Positions 1 through 45,500 of a stretch of DNA of 45,500 bases are shown piece after piece. The stretch comes from a virus: positions 1 to 45,500 of the IMG/VR virus record IMGVR_UViG_3300049728_000065; one strand, given 5' to 3'. Numbering within the stretch: position 1 is the stretch's first letter; each line of letters begins with the position of its first letter. Position numbers and translations under genes: made by a program. The notes beneath the pieces are model-generated. The model saw only the letters and a list, made by a program, of their open reading frames with translations. It did no database searches and was not told where the DNA came from.

Positions 1-292
<292 letters not shown>

Positions 293-328
293 ATGTCAGG
301 CTTGCCGAGATTAAATAACCGCATTCCG

Positions 329-428
329 CATTGGTTAGCTGCCAATGACATTCGGGTGTATTTCGTGGCGCTCCACGAAATCGGAGCGCCAACAAGCCTC
401 GTCAAAACTCTAACGGCCTTCGCCGTTA
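329..428 (+). promoter_or_regulatory. Structured leader with three hairpins and one pair of mutually exclusive stems
   Basis: The 211-base gap between the stop at 292 and the start at 504 holds consecutive inverted repeats. CATTGG (329-334) pairs with CCAATG (342-347). TTTCGTGG (361-368) pairs with CCACGAAA (373-380) around loop CGCT. GGCGCTCC (367-374) can instead pair with GGAGCGCC (383-390), so these two stems exclude each other. TAACGGC (411-417) pairs with GCCGTTA (422-428) around CTTC. No T-run follows, so it is not a classical terminator. An attenuator-like or ncRNA role is inference. I see no gene in the gap. Confidence 0.5.
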
Positions 429-503
429 TGTTTGCTGGTAGATCAAACAAAACACAAACCCAAGCGAGCGCAATGCGCGTCGTTATCTACTAAACCTACT
501 AAT

Positions 504-1148
504 ATGGCAACCAAAACATCAACGACCCTCAAGGTCAAGTTCAGCCGCAGCGTGCCTGACACCGTCGAAGAGTTCGACGTCCTCGCCAAGAAGACAGGCG
601 CCACGCTACAAGCCGCAATCAACCAAGAGTGGGCACACGGCACACTCGGCGAGTTCCGTGACGCCTTCTGCGAGAAGGTCGAAAGCGAACTGGAAATCGA
701 ACGCCTCACGAAGCCCACTGGCAAGAAGGACGCCAAGGAGGAGGACATTCTGGAGTTCGACGAGAAGCAGGAGGCGTACATCTCCCGCGTCGTCGCCACC
801 CTGATGAAGCAGACCGATCACAAGCACCACGCGCCCACCGAAGAAGAGGTGGTTGCTAAGTTGCAAGCGATTGCTAACAGCATCCCCGAGGCTGAGTTCG
901 ACGAGAACGGCAAGCAAAGCGGAGGAGTCTCGTTTGATCCCTCGGTGCACGAGCGTGCGGTGGGTGGGCCTAAGAAACTCGCCAAGCGGTACACGACTGC
1001 TGCCGAGAAGGTCATCGCGGCCGGCAAGAAAGAAGCGTGGATCGCCAAGTACGGCGGCACCGGTGAAGTGGACGAGATCGCTCGCAAGATGGACGAGTTG
1101 GAGCGCGCCGAACGCGAGAAGGAAGACCTCGCCGGCAAGTTCGTCTAA
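504..1148 (+). CDS. Hypothetical protein, 214 aa, charged and helical
   Basis: ATG at 504 follows a leader without a Shine-Dalgarno site; the frame is open further upstream, but this is the first start beyond the hairpin leader and begins a sensible MATKTSTTLKVKF N-terminus. The protein is rich in Lys, Glu and Ala. It has an acidic middle (about residues 70-100), a Lys-rich segment with two KK pairs (about residues 160-180) and a Glu/Arg-rich C-terminal helix. It ends in LAGKFV, a degenerate version of the C-terminal peptide shared by other rightward genes. It resembles no family I can name. The abundance of helix and charge would fit a DNA- or RNA-associated protein, but that is only inference. 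Confidence 0.8.
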   Translation: MATKTSTTLKVKFSRSVPDTVEEFDVLAKKTGATLQAAINQEWAHGTLGEFRDAFCEKVESELEIERLTKPTGKKDAKEEDILEFDEKQEAYISRVVATLMKQTDHKHHAPTEEEVVAKLQAIANSIPEAEFDENGKQSGGVSFDPSVHERAVGGPKKLAKRYTTAAEKVIAAGKKEAWIAKYGGTGEVDEIARKMDELERAEREKEDLAGKFV

Positions 1149-1194
1149 GCCCTACGGTCTTTGTCATAAGTCTTGCATAAGCCGACAAACTGCC

Positions 1195-1226
1195 AACCCC
1201 ACCTTGAGGAAACTCGGGGTGGGGTT
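1195..1226 (+). terminator. Strong 14-bp hairpin with GAAA loop, no U-tract
   Basis: AACCCCACC (1195-1203) pairs with GGTGGGGTT (1218-1226). The inner bases continue through two T-G wobbles and GAG/CTC around a GAAA tetraloop. It follows the stop of the 214-aa gene by 46 bases. Transcription stop, pause or 3'-end stabiliser are all possible. The missing T-run argues against a canonical intrinsic terminator. Confidence 0.5.
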
Positions 1227-1305
1227 GAGTCAGTGCTACGCCCCAAAAGGGTATAAAAATGAAACAGTAAACCAAAAGAACACTAATCAATGAAAGTCAA
1301 ATTAA

Positions 1306-1584
1306 ATGCAAGTGCAACCGTCGAGCACAGCCGCAATGGAAAAGCTTGACGAATTGAAAGCCGCCCTCACCGCCCTCCAACAGCGCGAGACGGCGCTGCG
1401 TGAGGCGCTGCATTGGTTACAGGATGGGTTCCGACTAAACCTAGGAGGCGGCGAGTTTCATTGTCCGTGGTGCTATAAACACCCACCAGATGATGGACAC
1501 GAGTATCATTGGGAGGACATAAAACACACCGATGATTGTTTAATTGGAAAAGCTCTCTCGCCAACCCCCACCCCGCCATGTTAA
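1306..1584 (+). CDS. Small protein with N-terminal coiled coil and Cys/His zinc-binding-like motif
   Basis: This 92-aa protein has a helical N-terminal part (MEKLDELKAALTALQQRE, good heptad character) followed by CPWC, an HEYHWEDIKH stretch and DDC. The pattern CxxC ... H ... C followed by LIGKAL resembles many short phage proteins with a presumed zinc knuckle; that comparison is from memory. An internal ATG at 1336 would start exactly at the coiled coil and may be the true start, since no Shine-Dalgarno site supports 1306. The stop overlaps the upstream ATG (1578) of the following KTSC gene. Function is unknown. Confidence 0.65.
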   Translation: MQVQPSSTAAMEKLDELKAALTALQQRETALREALHWLQDGFRLNLGGGEFHCPWCYKHPPDDGHEYHWEDIKHTDDCLIGKALSPTPTPPC

Positions 1585-1592
1585 CTTTTTCT

Positions 1593-1817
1593 ATGTCAAT
1601 TCAAATGACTCCAGTCGACTCTTCGACTATCCAAGCCGCAGGTCACGACCCCTTGACCAACACTCTTGCCGTCCAATTCCATCAAGGCGACACCTACCAC
1701 TATGGTAACGTCCCATCTGCTCTCTACCGGCAAATGATGGGCAGTCCTTCGGTCGGCTCGTTCTTCCATAAAAACATTCGCCAGAACCCGGAAAAACACC
1801 CCCACAAAAAGCAATAG
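1593..1817 (+). CDS. KTSC domain protein
   Basis: The 74-aa product matches the KTSC domain pattern (PF13619): VDSSTIQAAGHD near the N-terminus, then L-x-V-x-F-x-x-G-D-x-Y-x-Y, VPSALYRQMM, and GSFFHKNIRQNPEKH. KTSC domains are small, found alone or fused to nucleic-acid enzymes, and their role is not settled. An ATG at 1578 in the same frame overlaps the preceding stop and would add five residues; I prefer 1593 because it starts next to the conserved region. The TAG stop overlaps the GTG of the next gene by one base, suggesting translational coupling. Confidence 0.8.
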   Translation: MSIQMTPVDSSTIQAAGHDPLTNTLAVQFHQGDTYHYGNVPSALYRQMMGSPSVGSFFHKNIRQNPEKHPHKKQ

Positions 1818-2398
1818 TGCAACCAGAAGTTCCATCCCCTCACCTACCTTTTCACCTCTCTGAGAGGTGTTTTCGTCGTTGGGAACCCTTTCTGCGCGCA
1901 TCCTCCGACAACTGGCCAGACCCCATTGTTATTGACCCGGACAATGAAAACCTTTCATTCAATACTTGCCTCGCACGTTTGCGTGACGCGCTCACTTCCT
2001 ACCGTCGATTCCGTTGGACCCTCGACTGGTCCCCTAACACGGAAATGCTTTCACGCGCGACAGTGTACGCTTTGCAAGGTAAGATTGTTATTGGACCAAA
2101 AGGACTCAAACAACTTACATCGCTTAACCTCACGGCTAAAGCGATGGGACTTGCAACGAACGGTTTCTTTCCTGCGGCTGAGTCCGGTGTAGAAATTATA
2201 CTGGACCAAAAAATCGACCCCCTTCAAGTAAACGCTATAGTAATGGCATATGCGTCACTTGCACAGCACAGGCTAAAAGGGTTACCAAGGTTGCATGTGG
2301 TGAAAAGGCAACCAAGCGACGAAGTTAGTGCGCTTGAACAAGAGTACGACATCGCTATAGTACCTGACCAATCAAGGACTGGATATATTGTTTTCTAA
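1817..2398 (+). CDS. Hypothetical protein, 193 aa (GTG start)
   Basis: Translation starts at GTG 1817, whose G is also the last base of the preceding TAG. No ATG is available before codon 75, so coupling from the KTSC gene is the best explanation. The protein has an Arg/Trp-rich middle (YRRFRWTLDW), then alternating hydrophobic segments (GKIVIGPKGL, GVEIILDQKI, YDIAIVPDQS) that look like a mixed alpha/beta fold. I do not recognise the family. It ends in a hydrophobic IVF. Confidence 0.75.
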   Translation: MQPEVPSPHLPFHLSERCFRRWEPFLRASSDNWPDPIVIDPDNENLSFNTCLARLRDALTSYRRFRWTLDWSPNTEMLSRATVYALQGKIVIGPKGLKQLTSLNLTAKAMGLATNGFFPAAESGVEIILDQKIDPLQVNAIVMAYASLAQHRLKGLPRLHVVKRQPSDEVSALEQEYDIAIVPDQSRTGYIVF

Positions 2399-2411
2399 AT
2401 TTCACCCACAA

Positions 2412-2906
2412 ATGAACGAACCCACTGAACCAACCCCGCCCGCACCACAATCTCTTGAACCCCCCACGCTTAAGGCGTTGAGAGTCAAGGACCCATATCC
2501 CGGAGACGTTAAGTTTGACGACGTTAACGGGTATCGCCTGAACGCTAACATCTCCCGCGAAGATGCTAACTATATAAAAACCATTTGCTTGGACCGCGGT
2601 GTCATGCAATTAGTCACTGCCACTTTAATTCATTCATTCTGCCAAGCACTTCGTACTAACCATGCTACTACCAATCTCGATATCGACAAGTTCCACATCA
2701 CCCTCCACGACTTCCTCGCCGGCGGGACCGAATGTGCCACCAATCAACACCGACCCATCAATTCCACTGGACAGCCCACTGCTCCAGTTGTTGGGAAAGC
2801 CGCTTCACGAAATGACCCCGGACGAGGTAAGGCAGCACGTGGCAAGGCTGCAAGAACTTCGGAAGAGTCCTCAGACGTTCACGGCGGCGCTCAAACAGGA
2901 GAGTGA
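2412..2906 (+). CDS. Hypothetical protein, 164 aa, overlapping the next gene
   Basis: ATG at 2412 begins a Pro/Glu-rich N-terminus (NEPTEPTPPAPQSLEPP), then a folded-looking segment NANISREDANYIKTICLDRG and LVTATLIHSFCQAL, residues about 44-85. After HDFLAGG (about residue 105) the sequence becomes low-complexity Gly/Ala/Lys/Arg/Ser and looks like an unselected frame, while the +1 frame becomes convincing from GTG 2734. Either the two genes truly overlap by 173 bases, or a frameshift (programmed or sequence error) joins the N-terminal half to the downstream frame. The segment LDIDKFHI near residue 93 resembles the C-terminal peptide of neighbouring proteins. Function unknown. Confidence 0.6.
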   Translation: MNEPTEPTPPAPQSLEPPTLKALRVKDPYPGDVKFDDVNGYRLNANISREDANYIKTICLDRGVMQLVTATLIHSFCQALRTNHATTNLDIDKFHITLHDFLAGGTECATNQHRPINSTGQPTAPVVGKAASRNDPGRGKAARGKAARTSEESSDVHGGAQTGE

Positions 2907-2988
2907 AACTCTCAAGGAAAAGGTTGGAGGCAAAACGAGGGTGGCGAAAGTCACAAAACCACCGGTTGATATTGATAAGTGGATATGA
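2734..2988 (+). CDS. Small helical protein ending in VDIDKWI
   Basis: The GTG at 2734 is the best start for this 84-aa product; an ATG at 2662 in frame would add a Ser/Thr/Pro run that looks like a shadow of the overlapping gene. The body contains LDSPLLQLLGKPL, HEMTPDEVRQHVARLQELRK and SPQTFTAALKQESETLKE, a pattern I have seen in short phage proteins of unknown role. A basic linker (GGKTRVAKVTKPP) leads to the terminal VDIDKWI, closely similar to the end of the next gene's product. Its TGA overlaps the next ATG (ATGA), so the two are probably co-translated. Confidence 0.65.
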   Translation: MPPINTDPSIPLDSPLLQLLGKPLHEMTPDEVRQHVARLQELRKSPQTFTAALKQESETLKEKVGGKTRVAKVTKPPVDIDKWI

Positions 2989-3254
2989 ACGACCGGCGCA
3001 ACCCTAACCAAGAAGGTAAGCGTGGATGGACTCACCCCGTCCATGCCAAAGGAGTGCAAGCTCAACGAATGGCCGGCGCGCATATAGGTGAACAACTCAC
3101 TGACTCTCGCATCAAACACTACATCCGCCTTGGCTTTTATGGAACCGAGCGACAGCTTGCGTTGCTTGAAGAAGAACGGGCAAAGAAACAAAAGCGCGAG
3201 TCTCGTGGTCCACGTAATCCTCTTGAAGAAATTGACATTTCAAAATTCATCTGA
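2985..3254 (+). CDS. Small basic protein ending in IDISKFI
   Basis: ATG 2985 overlaps the preceding stop as ATGA. The 89-aa product is strongly basic with a polar N-terminus (NDRRNPNQEGKRG), a helix with IKHYIRLGFYGTERQLALLEEE and a basic patch KKQKRESRGPRNP before the terminal peptide EEIDISKFI. The layout (basic body, flexible linker, short hydrophobic-acidic-Lys-aromatic tail) is the same as in the upstream protein. It might bind nucleic acid through the basic region; that is inference only. Confidence 0.75.
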   Translation: MNDRRNPNQEGKRGWTHPVHAKGVQAQRMAGAHIGEQLTDSRIKHYIRLGFYGTERQLALLEEERAKKQKRESRGPRNPLEEIDISKFI

Positions 3255-3285
3255 CGAACCCACGGAAGTGAAGTGCGTAGCGCAA

Positions 3286-3456
3286 ATGCCATGTGCCACG
3301 TGCGCGTTCTGCTTCATGCTCACTGCTAATTCTCACATCTGCACTAACAACGACTTCAAACACCTATTTGCCTATGGCACTCCTTCGCCCCTTCGTCCCA
3401 AACACATACGACACTGCACCGGCTGGGGACAACACACCTACTGCGGTCCAAATTGA
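3286..3456 (+). CDS. Cys-rich small protein overlapping the nuclease start
   Basis: Starting at ATG 3286 (or GTG 3268, 14 bases after the previous stop) the frame encodes 56 residues with CATCAFC, HICTNND, HIRHCTGWG and a final YCG. The pattern C-x2-C-x2-C ... C ... H-x3-H-C ... C suggests metal binding and looks selected rather than random. It overlaps the ATG of the next gene by 83 bases in another frame, so either this gene is real and the nuclease starts later (GTG 3488), or both start regions overlap. No family recognised. Confidence 0.5.
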   Translation: MPCATCAFCFMLTANSHICTNNDFKHLFAYGTPSPLRPKHIRHCTGWGQHTYCGPN

Positions 3457-4426
3457 CCACGGCAACAACGGCAGCCCAACAGAAGCAGTGCCCAAGACCC
3501 TTCTTGTTGACGGCGCTTTCTTCATTGACAACTCTACCTATGAAGACCTTATCACTTGTGATCGCTACAGTGAATACCACATTATTCATAAACGTACCGG
3601 TCGAGGAGGGGACAGTGCACTTAACTTTGGAGGAGCTGTCCACGCTGCTTTGGAAACACGGGCACGTCGAGGCAGCATATTTAGTGTGGAGGATGAGGCG
3701 GAACAAATCTCTGCTGCATTGGACTACATCCAACGCAACCCGCTTGAGTTTGGGAACTGGCGCACAACCGACCTGTTGGTCAAGGTTATTAGGGCCTATA
3801 ACCAAACCTATCCGGTGGAGGATTTTAATTACCTTGTGCTGCCGGATGGTACTAACGCAGTGGAGGTGCCTTTCGCGCTCCCTTTGGGAGAGATTCACTA
3901 CGATGGCGACATCGATGGCGTCTATTACAAAGACATCCCGATTGTCTGGACCGGCAAGATTGACGGAATGATTGAGCGGGGTGAGCATTGGATACTCGAT
4001 AACAAAACCACGTCGATCATGGGGCCAACGTACTTCAACCAGTTTTATTTGTCTGGCCAGATGACCGGATACTGCTTCGCCGCTAACAAACTCCGCACCG
4101 AGAATTTTGTGGGTGCAATGATCAACTGTCTTGCCATACGGGAACCAACCAAGACTGGGAAGGGGACTGAGTTCAAGCGAGAGTGGATACGTATTCCCCC
4201 ACATCAAGTAGGCGAGTGGCAGCACAACACCCTTGCAGTCATTGCAAGTTTCTTTGCCAACGTACGCCAAGGGTTCTTTCCAATGAAGACTCAATGGTGT
4301 ATCAATAAGTACAACCGCAAATGTCCGTATTGGGATGTGTGCACCTTACAGCAGGAACATAGGCTGGAAGCACTAAACAGTAACCTCTTTAGGGATGTTA
4401 CGTGGAACCCGCTCAAGAAAGATTAA
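3374..4426 (+). CDS. PD-(D/E)XK nuclease, RecB/Cas4-like with Fe-S cysteines
   Basis: The 350-aa product has the RecB-family nuclease signature: His90 in FGGAVHAALE, Asp197 in GKIDG, and Asp209/Lys211 in DNKTT (D-x-K). Four cysteines placed as in 4Fe-4S members of the AddB/Cas4 group are present: C62 in ITCDRY and C309, C317, C323 near the C-terminus (C-x7-C-x5-C). Such enzymes are exonucleases that resect DNA ends, and in phages they usually sit with an annealase or recombinase. Here a Sak4-like ATPase and an SSB-like protein follow, completing a recombination module. GTG 3488 is an alternative start (312 aa) because the first 38 codons overlap a Cys-rich frame. Confidence 0.85.
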   Translation: MALLRPFVPNTYDTAPAGDNTPTAVQIDHGNNGSPTEAVPKTLLVDGAFFIDNSTYEDLITCDRYSEYHIIHKRTGRGGDSALNFGGAVHAALETRARRGSIFSVEDEAEQISAALDYIQRNPLEFGNWRTTDLLVKVIRAYNQTYPVEDFNYLVLPDGTNAVEVPFALPLGEIHYDGDIDGVYYKDIPIVWTGKIDGMIERGEHWILDNKTTSIMGPTYFNQFYLSGQMTGYCFAANKLRTENFVGAMINCLAIREPTKTGKGTEFKREWIRIPPHQVGEWQHNTLAVIASFFANVRQGFFPMKTQWCINKYNRKCPYWDVCTLQQEHRLEALNSNLFRDVTWNPLKKD

Positions 4427-4476
4427 CCGCTTTGAGTGCTTGCACTCACTACACAAAAACAAACAAACAAACCAAA

Positions 4477-4836
4477 ATGAATAAACTACAATCGTTATGT
4501 CATGAATACCAAACATCACTAACAAAATTAACAACCTTCGGAGAGCTTTATGGCGATGCGCTTGAGGGTTGTGTCATTGACTGTATCATATACAACTTCG
4601 GCTGCGACCCTGAAATCACCTTAAAAGACCCGGCTAAAGTTGGTTGTGTTTTTGGCAAGGAAGGTTGGACTCGTAAAGCCTCTTATTACAAGGACAGCTA
4701 TACGTGGACACGTACAGTCACAGGAATTACACTTACCATTCCAAGAGCAGAACTTATTCCACCGCCTGACGAACGGCCTGTGCTGCCCCGAGAGTTCCCA
4801 ATCCAACTGGAGGATTCCAATGCACCCCAGCACTAA
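4477..4836 (+). CDS. Hypothetical protein, 119 aa
   Basis: ATG 4477 follows a purine/C-rich leader of repeated CAAA units with no Shine-Dalgarno site. The product begins with a short helix (NKLQSLCHEYQTSLTKLTTF), has an internal pair of cysteines (GCVIDCIIYNFGCD), then beta-rich segments (TWTRTVTGITLTIP) and a Pro-rich tail. The 3' end overlaps the following ATPase gene by 17 bases. I do not recognise it; its place between nuclease and ATPase suggests an accessory recombination protein. Confidence 0.75.
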   Translation: MNKLQSLCHEYQTSLTKLTTFGELYGDALEGCVIDCIIYNFGCDPEITLKDPAKVGCVFGKEGWTRKASYYKDSYTWTRTVTGITLTIPRAELIPPPDERPVLPREFPIQLEDSNAPQH

Positions 4837-5590
4837 CTATCGCGCATCCGCAACCTTTGCCTTGCTGTTCATGGGACCACCCTTGACTGGCAAGACCAAC
4901 TGGTTGTTTGAATTCCCTGACCTTTACGTCCTCGACTGCGACGACAAGATGGCCAACGCAATTCAGCGTCACAAAAACAAGCAATTCTGGTTTGACCGTG
5001 CTTTGGTCGATGACAAAGGTGTCCCCGTGCCTCCCGAACTTCGGTGGACTCACTGCACAAACTGCCTCAAAGCGGCGTGTGTGGACCCCAAGATCAAGAC
5101 CATCGGCATCGACTCTCTCACTCCATTTGCTGACTACTTGATCGCTCACATCCTTAACACCGGTAGTAAACTTATCATCGGAGGGATTAAGTGTATGGAG
5201 CAGCAGCACTGGACTCCATTCAAGATGCTGATGACTCAGTGCTTGATGATGCTCCGTGCAAGTGGCAAATACATCGTGGTGAATTGTCACGAAGCTACTG
5301 ACAAGGACGAGATCACTGGAGCAATGACCTACAAACCAATGATCTCAGGCCAACTCAAAGACATCATCACAGGGATGTTTACCGACAACTGGCACGCTGA
5401 AACCAAACAGTCCTTCCTCGAAGGCAAAGTAGTGACCGAGTACTTCGTCCGCACCCAACCCACTGCTCGTATTGCTCTGGGCAACTCCCTTGGATTGCCG
5501 ATTGAGTTCAAACCCACAGCAGATGTACTAGCCAAGTATTTACCGGGCAACGCACCCAGTGCGTTGCCCATTAAACCCACGCAGGGTTAA
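4820..5590 (+). CDS. Sak4-like RecA-fold ATPase (recombination)
   Basis: The 256-aa product carries a Walker A, GPPLTGKT (residues 19-26), and a Walker B-like TIGIDS (94-99) in the arrangement of the small phage RecA-like ATPases (AAA_24 / Sak4 group). A Cys pair (HCTNC, residues 79-82) sits between them. These proteins anneal or pair single strands with the help of an SSB, which matches the next gene. The start at ATG 4820 lies inside the end of the preceding gene; the conserved part begins within 20 residues, so a later start is unlikely. It lacks the C-terminal extensions of bacterial RecA. Confidence 0.85.
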   Translation: MHPSTNYRASATFALLFMGPPLTGKTNWLFEFPDLYVLDCDDKMANAIQRHKNKQFWFDRALVDDKGVPVPPELRWTHCTNCLKAACVDPKIKTIGIDSLTPFADYLIAHILNTGSKLIIGGIKCMEQQHWTPFKMLMTQCLMMLRASGKYIVVNCHEATDKDEITGAMTYKPMISGQLKDIITGMFTDNWHAETKQSFLEGKVVTEYFVRTQPTARIALGNSLGLPIEFKPTADVLAKYLPGNAPSALPIKPTQG

Positions 5591-5633
5591 GCGCACAACA
5601 CAAACAAACCAAAACCAAAAGAAACAAAACCAC

Positions 5634-6092
5634 ATGGCACTATTACCAACCCAAATCGACGTCGACCTCACCACAGTCGACACTTCCTACCCCGTCCTCG
5701 CAGCTGGTGTCTACCCGTTCAAGGTGGACACCGCCATTGTCAAACCCAACAAGGCCAACACCGGCCACTTGTTGGAGCTTGACTGTGAACTCCTCGTAGA
5801 TGCGACAGACTCCAAAGGCAAGCCGATTAAAGCGGGTTACAAAATGACCCACCGCTGCGGCCTTAGTCCGACCGACAAGTACTCGCTCGAAGACATCGCG
5901 AAGAACGTGGCCACGATCCAAGACGCAATCTTGGGTCACCGTGTTGCGCTCGACGCGTTCGACACCGACATGCTAATCGGCCAGCGGTTCATCGCCAAGA
6001 CGAAGGTCACGGCGGAGACCAACGAATACCCCGAGAAGGCCGAGTTCGGTCGCCTCGTGGCCAAGGACGGTAGCCACGGGGCACAGCAGTAA
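5634..6092 (+). CDS. SSB-like protein (DUF669-type), 152 aa
   Basis: The 152-aa product has a beta-rich core beginning AAGVYPFKVDTAIVKPN and GHLLELDCELL, typical of the OB-fold-like proteins (DUF669 and relatives) that follow Sak4 or RecT-type genes in phages. It then has a helical segment with DIAKNVATIQDAILG and QRFIAKTKVTAE. A role as single-strand binding partner of the upstream ATPase is inferred from context and layout. It lacks the acidic DDDIPF-type tail of bacterial SSB. The 43-base gap upstream is A/C-rich without a Shine-Dalgarno site. Confidence 0.65.
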   Translation: MALLPTQIDVDLTTVDTSYPVLAAGVYPFKVDTAIVKPNKANTGHLLELDCELLVDATDSKGKPIKAGYKMTHRCGLSPTDKYSLEDIAKNVATIQDAILGHRVALDAFDTDMLIGQRFIAKTKVTAETNEYPEKAEFGRLVAKDGSHGAQQ

Positions 6093-6104
6093 CCCCCGAA
6101 TACC

Positions 6105-6452
6105 ATGGCAACTAAATGCAGCAAGAAAGGTGTCAAGTCGGCACCACAACCTTCAGGGATTCCCTCTGTTGAAGAGCGAGTTGATCGTCTCGAACGTATC
6201 GAGAACGATCGCAACCACAGCACGATGGAAATGGTCGGTAAGTCCATTCCTGAACGCAAACCCACGCTGATCGAAAGTGCCGAGCGTGTGCACACCCTAC
6301 AGCACCGGGTTAATGAAACCCGTGCGCGGTTGAAGGACGCGGAGAACGAAGTCATTCGCACGCGCGAAGGACTGCACGCTCTGCTTCTTGAACACATGGC
6401 GGTCGTCGCCAAGATGTCCGCCGAGGCGGGCCTGTCGATGCCCATCAGCTAA
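6105..6452 (+). CDS. Coiled-coil protein, 115 aa
   Basis: The product has a short basic N-terminus (MATKCSKKGVKSAP) and then almost continuous heptads: VEERVDRLERIEND, VHTLQHRVNETRARLKDAEN and EGLHALLLEHMAVVAKM. It is 12 bases after the SSB-like gene and clearly in the same transcript. No domain is recognised. Oligomerising scaffold or accessory replication roles are possible. Confidence 0.75.
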   Translation: MATKCSKKGVKSAPQPSGIPSVEERVDRLERIENDRNHSTMEMVGKSIPERKPTLIESAERVHTLQHRVNETRARLKDAENEVIRTREGLHALLLEHMAVVAKMSAEAGLSMPIS

Positions 6453-6501
6453 CTCAGTTCCGCTGGCAGACCGGACCATAATTGTCTGCCACCCCTTTCT
6501 T

Positions 6502-7968
6502 ATGCTTATCACTGACATTTTTATCGCTGAACGTCTTCGTGAAGACCTAGGCGACATTCAGTCCTTAATGGACTCACTCGAAACTCATGGCATCATTCAT
6601 CCTATCGTCATCGACCAAAACAATCGTCTGGTGGCAGGCGGTCGACGAACCCACGCTGCTGTTAGCCTTGGGTGGACTGAGGCTTTACCAGCTAACTTAT
6701 GTGAAGTTCGAAATGAATCTGGAGAACTCACTGGTCACCGCATTGGCGTACTGCCCTTTAATTACAAGCACACACTTTCCTTGGATCAACTGCGCGAATT
6801 TGAGCTAGAGGAAAACATCCGGCGCAAGGACATGACATGGCAAGAAAAGACCCTAGCCATTTGTGACATCCACTCTCTCAAACAAATGAACTCTGCTCTC
6901 GCCGGCAAGCAATGGGGCGTGCGTGAGACAGGTGAACTCCTTAACGTTCACTACGCTTCGGTCCAGCACGCCACCGTAGTAGGTCGTGCGCTCCGCGCCA
7001 AAGACCCGGACATCCTTGCAGCTTCCACTTTTATGGAAGCGTACAAACTTGTCTTCAAAAAACGTGAAGACGAAGCCAAGAAACTCCTTGTGACTTCTAC
7101 CTCTGGCGTCGCAATGATCACCACCGAACGCGTCGAAGACGCAGAATCGCTTGAAGCGGCAGAGTCCAGTGTAGAAAATCAACAGGACCAGCCGGGCGAA
7201 CAGGTGGCACCCACCAAAATTGCGGTGGTTGACCTGAGTAAGTTCATCTTCAAAGGTAATTGTATTGATGTGATGAACTCGCAGCCGGAAGGGTGGGTTG
7301 ATCACATCATTACTGACCCTCCTTATGCCATTGACATGGGAATGCTCGATCAAGGTAACACCGGGATGAAGAACATTGGGGATGTGGCACCAGAGCATCA
7401 AGTGGAGGACAATAAACAGCTACTCAAAATCTTTTTGCGGGCGGCGTACCGCTCATTAAAAGACAAGGGGTTCTGTGCCCTTTGGTATGACTTAGACATG
7501 CACGCTAAGCTAATGTCGTGGGCAGGTGATGTAGGGTTTACGGTGTGCCGGTGGCCGGTAATTTGGTGCAAACCGCAAGGGATGAATCAAGCCGCAGGGT
7601 TTAACTTTACCAAAGCCACCGAAGTTTGTATGATCCTACGCAAGGGTAATGCAACCCTTGTGGAGCACCAACCCTTGAACTGGCGGATGGTGGAAAAAAG
7701 TGAGGAGGACAAACTCCGCTTCGCCCAACACCCGTTTGCCAAACCGCTTGCACTATGGGGTTGGCTTATAACTGCGTTGACTCTTCCCTCTGCCACGATA
7801 CTTGACCCCTTCGCCGGCTCCGGGTCTTGTCCAATAGCGTGCATGAAAAACAACCGGCGGTGGAAAGCTATTGAAGTCTCACCTCTGCACCAACCGGATT
7901 TGACTCGTGCGGTCAAAGAAGAACTGGGAACTCTTTTCAAGGGCAATGTAAAATTCATCAACGAGTAG
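6502..7968 (+). CDS. ParB-like domain fused to a beta-class DNA methyltransferase
   Basis: The 488-aa product has a ParB/Spo0J N-terminal domain: LITDIFIAERLRED, the VAGGRR box at 44-49 and ELEENIRR at 101-108, followed by a helical DNA-binding part to about 180. A linker rich in Glu, Ala and Gln (about 205-240) leads to VDLSKFI (243-249). The methyltransferase then shows motif IV DPPY (272-275) before the AdoMet motif DPFAGSGS (435-442), the order of beta-class N6-adenine or N4-cytosine enzymes. ParB-methylase fusions are known from phages and plasmids. It probably methylates phage DNA at a sequence I cannot predict. ATG 6502 is chosen because ParB homology begins there; the upstream open frame looks non-coding. 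Confidence 0.88.
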   Translation: MLITDIFIAERLREDLGDIQSLMDSLETHGIIHPIVIDQNNRLVAGGRRTHAAVSLGWTEALPANLCEVRNESGELTGHRIGVLPFNYKHTLSLDQLREFELEENIRRKDMTWQEKTLAICDIHSLKQMNSALAGKQWGVRETGELLNVHYASVQHATVVGRALRAKDPDILAASTFMEAYKLVFKKREDEAKKLLVTSTSGVAMITTERVEDAESLEAAESSVENQQDQPGEQVAPTKIAVVDLSKFIFKGNCIDVMNSQPEGWVDHIITDPPYAIDMGMLDQGNTGMKNIGDVAPEHQVEDNKQLLKIFLRAAYRSLKDKGFCALWYDLDMHAKLMSWAGDVGFTVCRWPVIWCKPQGMNQAAGFNFTKATEVCMILRKGNATLVEHQPLNWRMVEKSEEDKLRFAQHPFAKPLALWGWLITALTLPSATILDPFAGSGSCPIACMKNNRRWKAIEVSPLHQPDLTRAVKEELGTLFKGNVKFINE

Positions 7969-7978
7969 ACTCTTTTCT

Positions 7979-8158
7979 ATGGAACAAACCTATGTAACTG
8001 TCGGAGATACAATGTATGAAGTCCGATACAACCCAGCCACTCTTGTGGTAATGGCAGTGATCGCCTTCCGTGACGGGCGAATTGGCGAACCAGTGGAGTT
8101 CGATGACCTCGACCTACCAAATCAACACGTTATTCTCAACAAGATACACGGATTCTAA
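7979..8158 (+). CDS. Small hypothetical protein, 59 aa
   Basis: ATG 7979 follows TCTTTTCT, and the TAA at 8156-8158 shares its last base with the polymerase ATG, giving tight coupling. The product starts MEQTYVTVGDTMYEVRYN and contains VVMAVIAFRDGRIGEPV and DDLDLPNQHVILNKI, so it is a compact acidic alpha/beta protein with no obvious motif. The overlap with both neighbours and the even codon use support it as a real gene. Confidence 0.7.
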   Translation: MEQTYVTVGDTMYEVRYNPATLVVMAVIAFRDGRIGEPVEFDDLDLPNQHVILNKIHGF

Positions 8159-10875
8159 TGGCTGAACTGCCTTCCAACTTAGCTAATGTACATTTGCCCG
8201 CGCCACGGGCAGCACGTGCCGTCCCCAATGAATACCCTACAATTCAAGGAACCCCCTACCGAATCGCAATTATTGGTGAAGCTCCCGGTGCTGACGAAGA
8301 TCAGTGTGAAGTTCCTTTCTCCGGGACTTCTGGGAGACTCCTCAACGCCCTTTTGTCGAACTTAGGTATCCTCCGAGGGGCGTGCCTTGTCGGGAACGTC
8401 TGCCAAATACGTCCTCCCGGAAACGACATTCAAAAGTTTCGGTGGGATGGTGACGAAATCCAATCTGGGTTGGATGTTCTTCGTAGAGATATTGCTGTAT
8501 TTAACCCTCATCTTTGTCTTCTACTTGGCAAGTCGGCGCTTAAAGCAGCAACAGGCGAGGACCGTAGTATCCAAAGTTGGAGGGGAAGTCTCTTTGAGTC
8601 CAAGCTCATTGGGAGTCCTTTCTTTGGACGAAAGTGCCTTGCAACTATTCACCCTGCGGCAGTGCTGCGAATGTATCAATGGATGCCGTACTTGCGGTTT
8701 GATTTACAGAGAGCGCGTGAAGAAGGGCAATACCCTTCCCTTTCTCTGCCGCAAAGACACTTTGACCTTAACCTATCGGCAGCGGAAATCATCGAACGAC
8801 TTACCCGCCTAAACGAAAGCCATGAAGATGTCTGGATCAGCTTTGACCTCGAAGGTTATTGGGACAGGCTCACTCGCTATTCGATTTCCACAGACCCGTC
8901 TACTGGGTTCATTGTGGATTTTACAGAAGGTGAGTTTGGTAACTACTGGTCGACCGAAGACGAGATCAGGATTTGGCAAGCTACTAGTGCATTGGCCTAC
9001 AATCCACGTAAGAAAAAGGTATTGCAGAACTCCTTGTATGACGCATTTGTTCTGGCGTATGGACATAAAATTTTACTACGGAATGTGTGGTGGGATACCA
9101 TGCTCGGCCACTGGGAACTTTATTGTGAGTTTGAAAAGAACCTCGGGCTGCAAGCAAGTATCTACACCAAGGAACCCTATTGGAAAGAGGACAGGGTAGG
9201 AGAAGAACTTTTAACTCGCAAACGGTATTGCTGTACTGACAGCGCGGTGACCGAAGAGATTGCATTGGTGCAGCAAAAGGAATTGAAAGACCTGCCAGCC
9301 CAAATGGCTCACTTTCAATTCAATATGGAGTTGCTTAACCCACTCCTTTATATGGAGTTGCGAGGTATGGCTTACGATTCTGTTGCGGCTAAAGAAGCAC
9401 TCGCAAAAACCAAAGAAGAATACTACGCTCTTCAACACCGACTCAACTGCATTGCAGGTAAACCCCTCCAAATTACTTCTTATGACCAAGCACTCAACCT
9501 TGTCAAAAGTATGTGCTGCAAAAAACGCGGCATCGACGACATCAAAACCTTTGACCAGTGTGTCCTCTCCTCGCGCAAGGACGCACTCGACGGCTGCCAA
9601 GAGGCGGTTGAAGTTCTCAAGGCTACGGTCCTCATTGGTACTCTTCCTAACGAGAGTCAACTTGGACGAATTTCGTCAGCACTAAAACTCCACCTTAACG
9701 TGGAGTCGAACCCACAAATCTGCGATTTCCTTTACCGGCAACGCAGATTTCCTGTACAATACAAAGAAAAAGCAGATGGCACCCCTGGTGAGACTGCTGA
9801 CGTCGGGGCTATACTTGAACTCTACCGAACCTCCAAAGACGATGTCCTCAAACTTATCCTCAAACTTCGCTCACTCCTTTACTGGATCGAGACTCTATCC
9901 ATTGCAACCGACGCAGATGGACGTATCCGTTGCGGCTACAACCTTGTTGGGACAGAGACCGGACGTCTTAGTTGTAGTTCCTCCCCAACAGGAAGTGGAT
10001 ATAATTTGCAGACAGTCACAAAGAAGCTCAGGTATCTTTTTACTGCTGATCCAGAGTATTACTTTTTTCAGTGTGATCTTGCTGGTGCAGATGGATGGAC
10101 GGTTGCTGCGCACTGCGCTCGGCTTGATGATCGGACTATGTTGGATGATTATTTGTGCGGCCTTAAACCCGCAAAAATTCTTGCCCTCATGTACGATAAG
10201 GGTAAAGACATCAACAAATGTAGCCGGGAAGAACTGAAAGAACTTTGCAAAGAAGTTGATGGGGATGGGTGGTTGTACTTTGGTTGCAAGCGGGTGCAGC
10301 ACGGGACGAACTATATGATGAAGCAGCACACCATGTCAAAACAAATCTTAAAGGACTCTTTCAAGATGACTGGTGAACCAATCTTCTTGGAACCTGCACT
10401 GTGTCTTTCACTTCAAAACCTTTACCTCTTACGTTACTATGGCATACCGCTTTGGCAAAACTGGGTGGCGGATCAAGTCCTTCGGTATGGTGCTATTACT
10501 TCGGCGTCAGGTCACACGCGTCATTTCTACGGACGCATCAAAGACGTGGGAGGTAAGCTTAATCATGAAACGTGGAAGGCTGCGCTCAGTGAAGAACCCC
10601 AAGCTAACACTACTTACGCTTGTAACCTGGCGCTCCATAGGCTGTGGCATGACCCAGATAACCGATTCGCAGACGGACGTCTCATTGTTGAAAATCTCCA
10701 TCAGGTTCACGACGCCCTTAATGGACAATTTCCGCAAGCGTACACAGATTGGAGTGTGGATAAAATACGAAGCTATTTTAAACCTTCGATCAAGATTTCA
10801 GGGATGGACATTTCCATTCCTTTTGAGGGGAAGTACGGCCTATCTTGGGGTGGGAAAGCCGTAGGAGAAATTTAA
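8158..10875 (+). CDS. DNA polymerase A with N-terminal uracil-DNA-glycosylase domain
   Basis: The 905-aa product combines three parts. Residues 1-190 match family-4-like uracil-DNA glycosylases: GEAPGADED (40-48), PFSGTSGRLLN (53-63), CQIRPPGND (82-90), LLLGKSAL (121-128) and H165 in IHPAAVLR. The Fe-S cysteine pattern of that family is not evident. Residues about 225-390 form a 3'-5' exonuclease with D230/E232 (FDLEG), a NSLYDAF segment and YCCTDSAVT. The C-terminal half is a family A polymerase: motif A in CDLAGADGW, motif B-like CKRVQHGTNYMMK and motif C with His851-Asp852 (QVHDAL). UDG-like domains fused to phage PolA are known, as I recall for SPO1-type polymerases. It is the replicative polymerase; the UDG part may recognise or remove uracil ahead of synthesis. 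Confidence 0.92.
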   Translation: MAELPSNLANVHLPAPRAARAVPNEYPTIQGTPYRIAIIGEAPGADEDQCEVPFSGTSGRLLNALLSNLGILRGACLVGNVCQIRPPGNDIQKFRWDGDEIQSGLDVLRRDIAVFNPHLCLLLGKSALKAATGEDRSIQSWRGSLFESKLIGSPFFGRKCLATIHPAAVLRMYQWMPYLRFDLQRAREEGQYPSLSLPQRHFDLNLSAAEIIERLTRLNESHEDVWISFDLEGYWDRLTRYSISTDPSTGFIVDFTEGEFGNYWSTEDEIRIWQATSALAYNPRKKKVLQNSLYDAFVLAYGHKILLRNVWWDTMLGHWELYCEFEKNLGLQASIYTKEPYWKEDRVGEELLTRKRYCCTDSAVTEEIALVQQKELKDLPAQMAHFQFNMELLNPLLYMELRGMAYDSVAAKEALAKTKEEYYALQHRLNCIAGKPLQITSYDQALNLVKSMCCKKRGIDDIKTFDQCVLSSRKDALDGCQEAVEVLKATVLIGTLPNESQLGRISSALKLHLNVESNPQICDFLYRQRRFPVQYKEKADGTPGETADVGAILELYRTSKDDVLKLILKLRSLLYWIETLSIATDADGRIRCGYNLVGTETGRLSCSSSPTGSGYNLQTVTKKLRYLFTADPEYYFFQCDLAGADGWTVAAHCARLDDRTMLDDYLCGLKPAKILALMYDKGKDINKCSREELKELCKEVDGDGWLYFGCKRVQHGTNYMMKQHTMSKQILKDSFKMTGEPIFLEPALCLSLQNLYLLRYYGIPLWQNWVADQVLRYGAITSASGHTRHFYGRIKDVGGKLNHETWKAALSEEPQANTTYACNLALHRLWHDPDNRFADGRLIVENLHQVHDALNGQFPQAYTDWSVDKIRSYFKPSIKISGMDISIPFEGKYGLSWGGKAVGEI

Positions 10876-10879
10876 CTTT

Positions 10880-11065
10880 ATGCAAATAACAGAAGAAGAA
10901 TACCTAGCCGCTTGTGATTCCAATCAAGGTTGGTGTACTTTTTGCAAGGCTTTTTGTGGTGATTTTGCGGAGCCTGACGCCTGTGGTTATACTTGCCCTG
11001 AGTGTGGGCACTCAACTGTCTATAGTGCAGAAGAAGCACTGCTTAACGGAATGATTAGTTTTTAA
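10880..11065 (+). CDS. Small zinc-ribbon protein
   Basis: The 61-aa product has CTFC and CPEC pairs about 20 residues apart, ending in AEEALLNGMISF. This is a zinc-ribbon layout found in short phage proteins next to replication genes. It is separated from the polymerase stop by only CTTT, and the same TAA-CTTT-ATG junction occurs again before the helicase, so the three genes form one translational unit without Shine-Dalgarno sites. Precise role unknown; a regulator or replisome accessory is possible. Confidence 0.8.
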   Translation: MQITEEEYLAACDSNQGWCTFCKAFCGDFAEPDACGYTCPECGHSTVYSAEEALLNGMISF

Positions 11066-11069
11066 CTTT

Positions 11070-12197
11070 ATGCCAACAACTAGCGATATCGTCCTTACTG
11101 ACGAACAAAACAGTGCCCAAGACAGAATTGTCGATTGGGTTCTCAACCAGCCTGACAAGCAAGAGTTCGAACTCGGAGGGTATGCCGGCACTGGCAAGAC
11201 CACTCTTATGAAGTTCCTGCGTGCGAGACTGACGGAAGAGGACGTGTCGACTCAAGTGGCTGCCTTCACCGGTAAAGCCTGCAACGTACTACAACGAAAA
11301 GGGATTCACGCATCGACCCTTCACTCGATAATGTACGTGCCCCACACCGACCCAAAGACACACGAAATGACGTTCGAACTACGTCCACCTGAAACCCTCG
11401 AATGCGATCTAATGATCGTGGACGAAGCCAGTATGGTGTCCACAGAACTATACAAAGACCTCAAGACATTTGGGGTGAAAATTTTGTGGGTGGGGGATCC
11501 CGGTCAGCTTGAACCAGTTGGGGACAATCCTCATTTAATGGTCAAGCCAGACTTCACTCTCTCGACCATCCACCGACAAGCCCTTGAGAGTCCCATTATC
11601 ACCTTGGCCACTGACATCCGCACCGGTGGAATTATTGACCGTGCCAAGCATCCCCGTCCGGGCGAACTTGACATCAGGTCAAAGACTGGCATGAAGGCTG
11701 ACATGCTGCTCATGCATGACCAGATCATTTGTGCCAAGAACAAGACCCGTGAATACTTGAACAACCTAATGCGGCAAGCGCACGGGTACAGCGACCAACC
11801 CAACCGAATTATGGTGGGCGAGAAGCTCATTTGTCTACACAACAACCTCAAGCTGGGTGTGTTCAATGGCATGATCTTTTTCGTGGACGCCATCACCGAG
11901 GAGGACGGTAACGATTGGTATGTGACAATGCATACCGAGGACGGCCAAACCTACCAAAACTTCCCATTGTGGAAGCGACCTTTCTTGGAGGAACTACCCA
12001 AGCAGAATGTCTACATTCCTAAGGCAGCTTGCTGGTGCACGTATGCATATGCAGTGACCTGCCACAAGAGCCAAGGTAGTGAGTGGGACAAGGTCATGGT
12101 GTTTGATGAATGGATGCCACCTACTGTGTGGGATATGAAGCGGTGGAGATACACCGCAGTCACGCGGGCAGCAAAATACCTTACCTTTTGCCTATAA
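11070..12197 (+). CDS. SF1 DNA helicase, RecD/Dda-like
   Basis: The 375-aa product has Walker A in GYAGTGKTT (37-45), the SF1 motif Ia region AAFTGKA, Walker B VDEAS (117-121), WVGDPGQLEPVG (motif III) and HRQ (motif IV region). Near the C-terminus are the UvrD_C_2-like block AVTCHKSQGSEWD (motif V) and YTAVTRA (motif VI). The full set of motifs in one compact chain is typical of phage Dda/RecD2-like 5'-3' helicases. It likely helps fork start-up or recombination together with the polymerase. Its TAA overlaps the next ATG by one base. Confidence 0.9.
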   Translation: MPTTSDIVLTDEQNSAQDRIVDWVLNQPDKQEFELGGYAGTGKTTLMKFLRARLTEEDVSTQVAAFTGKACNVLQRKGIHASTLHSIMYVPHTDPKTHEMTFELRPPETLECDLMIVDEASMVSTELYKDLKTFGVKILWVGDPGQLEPVGDNPHLMVKPDFTLSTIHRQALESPIITLATDIRTGGIIDRAKHPRPGELDIRSKTGMKADMLLMHDQIICAKNKTREYLNNLMRQAHGYSDQPNRIMVGEKLICLHNNLKLGVFNGMIFFVDAITEEDGNDWYVTMHTEDGQTYQNFPLWKRPFLEELPKQNVYIPKAACWCTYAYAVTCHKSQGSEWDKVMVFDEWMPPTVWDMKRWRYTAVTRAAKYLTFCL

Positions 12198-12445
12198 TGG
12201 TTAACGATATTCTAGCCGAGCGGCAACAATCTCACGGGAACTTTGCCCACAATGCAAAGTTCTCCCAAGCATTAAAAAGGTTGCTTGACACTGGAGCAAA
12301 CAGAACTGACGTACAACAAGAAGCAGTTGACATGATTTGCTTGAAACTATCTCGCATCCTTTCCAACCCAAATGTAGCCGACCATTGGGATGACATAGCC
12401 GGGTACGCTACATTAGCCGCAAACGAACTCAGAGAAACCAAATGA
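12197..12445 (+). CDS. DUF6378-like small protein
   Basis: The 82-aa product contains ERQQSHGNFAHNAKFSQ, EAVDMICLKLSRIL and a final DHWDDIAGYATLAANE. This pattern is that of the short phage domain I recall as DUF6378, usually found near nucleotide-metabolism genes. Its helices with conserved H, N, E and D residues resemble the all-alpha NTP pyrophosphohydrolase style, but that relation is inference. It overlaps the helicase stop by one base and the next start by four (ATGA). Confidence 0.7.
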   Translation: MVNDILAERQQSHGNFAHNAKFSQALKRLLDTGANRTDVQQEAVDMICLKLSRILSNPNVADHWDDIAGYATLAANELRETK

Positions 12446-12870
12446 TTAAAGTCTACACTGCAGCTAAACTTGCTACCGCACCTGAATGGGCAGACATCTG
12501 TGCTAATACCACAGACTTGTTCTTCCACGCTCGGTGGCTCAAGCACACTCGCCTCGGCACCCCTGACGACAACCCAGCCGACGCACGAATGTTTTGGCTT
12601 GAAGACGAACAAGACGTCAAGACCGCCGACGCAGTTCTCGTCTTTGGCAAGCACGACGAGAAACTTCGTGGTGCCCTTGTCGAAGCCGGCATTGCCATCG
12701 CCACGGGCATTCCAGTGTTTGTTGTTGGCGACCACCCTGACTATGGTACTTGGAAATACCACCCCTGCGTAGTTCGCTGTCTGTCCTTAGCTGACGCTCT
12801 TCACAAACTATCCTTGCTGAATAGTCAAAAATTCCACTCTCACGAACCTTCCTTATGGGACGCATTATAG
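12442..12870 (+). CDS. Nucleoside 2-deoxyribosyltransferase-like protein
   Basis: The 142-aa product begins MIKVYTAAKLATAPEW and has the core pattern of the nucleoside 2-deoxyribosyltransferase / DNPH1 fold: DVKTADAVLVFG, then RGALVEAGIAIATGIPVFVVG, in which the Glu of VEAG is the likely nucleophile. Such enzymes exchange or hydrolyse the base of deoxynucleosides or their monophosphates. With the adjacent DUF6378-like protein and the UDG-polymerase it forms a nucleotide-handling neighbourhood. ATGA overlap with the upstream gene. Confidence 0.75.
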   Translation: MIKVYTAAKLATAPEWADICANTTDLFFHARWLKHTRLGTPDDNPADARMFWLEDEQDVKTADAVLVFGKHDEKLRGALVEAGIAIATGIPVFVVGDHPDYGTWKYHPCVVRCLSLADALHKLSLLNSQKFHSHEPSLWDAL

Positions 12871-13088
12871 ACCCTAACTCTCCCACCGATTCTGGTGGAC
12901 GCACTCTCTACGTGGTCATGGACAAAGACCTGTCCACGGTAGTCAAATCCCCGGGGTTGGACGAACCATACCACACTACTATGTATGAAGCGGCTGAACA
13001 AGTCGCTTGCGAAGTAGGTGGCGTGGTCAAGACCTTACGGGAAGCGATTAAACTTGTTGCCAAAAACCCCAAGAACCACAGGAACTAA
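12855..13088 (+). CDS. Hypothetical protein, 77 aa
   Basis: It overlaps the preceding gene by 16 bases. The product has GGRTLYVVMDKDLSTVV, a polar middle and a helix with AAEQVACEVGGVVKTLREAI, ending in a basic KNPKNHRN. No family is recognised. Its position just before the DUF3987-like ATPase suggests a replication accessory. Confidence 0.65.
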   Translation: MGRIIDPNSPTDSGGRTLYVVMDKDLSTVVKSPGLDEPYHTTMYEAAEQVACEVGGVVKTLREAIKLVAKNPKNHRN

Positions 13089-13094
13089 CCCTCC

Positions 13095-14318
13095 ATGTCC
13101 TTCTTGGACGATTACAAAACCTTCACCTCTGGTAATGAAGCGCACCCAAATTACCACCTTTGGTGTGCTCTTGTTGCTCTCTCTAGTATTGTTAGTCGAC
13201 GCGTCTACATTGAACAGGGGTTCTTTCGAGTGTATGCGAATCTTTACGTTGTGCTTGTGGGTCCTCCGGGCAATCGTAAGACCACCGCGATGAGCGTCAG
13301 CAAGACCTTAATGCGAGAGTTGAAGACCATTCCCATGACGGCTGAGTGCATTACCAAAGAAGCTCTTGTACAATCAATGGCAGAGAACGAGCGGGCGTTC
13401 CAACCAGCACCAAAAGACGGTGCGGCCCTTATGCCTACTGTTTACACTCCCTACACCGTTTGCGTCACAGAGCTTTCTCAATTTGTCGGTGCCTCGAAAG
13501 AGAACATGATCGACTTCCTCACTACCATATATGACCAAGACTTCTACGAAAACAAAACCAAGAACAAAGGAACCGACACAATCATTGGTCCTTACCTTGT
13601 CGTGCTGGCCTGTACCACCCCAGCCTGGATCACCGCTCGATTACGTGATGACGTTATCTCAGGGGGATTTTCCCGCCGTGCATTATTCGTTTACGAAACC
13701 GAACGCGGAGAACGTATTCCATTTCCTGAAGTTACTGCAGAAGCCCGACTGGCTTGGGACCGAGTTGTGGAATACAGTCGTAAGCTTCTTGAAGTCAGTG
13801 GAGTATTTCAATGGGACCATAAAGCTAAAGACTGGTATTCCCATTGGTACAAAACTCTTGACATCCCAGACGACCCCACGGTCCAAGGGTACTACGAAAC
13901 CAAGCACATGCAACTCCTTAAAGTTGCGATGCTCGTCTCGTGCTCGGAATCCACTGACTTAATCCTGCGGATCGACCACCTTAAACGTGCGCTTGAAATC
14001 CTTGACCACATGGAGATCAATCTCCCGCGAGTGTTTGAGGGGATTGGGCGAAACGAACTTAACGCCATTGCGTCAAAAGTTATTGAAGTCGTTACCCGTG
14101 GTAATGGGTGTATGCCAGAGAAGAAAGTCTACGCAGTAATGTTTGCAGAAGGCACTCAAGGCGAACTGGACCAAGTCATAAACCACCTAATTTCTAGTGA
14201 CAAGCTCAAGCGAAGTAATCTCGAAAAGACAATCACCCGAGGGGGGGAACAAACCAAAACCGTAATTCAAGTACTCCACCTACCTTCATGGAAACCAGAT
14301 CAGCCCAAGACGTCTTAA
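13095..14318 (+). CDS. DUF3987-like replication ATPase
   Basis: The 407-aa product has a Walker A GPPGNRKTT (56-64) preceded by HLWCALVALSSIVSRRV, then TVCVTELSQFVG as a Walker B-like strand and VVLACTTPAWI. SGGFSRRALFVYE fits the arginine-finger region. This is the arrangement of DUF3987 proteins, which act as the helicase part of phage or plasmid primase-helicases. The last 100 residues look like a winged helix (GCMPEKKVYAVMFAEG, LDQVINHLISSDKL). No primase domain is visible here or in a neighbour, which is a gap in an otherwise complete replication set. Confidence 0.75.
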   Translation: MSFLDDYKTFTSGNEAHPNYHLWCALVALSSIVSRRVYIEQGFFRVYANLYVVLVGPPGNRKTTAMSVSKTLMRELKTIPMTAECITKEALVQSMAENERAFQPAPKDGAALMPTVYTPYTVCVTELSQFVGASKENMIDFLTTIYDQDFYENKTKNKGTDTIIGPYLVVLACTTPAWITARLRDDVISGGFSRRALFVYETERGERIPFPEVTAEARLAWDRVVEYSRKLLEVSGVFQWDHKAKDWYSHWYKTLDIPDDPTVQGYYETKHMQLLKVAMLVSCSESTDLILRIDHLKRALEILDHMEINLPRVFEGIGRNELNAIASKVIEVVTRGNGCMPEKKVYAVMFAEGTQGELDQVINHLISSDKLKRSNLEKTITRGGEQTKTVIQVLHLPSWKPDQPKTS

Positions 14319-14386
14319 ACGACGACAACAAACCCACCTCAGCCCAAGAAGACTGGGTAGGCGTGGATGGGTCAATTCAAGGTTAA
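14288..14386 (+). CDS. Possible acidic micro-protein, 32 aa
   Basis: ATG 14288 lies inside the end of the DUF3987-like gene and the frame stops at TAA 14384-14386. The product METRSAQDVLNDDNKPTSAQ followed by EDWVGVDGSIQG is acidic and polar. It ends the rightward block before the terminator. Overlap by 31 bases and sensible composition are the only support. Confidence 0.35.
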   Translation: METRSAQDVLNDDNKPTSAQEDWVGVDGSIQG

Positions 14387-14533
14387 AATTTTCGTTGCAC
14401 AAGTAAGGTAATCGACGCTTACTACACCCTTGGACAACTGAGTGGTGTGTCCTGTCGCGTGAGCTACAACAGTTAACCACCTTTAAGGTGCTTACCACTT
14501 GGGACAAGTAGCAGGGTCGGAAACCTGCCAACG
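14387..14533 (+). ncRNA. Candidate structured RNA ahead of the terminator
   Basis: About 147 bases without a gene carry several short helices: GTAAG/CTTAC (near 14405-14423), ACACC/GGTGT with an inner GGACA/TGTCC, CACCTT/AAGGTG (near 14479-14490) and GCAGG/CCTGC closing an 8-base loop just before the terminator. The series of stems ending at a perfect intrinsic terminator is what a small phage RNA or a 3'-UTR-derived sRNA would look like. It is not a tRNA: there is no acceptor stem or anticodon arm I can fold. Confidence 0.4.
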
Positions 14534-14573
14534 AAAAAGCCCCCTGACTTTAATTAGTCAGGGGGCTTTTTTT
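14534..14573. terminator. Bidirectional intrinsic terminator
   Basis: AGCCCCCTGACT (14538-14549) pairs with AGTCAGGGGGCT (14556-14567); the stem is flanked by A5 on the left and T7 on the right, so it gives a U-tract on both strands. It sits exactly between the last rightward gene and the last leftward gene and would end both blocks. Confidence 0.95.
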
Positions 14574-14598
14574 GTCCAGTTGATTTTCTACACCAGAC
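14574..14598. repeat. 25-bp imperfect palindrome, copy 1
   Basis: GTCCAGTTGA-TTTTC-TACACCAGAC. It directly follows the terminator and abuts the stop of the leftward 61-aa gene. On the leftward transcript the outer bases pair with G-U wobbles. Part of a seven-member family. Confidence 0.75.
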
Positions 14599-14784
14599 CT
14601 ACAAGGGATCGCCCGGCTTTCTGGTCTTGCCCATCGTGAGCATAGGGTTGTCAGTGCTTCCGGACTTCTGTGCCGCAGTGCGCATCTCTTTCAATCCGGG
14701 GTCTTGAGGAGTCTTACTCCCGTCACCATCCCCGAGGGGTTGGTTGTCGCCGTCGCATTTTTTGTAATCGTCTTTTTCTTTCAT
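14599..14784 (-). CDS. Small hydrophilic protein, 61 aa
   Basis: The product MKEKDDYKKCDGDNQPLGDG and following residues is polar, Gly/Asp/Lys-rich and has no predicted fold or motif. It is the last gene of the leftward block and its stop touches a 25-bp palindrome. Gly/Pro/Asp-rich short proteins at this place are common in phages of this layout, with unknown role. Confidence 0.6.
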   Translation of the reverse strand: MKEKDDYKKCDGDNQPLGDGDGSKTPQDPGLKEMRTAAQKSGSTDNPMLTMGKTRKPGDPL

Positions 14785-14806
14785 AACTTTCTTTTTGTGG
14801 TTTTGG

Positions 14807-14959
14807 TTAGATGATCCTCAGCACATATAGGATCAAAAGTATCACGAGGATCGTGCCAAGCCCACCGACGGGGCCGTAGCCCCACCCACTGCTATATGGC
14901 CACGAAGGAAACACTCCTACCAAAAGGAGTATAATAAGGATTAGTAGTATTGGATTCAT
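14807..14959 (-). CDS. DUF3309-like small membrane protein, 50 aa
   Basis: The leftward frame from ATG 14959 to TAA 14807-14809 encodes MNPILLILIILLLVGVFPSW, then PYSSGWGYGPVGGLG, then a second hydrophobic stretch TILVILLILYVLRII. Two membrane segments joined by WPYSSGWGYGP is the signature of DUF3309 (PF11752), a family of roughly 50-residue proteins common in bacteria and occasionally in phages. It may sit in the host envelope or the virion; a role in lysis is possible but untested. Confidence 0.85.
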   Translation of the reverse strand: MNPILLILIILLLVGVFPSWPYSSGWGYGPVGGLGTILVILLILYVLRII

Positions 14960-14964
14960 TTTGT

Positions 14965-17900
14965 TTAGTTTGTGCCTACCATTCCCGCGTGCGATTCCAC
15001 CATGCGAACCGCTACGGCCCGCGGCAGGTACGGGTTTTGCTGCATAAGTTCATCCACCATTTGGGCCTTCGCCAAAGTCGCTGGAGTCATTCCTCTTGTA
15101 CCTACAAGGTTCATTCCAGTGAGGTCTTGTTGCATCATCAACGTCCTTTGAACCTCTGATGGTGGAGGGCCGGTCTGTTGGAAGGACTGGTAAATGTTTT
15201 GGCGGTCCTGTGCATTCCCAACACTCCCAGTCCTTAACGGGTCTTGTGGCATTGTCCTTTCCTGCACTTGTTCTATGACTGCCCTAAGTCCGGCGGCTGG
15301 ACTGTAGGAAGGATCAACTTTGGCTCGGTCGAGAAGAGCCTTTCGTACTCCTTGCTGATCACCGGCAATAAGTTGGGTGGCAAGTTGTGAATGGAACTGA
15401 GAAAGTTCTCTAGCGGCGATGGCGTCACTTCGTTTTCCAAGGGCTTCTTCGTCATACAAGTTCGAAATGCGTGAGGGGGTAAGCCCCACTGCAGAGGCGA
15501 TTTGTTCGGAGGGAGTTAGTTTGGCTAAAAGGGCACCACTCGCGCTTCGAGCGTCACCACCATTTTCGTAAAGTTTGAGTCCGTTTTTGAACGCGACTGG
15601 TAACATGTTTTCTGCTGCGGTCAAGTAGTTTCCTTGTGACAGGTTCTGCACCCCTGTGACCATGTTCTTGAGAATGCTTCCGGGTGCCCCTGCTAGATCA
15701 GCAGCAGTGAACCCTGATTGGGGATCGACCCCAAGCATGTTGCCAAGCCCCAACCGAGCGGAAAGGTCTACCGGTCCCATCATTGTCGGAAGTCCCTTCA
15801 TGGCAAAGTCAGCAAGTTGCCCCCCAAGCACATGATCGTTTCCTGCGAGGCCTGCTACGGTCTCGCGCATGTTTTTCTTCAACTGCAAGTTAGGAAAGAG
15901 TTGTTCCATCATAGCTACACCAGCAGCCATGCCCGGCATACCCAGAGCGCCTGCGAGTACGAACTGAGTGCCAGCCATAAGTCCAAACGCTTTACGTGCT
16001 TGCCACAACTCACGTCCCTCAAGTCCAGTCTTGCCAAGCGCGTCCAAACCAAGGCGAGTGAACATGGCAATCGAGGACCAAGAAAAGTGTTGCAGTGATG
16101 CAACCATTTGGACCACAGAACGGGGTATGTATTCACCTGACATTATTGTGGGTGAGCGTGCAGCTTTTCCACCCACAAACGCGGTGAGGCGGGTGAAGTC
16201 TTTTGCGTAGTTATACGCATCATCCAAACCCTTGCCTTCATCCAAGGCTTTGTGCAATCCAGCAAGGAAGGTCAAACGAGAAGTGACTGCGGTCGCTTTA
16301 CTGAAAATGGTCTTGGTCAGATTCATGTACTGGTCAAGGGGTTGCATGGCCTCTTTACCAATGTCAGTTAAGGGACCTCCATTTGCAAATTGACTCAAGT
16401 TAGTGACTGCATGGTCAGTGGTGTCAGTGAATTGATCTGCAATTCCTCGATCCACCACACGATCCGCTTCTGCCTTCAACAGTGCAGTTTGGATACGTGG
16501 GTCACTAAACTTACCTCCAATAGCGTCTATTAGGGTCTTGCTTGCGCGACCTAACAAACTAGCCGACTGCCCATAAGTAGCACCATCCCGCACCAACTGG
16601 GCAGGCACACGCATGAGAGGGTGAGACGCCACTGCCAAAAGGCTTGACACGTTACCCCCCAAAAAGTATTGAAATACTCCTTCATTAGCAATCCTTGCTA
16701 TGTTACTTCCCGGAGCAAGAACGTTGTCCAGTTGCTGACGACCCAAGTTTCTCACGCTTGGATTCTGCATCAACTCGGGATCAGCGAGCTGGATGTTAGC
16801 CTCGCTATTGGTGTACCTTCTTGCTATGGCATGAGGCAACGTCGTTAGGTAGTCAAATGTTCCCTGCAGGAGGTCCATGTTTTCCACGCCCGGCGTAAGG
16901 TTTCTTTTCTCAAAGAATTTGCCAATACCGCGTGTGCGCATTTCTTTGGCAACCGCTTCCCCGAACGAGTACTGCTGCCGGAACCTTTCTTGTTCGTCTG
17001 GCGGCAGAGTCTGCATAGCTTTTTCGTATCGGACTTTTTCAATAGCTTGGTAAGCCCGCATGGCGTCAGGAGCCAAACCTGCTGTGTCGTTTCCAACGGT
17101 TTGGTCGTAGACGGATACGTTTTTAACAGTTGGATCGCTTGAGAGTCGGGTTTTGATGACATTCAACTGCCCTTGAGTTTTGGCACTTTCTCGTGCCATT
17201 ACACCATCTTTTTCGTATGTAATGTGGTACTGCCCAAAACGCTGTGCGGTGACAAACCAAGGCCGGTCTGAGAACTGCTGTTTGATACCTTGAAATGGTT
17301 GTACAAGGTCTTGTGCGTGTTGCATAGCAGCTTGCAACGTCGAAGGAGGAAGTTTGGTTGCGAGGTCAGCCAACGTGGCATCAGGATTGGCAAGTCCCTG
17401 AAACTCACCCGCTTTGGCAAACACTGCCTGTGTCACTTGCTGACCAAGTTCTTTTGCAACGGTCGCTTTGATAGTGGGTTCCGCCGCTTGAATAACCCTT
17501 GTGACGCTGTGTTGGTTTTCCCAGAACTCTGCCTGCACATTCCGGCTCGATGCAAGTTGATACGCTTGACTAACTTTGGTGCGCAGTTCATTAAGTTGGT
17601 CTGCCTGCTTGGGGTTTAGGGTGTACTTTTTGTATAGTTCACTAATCTCCCCTGCGTTCATAAACCGACTATTTTGCTGCTCAAACAACACCCGGTCGTT
17701 GAATGCTTTTTGCATTGGCACACTCTTACCCATAGCGTCAGTCAAGTCCTTGGCAAGGAACTTGGTTTGACCAGTCAAATCTCGTTGAAACAATGGGGAG
17801 AGTATTTCCTTGGCCGTGTTGTTGGCGAGACTTGCATGGCCGAACGCAACATCTGCAATCGGTTTCAATAGGGGGTGCATAGCCACGATCTGCATAAACG

Positions 17901-20900
17901 GCATAAGTCCTTCGCCGGGACGTATGCGGTCTGTCTCTTCACTACTGGAAATCTTGGCGTGGTAAATTCTAAGTGCCGCGTCAATGTCTTTGTCTCCTGT
18001 AGCCAAGTCATTGAATGCAGGGAGGGTGTTGTTTTGCAGTTGAGCCAAATACTCTGTAGGATTGGTTCTTTGTAAGTTATCCAACACTCCTATGGCTTTG
18101 GTTATTTCATCGGGTGTGCGGGCAAGGTATTTGTAATTCTCTGCCATCTTGCTAACCGCTTGTTCGACCCGAACATCCACCCCCCGATACTTGGTTATTC
18201 CTGTGGTTGCTGTTTGCCAGTACTGTTTGATTGCGTTAGTGATTTCCGAAGCGCCTTTGAACATTTGCTGCACATACCGTTGGACAGCTCCGTCACCGTA
18301 GGTGAGTTCACTTTGAATCTGTAAAGCCCGCGGTACCGTGGGTCGTTCGGATAAACCGACTCCATAGATACCAGCTAGAGTTGCAACAAATTCCTTGGGC
18401 GTCTGCGAGGAGTACTTGACGAACCCTTGGAACTCCGGCGTCTTAGCCAGTTGATTGTAAAGGTCAGGAGAAACGGCACCGCGAAAAGCAGCAGCAAGGC
18501 TATCAAACCGTTGGTCTGGTGTAAGGGCGTTGGCAAGTTCATATTGTTGATCTACGACATAGGTTTGGTCAGGAGGTAATTGGCCACGCTGGTAGAGTTG
18601 GTCCACTATATGCCACGCTTCGTGGTTGGTATAAACCATGTGCATGAACCCTTTATCTTGCACAGGGAAGGATTTTGGGTTCAATGCAACAATACCATCC
18701 CATGCCTTGTTCATGGAAATCAGTGCGCGTCCGGGATCAGCAGTACCTTCTAGCCCAACCACACGAGCACGGCCAGCTTGAGGAAATACTGCGGCCACGC
18801 GTAGAAGTCGATCCATCGAATCCGCATACATAGCACTTTCTGGAGCGGTCATCCCACGCAGGCCAAAGAACTTCTGCGCCCAACTCTTTGCGCTTAACAA
18901 GAATGAATTTTTGGTGCCCCGTTGGTAGTATTCTGAGGGCACTCCCATGTCACCGGCAGCTTTCCGTAGTGCAGTTGCACTAGCTTGCTCTTTCTGCAAC
19001 TTGAACCAATCCTGCACCTCTGGTTGTTGGAGTAACCAATCCTTCATGAACGGCCGAAAGGTCTTGTCAAACCAATCCTTAACCCCAGCGTCGTTGGTAA
19101 ATTGTGCACCTGACTTAGCAAACTCTTGATTGAGTCCTTTACGGTCCAAGTTGCTTATGTCGTTCTGCGGATTCATTATGTGGTCAAGCATGATTTTTGC
19201 TCGACTCACAAACTTAGTTGGTTCTTTGCCACCATATAGAACAACCTCCACCAGGTTCAACCTATTTAGCACTCCACCTAACTGTTCCAGTATATGGTTC
19301 CTTGCAAGTGCTTGACCATCTTCATCCAATTTACCCACTTCCCCTGCTATCCCGTCCAAGTGTTCTGTAGGTTCAATCCCTTCTCCAGTGAAAGTCAAAT
19401 CAGGTGTGCCTGCTTTACCTTCACCGTTGTCTGGTTGAAAGTTTGCATCAGTAGACTTGACTGCGCGTTCGTCTCGATAAACCTTAAACTGATCCCCTTC
19501 TTTAGCCACTCGATAAGTGTAAGAACTGTCCTGCTTTTCTTGGCTTTGTAAATCCTGCGCCTCTGCGTGTGCGTCAGCCTCCGTTGAGTGACTACCCACT
19601 TCTTCACTTGATGTGGTTTCAGTCCTTGTCCTCATAGACCGTGCATTCTCCGCCGCGGTACGCAAGTAGTTGAAAATCTGGCCGTCAGACTGTTTAGGGT
19701 CAATCTTACCAAGGGCCTTTAACGTAGCGTCGTCACTTTCAGGAGTCCGGTCATACCGACCCATGTGGATAACCCGTTGCCTTATACCTTCAATTCTTTG
19801 AAGGTCTTTGGGGTCCATTGCCTGCAACCTCGGCACAGCTTGTTCCATTTCACTATCCGGTTTCCCTTCGATCATGTCCCCATACTTAGGGTTGTTACTC
19901 AAGTGATCCCAGACCTGTGCAAGCATTGGGCGAACTTGTTCTCCAAGTTCCCCAATCATTTTACTGCTCCACTCACCAAACGCTCTTGCCCCTGCTTCAA
20001 CATGAAACGCACCCAGCACGGCTAGGTCACCAATAACCGATGGGTCGACCCCAACGTTAAGTTGGCCCAACTTTGCACGTAGGCGTGCCCGCGCGGCTTC
20101 CGCGGCGTCTTGCGACACGAGTGCGTTGTTTTCACCATACTGAGATTTTTCAGTCGCTTGCCTGTCTGCCACTGACTGTTCCAGTGTGTTGGTGATACGA
20201 CGAACGGTCTTCTGAACCGCCACGTTTAGCGGGTCTCCGTTGTCGACGAAACGTTGAATCGACACCTTCAGGGAAGAGTCGTTGAGGTCGTCAAGCGTGA
20301 CATTTTGGACTGAGAACTTCGGTCGCAAGGTAGCATCGTATACTTGCTTGACTTGTGCAATGGCATCTGCCATACCACTGCCGTCAGGGGTGGCCGCAGC
20401 CTTAGCTATGTCAGCCACCTGCTGCACAACTGGTGCTTCGATTGTAGGTGGTTTAATGGTCGCTTCTATGTCTTGTACCTTTGGCGGAGTAATGGCTATT
20501 GGACCTTTTAACCTTGCCAAATAGTCGGTCATGGGATTCACTCCCGTGACAATAGTTTGGTCAGGTACTGTTGGCCGAGGAATTGGCTGACCAAGTAAAG
20601 TTTCAGTTGCTGGTGCCGGCGTCGATACGGTCGCCTTTGCTGCCTTTTGTGCATCTTTCAATCCCCAAGAAACTTTAGTTGGCTCAGGAGCACTAGGCGT
20701 TGCTGGAGTTACTCCACTACCTTCAATCCAGCCGGGCACGTTAGGTACATAACTAATCGGTTTAGGTGCAGGTTTATTGGCAGCATCAATAGACCCAAAA
20801 ATGTTATTAAGAATAGGGTCGTTGCTAAATTGTCCAGGAGCCCAACTTTCGGAAACCGGTGAAGCAACCGGAGGAAACATATTAGGACCAAAAGTAACCT

Positions 20901-21795
20901 TGGTAGGATCAGCCCCAATGGTTGGTAACGGTGTACCCATTTCAGCGTCATGTGACAACTGAGTAAGTCGCTGAGTTTCTTGGTACGCTTTCTCTTCGGC
21001 AGTTGGTTGGTTCGTTGTGCCATCCGTTGCACTAAACAAATGCCCGAGTCCAAAAGCCATGAACGGCAAGTTCCCAACCGCGCTCTCAACAAGATGGCCA
21101 GGGTCAGTGTCAAGCCCATGCCCACTATAAAGACTTTGGGCTTGGTGAAGCACCTCCGGCACCGCTTGAAACACCCCTTGCTCCGCACCAAAACCTAGAA
21201 GTTTACTACCATAATTTTCTGCTACTGCCTTACCTATAGCTGCGGCAGGTTTAGGTAAAAGCGCAGCAAGTAAACCACTTCCAACACCAGCAGCAGCACT
21301 TCCTGTGTCGGTGTAGGTCTTAGCTCCCGATAACAAACCTGTACCTGTTAGGCCCCCCAAAGAGGTCAAAGCCGCGGCCCCTCCTTCTAGTACAGGGGCC
21401 GATCCTCCAGTTAACAAACCAGAAACTACTAAAGGAGCAATGTTAACTAAACTGCGAGGTATACCTTCTCCGGCTGACCGGAAGTTCTGTTCGTACTGCG
21501 GTGCCACCGCCCTTCCCAGTCCAGCAAACAAACTCCCACTAGCCTGACTAACAGGATTCAGTGCCGTGTCCATGTTGGCACTTATCCGCTTCAACAAATT
21601 GTCATTCAACCCACTATCAAACAGATTGGTTCCAGTCGCCTGATTCAAGTGCTGGGCATAATCGGGCAAACTCATCCCAGAATAAACTGGGCTAGTTTGC
21701 TTGTCCTGATTATACAAATTTAGGACTTCGCCATAACTTAAGGGACTATACCCCGAAGCTGGCTGTGCATTACCTATGGGAGTTGACAAAGCCAT
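14965..21795 (-). CDS. Giant internal virion protein, 2276 aa, with HExxH motif
   Basis: This single gene takes 15% of the window. The N-terminal 260 residues are Gly/Ala/Ser-rich with hydrophobic stretches (VAPLVVSGLLTGG-like, LLSGAKTY); then come Pro-rich spacers and long helical regions. HEAWH at 1058-1062 (HExxH) marks a possible zinc metallopeptidase. The C-terminal 600 residues include segments such as LQHFSWSSIAMFTRLGLDAL and GTQFVLAGALGMPGMAAGVA, typical of the large 'polyvalent' phage proteins whose domains are injected with DNA. Together with its place beside other Gly-rich virion genes this suggests an internal core or ejection protein. It starts one base after the preceding stop. 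Confidence 0.8.
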   Translation of the reverse strand: MALSTPIGNAQPASGYSPLSYGEVLNLYNQDKQTSPVYSGMSLPDYAQHLNQATGTNLFDSGLNDNLLKRISANMDTALNPVSQASGSLFAGLGRAVAPQYEQNFRSAGEGIPRSLVNIAPLVVSGLLTGGSAPVLEGGAAALTSLGGLTGTGLLSGAKTYTDTGSAAAGVGSGLLAALLPKPAAAIGKAVAENYGSKLLGFGAEQGVFQAVPEVLHQAQSLYSGHGLDTDPGHLVESAVGNLPFMAFGLGHLFSATDGTTNQPTAEEKAYQETQRLTQLSHDAEMGTPLPTIGADPTKVTFGPNMFPPVASPVSESWAPGQFSNDPILNNIFGSIDAANKPAPKPISYVPNVPGWIEGSGVTPATPSAPEPTKVSWGLKDAQKAAKATVSTPAPATETLLGQPIPRPTVPDQTIVTGVNPMTDYLARLKGPIAITPPKVQDIEATIKPPTIEAPVVQQVADIAKAAATPDGSGMADAIAQVKQVYDATLRPKFSVQNVTLDDLNDSSLKVSIQRFVDNGDPLNVAVQKTVRRITNTLEQSVADRQATEKSQYGENNALVSQDAAEAARARLRAKLGQLNVGVDPSVIGDLAVLGAFHVEAGARAFGEWSSKMIGELGEQVRPMLAQVWDHLSNNPKYGDMIEGKPDSEMEQAVPRLQAMDPKDLQRIEGIRQRVIHMGRYDRTPESDDATLKALGKIDPKQSDGQIFNYLRTAAENARSMRTRTETTSSEEVGSHSTEADAHAEAQDLQSQEKQDSSYTYRVAKEGDQFKVYRDERAVKSTDANFQPDNGEGKAGTPDLTFTGEGIEPTEHLDGIAGEVGKLDEDGQALARNHILEQLGGVLNRLNLVEVVLYGGKEPTKFVSRAKIMLDHIMNPQNDISNLDRKGLNQEFAKSGAQFTNDAGVKDWFDKTFRPFMKDWLLQQPEVQDWFKLQKEQASATALRKAAGDMGVPSEYYQRGTKNSFLLSAKSWAQKFFGLRGMTAPESAMYADSMDRLLRVAAVFPQAGRARVVGLEGTADPGRALISMNKAWDGIVALNPKSFPVQDKGFMHMVYTNHEAWHIVDQLYQRGQLPPDQTYVVDQQYELANALTPDQRFDSLAAAFRGAVSPDLYNQLAKTPEFQGFVKYSSQTPKEFVATLAGIYGVGLSERPTVPRALQIQSELTYGDGAVQRYVQQMFKGASEITNAIKQYWQTATTGITKYRGVDVRVEQAVSKMAENYKYLARTPDEITKAIGVLDNLQRTNPTEYLAQLQNNTLPAFNDLATGDKDIDAALRIYHAKISSSEETDRIRPGEGLMPFMQIVAMHPLLKPIADVAFGHASLANNTAKEILSPLFQRDLTGQTKFLAKDLTDAMGKSVPMQKAFNDRVLFEQQNSRFMNAGEISELYKKYTLNPKQADQLNELRTKVSQAYQLASSRNVQAEFWENQHSVTRVIQAAEPTIKATVAKELGQQVTQAVFAKAGEFQGLANPDATLADLATKLPPSTLQAAMQHAQDLVQPFQGIKQQFSDRPWFVTAQRFGQYHITYEKDGVMARESAKTQGQLNVIKTRLSSDPTVKNVSVYDQTVGNDTAGLAPDAMRAYQAIEKVRYEKAMQTLPPDEQERFRQQYSFGEAVAKEMRTRGIGKFFEKRNLTPGVENMDLLQGTFDYLTTLPHAIARRYTNSEANIQLADPELMQNPSVRNLGRQQLDNVLAPGSNIARIANEGVFQYFLGGNVSSLLAVASHPLMRVPAQLVRDGATYGQSASLLGRASKTLIDAIGGKFSDPRIQTALLKAEADRVVDRGIADQFTDTTDHAVTNLSQFANGGPLTDIGKEAMQPLDQYMNLTKTIFSKATAVTSRLTFLAGLHKALDEGKGLDDAYNYAKDFTRLTAFVGGKAARSPTIMSGEYIPRSVVQMVASLQHFSWSSIAMFTRLGLDALGKTGLEGRELWQARKAFGLMAGTQFVLAGALGMPGMAAGVAMMEQLFPNLQLKKNMRETVAGLAGNDHVLGGQLADFAMKGLPTMMGPVDLSARLGLGNMLGVDPQSGFTAADLAGAPGSILKNMVTGVQNLSQGNYLTAAENMLPVAFKNGLKLYENGGDARSASGALLAKLTPSEQIASAVGLTPSRISNLYDEEALGKRSDAIAARELSQFHSQLATQLIAGDQQGVRKALLDRAKVDPSYSPAAGLRAVIEQVQERTMPQDPLRTGSVGNAQDRQNIYQSFQQTGPPPSEVQRTLMMQQDLTGMNLVGTRGMTPATLAKAQMVDELMQQNPYLPRAVAVRMVESHAGMVGTN

Positions 21796-21796
21796 T

Positions 21797-22036
21797 TTAT
21801 TTGTAACCGATCATAGCCATTAACTGTTGGATGGAACTACCTGCATCACCTTGAGGTTGCCAACTTTTAGGTTGGGGATTTTTTGGTGGTTGTGGGTTTG
21901 GTTGGTTTATCCCTGACAAGAATTGACTTCCAGTAGCCGTTGACGGAGCACCAGTAATTCCCATAGAGGCTAAGTTAGTCACTAAAGGATTGGTGTTACT
22001 TGCACTTGTAGGTGCTGTTATTGCTCCGGCTGACAT
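21797..22036 (-). CDS. Small virion-associated protein, 79 aa, paralogous tail
   Basis: The product is Ala/Ser/Pro-rich and ends PKSWQPQGDAGSSIQQLMAM followed by IGYK. The upstream neighbour ends with a similar PKSWQP segment and a short helix ending in GYGG, so the two genes share a C-terminal module. A Shine-Dalgarno-like GGAGGG lies ahead of the start, inside the end of the previous gene. Likely a minor internal virion protein; function unknown. Confidence 0.7.
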   Translation of the reverse strand: MSAGAITAPTSASNTNPLVTNLASMGITGAPSTATGSQFLSGINQPNPQPPKNPQPKSWQPQGDAGSSIQQLMAMIGYK

Positions 22037-22420
22037 TTACCCTCCGTAACCAAGGGCTTTGGCAATTTGTGCCATAATGTCATTACTGCCACTTTGTCCG
22101 ATGGCAGGCTGCCAACTCTTGGGGGTTGGGTTGTAGCTGTCCTGCCCTTGAGGTTGCTGCATGCCCGTTGCGGCTTGCCCCCCACCTTGTCCCCCCAACA
22201 TCCCGTTGGATTGGAGTCCTTGAAACAAAGAGCTATACCCCCCATTTCCAAGTGCGGACATAAGTCCACTTCCTGCGGCGCCACTAGCCCCCGCGGCTCC
22301 TGCACCAGCGGCTCCTGCACCAGCGGCTCCTGCACCAGCGGCTCCTGCACCAGCGGCTCCTGCACCAGCGGCGGTGCCTCCAGCGGCACTACCAATTCCT
22401 GACAATAATCCAGCAGCCAT
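22037..22420 (-). CDS. Gly/Ala-repeat virion protein, 127 aa
   Basis: ATG 22420 is preceded by AGGAGGT at ideal spacing, which decides against the longer frame starting at 22456. The product begins MAAGLLSGIGSAAGG and then has five GAAGA units encoded by a 15-bp tandem repeat, a Gly/Gln-rich middle and the C-terminal module PKSWQPAIGQSGSND with a helix ending in GYGG. It shares that module with the next gene. Possibly a flexible linker or membrane-active internal protein. Confidence 0.75.
   Translation of the reverse strand: MAAGLLSGIGSAAGGTAAGAGAAGAGAAGAGAAGAGAAGAGAAGASGAAGSGLMSALGNGGYSSLFQGLQSNGMLGGQGGGQAATGMQQPQGQDSYNPTPKSWQPAIGQSGSNDIMAQIAKALGYGG
22295..22369 (-). repeat. 15-bp tandem repeat, five copies
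   Basis: GGCTCCTGCACCAGC is repeated five times without change, encoding Gly-Ala-Ala-Gly-Ala on the leftward strand. Perfect identity suggests recent expansion by slippage, in phase with the codons. Confidence 0.95.
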
Positions 22421-22421
22421 A

Positions 22422-23735
22422 TTATGATTGACCTCCTGAGTTTTGCCCTTGTGCAAGAGCGTTTAATATATGATAAACTATGTGGTCAGCGCCAGTAGCC
22501 CCTAGTTGTTTGCCTGCTCCGTAGGTTAAATCAACCCCGGCATTTGGGTTACCAAGTTTATCCACATTTGGGAAAATACCGCTCTTTCCTGTCGATGGGT
22601 TAGTCACAGCTACTTTTACGTTTGGCCATTGACTTTGAGGAATGCCCATTGCTTGTAACTCTTCAGGATGTACAGCCACTCCAGCAAGGTTCGGGTCGCG
22701 AGTGTTGGCCCCCCAAGCACCCACTCCATTGTCCTGTTTGTCCACCGAACCGTCAGGATTTAACCCGAACATAGTAGCAAGGCCTGGGTACATTCCACCG
22801 CCCGCACTGCCATTCATTGAAGTAGGTGCCCCAGCAGGAGGTGTACTTTGGGAAGGTGCCCCTGTCGATGGGTGTTGGGGTTTCATTCCAAAAAGAATGT
22901 TTATGGGGTTCATGGGGTTCTGATCTTCTTGTGTGGCACTACCAGGCCATCCATAAGAGTCCCCACCATAAGCATCCCACAAACTTTTAAGCGGGCTAAG
23001 AATAGCCGGTAAAAGGCCGCCTTGACGTGCGTTGGGGTCAGGTGCTTGATCCCCCCCACTTGACTTTTGCTGTTGAGGCGCACTAGTTCCAGGATCAATT
23101 GTTTGTGTACTTGCCGGCCCTTGTGTGGCTCGGCCAGTCCGTTGCATGACAGAATCCAACATGGCTTTCTGCTGGGCAGCGGTAGCCGCTTGCGAGTCCA
23201 AGCCTTGTTGAATCCCTGTTGGATCAACTTGTTTGGCCAAATCCTGTGTCATGATCTGCTTTAGTCCATCAGGCAAGAACGGAGCAAGGTGGTCAAGTGC
23301 CATAAGCCGAGAGTTCAACTCCTTAGCTTCTGGGGTCTCAGAAAAGTAACTTGCATGGGCACCATACATTCCCTGTTGCGCTTTCTCCAAACCTAACTTA
23401 GACTCAGCCTCACGGCCAATCCACGGAATACTTGCCTGCGTTGCCTGCGTCCCCACATTAGTAGAACGGGTCTCCGCCATCGTCCTTGCAATGTTCGCTG
23501 CGGCTTCACGGCCAATCCACGGAAGTTGTTTCTGAATCTCCTCGGCCTGACCACCCAACAACCCTGTCTCTGCTTGAGTCTTACTCACATCAGCCTGAGC
23601 TTGTTGTGGAGCAATCCTTCTCAACTGCCTTTGCTCAGGAGAGAAGTAACTATACATTTTGAGGATGTCACTCAACGCACTTTCTTGCGGAATGAACCCT
23701 GCTGCGCTAGGCGCTTGTCCAGCTTCACCAGCCAT
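22422..23735 (-). CDS. Internal virion protein, 437 aa
   Basis: The start at 23735 has AAGGAGG ahead of it. Residues about 20-150 are long amphipathic helices with a repeated phrase PWIGREA (twice, about 30 residues apart). The middle is Gln/Pro/Gly-rich and disordered. The C-terminal 130 residues look folded: GVGAWGANTRDPNLAGVAVH, WPNVKVAVTNPSTGKSG and GVDLTYGAGKQLGATGADH. The latter resembles a small beta-barrel such as a DPBB-like domain, though that is tentative. Its location between tail and giant core protein genes indicates a virion component, maybe with cell-wall-facing activity. Confidence 0.7.
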   Translation of the reverse strand: MAGEAGQAPSAAGFIPQESALSDILKMYSYFSPEQRQLRRIAPQQAQADVSKTQAETGLLGGQAEEIQKQLPWIGREAAANIARTMAETRSTNVGTQATQASIPWIGREAESKLGLEKAQQGMYGAHASYFSETPEAKELNSRLMALDHLAPFLPDGLKQIMTQDLAKQVDPTGIQQGLDSQAATAAQQKAMLDSVMQRTGRATQGPASTQTIDPGTSAPQQQKSSGGDQAPDPNARQGGLLPAILSPLKSLWDAYGGDSYGWPGSATQEDQNPMNPINILFGMKPQHPSTGAPSQSTPPAGAPTSMNGSAGGGMYPGLATMFGLNPDGSVDKQDNGVGAWGANTRDPNLAGVAVHPEELQAMGIPQSQWPNVKVAVTNPSTGKSGIFPNVDKLGNPNAGVDLTYGAGKQLGATGADHIVYHILNALAQGQNSGGQS

Positions 23736-23736
23736 A

Positions 23737-24615
23737 CTATTTCCCTCCTTTCTGGTCCGGTTGATTTTTTAAACCAGACCTGCCCCAAAATAGAAACCAG
23801 AAAGCGACCAAGGGAAAGTTGGTCCACCCCCACCGGTAGCCGGGTTCGCCAAACAACCATCCACCCCAACGGGTGAGGGGTTTGACCATGAATAGGTTCA
23901 CCAACCACCGAACAAAGCGGTTAGTTTGCATGACCGGTACAAGCCACTGAGCCATTGATCGGTACCCTTTTACTCGGGGGCCTGTGCAGAACATGTCTCG
24001 GCTGGCCCGTACAAACCAAGGTAGGTTTCCGTTGTACGCTTCCAAGAAGATGAAACAGCACAGGGTAATGCCGGCCCCCCAGTTGTCTCCTTGTTGGGTG
24101 GTGTGGGTAAGTTGGTTACCAGACGTATCTTGGTTGCTGAAGTTCGTTCCGCTAGCTTGGTGAGGAGCAACCGAAGCGGCAAAGTCAAGGTTGCTTGTAG
24201 GGGAAGGCCCACCCATAAGTGCCCCTGCTGCTTGAGTACCAATTCCAACCGCGTCTCGTTGAGCTTGTGCAAGTCCAGCCCCTTCCCGGAATCCACTTCT
24301 TGCCGTGGCATCCCCTCCAAGAGTATCAGCACTCTTGGCCTGAGCCATTTGGTTACCAAACATGTTTTGCACCAAGTTGCTGGCTCCCGAGGTACTGTTG
24401 CCGTTGTAAGCGGAGTTCAATATTCCTTCGAGGAAGTTTTGCCCTTGGGCTTGGGCACCTGCATTTTGAGTTGCAATCTTCTTGTTAAGTTTGGTATAAA
24501 AAGGGTTGACCGCAATGGAACTGGTCCCACTACTACCTCCATTCCCTTCTGTGTTACTTCCGAACAAGCTGTTGCTGCTGCCTTCTCCGGTTGAAGATGA
24601 ATAGCCACCACTCAT
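23737..24615 (-). CDS. Internal virion protein, 292 aa, with Trp-rich C-terminal domain
   Basis: The N-terminal 190 residues are Gly/Ser/Asn/Gln-rich with a helix around QAQGQNFLEGILNSAYNG. The C-terminal part is very different: ITLCCFIFLEAYNGNLPWFV, then VRWLVNLFMVKPLTRWGGW and a hydrophobic FPLVAFWFLFWG, containing many Trp and Phe and at least one plausible membrane-inserting segment. A start preceded by AAAGGAT fits a weak Shine-Dalgarno. The last codons contain the second 25-bp palindrome. Probably an ejected protein that enters the host membrane. Confidence 0.7.
   Translation of the reverse strand: MSGGYSSSTGEGSSNSLFGSNTEGNGGSSGTSSIAVNPFYTKLNKKIATQNAGAQAQGQNFLEGILNSAYNGNSTSGASNLVQNMFGNQMAQAKSADTLGGDATARSGFREGAGLAQAQRDAVGIGTQAAGALMGGPSPTSNLDFAASVAPHQASGTNFSNQDTSGNQLTHTTQQGDNWGAGITLCCFIFLEAYNGNLPWFVRASRDMFCTGPRVKGYRSMAQWLVPVMQTNRFVRWLVNLFMVKPLTRWGGWLFGEPGYRWGWTNFPLVAFWFLFWGRSGLKNQPDQKGGK
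23755..23779. repeat. 25-bp imperfect palindrome, copy 2 (inside a gene end)
   Basis: GTCCGGTTGA-TTTTT-TAAACCAGAC, flanked by TCTG and C. It encodes SGLKNQPD in the leftward frame at the C-terminus of the 292-aa protein, so the site overlaps coding sequence. Confidence 0.75.
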
Positions 24616-24620
24616 AATAG

Positions 24621-25079
24621 TTAAATATCCTTTCGAAATGTCATGAACTCACGACGGAACTTCCACCCACGCTCGAAGAGCCGGATGTTAGCGCCACAGA
24701 TTCGTTTGGTTGCTGCCTTTAGGCAACGGATACCACGCTTTCGCGCGTAGGTTTCGGCATACTTGCAAAGTTCTTGCAACCCTCCTTTGTACTTGCCGTT
24801 GGTGTAAGCGGCCCATACAAAGAAGCACCGCTCTTCCATAATGTCAACGGCCTCAAAACAAATACCAAAAGCAAGAGGTTTACCATTCTTGGATTGCAGA
24901 ACAACAATCAGGCCAGCTTCGTCCATACCAAACACCTTCAAAAGGAGTTGAAGAAAAGTGTCGTCAGTATAGGTGGCCTTAGCCCCACGGGGGTCGTTGA
25001 GCGCAACCATTCCTTGCTTTAGGAACACCCAGTATTCCAAAAGGTCGTCGATCGTACGTATTTCGACAATGTCGTTCAT
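24621..25079 (-). CDS. GNAT-like acetyltransferase-fold protein, 152 aa
   Basis: The product reads as a compact alpha/beta protein: AGLIVVLQSKNGKPLAFGIC, FFVWAAYTNGKYKGGLQELC, and AETYARKRGIRCLKAATKR with a final ERGWKFRREFMTFRKDI. The order strand, GKYKGG-like loop, helix, strand, 'WKF' tail resembles GNAT-type proteins found among podovirus tail genes. The acetyl-CoA loop is not a clean Q/RxxGxG/A, so activity is uncertain. TAATG overlap with the upstream gene. Confidence 0.6.
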   Translation of the reverse strand: MNDIVEIRTIDDLLEYWVFLKQGMVALNDPRGAKATYTDDTFLQLLLKVFGMDEAGLIVVLQSKNGKPLAFGICFEAVDIMEERCFFVWAAYTNGKYKGGLQELCKYAETYARKRGIRCLKAATKRICGANIRLFERGWKFRREFMTFRKDI

Positions 25080-25333
25080 TAAGTGGATGGGTAGGTAACT
25101 GCTTTGGTTGTGGGGTCAACAGCAAAACCATTCAACCGGTTCTCGTGCATGTCGATTCGACTTTGCATATCGCGGATAGTTTTGAGCAAATCAGGATACT
25201 GCTTGCGCATCTCCTCAAAAGTTTCTGGTGCCTTCCAGATACGGGTACCAGTAGGGCGGCTCTTTTTAGCGGTTGCTTTAGCAAGCGTTAAGGTAGTTGT
25301 GTTTAGCCGGTTGGTTTTGACTATATTGCCCAT
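25079..25333 (-). CDS. Small basic protein, 84 aa
   Basis: The start is preceded by GGAGGAAC, a good Shine-Dalgarno site inside the end of the upstream nozzle gene; start and stop each overlap a neighbour by one base. The N-terminal half is Thr/Lys-rich and basic, the second half has a helix MRKQYPDLLKTIRDMQSRID. No family recognised; a small virion or assembly protein is likely. Confidence 0.65.
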   Translation of the reverse strand: MGNIVKTNRLNTTTLTLAKATAKKSRPTGTRIWKAPETFEEMRKQYPDLLKTIRDMQSRIDMHENRLNGFAVDPTTKAVTYPST

Positions 25334-27000
25334 TACCGTTCCTCCAGTCCTGCGTTAAGGTCAAAGCCCCACAGACCGTAGACATTCTCACCAAACATGA
25401 CAAACGTAGCCGCCCGAGATTGTTTACCTGTGGATTGTAAACCTTTGAAAATGAACTTGAACCGATAAATACGGCCTACTGTACGTACTCCTGACAAGCG
25501 TTGCTCAAGCAAACCGGGGGTCCAGTTACCCACTAGTTGGTAGTTCAAAGGACTGGAAATGAAGTCCCGGCTAGATACCCAAACCTGTAAACATGACCCC
25601 TCTGCCCAACCTGCGTCAATGTAAATGGTGTCGATCTCCTTGACCATTTGAGCATCACCATAAAAAATGTCTCCTGACTCAAGGTAAGGATCAGATTCCT
25701 CAACCACTAAAGATGTAGCGTCTCCCGGAGCAGCTTCGGTGTAAATGTCGCCTAAGTCTTTACCAAACAGTACTGGAGTCGCAACACTAACATTCAACCC
25801 AGCGATTGTAGGGGTGTAGTTTCCTAAAGTTCCAATAGTGGGTTCGAGTGTGTTAAGCAGGTCGATTGGCACATAAGTACTACCACCCTTACTTAAAAAA
25901 GCGGATACGTTGCGCCCTTCGATTGGATACCAGATGCTTTCTTTGTAGTTAAACACCACCGCCTTGTCATACTCACCCGTGGATTGATTTGAGCAGTACC
26001 TCCACGTGATTTCGTACAAGGAAGTGTCAACTGAACCGTAAGTCCTTTGAGAGAATTGTAAGTTGCTCGAAACGTCGTTGAAAAAGTAATCCCTTATGTC
26101 ATCCCCAATGCTTTGCACACTGACCCCGTCATAAGTCCAAAAGTCATCCAGCCCAATAAAGTAATGCAACCGGTTTAGGGCAACCAGTGAATATGGGTAT
26201 GTGCAACCAAGGCTGTCAATCTGTTGCTGCAGCTGCATCACTCCATTGTTGAACCCAACATACGCCATGTTGTAAATTGAGTCCTCGGTGTAAATAATGC
26301 ACAGGTCACCCAGCCGCTTAAGGCCAGTAACACCAAGCCCAAGATCGGTAGTGGCTGGAGTTTCAAGGTCGTAATAATCCGCTTCGTTTGTGACTGTTGG
26401 GGCGAAGTTGGGAAAGTTTAACACATCACTAAAAGCAACCCTATTTGGGTATAGTGAAATACCATCACTTAAATTAGCCACCACTAGATGGTTGTAGAAA
26501 TTCTCTATGTACTTCCCTTGGTAATGCGGTCCATACGTGCCGGGCGTAAGTGGAGGGACTTGAGTCAGTTCGCCGTGAGAAACCAAGTCCCAGACTGTGG
26601 TCAAGTCAAACCACTTGATGTCATTGTACAGGTTTGTGAAATACAACCCAGTAGAATGGGAGTACACCGCCCAGCGAGAAAACCCGGCGGGTGGATTAAA
26701 ACCAGCCTGAATCAATGTAATTGTATTTGTCAAAGAACTATACAAATACAACGACGAGTCAGTCAAGAAAAAGATGAGTTGATTAGATCCGTTAACTACA
26801 GCAACCACAGAAGTAACAACTGCCATGTCGGTTGTTTGGACCAACTTCTTTAACGGAGTTATCTGGCTTATAGCCCCTAAACGAAATCGAATGTTTAGTG
26901 CATCCCACCATTTTGATGGGGGAATCAAGTGCGGCGGCCGGAACCTACTGATCCCGGCTGTCGTCTGATAATGCGGTTGTGAGCGAAAAGAGGATTGCAC
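25333..27000 (-). CDS. Tail nozzle / stabilisation protein, beta-propeller type
   Basis: The 555-aa product is beta-rich with repeated blades, e.g. VSVVAVVNGSNQLIFF-like, SSLYLYSSLTN, AVYSHSTGLYFTNLYNDIKW and YPYSLVALNRLHYFIGLDDF. Near the C-terminus it has EIDTIYIDAGW and LVGNWTPGLLEQRLSGV. This organisation fits the P22 gp10 / T7 gp12-like proteins that form the end of short tails. It lies next to the connector and fibre-like genes in the expected order. Identity is inferred from pattern and context. Confidence 0.65.
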   Translation of the reverse strand: MQSSFRSQPHYQTTAGISRFRPPHLIPPSKWWDALNIRFRLGAISQITPLKKLVQTTDMAVVTSVVAVVNGSNQLIFFLTDSSLYLYSSLTNTITLIQAGFNPPAGFSRWAVYSHSTGLYFTNLYNDIKWFDLTTVWDLVSHGELTQVPPLTPGTYGPHYQGKYIENFYNHLVVANLSDGISLYPNRVAFSDVLNFPNFAPTVTNEADYYDLETPATTDLGLGVTGLKRLGDLCIIYTEDSIYNMAYVGFNNGVMQLQQQIDSLGCTYPYSLVALNRLHYFIGLDDFWTYDGVSVQSIGDDIRDYFFNDVSSNLQFSQRTYGSVDTSLYEITWRYCSNQSTGEYDKAVVFNYKESIWYPIEGRNVSAFLSKGGSTYVPIDLLNTLEPTIGTLGNYTPTIAGLNVSVATPVLFGKDLGDIYTEAAPGDATSLVVEESDPYLESGDIFYGDAQMVKEIDTIYIDAGWAEGSCLQVWVSSRDFISSPLNYQLVGNWTPGLLEQRLSGVRTVGRIYRFKFIFKGLQSTGKQSRAATFVMFGENVYGLWGFDLNAGLEER

Positions 27001-27004
27001 AGTA

Positions 27005-27643
27005 CTATCCGATTTTCATGAAAGTAACAGAGCCAAAGTAGTTCAACGCAATGGCAAAGTTGTTGGGATCGGCGCCAGCGTTGCATGCAACACCCAAACC
27101 GTTAGTGTTGTTACGAAGTTGCATGTATGTCTGAAACTCATATTGCTGGGTAGTGGAAGTCACATTGAGGATACCTGAAATGAAAGAGTCCGAAGTACAA
27201 CCCGAAGGAGCATGAGAAGAAGTACCCAAAATCACTTGGGCGGTTCCACCAACGTTGGTTAAGGCTACTTGATGTCGATTTATCGCGTATCCGGGGAACC
27301 TTCCCTGAAACAAATACTTACCTATTGTGTTGAACGAGAAGACTGCTCCTCCAGCAGCCGTGATCAAGTTACCTCCATTATCGCTCAACGTCCACCCATT
27401 GCTAGTCACGCGAGGAACCCATACATTGTTGCCACTGCCGGTGGAAGCAAAATCACCTGCATTGGTTTCAACCATCGTAACTACGTTGGCCGCCCCAGTA
27501 CTCAGGTGCATCAATTCAACGACATTCAACAAGACCAGTCGGGTCTCACGCAGCGCGGCTCCAATCAAACTTGGGTTTTCCAAGTCTGTGGGATTTGTAG
27601 TAACTAGTGCGGCAAGGTCGGTTGTAGCGGGGTAGTTAGCCAT
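27005..27643 (-). CDS. Fibre-like protein with C1q/TNF-type C-terminal domain
   Basis: The 212-aa product has a short N-terminal helix region (ALRETRLVLLNVVELMHL) and then a jelly-roll-like beta domain of about 130 residues: GGAVFSFNTIGKYLFQGRF, QVALTNVGGTAQVILGTSS, TTQQYEFQTYMQL and FAIALNYFGSVTFMKIG. That strand order resembles C1q/TNF-like trimeric heads on phage fibres. It may be a receptor-binding or head-fibre subunit. The start follows the previous stop by five bases (TAA-CTTTT-ATG). Confidence 0.6.
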   Translation of the reverse strand: MANYPATTDLAALVTTNPTDLENPSLIGAALRETRLVLLNVVELMHLSTGAANVVTMVETNAGDFASTGSGNNVWVPRVTSNGWTLSDNGGNLITAAGGAVFSFNTIGKYLFQGRFPGYAINRHQVALTNVGGTAQVILGTSSHAPSGCTSDSFISGILNVTSTTQQYEFQTYMQLRNNTNGLGVACNAGADPNNFAIALNYFGSVTFMKIG

Positions 27644-27648
27644 AAAAG

Positions 27649-28680
27649 TTAATCAAGAGAGTAATCGTCCACACCGCCTTCGGTTATAGATTCATTCCAC
27701 GACACAACAGCCCCCCAAGCATCCGAAAGCACCTTGTCGGTAATTGTCACTCGTTGAGCGTCCTTCAAAAAGAAGTTCAGTTCCCTTATGGTCTGGTAAA
27801 GCATCCAGTCCTGACATTCGTTCAAGAAAAAGTCTTCATCCACACCACACGTACTCATACCACTTGTTAACTGCACCGCTCCAGTGCAATTCACCCCCGC
27901 GGTGTAAGTCCCATCTATAATTGGACTAATAACTTGAGGAACAAAACTAAAGGGAAAAGTAGACGCCAATCGGTCTGTGAGTAGCCACTCACTTCCATTA
28001 AACCAAATGAAGTAATTAACCCCCATCGTTTGTATAGTGCCTTGCATCATATACAAGGTCTGGGTGTTAAAAGTACCCACTTCATTATACACCCCACAAA
28101 CATTCGGGTTTAGGTTTCCTTCCCCCAAATTGGTCACTGTCACAATTTTGTTCGCCCCATAAGGCTGCGCCCACAAAACCGCATCAAAATTGATTGTAGG
28201 ATTCGAAACATTTTGCCACAGGTTGACATCATTGGGCCACACATACACCGTGTTCCCTTGCCGAATCACCACAGGTACATCCGCATAAACCGTGACTGTA
28301 TCTCGAACCTTCGTAGGGTCAAACATGACCCTTTCCCACGCAGCGTTAAACCGCTGATAAAACCTTTCTCGTGAAATCAAGTCAGCCGGGCGACTGACTG
28401 TTGGAGCAACCTGATACTGCACATAAGCCCTCTCCAACTTCATCACCGGGGCGATGATGTTGGTCCCATGAAACACTGCTGTACTGAGGTCTCCTCCATT
28501 CATCAAATCCACCACCACATCCACGGACGAACGTGCCAGTTCAAAATCCAACAGTTTTTGGGCTGCTAGTTTTGCCCGGTTGGCAGCACCCAAAAGAATA
28601 TCAACTCCATTATTCGTGAACGAATCTGGAGTGCGATTCATGTATGCGGCAACTAGGTATTTGAACTGAGTGATGTCCAT
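27649..28680 (-). CDS. Head-tail connector / tail adaptor protein
   Basis: The 343-aa product starts with a helical part (VAAYMNRTPDSFTNNGVDIL, ANRAKLAAQKLLDFELAR) and ends with a helical part (FFLNECQDWMLYQTIRELNF, KVLSDAWGAVVSWNESI). Between them lies a beta-rich insertion of about 150 residues (VTVTNLGEGNLNPNVCG, FIWFNGSEWLLTDRL). Short-tail adaptors such as T7 gp11 or P22 gp4 are helical bundles at this map position, so I infer an adaptor carrying an inserted beta domain that may face outward. Confidence 0.6.
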   Translation of the reverse strand: MDITQFKYLVAAYMNRTPDSFTNNGVDILLGAANRAKLAAQKLLDFELARSSVDVVVDLMNGGDLSTAVFHGTNIIAPVMKLERAYVQYQVAPTVSRPADLISRERFYQRFNAAWERVMFDPTKVRDTVTVYADVPVVIRQGNTVYVWPNDVNLWQNVSNPTINFDAVLWAQPYGANKIVTVTNLGEGNLNPNVCGVYNEVGTFNTQTLYMMQGTIQTMGVNYFIWFNGSEWLLTDRLASTFPFSFVPQVISPIIDGTYTAGVNCTGAVQLTSGMSTCGVDEDFFLNECQDWMLYQTIRELNFFLKDAQRVTITDKVLSDAWGAVVSWNESITEGGVDDYSLD

Positions 28681-28712
28681 GGATGGTGGTGATGAAAGTC
28701 AATGGCCGCCTA

Positions 28713-28739
28713 GGTCCGGTTGAAATCTTCAACCGGACC
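28713..28739. repeat. 25-bp palindrome, copy 3 (perfect hairpin)
   Basis: GGTCCGGTTGAA (28713-28724) and TTCAACCGGACC (28728-28739) are exact complements around ATC. It is the only fully symmetric member of the family and lies between the connector and the 62-aa gene. Confidence 0.85.
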
Positions 28740-28762
28740 CTTGGGCAGCTTACTGTATCCGG

Positions 28763-28951
28763 TTACTTCCCGGCGTTCTCGCCGCCGAGGTCGCCCTTAG
28801 GCGCACCACCGACGTCGTACTGACGCATTTCGTTGCGTTCCTTCTCGGCCTTGGTTTCCTCAGCGGCTCCCCGAAGCATGTCCGTGTCTTTCACGTTCTT
28901 GCCTGAGGAGGTGGTGACCTTCAACGTGCGAAGGTTTGGTGTCATTGGCAT
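28763..28951 (-). CDS. Small hydrophilic protein, 62 aa
   Basis: The start is preceded by AAAGGAAA. The product is polar with basic and acidic clusters (TTSSGKNVKDTDMLRG, ETKAEKERNEMRQYD) and a Gly-rich end. It lies between the head protein and connector genes. No recognisable domain. Confidence 0.6.
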   Translation of the reverse strand: MPMTPNLRTLKVTTSSGKNVKDTDMLRGAAEETKAEKERNEMRQYDVGGAPKGDLGGENAGK

Positions 28952-28990
28952 AACTAGGTTTCCTTTCTTTGGTTAGTGAGTTGTGGTTGG

Positions 28991-29338
28991 TTAGTTCAAT
29001 GCTCCGGGAGCCACCGTGACCCCACCATAGCCAGTGATCCAGCCTTGGAAGGTTCCGGTTTGGTCTGTGGGCACCCCGGTGGACGCTGCACAGAACAGCA
29101 GGTTGGCCTGCAAGTAATCGGGGAAGGTGTCGAGAATGACAGAGTTGTCCGATTTAACGAACTGGCTTGAGTCTTCGATCGTCGCGAAACCGAAAGCCGC
29201 AGCCGGGCACAAGTTAGTTGTACCACCTTGAGTGGCTAAGGTTACTTGAACCAATTTGCGGATACGAGATTTAAGGGCTTTACCCCCAAGTTCCTCGTTT
29301 TTCAGTACGACGACATTCGCTGCAGTGAGATTTGCCAT
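28991..29338 (-). CDS. Probable head decoration or minor capsid protein, 115 aa
   Basis: The product is beta-rich and hydrophobic: NLTAANVVVLKNEELGG, RKLVQVTLATQGGTTNLCPA and VILDTFPDYLQANLLFCAAS, ending in GWITGYGGVTVAPGALN. A small gene of this size and composition immediately downstream of the major capsid gene is usually a decoration or head-completion protein. Assignment rests on context. Confidence 0.5.
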   Translation of the reverse strand: MANLTAANVVVLKNEELGGKALKSRIRKLVQVTLATQGGTTNLCPAAAFGFATIEDSSQFVKSDNSVILDTFPDYLQANLLFCAASTGVPTDQTGTFQGWITGYGGVTVAPGALN

Positions 29339-29359
29339 TGTAGTTCTTTTTGAAGTGGA

Positions 29360-29386
29360 GGGTGACCACCGTTAAGATGGCCACCC
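29360..29386 (-). terminator. Hairpin between capsid and decoration genes
   Basis: GGGTGACCA (29360-29368) opposes TGGCCACCC (29378-29386). The single mismatch on the plus strand becomes a G-U wobble in leftward RNA, so the hairpin is most stable in the late transcript. No U-tract; a processing or partial-termination element that sets capsid gene dosage is possible. Confidence 0.45.
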
Positions 29387-29394
29387 CCAACAGG

Positions 29395-30738
29395 TTAGGG
29401 CGCGTAGTCCTGCACGTTTTGCAGGTACATGTGCGATTCAGGGAACCGGAACTCCAGTCCGGCCTCGGTGAACCATTCGTCCAGCCGGTAATCGGCGTCG
29501 TTCGGCTGGCGATTGGTGAGCAGCTCGGTATCGCGACCCTGCATGTACCGGTACAGCAGGTTCTGCACATCCACAAACAGCGCGTTGTAGCGCATGATCG
29601 GGTTCTGCGAGAAGAGCGGGTGGCTCTTGTAGTAGATCGTGCCGAACGAGGTGTCGTGCTGAACCACGGTCATGCCGTAGGTCGTCTTGTCACCCTGCCG
29701 CGCTTGAATCGTGGTCTTCGACCGGTACATCTGGTTGATCACCTTGAGGAACCCGGAACCGCAAAGTACGAGCTTCTCGTTGGCTTTGTTGTTCGTGACG
29801 CGGAACACGCGCTCCAAGTAACCGTCGTAGGTTTTTTCGGACAACACGCCCGAAGCGTTGCTGATGATACGCTTGTTGTCGTCGGAGTCCAAGGTGGCTC
29901 CGGAGGCGCCCCACGGATTGTTCGCTGTCAGCTCCCACTGTTGCAGCCAGTACAGGATGCCACCAGTGTAATACTGAGGAGTGGTGCCGGAGGTGTCCAG
30001 TTTCTTCCGTCCGAAGATCATGGACTTCTCCATCTCGATCATGTGGTAGACCGAATTCTCCTTTGACTTGTCCATGTACGGACCAGTCTCGTCGAACTTC
30101 GCCGCGGTCTTCAGAGCCGTGCCAGTGAAACTGAACGGCGTCCGGTAGATTTGGGTGAAGTTTTCGATGTTGACCGGAATGTTCCAGATGTCAGAGGAGG
30201 TGTTGGTGATGCCTTGTGCGAAGGAATTACCAACCACCCACACTTCCAACCCCACGGTGGCCGCGGTGTTCGCTAGGGAACCAGGGGCGCCGTTGAGTTT
30301 GATGTCGATGTAACCGGGAGCGGCCGAACTGTACAGGTTCGTCACGGTGCCAAACACATCAATGGTGCCACCACCCGAAAGTGGTGAGCCAGTGATCTTG
30401 ATTTGGTGACCCACACGATAGATCGTGGAGTCGGCCACTGCAATACGGATAACAGCACCATCAGCAGGAACGAAGGGGTTAGCTGCGTCACTTCCGGGGG
30501 CTCCTAGGGTTGTGATGTACATTCCAGTCGTGTTGGCGATGGACAGGCTTCGCTGAGTGGCGAGACGCTTTTCCCACCACGAGAACCGCGGATCGTTCGT
30601 GTCCTCCTCTTTCAAGAGGGACAGCATTCCCATCAACGGTGCGGCTCCGTTGGGGTAGAAGTAAAACACCGAGCGGCGGATGTTGGTGAACCGCTGCGAG
30701 GCAAACTTCTCAGTATCGAGAAGACCAAGTATGGCCAT
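29395..30738 (-). CDS. Major capsid protein
   Basis: The 447-aa product begins MAILGLLDTEKFASQRFTNI and contains RRSVFYFYPNGAAPLMGM, LKEEDTNDPRFSWWEKRL and, later, FRVTNNKANEKLVLCGSGFL and QARQGDKTTYGMTVV. Its length, its place after a scaffold-like gene and portal, and the W-W-E-K-R-L block near the N-terminus match major capsid proteins of podovirus-type phages as I remember them. Expected fold HK97, which I cannot confirm from sequence alone. Codon use is GC-richer than in the neighbours, fitting high expression. Confidence 0.85.
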   Translation of the reverse strand: MAILGLLDTEKFASQRFTNIRRSVFYFYPNGAAPLMGMLSLLKEEDTNDPRFSWWEKRLATQRSLSIANTTGMYITTLGAPGSDAANPFVPADGAVIRIAVADSTIYRVGHQIKITGSPLSGGGTIDVFGTVTNLYSSAAPGYIDIKLNGAPGSLANTAATVGLEVWVVGNSFAQGITNTSSDIWNIPVNIENFTQIYRTPFSFTGTALKTAAKFDETGPYMDKSKENSVYHMIEMEKSMIFGRKKLDTSGTTPQYYTGGILYWLQQWELTANNPWGASGATLDSDDNKRIISNASGVLSEKTYDGYLERVFRVTNNKANEKLVLCGSGFLKVINQMYRSKTTIQARQGDKTTYGMTVVQHDTSFGTIYYKSHPLFSQNPIMRYNALFVDVQNLLYRYMQGRDTELLTNRQPNDADYRLDEWFTEAGLEFRFPESHMYLQNVQDYAP

Positions 30739-30775
30739 ATTAGTTTGTTAGTTAGGGTTGTGTTGACAAGGTTAA

Positions 30776-31840
30776 CTAGCCACCACCGAACAGTCGTTCG
30801 GCTGTAGACTTAGCGGGTGCTGACCCTCCGCCTGCGTTACCCGCCCCAGCTCCCGATGCGAGAGTGGTCATCTTGTGGGTAGTTTGACCTTGACCACCAG
30901 CGTTGGTGGATTGTTGAGAACCATTTCCCCCGGCAGCAGGAGTTATTCCCATTGCCTTGAGTGTGGTTCTCGCTTCGTCAGCGATCTTTGCGAAGACCTG
31001 ATCGCGCGGGGCACTAAAGCCCTGCGCTTTTAAGTTCTCGTAAATTTTGATCAACAGCGGCTCGTACGGTTTGAGGTCCGCGTTGGTTTTGTAGAAGTCA
31101 TCTTGCGCCTGCTTCATGACTTGTTGCTCGGCCATTTGTTGGGCCGGTGCGACAGATTGTTGAAGAGCGCCAAGTTTGGCATCGACCATTTCTTTTACGA
31201 AATGTGCATTGATGGCAGTGGCCATGCGCACAGTCGAATGAAGAAGGTTTGTCAAGGCGCCGACACCTTCAGCACCACCCTTAAAGATGGTCTCGAGTTG
31301 TTCTTGCGTTGGGTAAACAACTTGGAACTTCTGGTCAAGCTGTTCTTTGGACAGTTGCTGAGCTTGCCCTTGCTGACCCACCTGACCTTGACCCCGTTGA
31401 CCGGCTTGCTGTTGCCCTTGACCTTGTTGACGTTTTTGGAGTTCGTCGTAGGTGGCCAATGCCACTTTGACAGCCTCTTCAGTGGACATGGCCGAAGGCG
31501 GAGTGCCTGCGGCCTGACCAGCCTGACCAGCTTGACCAGCTTGCTGTTGGCCTTGCTGACCTGCCTGTTGCTGTCCTTGTTGAGTCTGTTGACCAGCTTG
31601 CTGCTGACTAGCACCTCCTGCCGCTTCTTTGGCCGCCGCACCCGCTGCACCTTCATTACCTTCGGAAGACTCACCTGCCGGGCTTGGTGACACTGCAAAG
31701 GGGTTAAAACCTTTTCCGCTTTCATCTCCCCCACCAGCTTCGCCTCCACCACTTCCGCCTGCACCACTTCCGGCACCTGCACTTCCTCCCGCCCCGCCAC
31801 CATCGTCGGGACTAGTAAATATCATGATCGTCTTTTTCAT
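30776..31840 (-). CDS. Scaffold-like protein, Gly/Gln-rich
   Basis: The ATG at 31840 (MKKTIMIFTSPDDGG) is preferred to the frame extension at 31852. The first 170 residues are low-complexity Gly/Ala/Ser, then Gln/Gly repeats (QQAGQ, GQAGQ). The second half is helical: LEQLETIFKGGAEGVG-like, NLLHSTVRMATAINAHFVKE and QVMKQAQDDFYKTNADLKPY. Acidic/low-complexity N-terminus with helical C-terminus between portal and capsid genes is typical for head scaffolds. The start overlaps the preceding gene by 29 bases. Confidence 0.75.
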   Translation of the reverse strand: MKKTIMIFTSPDDGGGAGGSAGAGSGAGGSGGGEAGGGDESGKGFNPFAVSPSPAGESSEGNEGAAGAAAKEAAGGASQQQAGQQTQQGQQQAGQQGQQQAGQAGQAGQAAGTPPSAMSTEEAVKVALATYDELQKRQQGQGQQQAGQRGQGQVGQQGQAQQLSKEQLDQKFQVVYPTQEQLETIFKGGAEGVGALTNLLHSTVRMATAINAHFVKEMVDAKLGALQQSVAPAQQMAEQQVMKQAQDDFYKTNADLKPYEPLLIKIYENLKAQGFSAPRDQVFAKIADEARTTLKAMGITPAAGGNGSQQSTNAGGQGQTTHKMTTLASGAGAGNAGGGSAPAKSTAERLFGGG

Positions 31841-32144
31841 TTGTAACAGCACTTTCTTGTTGTGGTTCTTCCAGTTTGGTTATTTTGTCGATGAGTTCCT
31901 CTCGGATGTCGTTAATTTCAACAGCAAACCTTCGCAAGCCTCGCGGCTCACCAATTAACTGTTCGCGGTTGAAAAGGTCATGCACACCCTCAAGAGGGAC
32001 GTCTTGCACTTGTCGGATACAGGTTTCCTCAGCAGCTAAAAGTACTTTCAGTACTTTTTGAATGTTGGGATTTTTGAGGCACTTGTCAAGTTCCTCAAGC
32101 TCCGTTCTTATGCTGTTGCTTGCGCTTTCTGGTTCGTCATTCAT
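31812..32144 (-). CDS. Small acidic helical protein, 110 aa
   Basis: ATG 32144 overlaps the portal stop by four bases. The product is acidic and helical (SIRTELEELDKCLKNPNIQK, KVLLAAEETCIRQV, EINDIREELIDKITKLEEP). Genes of this size between portal and scaffold are often assembly chaperones, but no family is recognised. Confidence 0.65.
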   Translation of the reverse strand: MNDEPESASNSIRTELEELDKCLKNPNIQKVLKVLLAAEETCIRQVQDVPLEGVHDLFNREQLIGEPRGLRRFAVEINDIREELIDKITKLEEPQQESAVTNEKDDHDIY

Positions 32145-34279
32145 CGACTTATAAGGTCAGCAGGATTGAACTGACGAGGAGTTGATACAGTAAGTTGGCC
32201 TGTATCGGCACCATTCGGAATGATTGGTGCTCCTGTCGGTGCCCCTTGAGGGGCGACCTGCTGTTGACCAGATTGGTTTTGTTGTTGTGCTGAACTGGCA
32301 GCCATTGCTGCTGGACCTGCCGCCGCTTGCATGACCTGTTGAGGGTCTTGCTGCATGAGGTGACTGGCCTGTAAAAGTGCTTGCTGTTGCTGGGCTTGTA
32401 AAAGGAACCTTTCGGGGTTCTTGACTCCGTTGAGTTCCAGAATCTCTTGAAACAACGCTCTTGGGTCGATCCCAAAAAGTGCCATCCCTTGAGGATTTTG
32501 GATGCACTCCTGCAAAATCTCTTGGTAAATACCTGCCAAGCGTTGCTTGTCGCTTGGCAATGTGGCGTCCATCAGATCGAAGTCATAGTTACCTATTAAG
32601 TCACTTTTATCGACTGTGAGGAACTGAGCAAAGTTGCCTGAATTGACCGCATAAGGCGAGACTGGTTGAATGGTTTGCAGTCCCATTACCCGCACTAACT
32701 GAGGTTCGTCAAGGCCATCCCGAAGGTTGCTCAACAAATTTCGGGCCATCGGGTCCAAGCACGATGAGTAGATCACATGGGCGATCATCCGAAGACGACT
32801 GCTGCCTCCTTGGTTCACTGCTTGGGTCTGGGTAGCAGACCGCCTGCCTGACGAGTATTGACCAAGGGCATTTTCGTTGATACCCGTGACCAGTTCGATC
32901 AACCCTTGAAGAATGTCCGCTTCCTTCAAGTGGTTTTGGGTAACATCCGTAATGGTCAGTTGCTTGATCCACCGATCCACCCCTGACCGAGCCATACCCT
33001 TCTTCAACCGAATGACTGGGTTGCGGTCGGCCAAATCCTTCATCTCCACCCCTTCGGGATCGACTACCAAGAAGTTCTGGATCGTTTTCCGCGTGCTGGT
33101 GATCTTTGCGTTGATCAGCCACGTGACGGTGTCTTGAAGTTGGTCGATAGTCTCAGCAAAACCCGCGTTGAGGAATTGGTGCTGGTCTGGGGACATCTCG
33201 GTCGCAGAGTAAGTGAACTCGTTATGCTCATACCCAAGCGGTTCGCACTTAATGATGCGAGAGTCGTTGCCGATGACGACGACATATTTGACGGGGTAAT
33301 CCTCTGGTCCAATGGGTTCATTGTCAATTTTCCACTCTTTCGGTACGACGTTGATTTGAATTTCGGACATCACCACACCATCCTTGGGACTCTCTCCCAC
33401 TTGTCCGGCGCCGGTAGCGTCTAGTGCAATAAGATTGGTACGGGTTGTTTCTTTCCTTCTCTGCCACTCTTCGGTGGGCATACGCGGGATAAACTCCGTA
33501 CCATAAAACATGCCGTCCACTTCCATTTGCTTCAACCAAATGCGGCTAACGTCTTCTTCCGAGCAGCAGAACTCACCTTCTTGAAAGCGACTAATCGGCA
33601 CGCGGGGGTCAGGAAACCACCGATAAGGCGAGATGTTGACGATCCGGTTGCCAAGGTACTTTGTCTTCGTTGTGGTAGTGGAATTGACCTGTCCTGTAGG
33701 TGCTGCTTCTGGCATCGGAGCACCCGCAAACGTGCTAGCCACACTTCCTTGGCTTACCATATCCACTGCCGCTTGCTGTTCAGGTTGGGTCATGGACGTA
33801 CTTCTTTGCGTCTCCCGGACCCAATAATGCTTGAAGATACCAATACCAAACCGACCAATGTCAAGCAACCACTGGTACAGCTTGCTGTAGTAGTTGTTGT
33901 ACAACAAATCCCTTTGAAGCACCGCTTCGGCAATTTTACTTGCCTTCCAGTCTTCGATCCCACTTCCATTGATTTCGAAGAACGTGGGGTTCTGGGTGAA
34001 CAGTAGAAAGCAAAACGCCGCAAACGTCTGCACTTGCGCATACGTCAACGGCACAACCATCTTCTCGGGTTCCCTCCGCTCCCTTGCTTTGATGTCCTTG
34101 TCATCCCGCTGCCTGATCCCACGGTAGGTGTCGTTATAACTATCCCATTTGCCATAGTACTTGACCATATGGTCACGACTCATCCGAAGCAATAGCTTGC
34201 ACTTGTCAAGCATTTGCTGGTGGAAGGAAGATACCTCTTTCTGCTTGAGGTCGTCCATGACAAATTTGTTAGCAGCCAT
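32141..34279 (-). CDS. Portal protein
   Basis: The 712-aa product begins with a helical part (KQKEVSSFHQQMLDKCKLLL, MSRDHMVKYYGKWDSYNDTY), then EKMVVPLTYAQVQTFAAFCF and NPTFFEINGSG. The centre has NISPYRWFPDPRVPISRFQE and a long region leading to TVTWLINAKITSTRKTIQNF. The C-terminal 100 residues are Gln-rich helix with QQQQALLQASHLMQQDPQQV. Such Gln-rich barrel-like tails are typical of podovirus portals. Length and position between terminase/lysis genes and scaffold agree. It forms the dodecameric DNA channel. Confidence 0.85.
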   Translation of the reverse strand: MAANKFVMDDLKQKEVSSFHQQMLDKCKLLLRMSRDHMVKYYGKWDSYNDTYRGIRQRDDKDIKARERREPEKMVVPLTYAQVQTFAAFCFLLFTQNPTFFEINGSGIEDWKASKIAEAVLQRDLLYNNYYSKLYQWLLDIGRFGIGIFKHYWVRETQRSTSMTQPEQQAAVDMVSQGSVASTFAGAPMPEAAPTGQVNSTTTTKTKYLGNRIVNISPYRWFPDPRVPISRFQEGEFCCSEEDVSRIWLKQMEVDGMFYGTEFIPRMPTEEWQRRKETTRTNLIALDATGAGQVGESPKDGVVMSEIQINVVPKEWKIDNEPIGPEDYPVKYVVVIGNDSRIIKCEPLGYEHNEFTYSATEMSPDQHQFLNAGFAETIDQLQDTVTWLINAKITSTRKTIQNFLVVDPEGVEMKDLADRNPVIRLKKGMARSGVDRWIKQLTITDVTQNHLKEADILQGLIELVTGINENALGQYSSGRRSATQTQAVNQGGSSRLRMIAHVIYSSCLDPMARNLLSNLRDGLDEPQLVRVMGLQTIQPVSPYAVNSGNFAQFLTVDKSDLIGNYDFDLMDATLPSDKQRLAGIYQEILQECIQNPQGMALFGIDPRALFQEILELNGVKNPERFLLQAQQQQALLQASHLMQQDPQQVMQAAAGPAAMAASSAQQQNQSGQQQVAPQGAPTGAPIIPNGADTGQLTVSTPRQFNPADLISR

Positions 34280-34285
34280 TATAAG

Positions 34286-34310
34286 GTGTGGTGTAGAAAA
34301 TCAACCGGAC
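34286..34310. repeat. 25-bp imperfect palindrome, copy 4 (inverted relative to copies 1, 2, 5)
   Basis: GTGTGGTGTA-GAAAA-TCAACCGGAC, located between the portal start and the stop of the muralytic gene. It differs from the complement of copy 1 at only two positions. Confidence 0.75.
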
Positions 34311-34787
34311 CTAGGCAGGAAGGAGTGGGTAAGTCACGTTGTCGTAGGTAAAGGGAAGGTCTGGCCAGAACTCGTACTTGAGAATGAGTTGCTCGGTCCC
34401 ACCACAGTTGCCATCAGGGTTTAGCCCAAGTTGTTTGGCGGCGAAAGAAGACAACTCACCAAGCTTGGTGTGAGGTCCGATGTCTCCTATAAGGCAGTCA
34501 ATGGACTGGCCGTTGAGAATGTTGGTGATCCGTCCTTTACAACCGATGACCACTCCCTTGAACGCCGCGCGGATTTGGGGTGGGACGACAAAGTAAGGAA
34601 AGGTCTCGGCGTTTAATGCATGACCTTGACGATCGTGTTCGGTGGTGTCGGGTTGGAAGTCCGGATCGTTCCAGAAGTTTCCGCCGGCGCCGTCATCGTC
34701 GATACGCCCGTGGCCGAGGTAGGTTCCGTATTTACCGTCGTCACTACATTGGATGGGAATACCTTCGATAGAAAATAAAGTGTTCAT
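34311..34787 (-). CDS. GH75-like chitosanase-fold endolysin candidate
   Basis: The 158-aa product contains GRIDDDGAGGNFWNDPDFQP, then HALNAETFPYFVVPP and LIGDIGPHTKLGELSSFAAK, with GLNPDGNCGG near the end. The D-D-D-G-A-G-G block, the D-P-x-x-Q-P segment and the L-N-A-x-x-x-P-Y-x-V-x-P phrase are those of glycoside hydrolase family 75 (fungal chitosanase type), a fold found in several phage and bacterial wall enzymes. Next to a holin candidate it is the likely endolysin. No signal peptide, so it needs the holin. Start overlaps the holin stop by one base. Confidence 0.7.
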   Translation of the reverse strand: MNTLFSIEGIPIQCSDDGKYGTYLGHGRIDDDGAGGNFWNDPDFQPDTTEHDRQGHALNAETFPYFVVPPQIRAAFKGVVIGCKGRITNILNGQSIDCLIGDIGPHTKLGELSSFAAKQLGLNPDGNCGGTEQLILKYEFWPDLPFTYDNVTYPLLPA

Positions 34788-35074
34788 TAGGTTTTTCCTT
34801 GGGCACCGCCCGGTGGGTGATAGGGTAGCCGGGCAAAAGTTGCAATTTTGGCTTGAGTTGACGGTGCCGCATAAGCCGCTTGGGTGGTTTTGGCTGCGTT
34901 GTACTTGCTGAGCGCAGCCAAAACGACACTCACAAGAGCAAGCCCACCGCCAATGAGTTGCTGCGCTTGACTAGATTGTAAGTATCCATTGGTGACAAGT
35001 GCCCCTGCAAAGCTAGTGAGTGCGTGCCGAGCGACGCTAGTGATGATTGGTTTGAAAAGGTCAATAGTAATCAT
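34787..35074 (-). CDS. Holin candidate (Pam3-gp28-like)
   Basis: AGGAGG lies 10 bases before the ATG, one of the best ribosome sites in the window. The 95-aa product has two hydrophobic helices, about residues 11-31 (TSVARHALTSFAGALVTNGY) and 41-57 (IGGGLALVSVVLAALSK), followed by a polar Ala/Thr/Gln tail. The pattern RHALTSFAGALVTNGYL...GG is that of small phage holins. The adjacent muralytic gene supports the role. Confidence 0.75.
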   Translation of the reverse strand: MITIDLFKPIITSVARHALTSFAGALVTNGYLQSSQAQQLIGGGLALVSVVLAALSKYNAAKTTQAAYAAPSTQAKIATFARLPYHPPGGAQGKT

Positions 35075-35093
35075 GGTAAAGATGTCCTCCTTC

Positions 35094-35141
35094 TACCACT
35101 GAACGGTGCCTGATTTTAGCCAGAACACCGTTTCAGTGGTA
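35094..35141. terminator. Strong 15-bp hairpin upstream of the holin
   Basis: TACCACTGAACGGTG (35094-35108) pairs with CACCGTTTCAGTGGTA (35126-35141), one bulged base, loop of 17. In leftward RNA it lies between the 140-aa gene and the holin Shine-Dalgarno. It may stop, stabilise or control entry into the lysis genes. No U-tract follows on the leftward strand. Confidence 0.6.
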
Positions 35142-35177
35142 GTTTGGTGGTGGATTCGAACTGCGTCTTGTGTGATA

Positions 35178-35600
35178 CTAGGATGCAGCGGGAACCACAC
35201 CGGGAGCCGACGCAGGAGCGGCGGTGGTTCCTGTGGGGGTAGCAGTACCTGCACTTGCGGGTTTGTTGAGGGAAGCGGCGACGACTGGGGATTGGGTAGC
35301 GGCGATTTGGAGACCGAGTTCGATGGCGGAGTTGAGCACGCTGGTACCCACAGAAATACCAGCAGACTCAGCAGCCGAACCCAACGAAGCGAGTGCGGCA
35401 TTGCGCTTGTCCGTCGAAGACAGTTGGCCCGAGGCGAGTTCGGTGACAATTGGAATCGCAAGTGGGATGAGGGACGCGAGCGCGTTGGTGACGTCGGTCT
35501 TGGCGATTGGTTCAAGCTCTTGGATGAGCTTTCCGAACTCGCCAGACAGGAACTGTCCGAGGTGTTCGATTGATTGACCGAGGGATGAGAATAGTGACAT
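35178..35600 (-). CDS. Helical Ala-rich protein, 140 aa (lysis neighbourhood)
   Basis: The product starts MSLFSSLGQSIEHLGQFLSG and has amphipathic helices ALASLIPLAIPIVTELASG and SVLNSAIELGLQIAATQSP, then an Ala/Pro/Thr tail. The Leu/Ile/Ala-rich segment (about residues 40-60) is hydrophobic enough to touch a membrane but contains no charged anchor. It may be a holin partner or a small virion protein. No family recognised. Confidence 0.6.
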   Translation of the reverse strand: MSLFSSLGQSIEHLGQFLSGEFGKLIQELEPIAKTDVTNALASLIPLAIPIVTELASGQLSSTDKRNAALASLGSAAESAGISVGTSVLNSAIELGLQIAATQSPVVAASLNKPASAGTATPTGTTAAPASAPGVVPAAS

Positions 35601-35661
35601 AGTGAGTAGGTTTTCCTAATTTTGTTTGCCGTGGTTTGTTGCGGGGGCATTGTCCGCGAAA

Positions 35662-36114
35662 TTAAAGGAGAGGTTGGTTGTCTTTAAGATGCACAACGAT
35701 TTCGTGCACTTCGTCAGCGCGGATGGCTGCCTTACGTGCGTCTTCCACGGCAGCCGAAGCAGACCTCATAGCATTGTCAGCCTTTTCCTCGATTCGAGTT
35801 AATTGGTCTTTGAGGGTACTGCCGTTGTTAGTTTTGAACTCTTTTGCGATTGCTTTCAACAACGGGGCAGTTTCTTTGAGAATGTAATGGTTGGCAATGG
35901 AAACTTGTACTCCCTCAACTACGTAAAGGCAACCTTTTTTGGCGGGCAGGATTAGTTTTTTCCAAATTACACTAAATGCAGTGAGGATAGTAGCTATCAA
36001 AACTAACCACTGCACGAAGGCAGGAAGTTTACCGGCGTATTTTAGGAGGTCGTTGGGGGTCATGGTAAAAAATCCGCATTCAGAAACGTCGCCGGTTTCG
36101 GTGATGGTGTTCAT
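35662..36114 (-). CDS. Membrane-anchored coiled-coil protein, 150 aa (possible lysis accessory)
   Basis: One clear membrane segment (FVQWLVLIATILTAFSVIW, about residues 33-51) is followed by a basic stop-transfer KKLILPAKKG and a cytoplasmic or periplasmic coiled coil (LTRIEEKADNAMRSASAAVE). Internal ATG 36063 (MTPNDLLKYAG) is a shorter start. The layout resembles i-spanin-like or signal-arrest accessory proteins; the identity is inference. Confidence 0.6.
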   Translation of the reverse strand: MNTITETGDVSECGFFTMTPNDLLKYAGKLPAFVQWLVLIATILTAFSVIWKKLILPAKKGCLYVVEGVQVSIANHYILKETAPLLKAIAKEFKTNNGSTLKDQLTRIEEKADNAMRSASAAVEDARKAAIRADEVHEIVVHLKDNQPLL

Positions 36115-36123
36115 GTCAGTAGA

Positions 36124-36168
36124 TCAGGACGCCACAGCTATTGCCGCAATGAAGGTCCAGAAGGTCAT
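36124..36168 (-). CDS. Possible 14-aa membrane micropeptide
   Basis: MTFWTFIAAIAVAS is encoded in the gap between the tail hydrolase stop and the 150-aa gene. It is almost entirely hydrophobic. Size alone makes this weak; it is listed because it fills the gap and is tightly packed with neighbours. Confidence 0.25.
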   Translation of the reverse strand: MTFWTFIAAIAVAS

Positions 36169-36176
36169 TAGTGATA

Positions 36177-38555
36177 CTACTGCACAGTGCCGGTTGTCAT
36201 CGGAGCGTAGTGTGGCCCATTCAGTCCGCCAACCTCGAAATAACTTGTCCCAGACGTTGACGAATTATAGATAGCCGGATAAGGCTCATACGGCAAATTT
36301 GGAACCGTGTTGGTGCCGGTGTAAACCGTGGTGGAAGCCGTGGGGTTTGTAAACCTTCCGATGGACAGCTTGTAGGTATTCCAAAAGGTAGTCTGCTGAA
36401 GGTTGGTTTGCGAACCCGAAACCAGCGCGTAGTATTGCACGTATTCAGGATCGCCGGATGCTTTAATGTCTTGCCGGTAATGGATACCAAATGGGTCCGC
36501 TGTTGAAATTGCCATGCTGTCCGAAGCAGTGCCTTGAACCGTCTGTGAGAAAGTTCCGCTCAGGTCGGTGCAAGTAAACTGCAACCCAAGAGTCCCATCA
36601 TAGGTCAAAGTGGACGCAACCCAATGGTAATTGGGAATTGTGCCAGTTACCGCTAAGTGGAAGGAGGCACTGCCACTAGCTGGCCTACCGTCCGCTGTTG
36701 TAACGCCGGTAGTTCCGGTACGGTCAATCTCAGCGTAGGTGCTACCGTTCCCTTGGTAAAAAGCAAGCCCATCGATGAAGCCCGCGGGTGAAGATGGGAT
36801 CATGTCCACAAAGTAAATTGTCCATGAATTATTGTTGTAACCGCCGTAGAACTTGAATGGCGGGTAATACTCAAATCCGGGTCCAGACTGACTGCCCCCA
36901 GACCCGCCTGCAAAGAAAGCTCCATAGCTCCCGTAAGACGTGGCCCAAGCGTAATAAAAAATGTTGGAGTTAGTGGCCACACTTGTGCCACTCATTTCTG
37001 ACATACCACCAAAAACAAGTGGGTTGTTGGCAACCGAATTGTTATCTTGCTGAACGTAGTCAGATGCAAAAAGGTTGGGCCACATATTGCTACTCCATAG
37101 TTGCTCAAAGAAATTTCTCATACCTGAAAAAGCAACTGTATCCATTGCAGTGAAACCCGCTGTACTGGTTCCAGTTGCCGTGATCTGGTCTTTGTAGGTA
37201 TTCAGCATGTTCACCGGCATGGTTGCATTGCCGGGAAGTGGATTGCTGAATTGAAGATACTGGCGCATTAACACCTCGAATGCTTCGGCAAGATAGTAAT
37301 GCCCATACTGAGTGGGATGGGTGCCATCCATTGTTTTCCCAGCCGCGTCCCCGAAGTAGGGGTAAACGTCCACAAACCACACATTCAATCCATCCGCTTG
37401 GGTTTGTTGAACGTCTGCCAAGGCATCTGCGGAATACTGTTGGGTTGAAGCAAAATTCGTGAACCGTTCCATCGGTGTGATGTTAGAACAGAATACTTCA
37501 TTTGTCATGTACCCCGGAAGCGGAGCCGTTCCCACCGCCAGAATACTAACTATGTTAGTGCCACTGGTTGCAGAAGTGACATTGACTGTCACTGTATGTG
37601 TGCCGGATAGAACCGGAGTTCTCACCACTCCCACGCCATAAGTACCGGCCAACTGAGTAGCCATCGGAGGCGTAGTGTAAGAATTTACACTCTGGGAGGT
37701 TCCATCCACCGTGTAAGTGAATTGACCACCATTGCTGTCAATCAACCGATACCACAAATAAAGCGGCCCACCCGTGCTAACAATACTCATCGTCATACCA
37801 CTACCTTGAGTGGTGGAAGCCTCACACGCATTCGGGGATGTGCCACCGGCTGCGTATGAATTAAATTGACGATCTACCGTCCACGTTCCGGTTAAAGTTG
37901 CGCTGGTTCCTGTTACCTTCAGGCCATCAGGAATTGCCAGCCAGTCCAAGGAAGCAAGTACCTGTAGATTGTAAACCGCTTCGTAAGCTCCTACGCCTTT
38001 GGTCTGAGACTCATTGTAACCAATCATGACCGTATAGGCCGGATTGGTCCCTGTGGAGAGCGGACGCTCATTTGGAAATATTTCACGGTCTGTCAATTCA
38101 GCCGTCATGGCTCCGGGGATACCGAAGTTCGAAGTAGGCACGCCCAAATCATTTCCGATGATGAAAGGGTACGGATAAGGGTTTTGCGGCGTTCCGGGGA
38201 GTGAGGTATTGTAGCCCCACGTAATTGAATCACCAAAGGAATGAATCGCAGACGGCTTGTAGTTGAAGAGTTGAGGCGGTTGAATCAAACCAAATTGCGT
38301 TTTTGCCGCGAATGTGGAACTCCCTGAAGTTGTCACCGTCCCGTTCACCGCTCCATTAAACGTACCACCTGTAATGGTACCGTTGTTCTGGGTGTTGTGG
38401 TTGGCCTGTGCCTGTAACCCAATGGACCCGTCAGTCCCAGTCAACGCACTCTGCGTCCCAGTGACAGTTGTGGTGCCACCATTAACAAAAATCCCCGCAA
38501 GGGATGTCATTGACATGACGCCCAAACTCAAAAGGGAAAGGAATGTCTTTTTCAT
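36177..38555 (-). CDS. Secreted-type SGNH/GDSL hydrolase tail protein, 792 aa
   Basis: ATG 38555 starts a classic signal-peptide-like MKKTFLSLLSLGVMSMTSLA. Residues 28-90 are Gly/Thr-rich repeats (VTGTQS, NGTITGGTFNGAV). The SGNH hydrolase follows: block I SFGDSITWGYN with Ser110, and block V with Asp410 and His413 (MDGTHPTQYGHYYLAEAF). A beta-rich insertion (about 210-345) separates them. The C-terminal 280 residues are beta-rich (WTIYFVDMIPSSPAGFIDGL) and probably bind glycan. It should remove acyl groups from host surface polysaccharide. A signal peptide is unusual for a virion protein, so host origin is possible. Confidence 0.8.
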   Translation of the reverse strand: MKKTFLSLLSLGVMSMTSLAGIFVNGGTTTVTGTQSALTGTDGSIGLQAQANHNTQNNGTITGGTFNGAVNGTVTTSGSSTFAAKTQFGLIQPPQLFNYKPSAIHSFGDSITWGYNTSLPGTPQNPYPYPFIIGNDLGVPTSNFGIPGAMTAELTDREIFPNERPLSTGTNPAYTVMIGYNESQTKGVGAYEAVYNLQVLASLDWLAIPDGLKVTGTSATLTGTWTVDRQFNSYAAGGTSPNACEASTTQGSGMTMSIVSTGGPLYLWYRLIDSNGGQFTYTVDGTSQSVNSYTTPPMATQLAGTYGVGVVRTPVLSGTHTVTVNVTSATSGTNIVSILAVGTAPLPGYMTNEVFCSNITPMERFTNFASTQQYSADALADVQQTQADGLNVWFVDVYPYFGDAAGKTMDGTHPTQYGHYYLAEAFEVLMRQYLQFSNPLPGNATMPVNMLNTYKDQITATGTSTAGFTAMDTVAFSGMRNFFEQLWSSNMWPNLFASDYVQQDNNSVANNPLVFGGMSEMSGTSVATNSNIFYYAWATSYGSYGAFFAGGSGGSQSGPGFEYYPPFKFYGGYNNNSWTIYFVDMIPSSPAGFIDGLAFYQGNGSTYAEIDRTGTTGVTTADGRPASGSASFHLAVTGTIPNYHWVASTLTYDGTLGLQFTCTDLSGTFSQTVQGTASDSMAISTADPFGIHYRQDIKASGDPEYVQYYALVSGSQTNLQQTTFWNTYKLSIGRFTNPTASTTVYTGTNTVPNLPYEPYPAIYNSSTSGTSYFEVGGLNGPHYAPMTTGTVQ

Positions 38556-38566
38556 TGCTTGTTCTT

Positions 38567-38986
38567 TTAGACGTTGCGCGCGATAAAAAAGCAGTTTGCC
38601 GCGCCAATCGTCTTGGTTGCGAAGGTGGTAGAGTTGCACAGGTAAATGCCATTGGTAACATTCACTGGCACATCAAGTGAGAAGACACTCTTGCCCGGCA
38701 CCCAAAAGGTGAACAGGGGGACCGCCCCATCCGCCGGGGCTGCGACCGCGTCGTGGATTTGAATATACTGGCCTGCGGCAAGGTCACTATAACCAGTGAC
38801 CGACAATAACGCTGTGGGTGGGGTGGCTGGGTTACTACCGGGTGTAGTGGCAATCACCAAAGCGTTGACTGCGCCCACACTTGCGCTCTGCCCCCCTGCG
38901 GTCTTTGCATTGATTTCTGCAAGTGCACCTTCGATCCCCAAGGCGGGGTTCAACAGGCGCTGTGCGTAAAGGATACCTAATCCCAT
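38567..38986 (-). CDS. Beta-rich virion protein, 139 aa
   Basis: The product has LLNPALGIEGALAEINAKTA, GAVNALVIATTPGSNPATPP and PLFTFWVPGKSVFSLDVPVN with a Cys pair near the end (YLCNSTT, NCFFIARNV). It lies between terminase and the tail hydrolase, eleven bases before the hydrolase start. The composition resembles small head or tail decoration proteins. Function not established. Confidence 0.65.
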   Translation of the reverse strand: MGLGILYAQRLLNPALGIEGALAEINAKTAGGQSASVGAVNALVIATTPGSNPATPPTALLSVTGYSDLAAGQYIQIHDAVAAPADGAVPLFTFWVPGKSVFSLDVPVNVTNGIYLCNSTTFATKTIGAANCFFIARNV

Positions 38987-39004
38987 AAACTTGTTTTCTT
39001 TCTT

Positions 39005-40489
39005 TTAGATTTCGATGTCTCGAAGGTTGATACCCAAGATGTCTTGATCACCTATGGGTTGGTTGTCACTGTCATTCTTCGGGACATAGATGGGTTCATC
39101 TAGCACCGAACGATAAAGATTTTCCATCATGTGATCGTTCTTATCCACCGGCTTGTTCTCTTTGTCCCAAGCCCACCGCTTGATTTCCCACAAGAACCGC
39201 ACACACCGAGGACTCACCATCCACTGAGGGATTGGTGCTTTCCACTCTTGAATCACCCGCTTGATCCCACGGGTCTTGTCCTTTGTCGCCTTCTCAAGCC
39301 ACACCCCTTTGGCTGCAAAGTCATCCGCCCAGCACGTCCCAGTTAGCTCGTCTTCGATAAACGCACAAGGATCAATCCGGGCGCGCACAACATTATACCC
39401 AGCGGTGATTGCGTGGATTTGATCACAGACGTCGGGGATATCGTACCTCCCCCAGATTTCATCAAAAATAAACTTCCTTCCCAAAGGAGAGACCGCGGTA
39501 AAAAGGACGGCGATAGGAGTTTGGGCGTGGGGATCAACGTGGTAGTAGATCGAGTAGTCTTTCGGGGGAGAGTTGAAATCATCCCAACCAAGGGGCAGGT
39601 CGTAATAGATGTGGCGTGAGTTGAAGTCTTTATAAACCAACCCAGCAAACGCCAAAGGTATTCCACTCTCGCGACACTCTCTTTCCTCATCAGGCAACCC
39701 AGACAAATAAAGCTCTGCGTCCTCTTTCGACAAATACGGGTTGTCCCATATGCTTCCGTTCACCGACCAAAAGTGCACATTGTGCACTTGACTCTCACCT
39801 CTACTCACCATTTCCCTCGCATCCTGTTCCCCATAGAACATGTCGTAAATCCACGGCTCACGTAACGGCGTCAACGTGAAGTAACTCTTTCCCCCACGAT
39901 CCACAAGTCCCCGCGCCGCAGAGTCATACATTTCTTTCGGGCATGGCTCATCCACATGAATCACATCCCAGTCACTCGACTCAGTGCCTTGAGGATTCGC
40001 CATGAACGACTTGACGGTGTCAAAGCGTAACAGACTTCCGTTTTCGCACTCGATGGTTTCGATAGCGCCAGAATGGTTCCGCTTCTTCGACTTAACGAAA
40101 CCACGAGGGAAGAGTTTCCACAACTTACCCGGATTAGCTCCGCGTTCAGAGGTGAAGATTTCATCGACTTTGTCCCAGTCGGTGGTGATGACTAGAACTT
40201 TTTGGGGGCGTTGGGGGATGCCTAGGGTTCTTGCTGGGTCAGTCTTTGGGTACCACTCTCTTTCTCCCCTTACTTGCGCCACGTCCTCTGCGGCACCACA
40301 GTCTGACTTACCGAACCGATTCCCTGCGAACACTGCTCGACGTTTGAAGTTACCTGCACGATGGAAAAGGTCTTGCTTTGGGTGGGGACGATAATAGGCA
40401 ATACCAAAGTCTTTTCTGCGTTGCTCAAGTTGCTTGAGCAAGACATACTCTTGTTCTTTGAGCTTTCGAAGTTCGGCCGCTTGGCTCAC
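39005..40489 (-). CDS. Terminase large subunit
   Basis: The 494-aa product has the packaging ATPase: Walker A-like GNRFGKS (56-62) preceded by RRAVFA, and Walker B VIHVDEP (176-182) followed by CPKEMYDSA. The C-terminal nuclease region shows YYHVDPHAQTPIAVLF, FIFDEIWGRYD and ARIDPCAFIED, which supply the expected acidic residues. It cuts and packages concatemeric DNA with the small subunit, whose gene overlaps it as ATGA. Length is usual for the family. Confidence 0.93.
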   Translation of the reverse strand: MSQAAELRKLKEQEYVLLKQLEQRRKDFGIAYYRPHPKQDLFHRAGNFKRRAVFAGNRFGKSDCGAAEDVAQVRGEREWYPKTDPARTLGIPQRPQKVLVITTDWDKVDEIFTSERGANPGKLWKLFPRGFVKSKKRNHSGAIETIECENGSLLRFDTVKSFMANPQGTESSDWDVIHVDEPCPKEMYDSAARGLVDRGGKSYFTLTPLREPWIYDMFYGEQDAREMVSRGESQVHNVHFWSVNGSIWDNPYLSKEDAELYLSGLPDEERECRESGIPLAFAGLVYKDFNSRHIYYDLPLGWDDFNSPPKDYSIYYHVDPHAQTPIAVLFTAVSPLGRKFIFDEIWGRYDIPDVCDQIHAITAGYNVVRARIDPCAFIEDELTGTCWADDFAAKGVWLEKATKDKTRGIKRVIQEWKAPIPQWMVSPRCVRFLWEIKRWAWDKENKPVDKNDHMMENLYRSVLDEPIYVPKNDSDNQPIGDQDILGINLRDIEI

Positions 40490-41094
40490 TGGACCGCTCC
40501 TTCTAGTTTGGCCTGCCTGTCCCGCAAAGCCAGCAACTCCCGCTCCAACCGATCTTGGTCCCTTGGCGCCTCAACCTCTTTGGTCGTCTCCATTTTCTGT
40601 GTGGGTTTACCCCACAACCTATCCTGCAACGAATTACACGCATTGATGCGTTCGCTTGGTTTGGCGTTCTTGTCCCGCATCACCGAAATCAAAGTGTTGA
40701 TACAATCCAGTGCTGCCGCCTTTAGGGTCTGCGTCACAACATCCACGCCCATCCTATGCATCAACTCCTTGCAAAAATCTTGTGCCCAATCCAACTCCAT
40801 TATGGCATTTACTGTCGCCACTGAACTCAAACTCAACTCCGCTACCTCACTACTCCCCATTCCCATTGCAGTCAACGCCACAATCAACCTATGCTTGTAA
40901 TCCTCCCGACTCAAAACCCTTATCTCTTTTGTTGGGTCCGGTTGAATTCCTACACCAGACTCTAGCAGCTTCGCCTGTGGCGAGACAACACCTACCTCGG
41001 CAAGGAGGTTGTCAAGGAACTTGCTTTCACCCTCGTCCGCTTGTGGGGAGGAGAGCGCAACTTCCAATGGGTGTAAAGGTGCTATTTCTGGCAC
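40486..41094 (-). CDS. Terminase small subunit-like protein (GTG or non-standard start)
   Basis: From GTG 41094 the product is 202 aa, with REDYKHRLIVALTAMGMGSS and a following SLSSVATVNAIMELDWAQDF as a helix-turn-helix-like region, then a long helix (CNSLQDRLWGKPTQKMETTK, RLERELLALRDRQAKLEG). The 21 codons before the GTG are open and encode a basic RRPKGR stretch typical of small terminase N-termini. They hold no ATG, GTG or TTG before a TGA; only an ACG. A non-standard start is therefore possible. It overlaps the large subunit by ATGA and is the first leftward gene. Confidence 0.75.
   Translation of the reverse strand: MPEIAPLHPLEVALSSPQADEGESKFLDNLLAEVGVVSPQAKLLESGVGIQPDPTKEIRVLSREDYKHRLIVALTAMGMGSSEVAELSLSSVATVNAIMELDWAQDFCKELMHRMGVDVVTQTLKAAALDCINTLISVMRDKNAKPSERINACNSLQDRLWGKPTQKMETTKEVEAPRDQDRLERELLALRDRQAKLEGAVQ
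40936..40960. repeat. 25-bp imperfect palindrome, copy 5 (inside terminase small subunit)
   Basis: GTCCGGTTGA-ATTCC-TACACCAGAC. In the leftward frame it encodes SGVGIQPDP, similar to the SGLKNQPDQ encoded at copy 2, so the site forces similar residues on two unrelated proteins. Confidence 0.75.
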
Positions 41095-41180
41095 GGGACT
41101 TGGTGTTGTGTAATTGGTGCGACCCTTGGGTCGACGAGCTTTTGTGCGCGTAGCACTTCAAGTGCCCCTCCACGGATATT

Positions 41181-41365
41181 TCTCATATCCGCTGGACGAA
41201 CCTCTGGTCTTTTTGCTGCTTGAAATCTCATATCCTACGCACACAGCATACTAGGGTGGCCATCGAAAGCCAACATAAATGATATGAGATTTTTTACTTT
41301 ACCAGTTACACTTTTCGCAATTTCTCATATCATTTGCGAGGATATGTGGATATGTGGATATGAGA
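41181..41365. promoter_or_regulatory. Operator/iteron cluster I in the divergent gap
   Basis: The 331-base gap between the first leftward gene (41094) and the first rightward gene (41426) contains TCTCATATC at 41181, 41226 and 41323 and its complement GATATGAGA at 41281 and 41357. A 13-bp inverted repeat AAATGATATGAGA (41277-41289) / TCTCATATCATTT (41323-41335) spans two of them. Immediately right, GATATGTG is repeated twice in tandem (41341-41356) and followed by GATATGAG. This is what a divergent promoter-operator or iteron set looks like. No clean -35/-10 pair could be assigned. Confidence 0.75.
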
Positions 41366-41425
41366 ATATCTTTGGGGGTGGTGAAAGAAGTTGAAAAAGT
41401 GGTTTCGATGGTAAGGAGGATATAA

Positions 41426-41638
41426 GTGCCAAGTCGACCCTCGCGTGGCAAAGGTACCCTTTTCAAAAAAACTATAGCAAAAAGAATGGTCAAAAGCATT
41501 ATGGAAATTCCACTAGCCACCTCAAATCCGATGGTCGGCATAGCAGGATGCCGAAAGAAAGGCAACATCGCAAAGCGCGATGCAATGATCTTTGACATTT
41601 CAAGCGCCGCTTGCATGGCGAGAAAGATTGCAAGCTAG
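41426..41638 (+). CDS. Small basic protein, 70 aa, first rightward gene
   Basis: GTG 41426 is preceded by AAGGAGG seven bases upstream, one of the strongest ribosome sites in the window. The product is basic (PSRPSRGKGTLFKKTIAKRM, GCRKKGNIAKRDAM) with a central hydrophobic SIMEIPLATSNPMVGIAG. Directly behind the operator cluster, it could be a DNA-binding regulator, but no helix-turn-helix is evident. Confidence 0.55.
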   Translation: MPSRPSRGKGTLFKKTIAKRMVKSIMEIPLATSNPMVGIAGCRKKGNIAKRDAMIFDISSAACMARKIAS

Positions 41639-41698
41639 AGGTCAGCCCAAGCTCCTTGGATTCCCAAGCAAGCCATGCGGGATTCACCTCGAAAAGTT

Positions 41699-41968
41699 TG
41701 ATAGGTCATTCCCGCTTAGAAAGACGGGAATAAATGAAGATTAAAAATACCATTAAAAAAACCTGCATATTAGAAGCTGACTGGATTGCCTTTCTCAAGG
41801 AAGATAAGGTGATTGCAGAATATGTAACCACCTTGAAAGAGGAGGAAATGTACTTAGTCAAGGATTGGCTCCAAACGCCAATGACCATTGCTCAATTAAA
41901 GCCAAGAGTCAAAGCGTTTATCCGCTAATAATCTTGCCTAGCGAAAGCTAGGCGGGAATGACCTATCA
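41699..41968. repeat. Mini-cassette with 17-bp inverted ends and REP-like hairpins
   Basis: TGATAGGTCATTCCCGC (41699-41715) is exactly repeated in inverse orientation at 41952-41968. The left end continues as TTCCCG...CGGGAA; the right end is joined to a perfect hairpin GCCTAGC-GAAA-GCTAGGC (41936-41953). TCATTCCCGC-type palindromes are a widespread bacterial intergenic repeat. One gene lies inside. I see no target-site duplication. A non-autonomous transposable cassette or REP-flanked insertion is the likely reading. Confidence 0.65.
41734..41928 (+). CDS. Small protein inside the inverted-repeat cassette, 64 aa
   Basis: The product KIKNTIKKTCILEADWIAFL, then VIAEYVTTLKEEEMYLVKDW and a basic end PRVKAFIR is mostly helical and has the balanced composition of a real protein. 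There is no Shine-Dalgarno site. It occupies nearly the whole cassette between the 17-bp ends. No family recognised; DNA-binding or toxin/antitoxin-like roles cannot be told from sequence. Confidence 0.55.
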   Translation: MKIKNTIKKTCILEADWIAFLKEDKVIAEYVTTLKEEEMYLVKDWLQTPMTIAQLKPRVKAFIR

Positions 41969-41988
41969 TTCAAGAAAAGCTAGATGGA

Positions 41989-42062
41989 CTATTTGCAATC
42001 TGCCGATTCGACTTGCAAGCAAACGCTTGCGGAGTTGGCAGATAAACAGATAGGACAAATAG
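41989..42062 (+). promoter_or_regulatory. Nested hairpin leader of the 95-aa gene
   Basis: Three nested inverted repeats: CTATTTG (41989-41995) / CAAATAG (42056-42062), ATCTGCC (41998-42004) / GGCAGAT (42037-42043), and GCAAGC (42015-42020) / GCTTGC (42025-42030) around AAAC. The outer arm ends four bases before the ATG at 42066, so folding would hide or present the start. Confidence 0.55.
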
Positions 42063-42065
42063 AAT

Positions 42066-42353
42066 ATGAGCGATAGCAATTTTCAACTCGCAATCAAAGC
42101 TGCAATCGACTATGTCAAAAGCAAGGAGATTAAAGCGGGCTTGACCCAAGCGCAGCAAACCGGCTGCATGGTTCATGCGCTGATCGAGCTAGGCATAATC
42201 GACGGCGATAAGGTCGAAGACAAAAAGACGGCGTTTGAAGCGCTTTACGCGCTGGCGAATGGGTCGGCTCTGCGGCAGAAGCTGGAAACCGCAGAGGTTC
42301 TAGCGAAGACGGAATCCGGTCGCAAGGCGGTCGACTTTAGCAAGTTCACCTAG
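42066..42353 (+). CDS. Helical protein ending in VDFSKFT, 95 aa
   Basis: The product starts SDSNFQLAIKAAIDYVKSKE, continues LTQAQQTGCMVHALIELGII and KKTAFEALYALANGSALRQK, and ends GRKAVDFSKFT. It is wholly helical. Its C-terminal peptide is the same type as in the 84-, 89- and 167-aa proteins of the same block. It lies between a nested hairpin leader and a strong hairpin. No family recognised. Confidence 0.7.
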   Translation: MSDSNFQLAIKAAIDYVKSKEIKAGLTQAQQTGCMVHALIELGIIDGDKVEDKKTAFEALYALANGSALRQKLETAEVLAKTESGRKAVDFSKFT

Positions 42354-42373
42354 CAACAACATGAGGATGCCAA

Positions 42374-42404
42374 AGGGCGATAGGGTTCAACTCCCTATCG
42401 CCTT
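42374..42404 (+). terminator. Perfect 10-bp hairpin after the 95-aa gene
   Basis: GGCGATAGGG (42376-42385) pairs with CCCTATCGCC (42393-42402), extended by one wobble and one A-T pair, loop TTCAACT. It follows the stop by 22 bases. No T-run follows, so termination may need a factor. Confidence 0.6.
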
Positions 42405-42499
42405 GGGGCAGTAGAAAGACAAACCTATTATGACCAAAGATTTCCATCCCGCTTTATGTTGGCAATTCGCTTGCTTCCTTTGTCGAAGCGATCTCCCCA

Positions 42500-43022
42500 T
42501 CTCATATCGCTCGGCTTGCTTGAAGTGGCGATTGCCATTCCTCACCCTGGAAGAAAAGAATCTCATATCCCTTCTCACTTCGATGGTGGCCACTGATCAA
42601 TCTCTCCTATCAATCCAGCGGAATTGAGAGAATTTCCACTCCTCACTTTATCCATTTAAATTCTCATATCATTTTTGCGTCTATGGCATAAAATCCCTCT
42701 GCGTGGCCCGGTGTGTGGGTGAGTGAATGACCCACGCAGGCCTGTCTATATGATATGAGAATTTATCCGCCCATGGTTATCCCCCTCCCCCATAGTCCAC
42801 CATCCCCTCTCTTATCCTTATATATATATACAAAAAAAAAATAATAAAATGATATGAGAGTTCTTTGCTCGTGTATAGCGAATCCCCGTGGACTAGGCGC
42901 AAGCGCCGTGGACTATGGCAGCAAAAAATCTCATATGAGAGAAGGGCATAGGGGGGGCAGTGGGCCACCCACAAAGCCACGCACGGAGCCACACAGAGCG
43001 CATATGAGATGGCGCAAGCGCC
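42500..43022. promoter_or_regulatory. Operator/iteron cluster II with AT-rich tract: candidate replication origin
   Basis: The stretch 42405-43134 has no convincing gene. It carries TCTCATATC at 42500, 42561 and 42662, GATATGAGA at 42752 and 42851, the full palindrome TCTCATATGAGA at 42929-42940 and a shortened copy at 43001. A T/A-only and A-rich tract (about 42816-42850) lies in the middle. CCATAGTCCAC (42790-42800) and GTGGACTATGG (42908-42918) form an 11-bp inverted repeat around it; GTGGACTA is repeated at 42888. GGCGCAAGCGCC occurs at 42896 and 43011. CTGCGTGG/CCACGCAG (42699-42706/42732-42739) adds another. Iterons plus an AT-rich unwinding tract suggest an origin; a regulator array is the alternative. 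Confidence 0.65.
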
Positions 43023-43024
43023 AA

Positions 43025-43049
43025 GTCCAGTGTAAGATTTCAACCAGAC
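43025..43049. repeat. 25-bp imperfect palindrome, copy 6
   Basis: GTCCAGTGTA-AGATT-TCAACCAGAC, two bases after a GGCGCAAGCGCC palindrome (43011-43022). Orientation of the TTGA core is opposite to copies 1, 2, 5 and 7. Confidence 0.7.
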
Positions 43050-43134
43050 AAGCAATGCAAAGCACAACCAACAACAACAACCAAATTAGTTCCTATAAGG
43101 AGCATAGCAAGGTACAAGCAAAAAAAAATAATTT

Positions 43135-43380
43135 ATGATACATAAATGGTATATTCCCAAGTTGAAATTAACATTACAGTTCAATGACGAAACAAAAGAG
43201 TTTTGTCTTGGCGACCACTGGGTGAAAGCGCACGACCTGTCCAAAGGTGATCCGCAAGCTTGGCGGATGTGGAAGTGCAAGTATCCCACACCCGATAGAA
43301 TGTTCGTCCTACGGTGTAATGAGAGTGAAAATGCGTGTTTCGATCCAGGTGTGCAAGAACATATCAACTATTGGCCATAA
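43135..43380 (+). CDS. Hypothetical protein, 81 aa
   Basis: The product has short beta-like segments (KWYIPKLKLTLQFNDETKEF, RMFVLRCNESENACFD) with three cysteines and many aromatic residues, and ends HINYWP. ATG 43135 follows an A-rich, T-ended leader without a Shine-Dalgarno site. First gene right of the candidate origin. No family recognised. Confidence 0.7.
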   Translation: MIHKWYIPKLKLTLQFNDETKEFCLGDHWVKAHDLSKGDPQAWRMWKCKYPTPDRMFVLRCNESENACFDPGVQEHINYWP

Positions 43381-43446
43381 CTAGCCACTCGCTTAGTTCC
43401 TACCCTTTGCATAGCTAGATAGCCAAAGAAGTCTCCAAGCCAAAAT

Positions 43447-43950
43447 ATGAAATTACCTTCCCAAGTAGTTACCGTCCAGCAAGCCTTGTCAATGGGCAAG
43501 GAAGACGCTGCGTGGCGCAATGAAGTTGCGCTTATGAAAGCAATGGAAGAGTTCCACTTCACCTTGCCACAAAAAGAAATGCCAAATTGGAGAGCCACTA
43601 GAAGGATCATGGGTGGAATACCAAGCGTGTTTGGACAAAGAAGGTTTGTTATAGTGGCAACTGATGGAATGCTTGCAGAGTTTTGGTGCGAAGAAGACCA
43701 ACAAACGTATGAAGGTCATGTTGAGTGGTTTGAGTGGTCAAGTCCAGAAACTATGATGGTGAGTTATTACGATCCAGTGGAGAGAAAACAAAAGGTTTTT
43801 ACTGTGGTTAGAGATAAAGGGTCCCCCGGACCGATGTATAGTTATCACGCACCAAAAGCAACCAATAAAGAAGTTAGCGAGCAAAAGAAGAAGGAAACAA
43901 AAGTAAGAAAGGAAACGAAAGTGGAAGCACTTGCAGCTAAGTGGATATAA
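43447..43950 (+). CDS. Hypothetical protein, 167 aa, ending in LAAKWI
   Basis: The N-terminal 125 residues look like a small alpha/beta domain: KLPSQVVTVQQALSMGKEDA, RRFVIVATDGMLAEFWCEED and VEWFEWSSPETMMVSYYDPV. A strongly basic, flexible linker (EQKKKETKVRKETK) then leads to VEALAAKWI. This domain-linker-peptide plan repeats the ends of other rightward-block proteins. Function unknown. Confidence 0.75.
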   Translation: MKLPSQVVTVQQALSMGKEDAAWRNEVALMKAMEEFHFTLPQKEMPNWRATRRIMGGIPSVFGQRRFVIVATDGMLAEFWCEEDQQTYEGHVEWFEWSSPETMMVSYYDPVERKQKVFTVVRDKGSPGPMYSYHAPKATNKEVSEQKKKETKVRKETKVEALAAKWI

Positions 43951-43996
43951 GGCGCAAGCGCCTTGATTCTTGTCCCGTTGAAATTTTATACCAGAC
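43951..43996. repeat. Composite site: GGCGCAAGCGCC plus 25-bp palindrome copy 7
   Basis: GGCGCAAGCGCC (43951-43962) starts immediately after a stop codon and is followed nine bases later by GTCCCGTTGA-AATTT-TATACCAGAC (43972-43996). The same pairing of the two elements occurs at 43011-43049. It lies 13 bases before the next ATG. Confidence 0.7.
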
Positions 43997-44009
43997 TAAC
44001 AAAGATTTT

Positions 44010-44423
44010 ATGAGTAACAACTACCTTTCACAAAAAAATGCACGTGCCCGTGCAGCCGAGCTACTTGAAGATTACGAGCAATACGTTTTAGTCAAAAAGA
44101 TCAAACAGCGGCCTGGGTATGTTGGTATTTATCAAGCACAAAAACAAGAGCAAGGACAGCCACCGATAGAATATCGCACAGACACCCTTAGTCTTGTGGG
44201 GATCGGGATGAGTTGGTGGGAGGCAGTGGAGAACCTTCGCACTAATGTGGATCGTGCCAAAAGAGGGAAAGAACTCAAAACTTTTCTTGATGGGCTTGTT
44301 GCCCTAAGTGATGAAGAGTTTGCTAAGTTTAGTGTCGACGGCTTGGCCGAGGATTATAAGTTTTTGGTTGAGGCAGAGCAAGAACGGAGACAAGAACAAA
44401 AAGAGAAAGGGGAAGTAAAGTGA
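44010..44423 (+). CDS. Hypothetical charged helical protein, 137 aa
   Basis: ATG 44010 is chosen over a GTG at 43941, which would read through the composite repeat. The product starts SNNYLSQKNARARAAELLED, has a beta-like YVGIYQAQKQEQGQPPIEYR and LVGIGMSWWEAVENLRTNVD, then a helical DEEFAKFSVDGLAEDYKFLV and a Lys/Glu tail. No family recognised. Its TGA overlaps the next GTG. Confidence 0.75.
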   Translation: MSNNYLSQKNARARAAELLEDYEQYVLVKKIKQRPGYVGIYQAQKQEQGQPPIEYRTDTLSLVGIGMSWWEAVENLRTNVDRAKRGKELKTFLDGLVALSDEEFAKFSVDGLAEDYKFLVEAEQERRQEQKEKGEVK

Positions 44424-44641
44424 ACAACATAGCCAATGTCACGAACAGGGGTCTTTATAAAACCGCTCGTGCTCGCATCTCATGCGCTCACTTCCAAGCT
44501 GGCGACATCGTTTCGGTTGAATATCAGGGAAGGCAAGGCAAGCACGGTACGCATTGGTATCACATTGCGTGTTCCCAAAATGGGCAGCTTTCGTGCGTCG
44601 TGGCATATCCAGAGCATCATTTGACTGCTTTTGTTCTCTAG
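44420..44641 (+). CDS. Small beta-rich protein, 73 aa (GTG start)
   Basis: GTG 44420 overlaps the upstream TGA (GTGA), implying coupling. The product has alternating strands: YKTARARISCAHFQAGDIVS, VEYQGRQGKHGTHWYHIACS and LSCVVAYPEHHLTAFVL. An SH3-like small barrel would fit, with His and Cys residues that could bind metal. Family not recognised. Confidence 0.65.
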   Translation: MNNIANVTNRGLYKTARARISCAHFQAGDIVSVEYQGRQGKHGTHWYHIACSQNGQLSCVVAYPEHHLTAFVL

Positions 44642-44669
44642 GACTCCCGTAGATAACACGTTCAGCCGA

Positions 44670-44723
44670 ATGAAGAAGATTGTGGACAATGCACTCTCTA
44701 CCACAACCAGCAAACCTGAATGA
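44670..44723 (+). CDS. Possible 17-aa micropeptide
   Basis: MKKIVDNALSTTTSKPE is encoded just before the next gene and its TGA overlaps that gene's ATG (ATGA). It could be a leader peptide that couples translation. Otherwise the gap 44642-44719 is empty. Confidence 0.3.
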   Translation: MKKIVDNALSTTTSKPE

Positions 44724-44998
44724 CCCGCGACGACTTCAATGCTTATTTGGACGCGATCAGCGCAAAACTGCGTTTGATTGAAGCCAACGCAAAAGCGGCT
44801 GAAAACAAGTGCCCACATTGCAAAGGGATCACAAGGTGTGTAGAAATGACCTTTCCACTTATTAAAGAACTTCGCAAAAGGTTGTACTATCAAGGTCCGT
44901 TGCCCGGAAACCCATCAACTTCTGACTCTGTTAGTTCCGATGCTTCGCATAGCATGATGGCAAGAGAAGTCCCCCCGCAAGATATAAAACTTACCTAA
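44720..44998 (+). CDS. Small CxxC protein, 92 aa
   Basis: The product has an N-terminal helix (TRDDFNAYLDAISAKLRLIE), CPHC followed by TRC, a second helix (MTFPLIKELRKRLYYQG) and a Ser/Asp/Pro-rich tail. The cysteines may bind zinc. The stop is four bases (ACTT) from the next ATG, the same short junction as before the zinc-ribbon and helicase genes. Confidence 0.65.
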   Translation: MTRDDFNAYLDAISAKLRLIEANAKAAENKCPHCKGITRCVEMTFPLIKELRKRLYYQGPLPGNPSTSDSVSSDASHSMMAREVPPQDIKLT

Positions 44999-45002
44999 AC
45001 TT

Positions 45003-45500
<498 letters not shown>

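Follow-up and report, generated by a model that had tools for sequence, protein, structure and literature searches.

The window analyzed here comprises an entire IMG/VR virus record (45,500 bases) from an uncultured phage of ~45 kb, and its two ends do not overlap. The record encodes a T7-like portal, a large terminase (TerL), a UDG-PolA polymerase and a Sak4-like protein, together with a Dda-like helicase and a DUF3987/primase-type protein (13095-14318). Late genes run leftward from the small terminase subunit gene, terS (40486-41094), as far as ~15 kb. Early genes start at ~41.7-43.1 kb and run rightward up to the record end, and replication genes run rightward from the record start to 14.3 kb. 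An element of nested palindromes sits at the divergence of the leftward late and rightward early genes. The features of this region are as follows.

40486-41094, minus strand: small terminase subunit gene (terS), start of the late operon (phrog_2538, E=7.6e-4; homolog of the ORF that lies upstream of TerL in related loci)
41181-41365, no strand assigned: cluster I, five exact 9-mers just upstream of terS (motif positions; counterpart in L042)
42066-42353, plus strand: ORF p95, 95 aa, of the NxSxx[RK]Q small-protein family beside the element (HMM and motif searches)
42500-42569, plus strand: two outlying 9-mers (42500, 42561) of cluster II (motif positions)
42657-43009, no strand assigned: whole nested-palindrome element, candidate origin (nested inverted repeats; fold; inverted-repeat frame equaled in 0/500 shuffles; same architecture and place in relatives)
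42657-42672, plus strand: left arm of a perfect 16-bp inverted 9-mer pair (inverted-repeat listing)
42697-42738, plus strand: outer left arm, GTGG/GTGA-rich with a ~4-nt period, limits approximate (inverted-repeat listing, fold)
42750-42765, minus strand: right arm of the perfect 16-bp inverted 9-mer pair (inverted-repeat listing)
42790-42800, plus strand: middle left arm CCATAGTCCAC (direct reading; paired in the fold)
42807-42816, plus strand: innermost left arm CTCTCTTATC, a one-mismatch 9-mer (direct reading, motif positions)
42818-42847, plus strand: AT core, candidate DNA-unwinding element, (TA)n followed by A10 at 42832-42841 (AT-richest 30-mer, longest A/T run)
42851-42860, minus strand: innermost right arm GATATGAGAG, an exact 9-mer on the minus strand (direct reading, motif positions)
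42888-42918, plus strand: middle right arm GTGGACTA-GGCGCAAGCGCC-GTGGACTATGG (direct reading; hairpin 12-mer counted)
42929-43009, no strand assigned: TCTCATATGAGA palindrome (42929-42940) and the last 9-mer variant (43001-43009, minus strand) (motif positions)
42960-42998, plus strand: outer right arm, CCAC-rich, limits approximate (inverted-repeat listing, fold)

Elsewhere in the record, a ParB-like N-terminal domain is fused to an N6/N4 DNA methyltransferase (6388-7968), and a uracil-DNA-glycosylase-type domain is fused to a family A DNA polymerase (8158-10875). Another protein apparently spans the record ends (45003-45500 plus 1-290); its long Ala/Tyr/Thr tail is of low complexity and is encoded by CACCGCCTACACCGCC-type repeats. 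A small inter-operon gene is surrounded by inverted repeats (41699-41719 / 41948-41968; 21-bp arms, 95% complementary), and the small inter-operon genes of the related locus L042 are likewise bracketed by long ones (5775-5814 / 6195-6237 and 6238-6261 / 6434-6457); in both, the bracketed genes resemble tiny cassettes. A host look-up in bacterial genomes returned only short contigs in MAGs labelled Acidobacteria, Binatia and one other, and no firm host.

The 9-mers, the palindrome, the AT tract, the CCATAGTCCAC/GTGGACTATGG arms and the GTGGACTA-GGCGCAAGCGCC-GTGGACTA string of the original prediction were all found where it had placed them, the string at 42888-42915 and GTGGACTATGG at 42908-42918. 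The 30-mer starting at 42818 is the AT-richest of the record (97% A+T), and A10 (42832-42841) is the longest A or T homopolymer. An inverted pair absent from the earlier list, CTCTCTTATC/GATATGAGAG, brackets this core, and the innermost stem consists of a 9-mer facing a one-mismatch 9-mer across it. Inverted complementarity across A10 exceeded that of 500/500 dinucleotide shuffles of its flanks; an equally high score was reached at 6 of 1186 other positions of the record, mostly neighboring palindromes. As a single strand, 42690-43010 was predicted to fold into nested stems (z = -2.66), with none of 100 shuffles as good. A second A run, A9 at 43120, was without an inverted frame. An Rfam search returned nothing, and BLASTN of a 4.8-kb region against isolated phages gave no match. 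The GGCGCAAGCGCC hairpin occurred three times in the record, versus 0.31 expected with one mismatch allowed. Its three copies are identical (42896-42907, 43011-43022 and 43951-43962), and the third directly follows a stop codon and has a terminator-like score.

All 13 TCTCATAT sites of the 45.5-kb record fall within 41181-43009 (1.83 kb, clusters I and II), compared to 0.55 expected genome-wide, and a count of 13 was reached in 0/100 shuffles. Exact TCTCATATC 9-mers number five in 42500-42859 (42500, 42561 and 42662 on the plus strand, 42752 and 42851 on the minus strand), while three copies of the one-mismatch TCTCATATG make up the perfect palindrome TCTCATATGAGA (42929-42940) and the minus-strand site at 43001. 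Spacings were irregular (61, 101, 91, 99, 77 bp, etc.), without the helical phasing that is a trait of plasmid iterons. In addition, four of the record's 18 copies of TTATCC lie on the same strand in the 170 bp left of the AT core (42648-42817). The TCTCATATC 9-mer was missing from nearly all TerL relatives searched; more than one copy was found only in the nearest relative, L042, where two copies form an inverted pair upstream of terS that matches cluster I. By this comparison the 9-mers are lineage-specific, and the 9-mer was rejected as a conserved feature because nearly all relatives lack it. Poor conservation of the 9-mers had been named as part of what would count against the original prediction; that part was borne out, yet the element survives.

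Relatives were gathered by TerL searches (36, then 80, then further loci; 27-62% identity), the DNA polymerase having yielded none when used as a handle. The layout, an A/T run between late and early genes framed by inverted arms, recurred in about 20 independent terminase relatives. In most relatives covering the region, the longest A/T run lay upstream of terS in the inter-operon space and was usually the only run of ≥9 in its record; it coincided with the AT-richest 30-mer in 6/6 near-complete genomes checked, with a tie at one other place in G002. The units of the arms were often 4 nt long (GGTC, GATT, GTGC or GTGA). The inverted frame was above 500/500 shuffles in 15 loci, comprising the analyzed record and L002, L007, L008, L012, L014, L016, L023, L042, L049, L052, L058, L071, L076 and L087. 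It beat nearly all 500 shuffles in L063, L034 and L011 and was not significant at the runs of L005, L019 and L027. When the same rule was applied to later-fetched loci, three of four testable runs were framed (L140, 1/300 shuffles; L143 and L204, 0/300 each), and the frame was not significant in L250, a distant relative (33% identical to the query). Placed on the TerL tree, loci with the element are spread across most lineages around the analyzed record. A related sub-clade of 19 rows has neither the element nor a p95-type gene, indicating that not all of the wider group depends on the element. In L042, ~18 tandem TTGTC units were observed immediately outside the element (5253-5342). At the element's position in L058 and L064, ~3.5-4.1 kb upstream of TerL, there are imperfect palindromes of very great length, their 115-150-nt arms separated by only ~60 nt.

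The proposed candidate origin with an AT tract and nested palindromes is strengthened by an architecture kept in relatives, but the 9-mers were not kept. The conserved feature is architecture rather than sequence, and a cis element recognizable in this way is missed by homology searches. Arm sequences differed between genomes, and the best match of the left arm was its own right arm in 18/21 loci. Self-match of the flanks was above that of the late genes at lag 8 in 21/21 and at lag 4 in 18/21, and the strand folds of L023 and L042 had z about -5. Both arms are rewritten together between genomes, that is, by concerted evolution, and they would either pair with each other or be binding sites whose specificity changes jointly. 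Complete turnover of the arms, like the very long palindromes of L058 and L064, is expected if arms are copied onto each other, and a fast-changing palindrome might be kept by recombination or template switching with no dedicated role in replication, packaging or transcription. We consider such a structural or selfish origin of the pattern very improbable, given that about 20 divergent genomes keep the position, the AT core and the linked gene and that there is usually one run per record.

The linked gene, p95, encodes a protein predicted by AlphaFold to be all-helical (pLDDT 85 for the best of five models, 65-70 for the others). Fold and family searches gave no significant match for p95 and no recognizable DNA-binding domain or initiator homolog. 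Its family diverges strongly, with a mean column identity of 22% in the alignment. Homologs detected by HMM search lie beside the element in L042, L014, L016 and L071, and more were found in loci whose contigs do not cover the element. Of the ORFs lying no more than 1 kb from the element on its terL side, 10/160 carried the NxSxx[RK]Q motif, compared with 0/2400 in the remainder of these loci. The strict motif was present in 12/24 covered loci with the element vs. 0/33 without it (Fisher p = 4e-6); these motif counts overstate the certainty because the motif itself was defined on these data. The list of element loci came from them as well, with the exception of L054, L140, L143 and L204, and L054, L140 and L143 provide independent cases for the link between motif and element. 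In L054, an element with CGTG-type arms had escaped the run-length filter and was located from the position of the p95-type gene. Wherever it was recognized, this orphan gene was close to the element, within about 700 bp. Its strand relative to the element varied, which argues against the element being solely that gene's own operator, and in L143 it lay on the element's other side.

The position of the element exactly between divergent early and late operons, with a small protein gene linked to it, also speaks for a role as an early/late transcription switch. Here, a small phage regulator would bind inverted operator arrays and the A-tract, bend the DNA, repress one divergent promoter set and activate the other, as in the p4/p6 region of phi29. 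That region shares divergent early/late promoters, inverted repeats with A-tracts and a small phage regulator, and the p4 sites join inverted repeats and A-tracts in a comparable setting (PMC3100819). Several sigma70-like matches overlap the 9-mers, but promoter-like matches were not commoner than in shuffles, and the p95-type genes occur in both orientations with respect to the element. Known small operators do not resemble arms of 25-150 nt with a 4-nt period, and both geometry and protein differ from those of phi29. Two-mismatch matches to the p4-type CTTTTT-N15-AAAATG numbered 5 in the record vs. 7.7 expected, with none in the element; the p4 consensus was rejected on these grounds. In our judgment a transcription switch is unlikely, but it is a serious rival reading of the element.

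The element lies between terS and the first early genes, a location that it shares with the inter-operon region of tf/LUZ24-like phages, whose genomes are likewise ~45 kb with early and late blocks meeting mid-genome. In Pseudomonas phage tf (Krylovvirus), whose TerL is only ~25% identical, this region holds 186-bp terminal repeats and host (sigma70) promoters, and the authors of that work report palindromes at the termini. Long terminal repeats also occur at the corresponding place in Arthrobacter phage Adat (DTR of 1551 bp) and Microbacterium phage Shocker (484 bp), so that the genome ends of distant TerL relatives fall in this region beside terS. In view of these three phages, the claim that the control region had no known counterpart was only partly right. 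Additionally, two near-complete contigs, G014 and G015, begin or end at the A-tract, where ~0.11 such cases would be expected among 26 contigs. These genome and contig ends make it a serious rival that the element is a packaging site, at which terminase would recognize the nested palindrome on concatemers and cut at or near it, giving direct terminal repeats. Several observations make us consider this reading unlikely. The tf, Shocker and Adat regions have no A/T run of the element's kind, and that of tf has no A-tract framed by inverted arms. Other genes and a distance of 3-6 kb separate the element from TerL in several loci, among them L011, L076 and L005. G014 circularizes through the A-tract with a 50-nt overlap, and its contig end therefore need not be a physical end; a homopolymer with inverted repeats can also break assemblies for technical reasons.

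We infer that the element at 42657-43009 is most likely the replication origin of the phage, a reading to which we assign a probability of about 0.5. Since relatives keep the layout with wholly different sequence next to a small gene, copying of the phage DNA probably starts there, and the AT core, symmetric repeated sites, linked small protein and operon divergence together fit the anatomy of an origin. Lambda and iteron origins are basically built from an AT core and repeated initiator sites (PMC5043065). Similar to lambda-type and plasmid iteron origins (ori-lambda, P1, RK2), the element has repeated candidate sites by an AT-rich tract and a linked gene that possibly codes for the binder. 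The adjacent AT-rich region contains the AT-richest 30-mer of the record, and the array of initiator-binding-like candidate sites is represented by the 13 TCTCATAT sites here and by 4/8-nt periodic arms in relatives. It differs from iteron origins in that its sites form inverted arms around the AT tract with a ~4-nt period and no helical phasing, and it has neither a known initiator nor DnaA-box enrichment. No DnaA boxes were found within 400 bp of the element of the analyzed record, and there was no general enrichment in relatives; with no DnaA-box cluster, a DnaA-dependent origin was rejected. GC skew had been suggested as a check on the origin, and an extremum did lie near the element in most genomes, but it does not settle the matter: it is confounded with gene direction, its sign at the element is opposite to the usual leading-strand excess of G, and it was rejected as origin evidence for both reasons. 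An additional lead comes from HSV oriS and the AAV Rep-binding tetranucleotides, in which an AT core within inverted binding sites and a 4-nt repeat period occur as in the element; the viruses and proteins are unrelated, and no HUH or UL9-like protein was recognized among the ORFs scanned.

If the element is the replication origin, the inverted arms would be repeated binding sites of a phage-encoded protein, with the p95-type neighbor as the first candidate. Binding on both sides would strain the AT core until it opens, and the DUF3987-type primase/helicase (13095-14318) and the UDG-PolA polymerase would then be loaded, leading to bidirectional replication. The TCTCATATC 9-mers may represent lineage-specific sites of the same or another regulator, present both at the origin and in the neighboring terS/early promoter region (cluster I).

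No published description of such an element was found in the open-access literature. Each of its parts belongs to a known kind; what appears new is their combination, with a homopolymer core, inverted arms of 4-nt period that evolve in concert and an orphan linked protein. Tentatively, the element might define a previously undescribed class of phage origin in a large uncultured phage group, with an A/T homopolymer core, concertedly evolving 4-nt-period inverted arms and a new NxSxx[RK]Q small-protein family, although we consider this less likely than not. Taken together, the findings offer a widespread group of uncultured phages a testable origin candidate along with a candidate protein partner. 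Recognition based on architecture would help the annotation of many environmental phage genomes, and the element and its neighbor gene may constitute a natural system for the joint change of a site and its putative binding protein.
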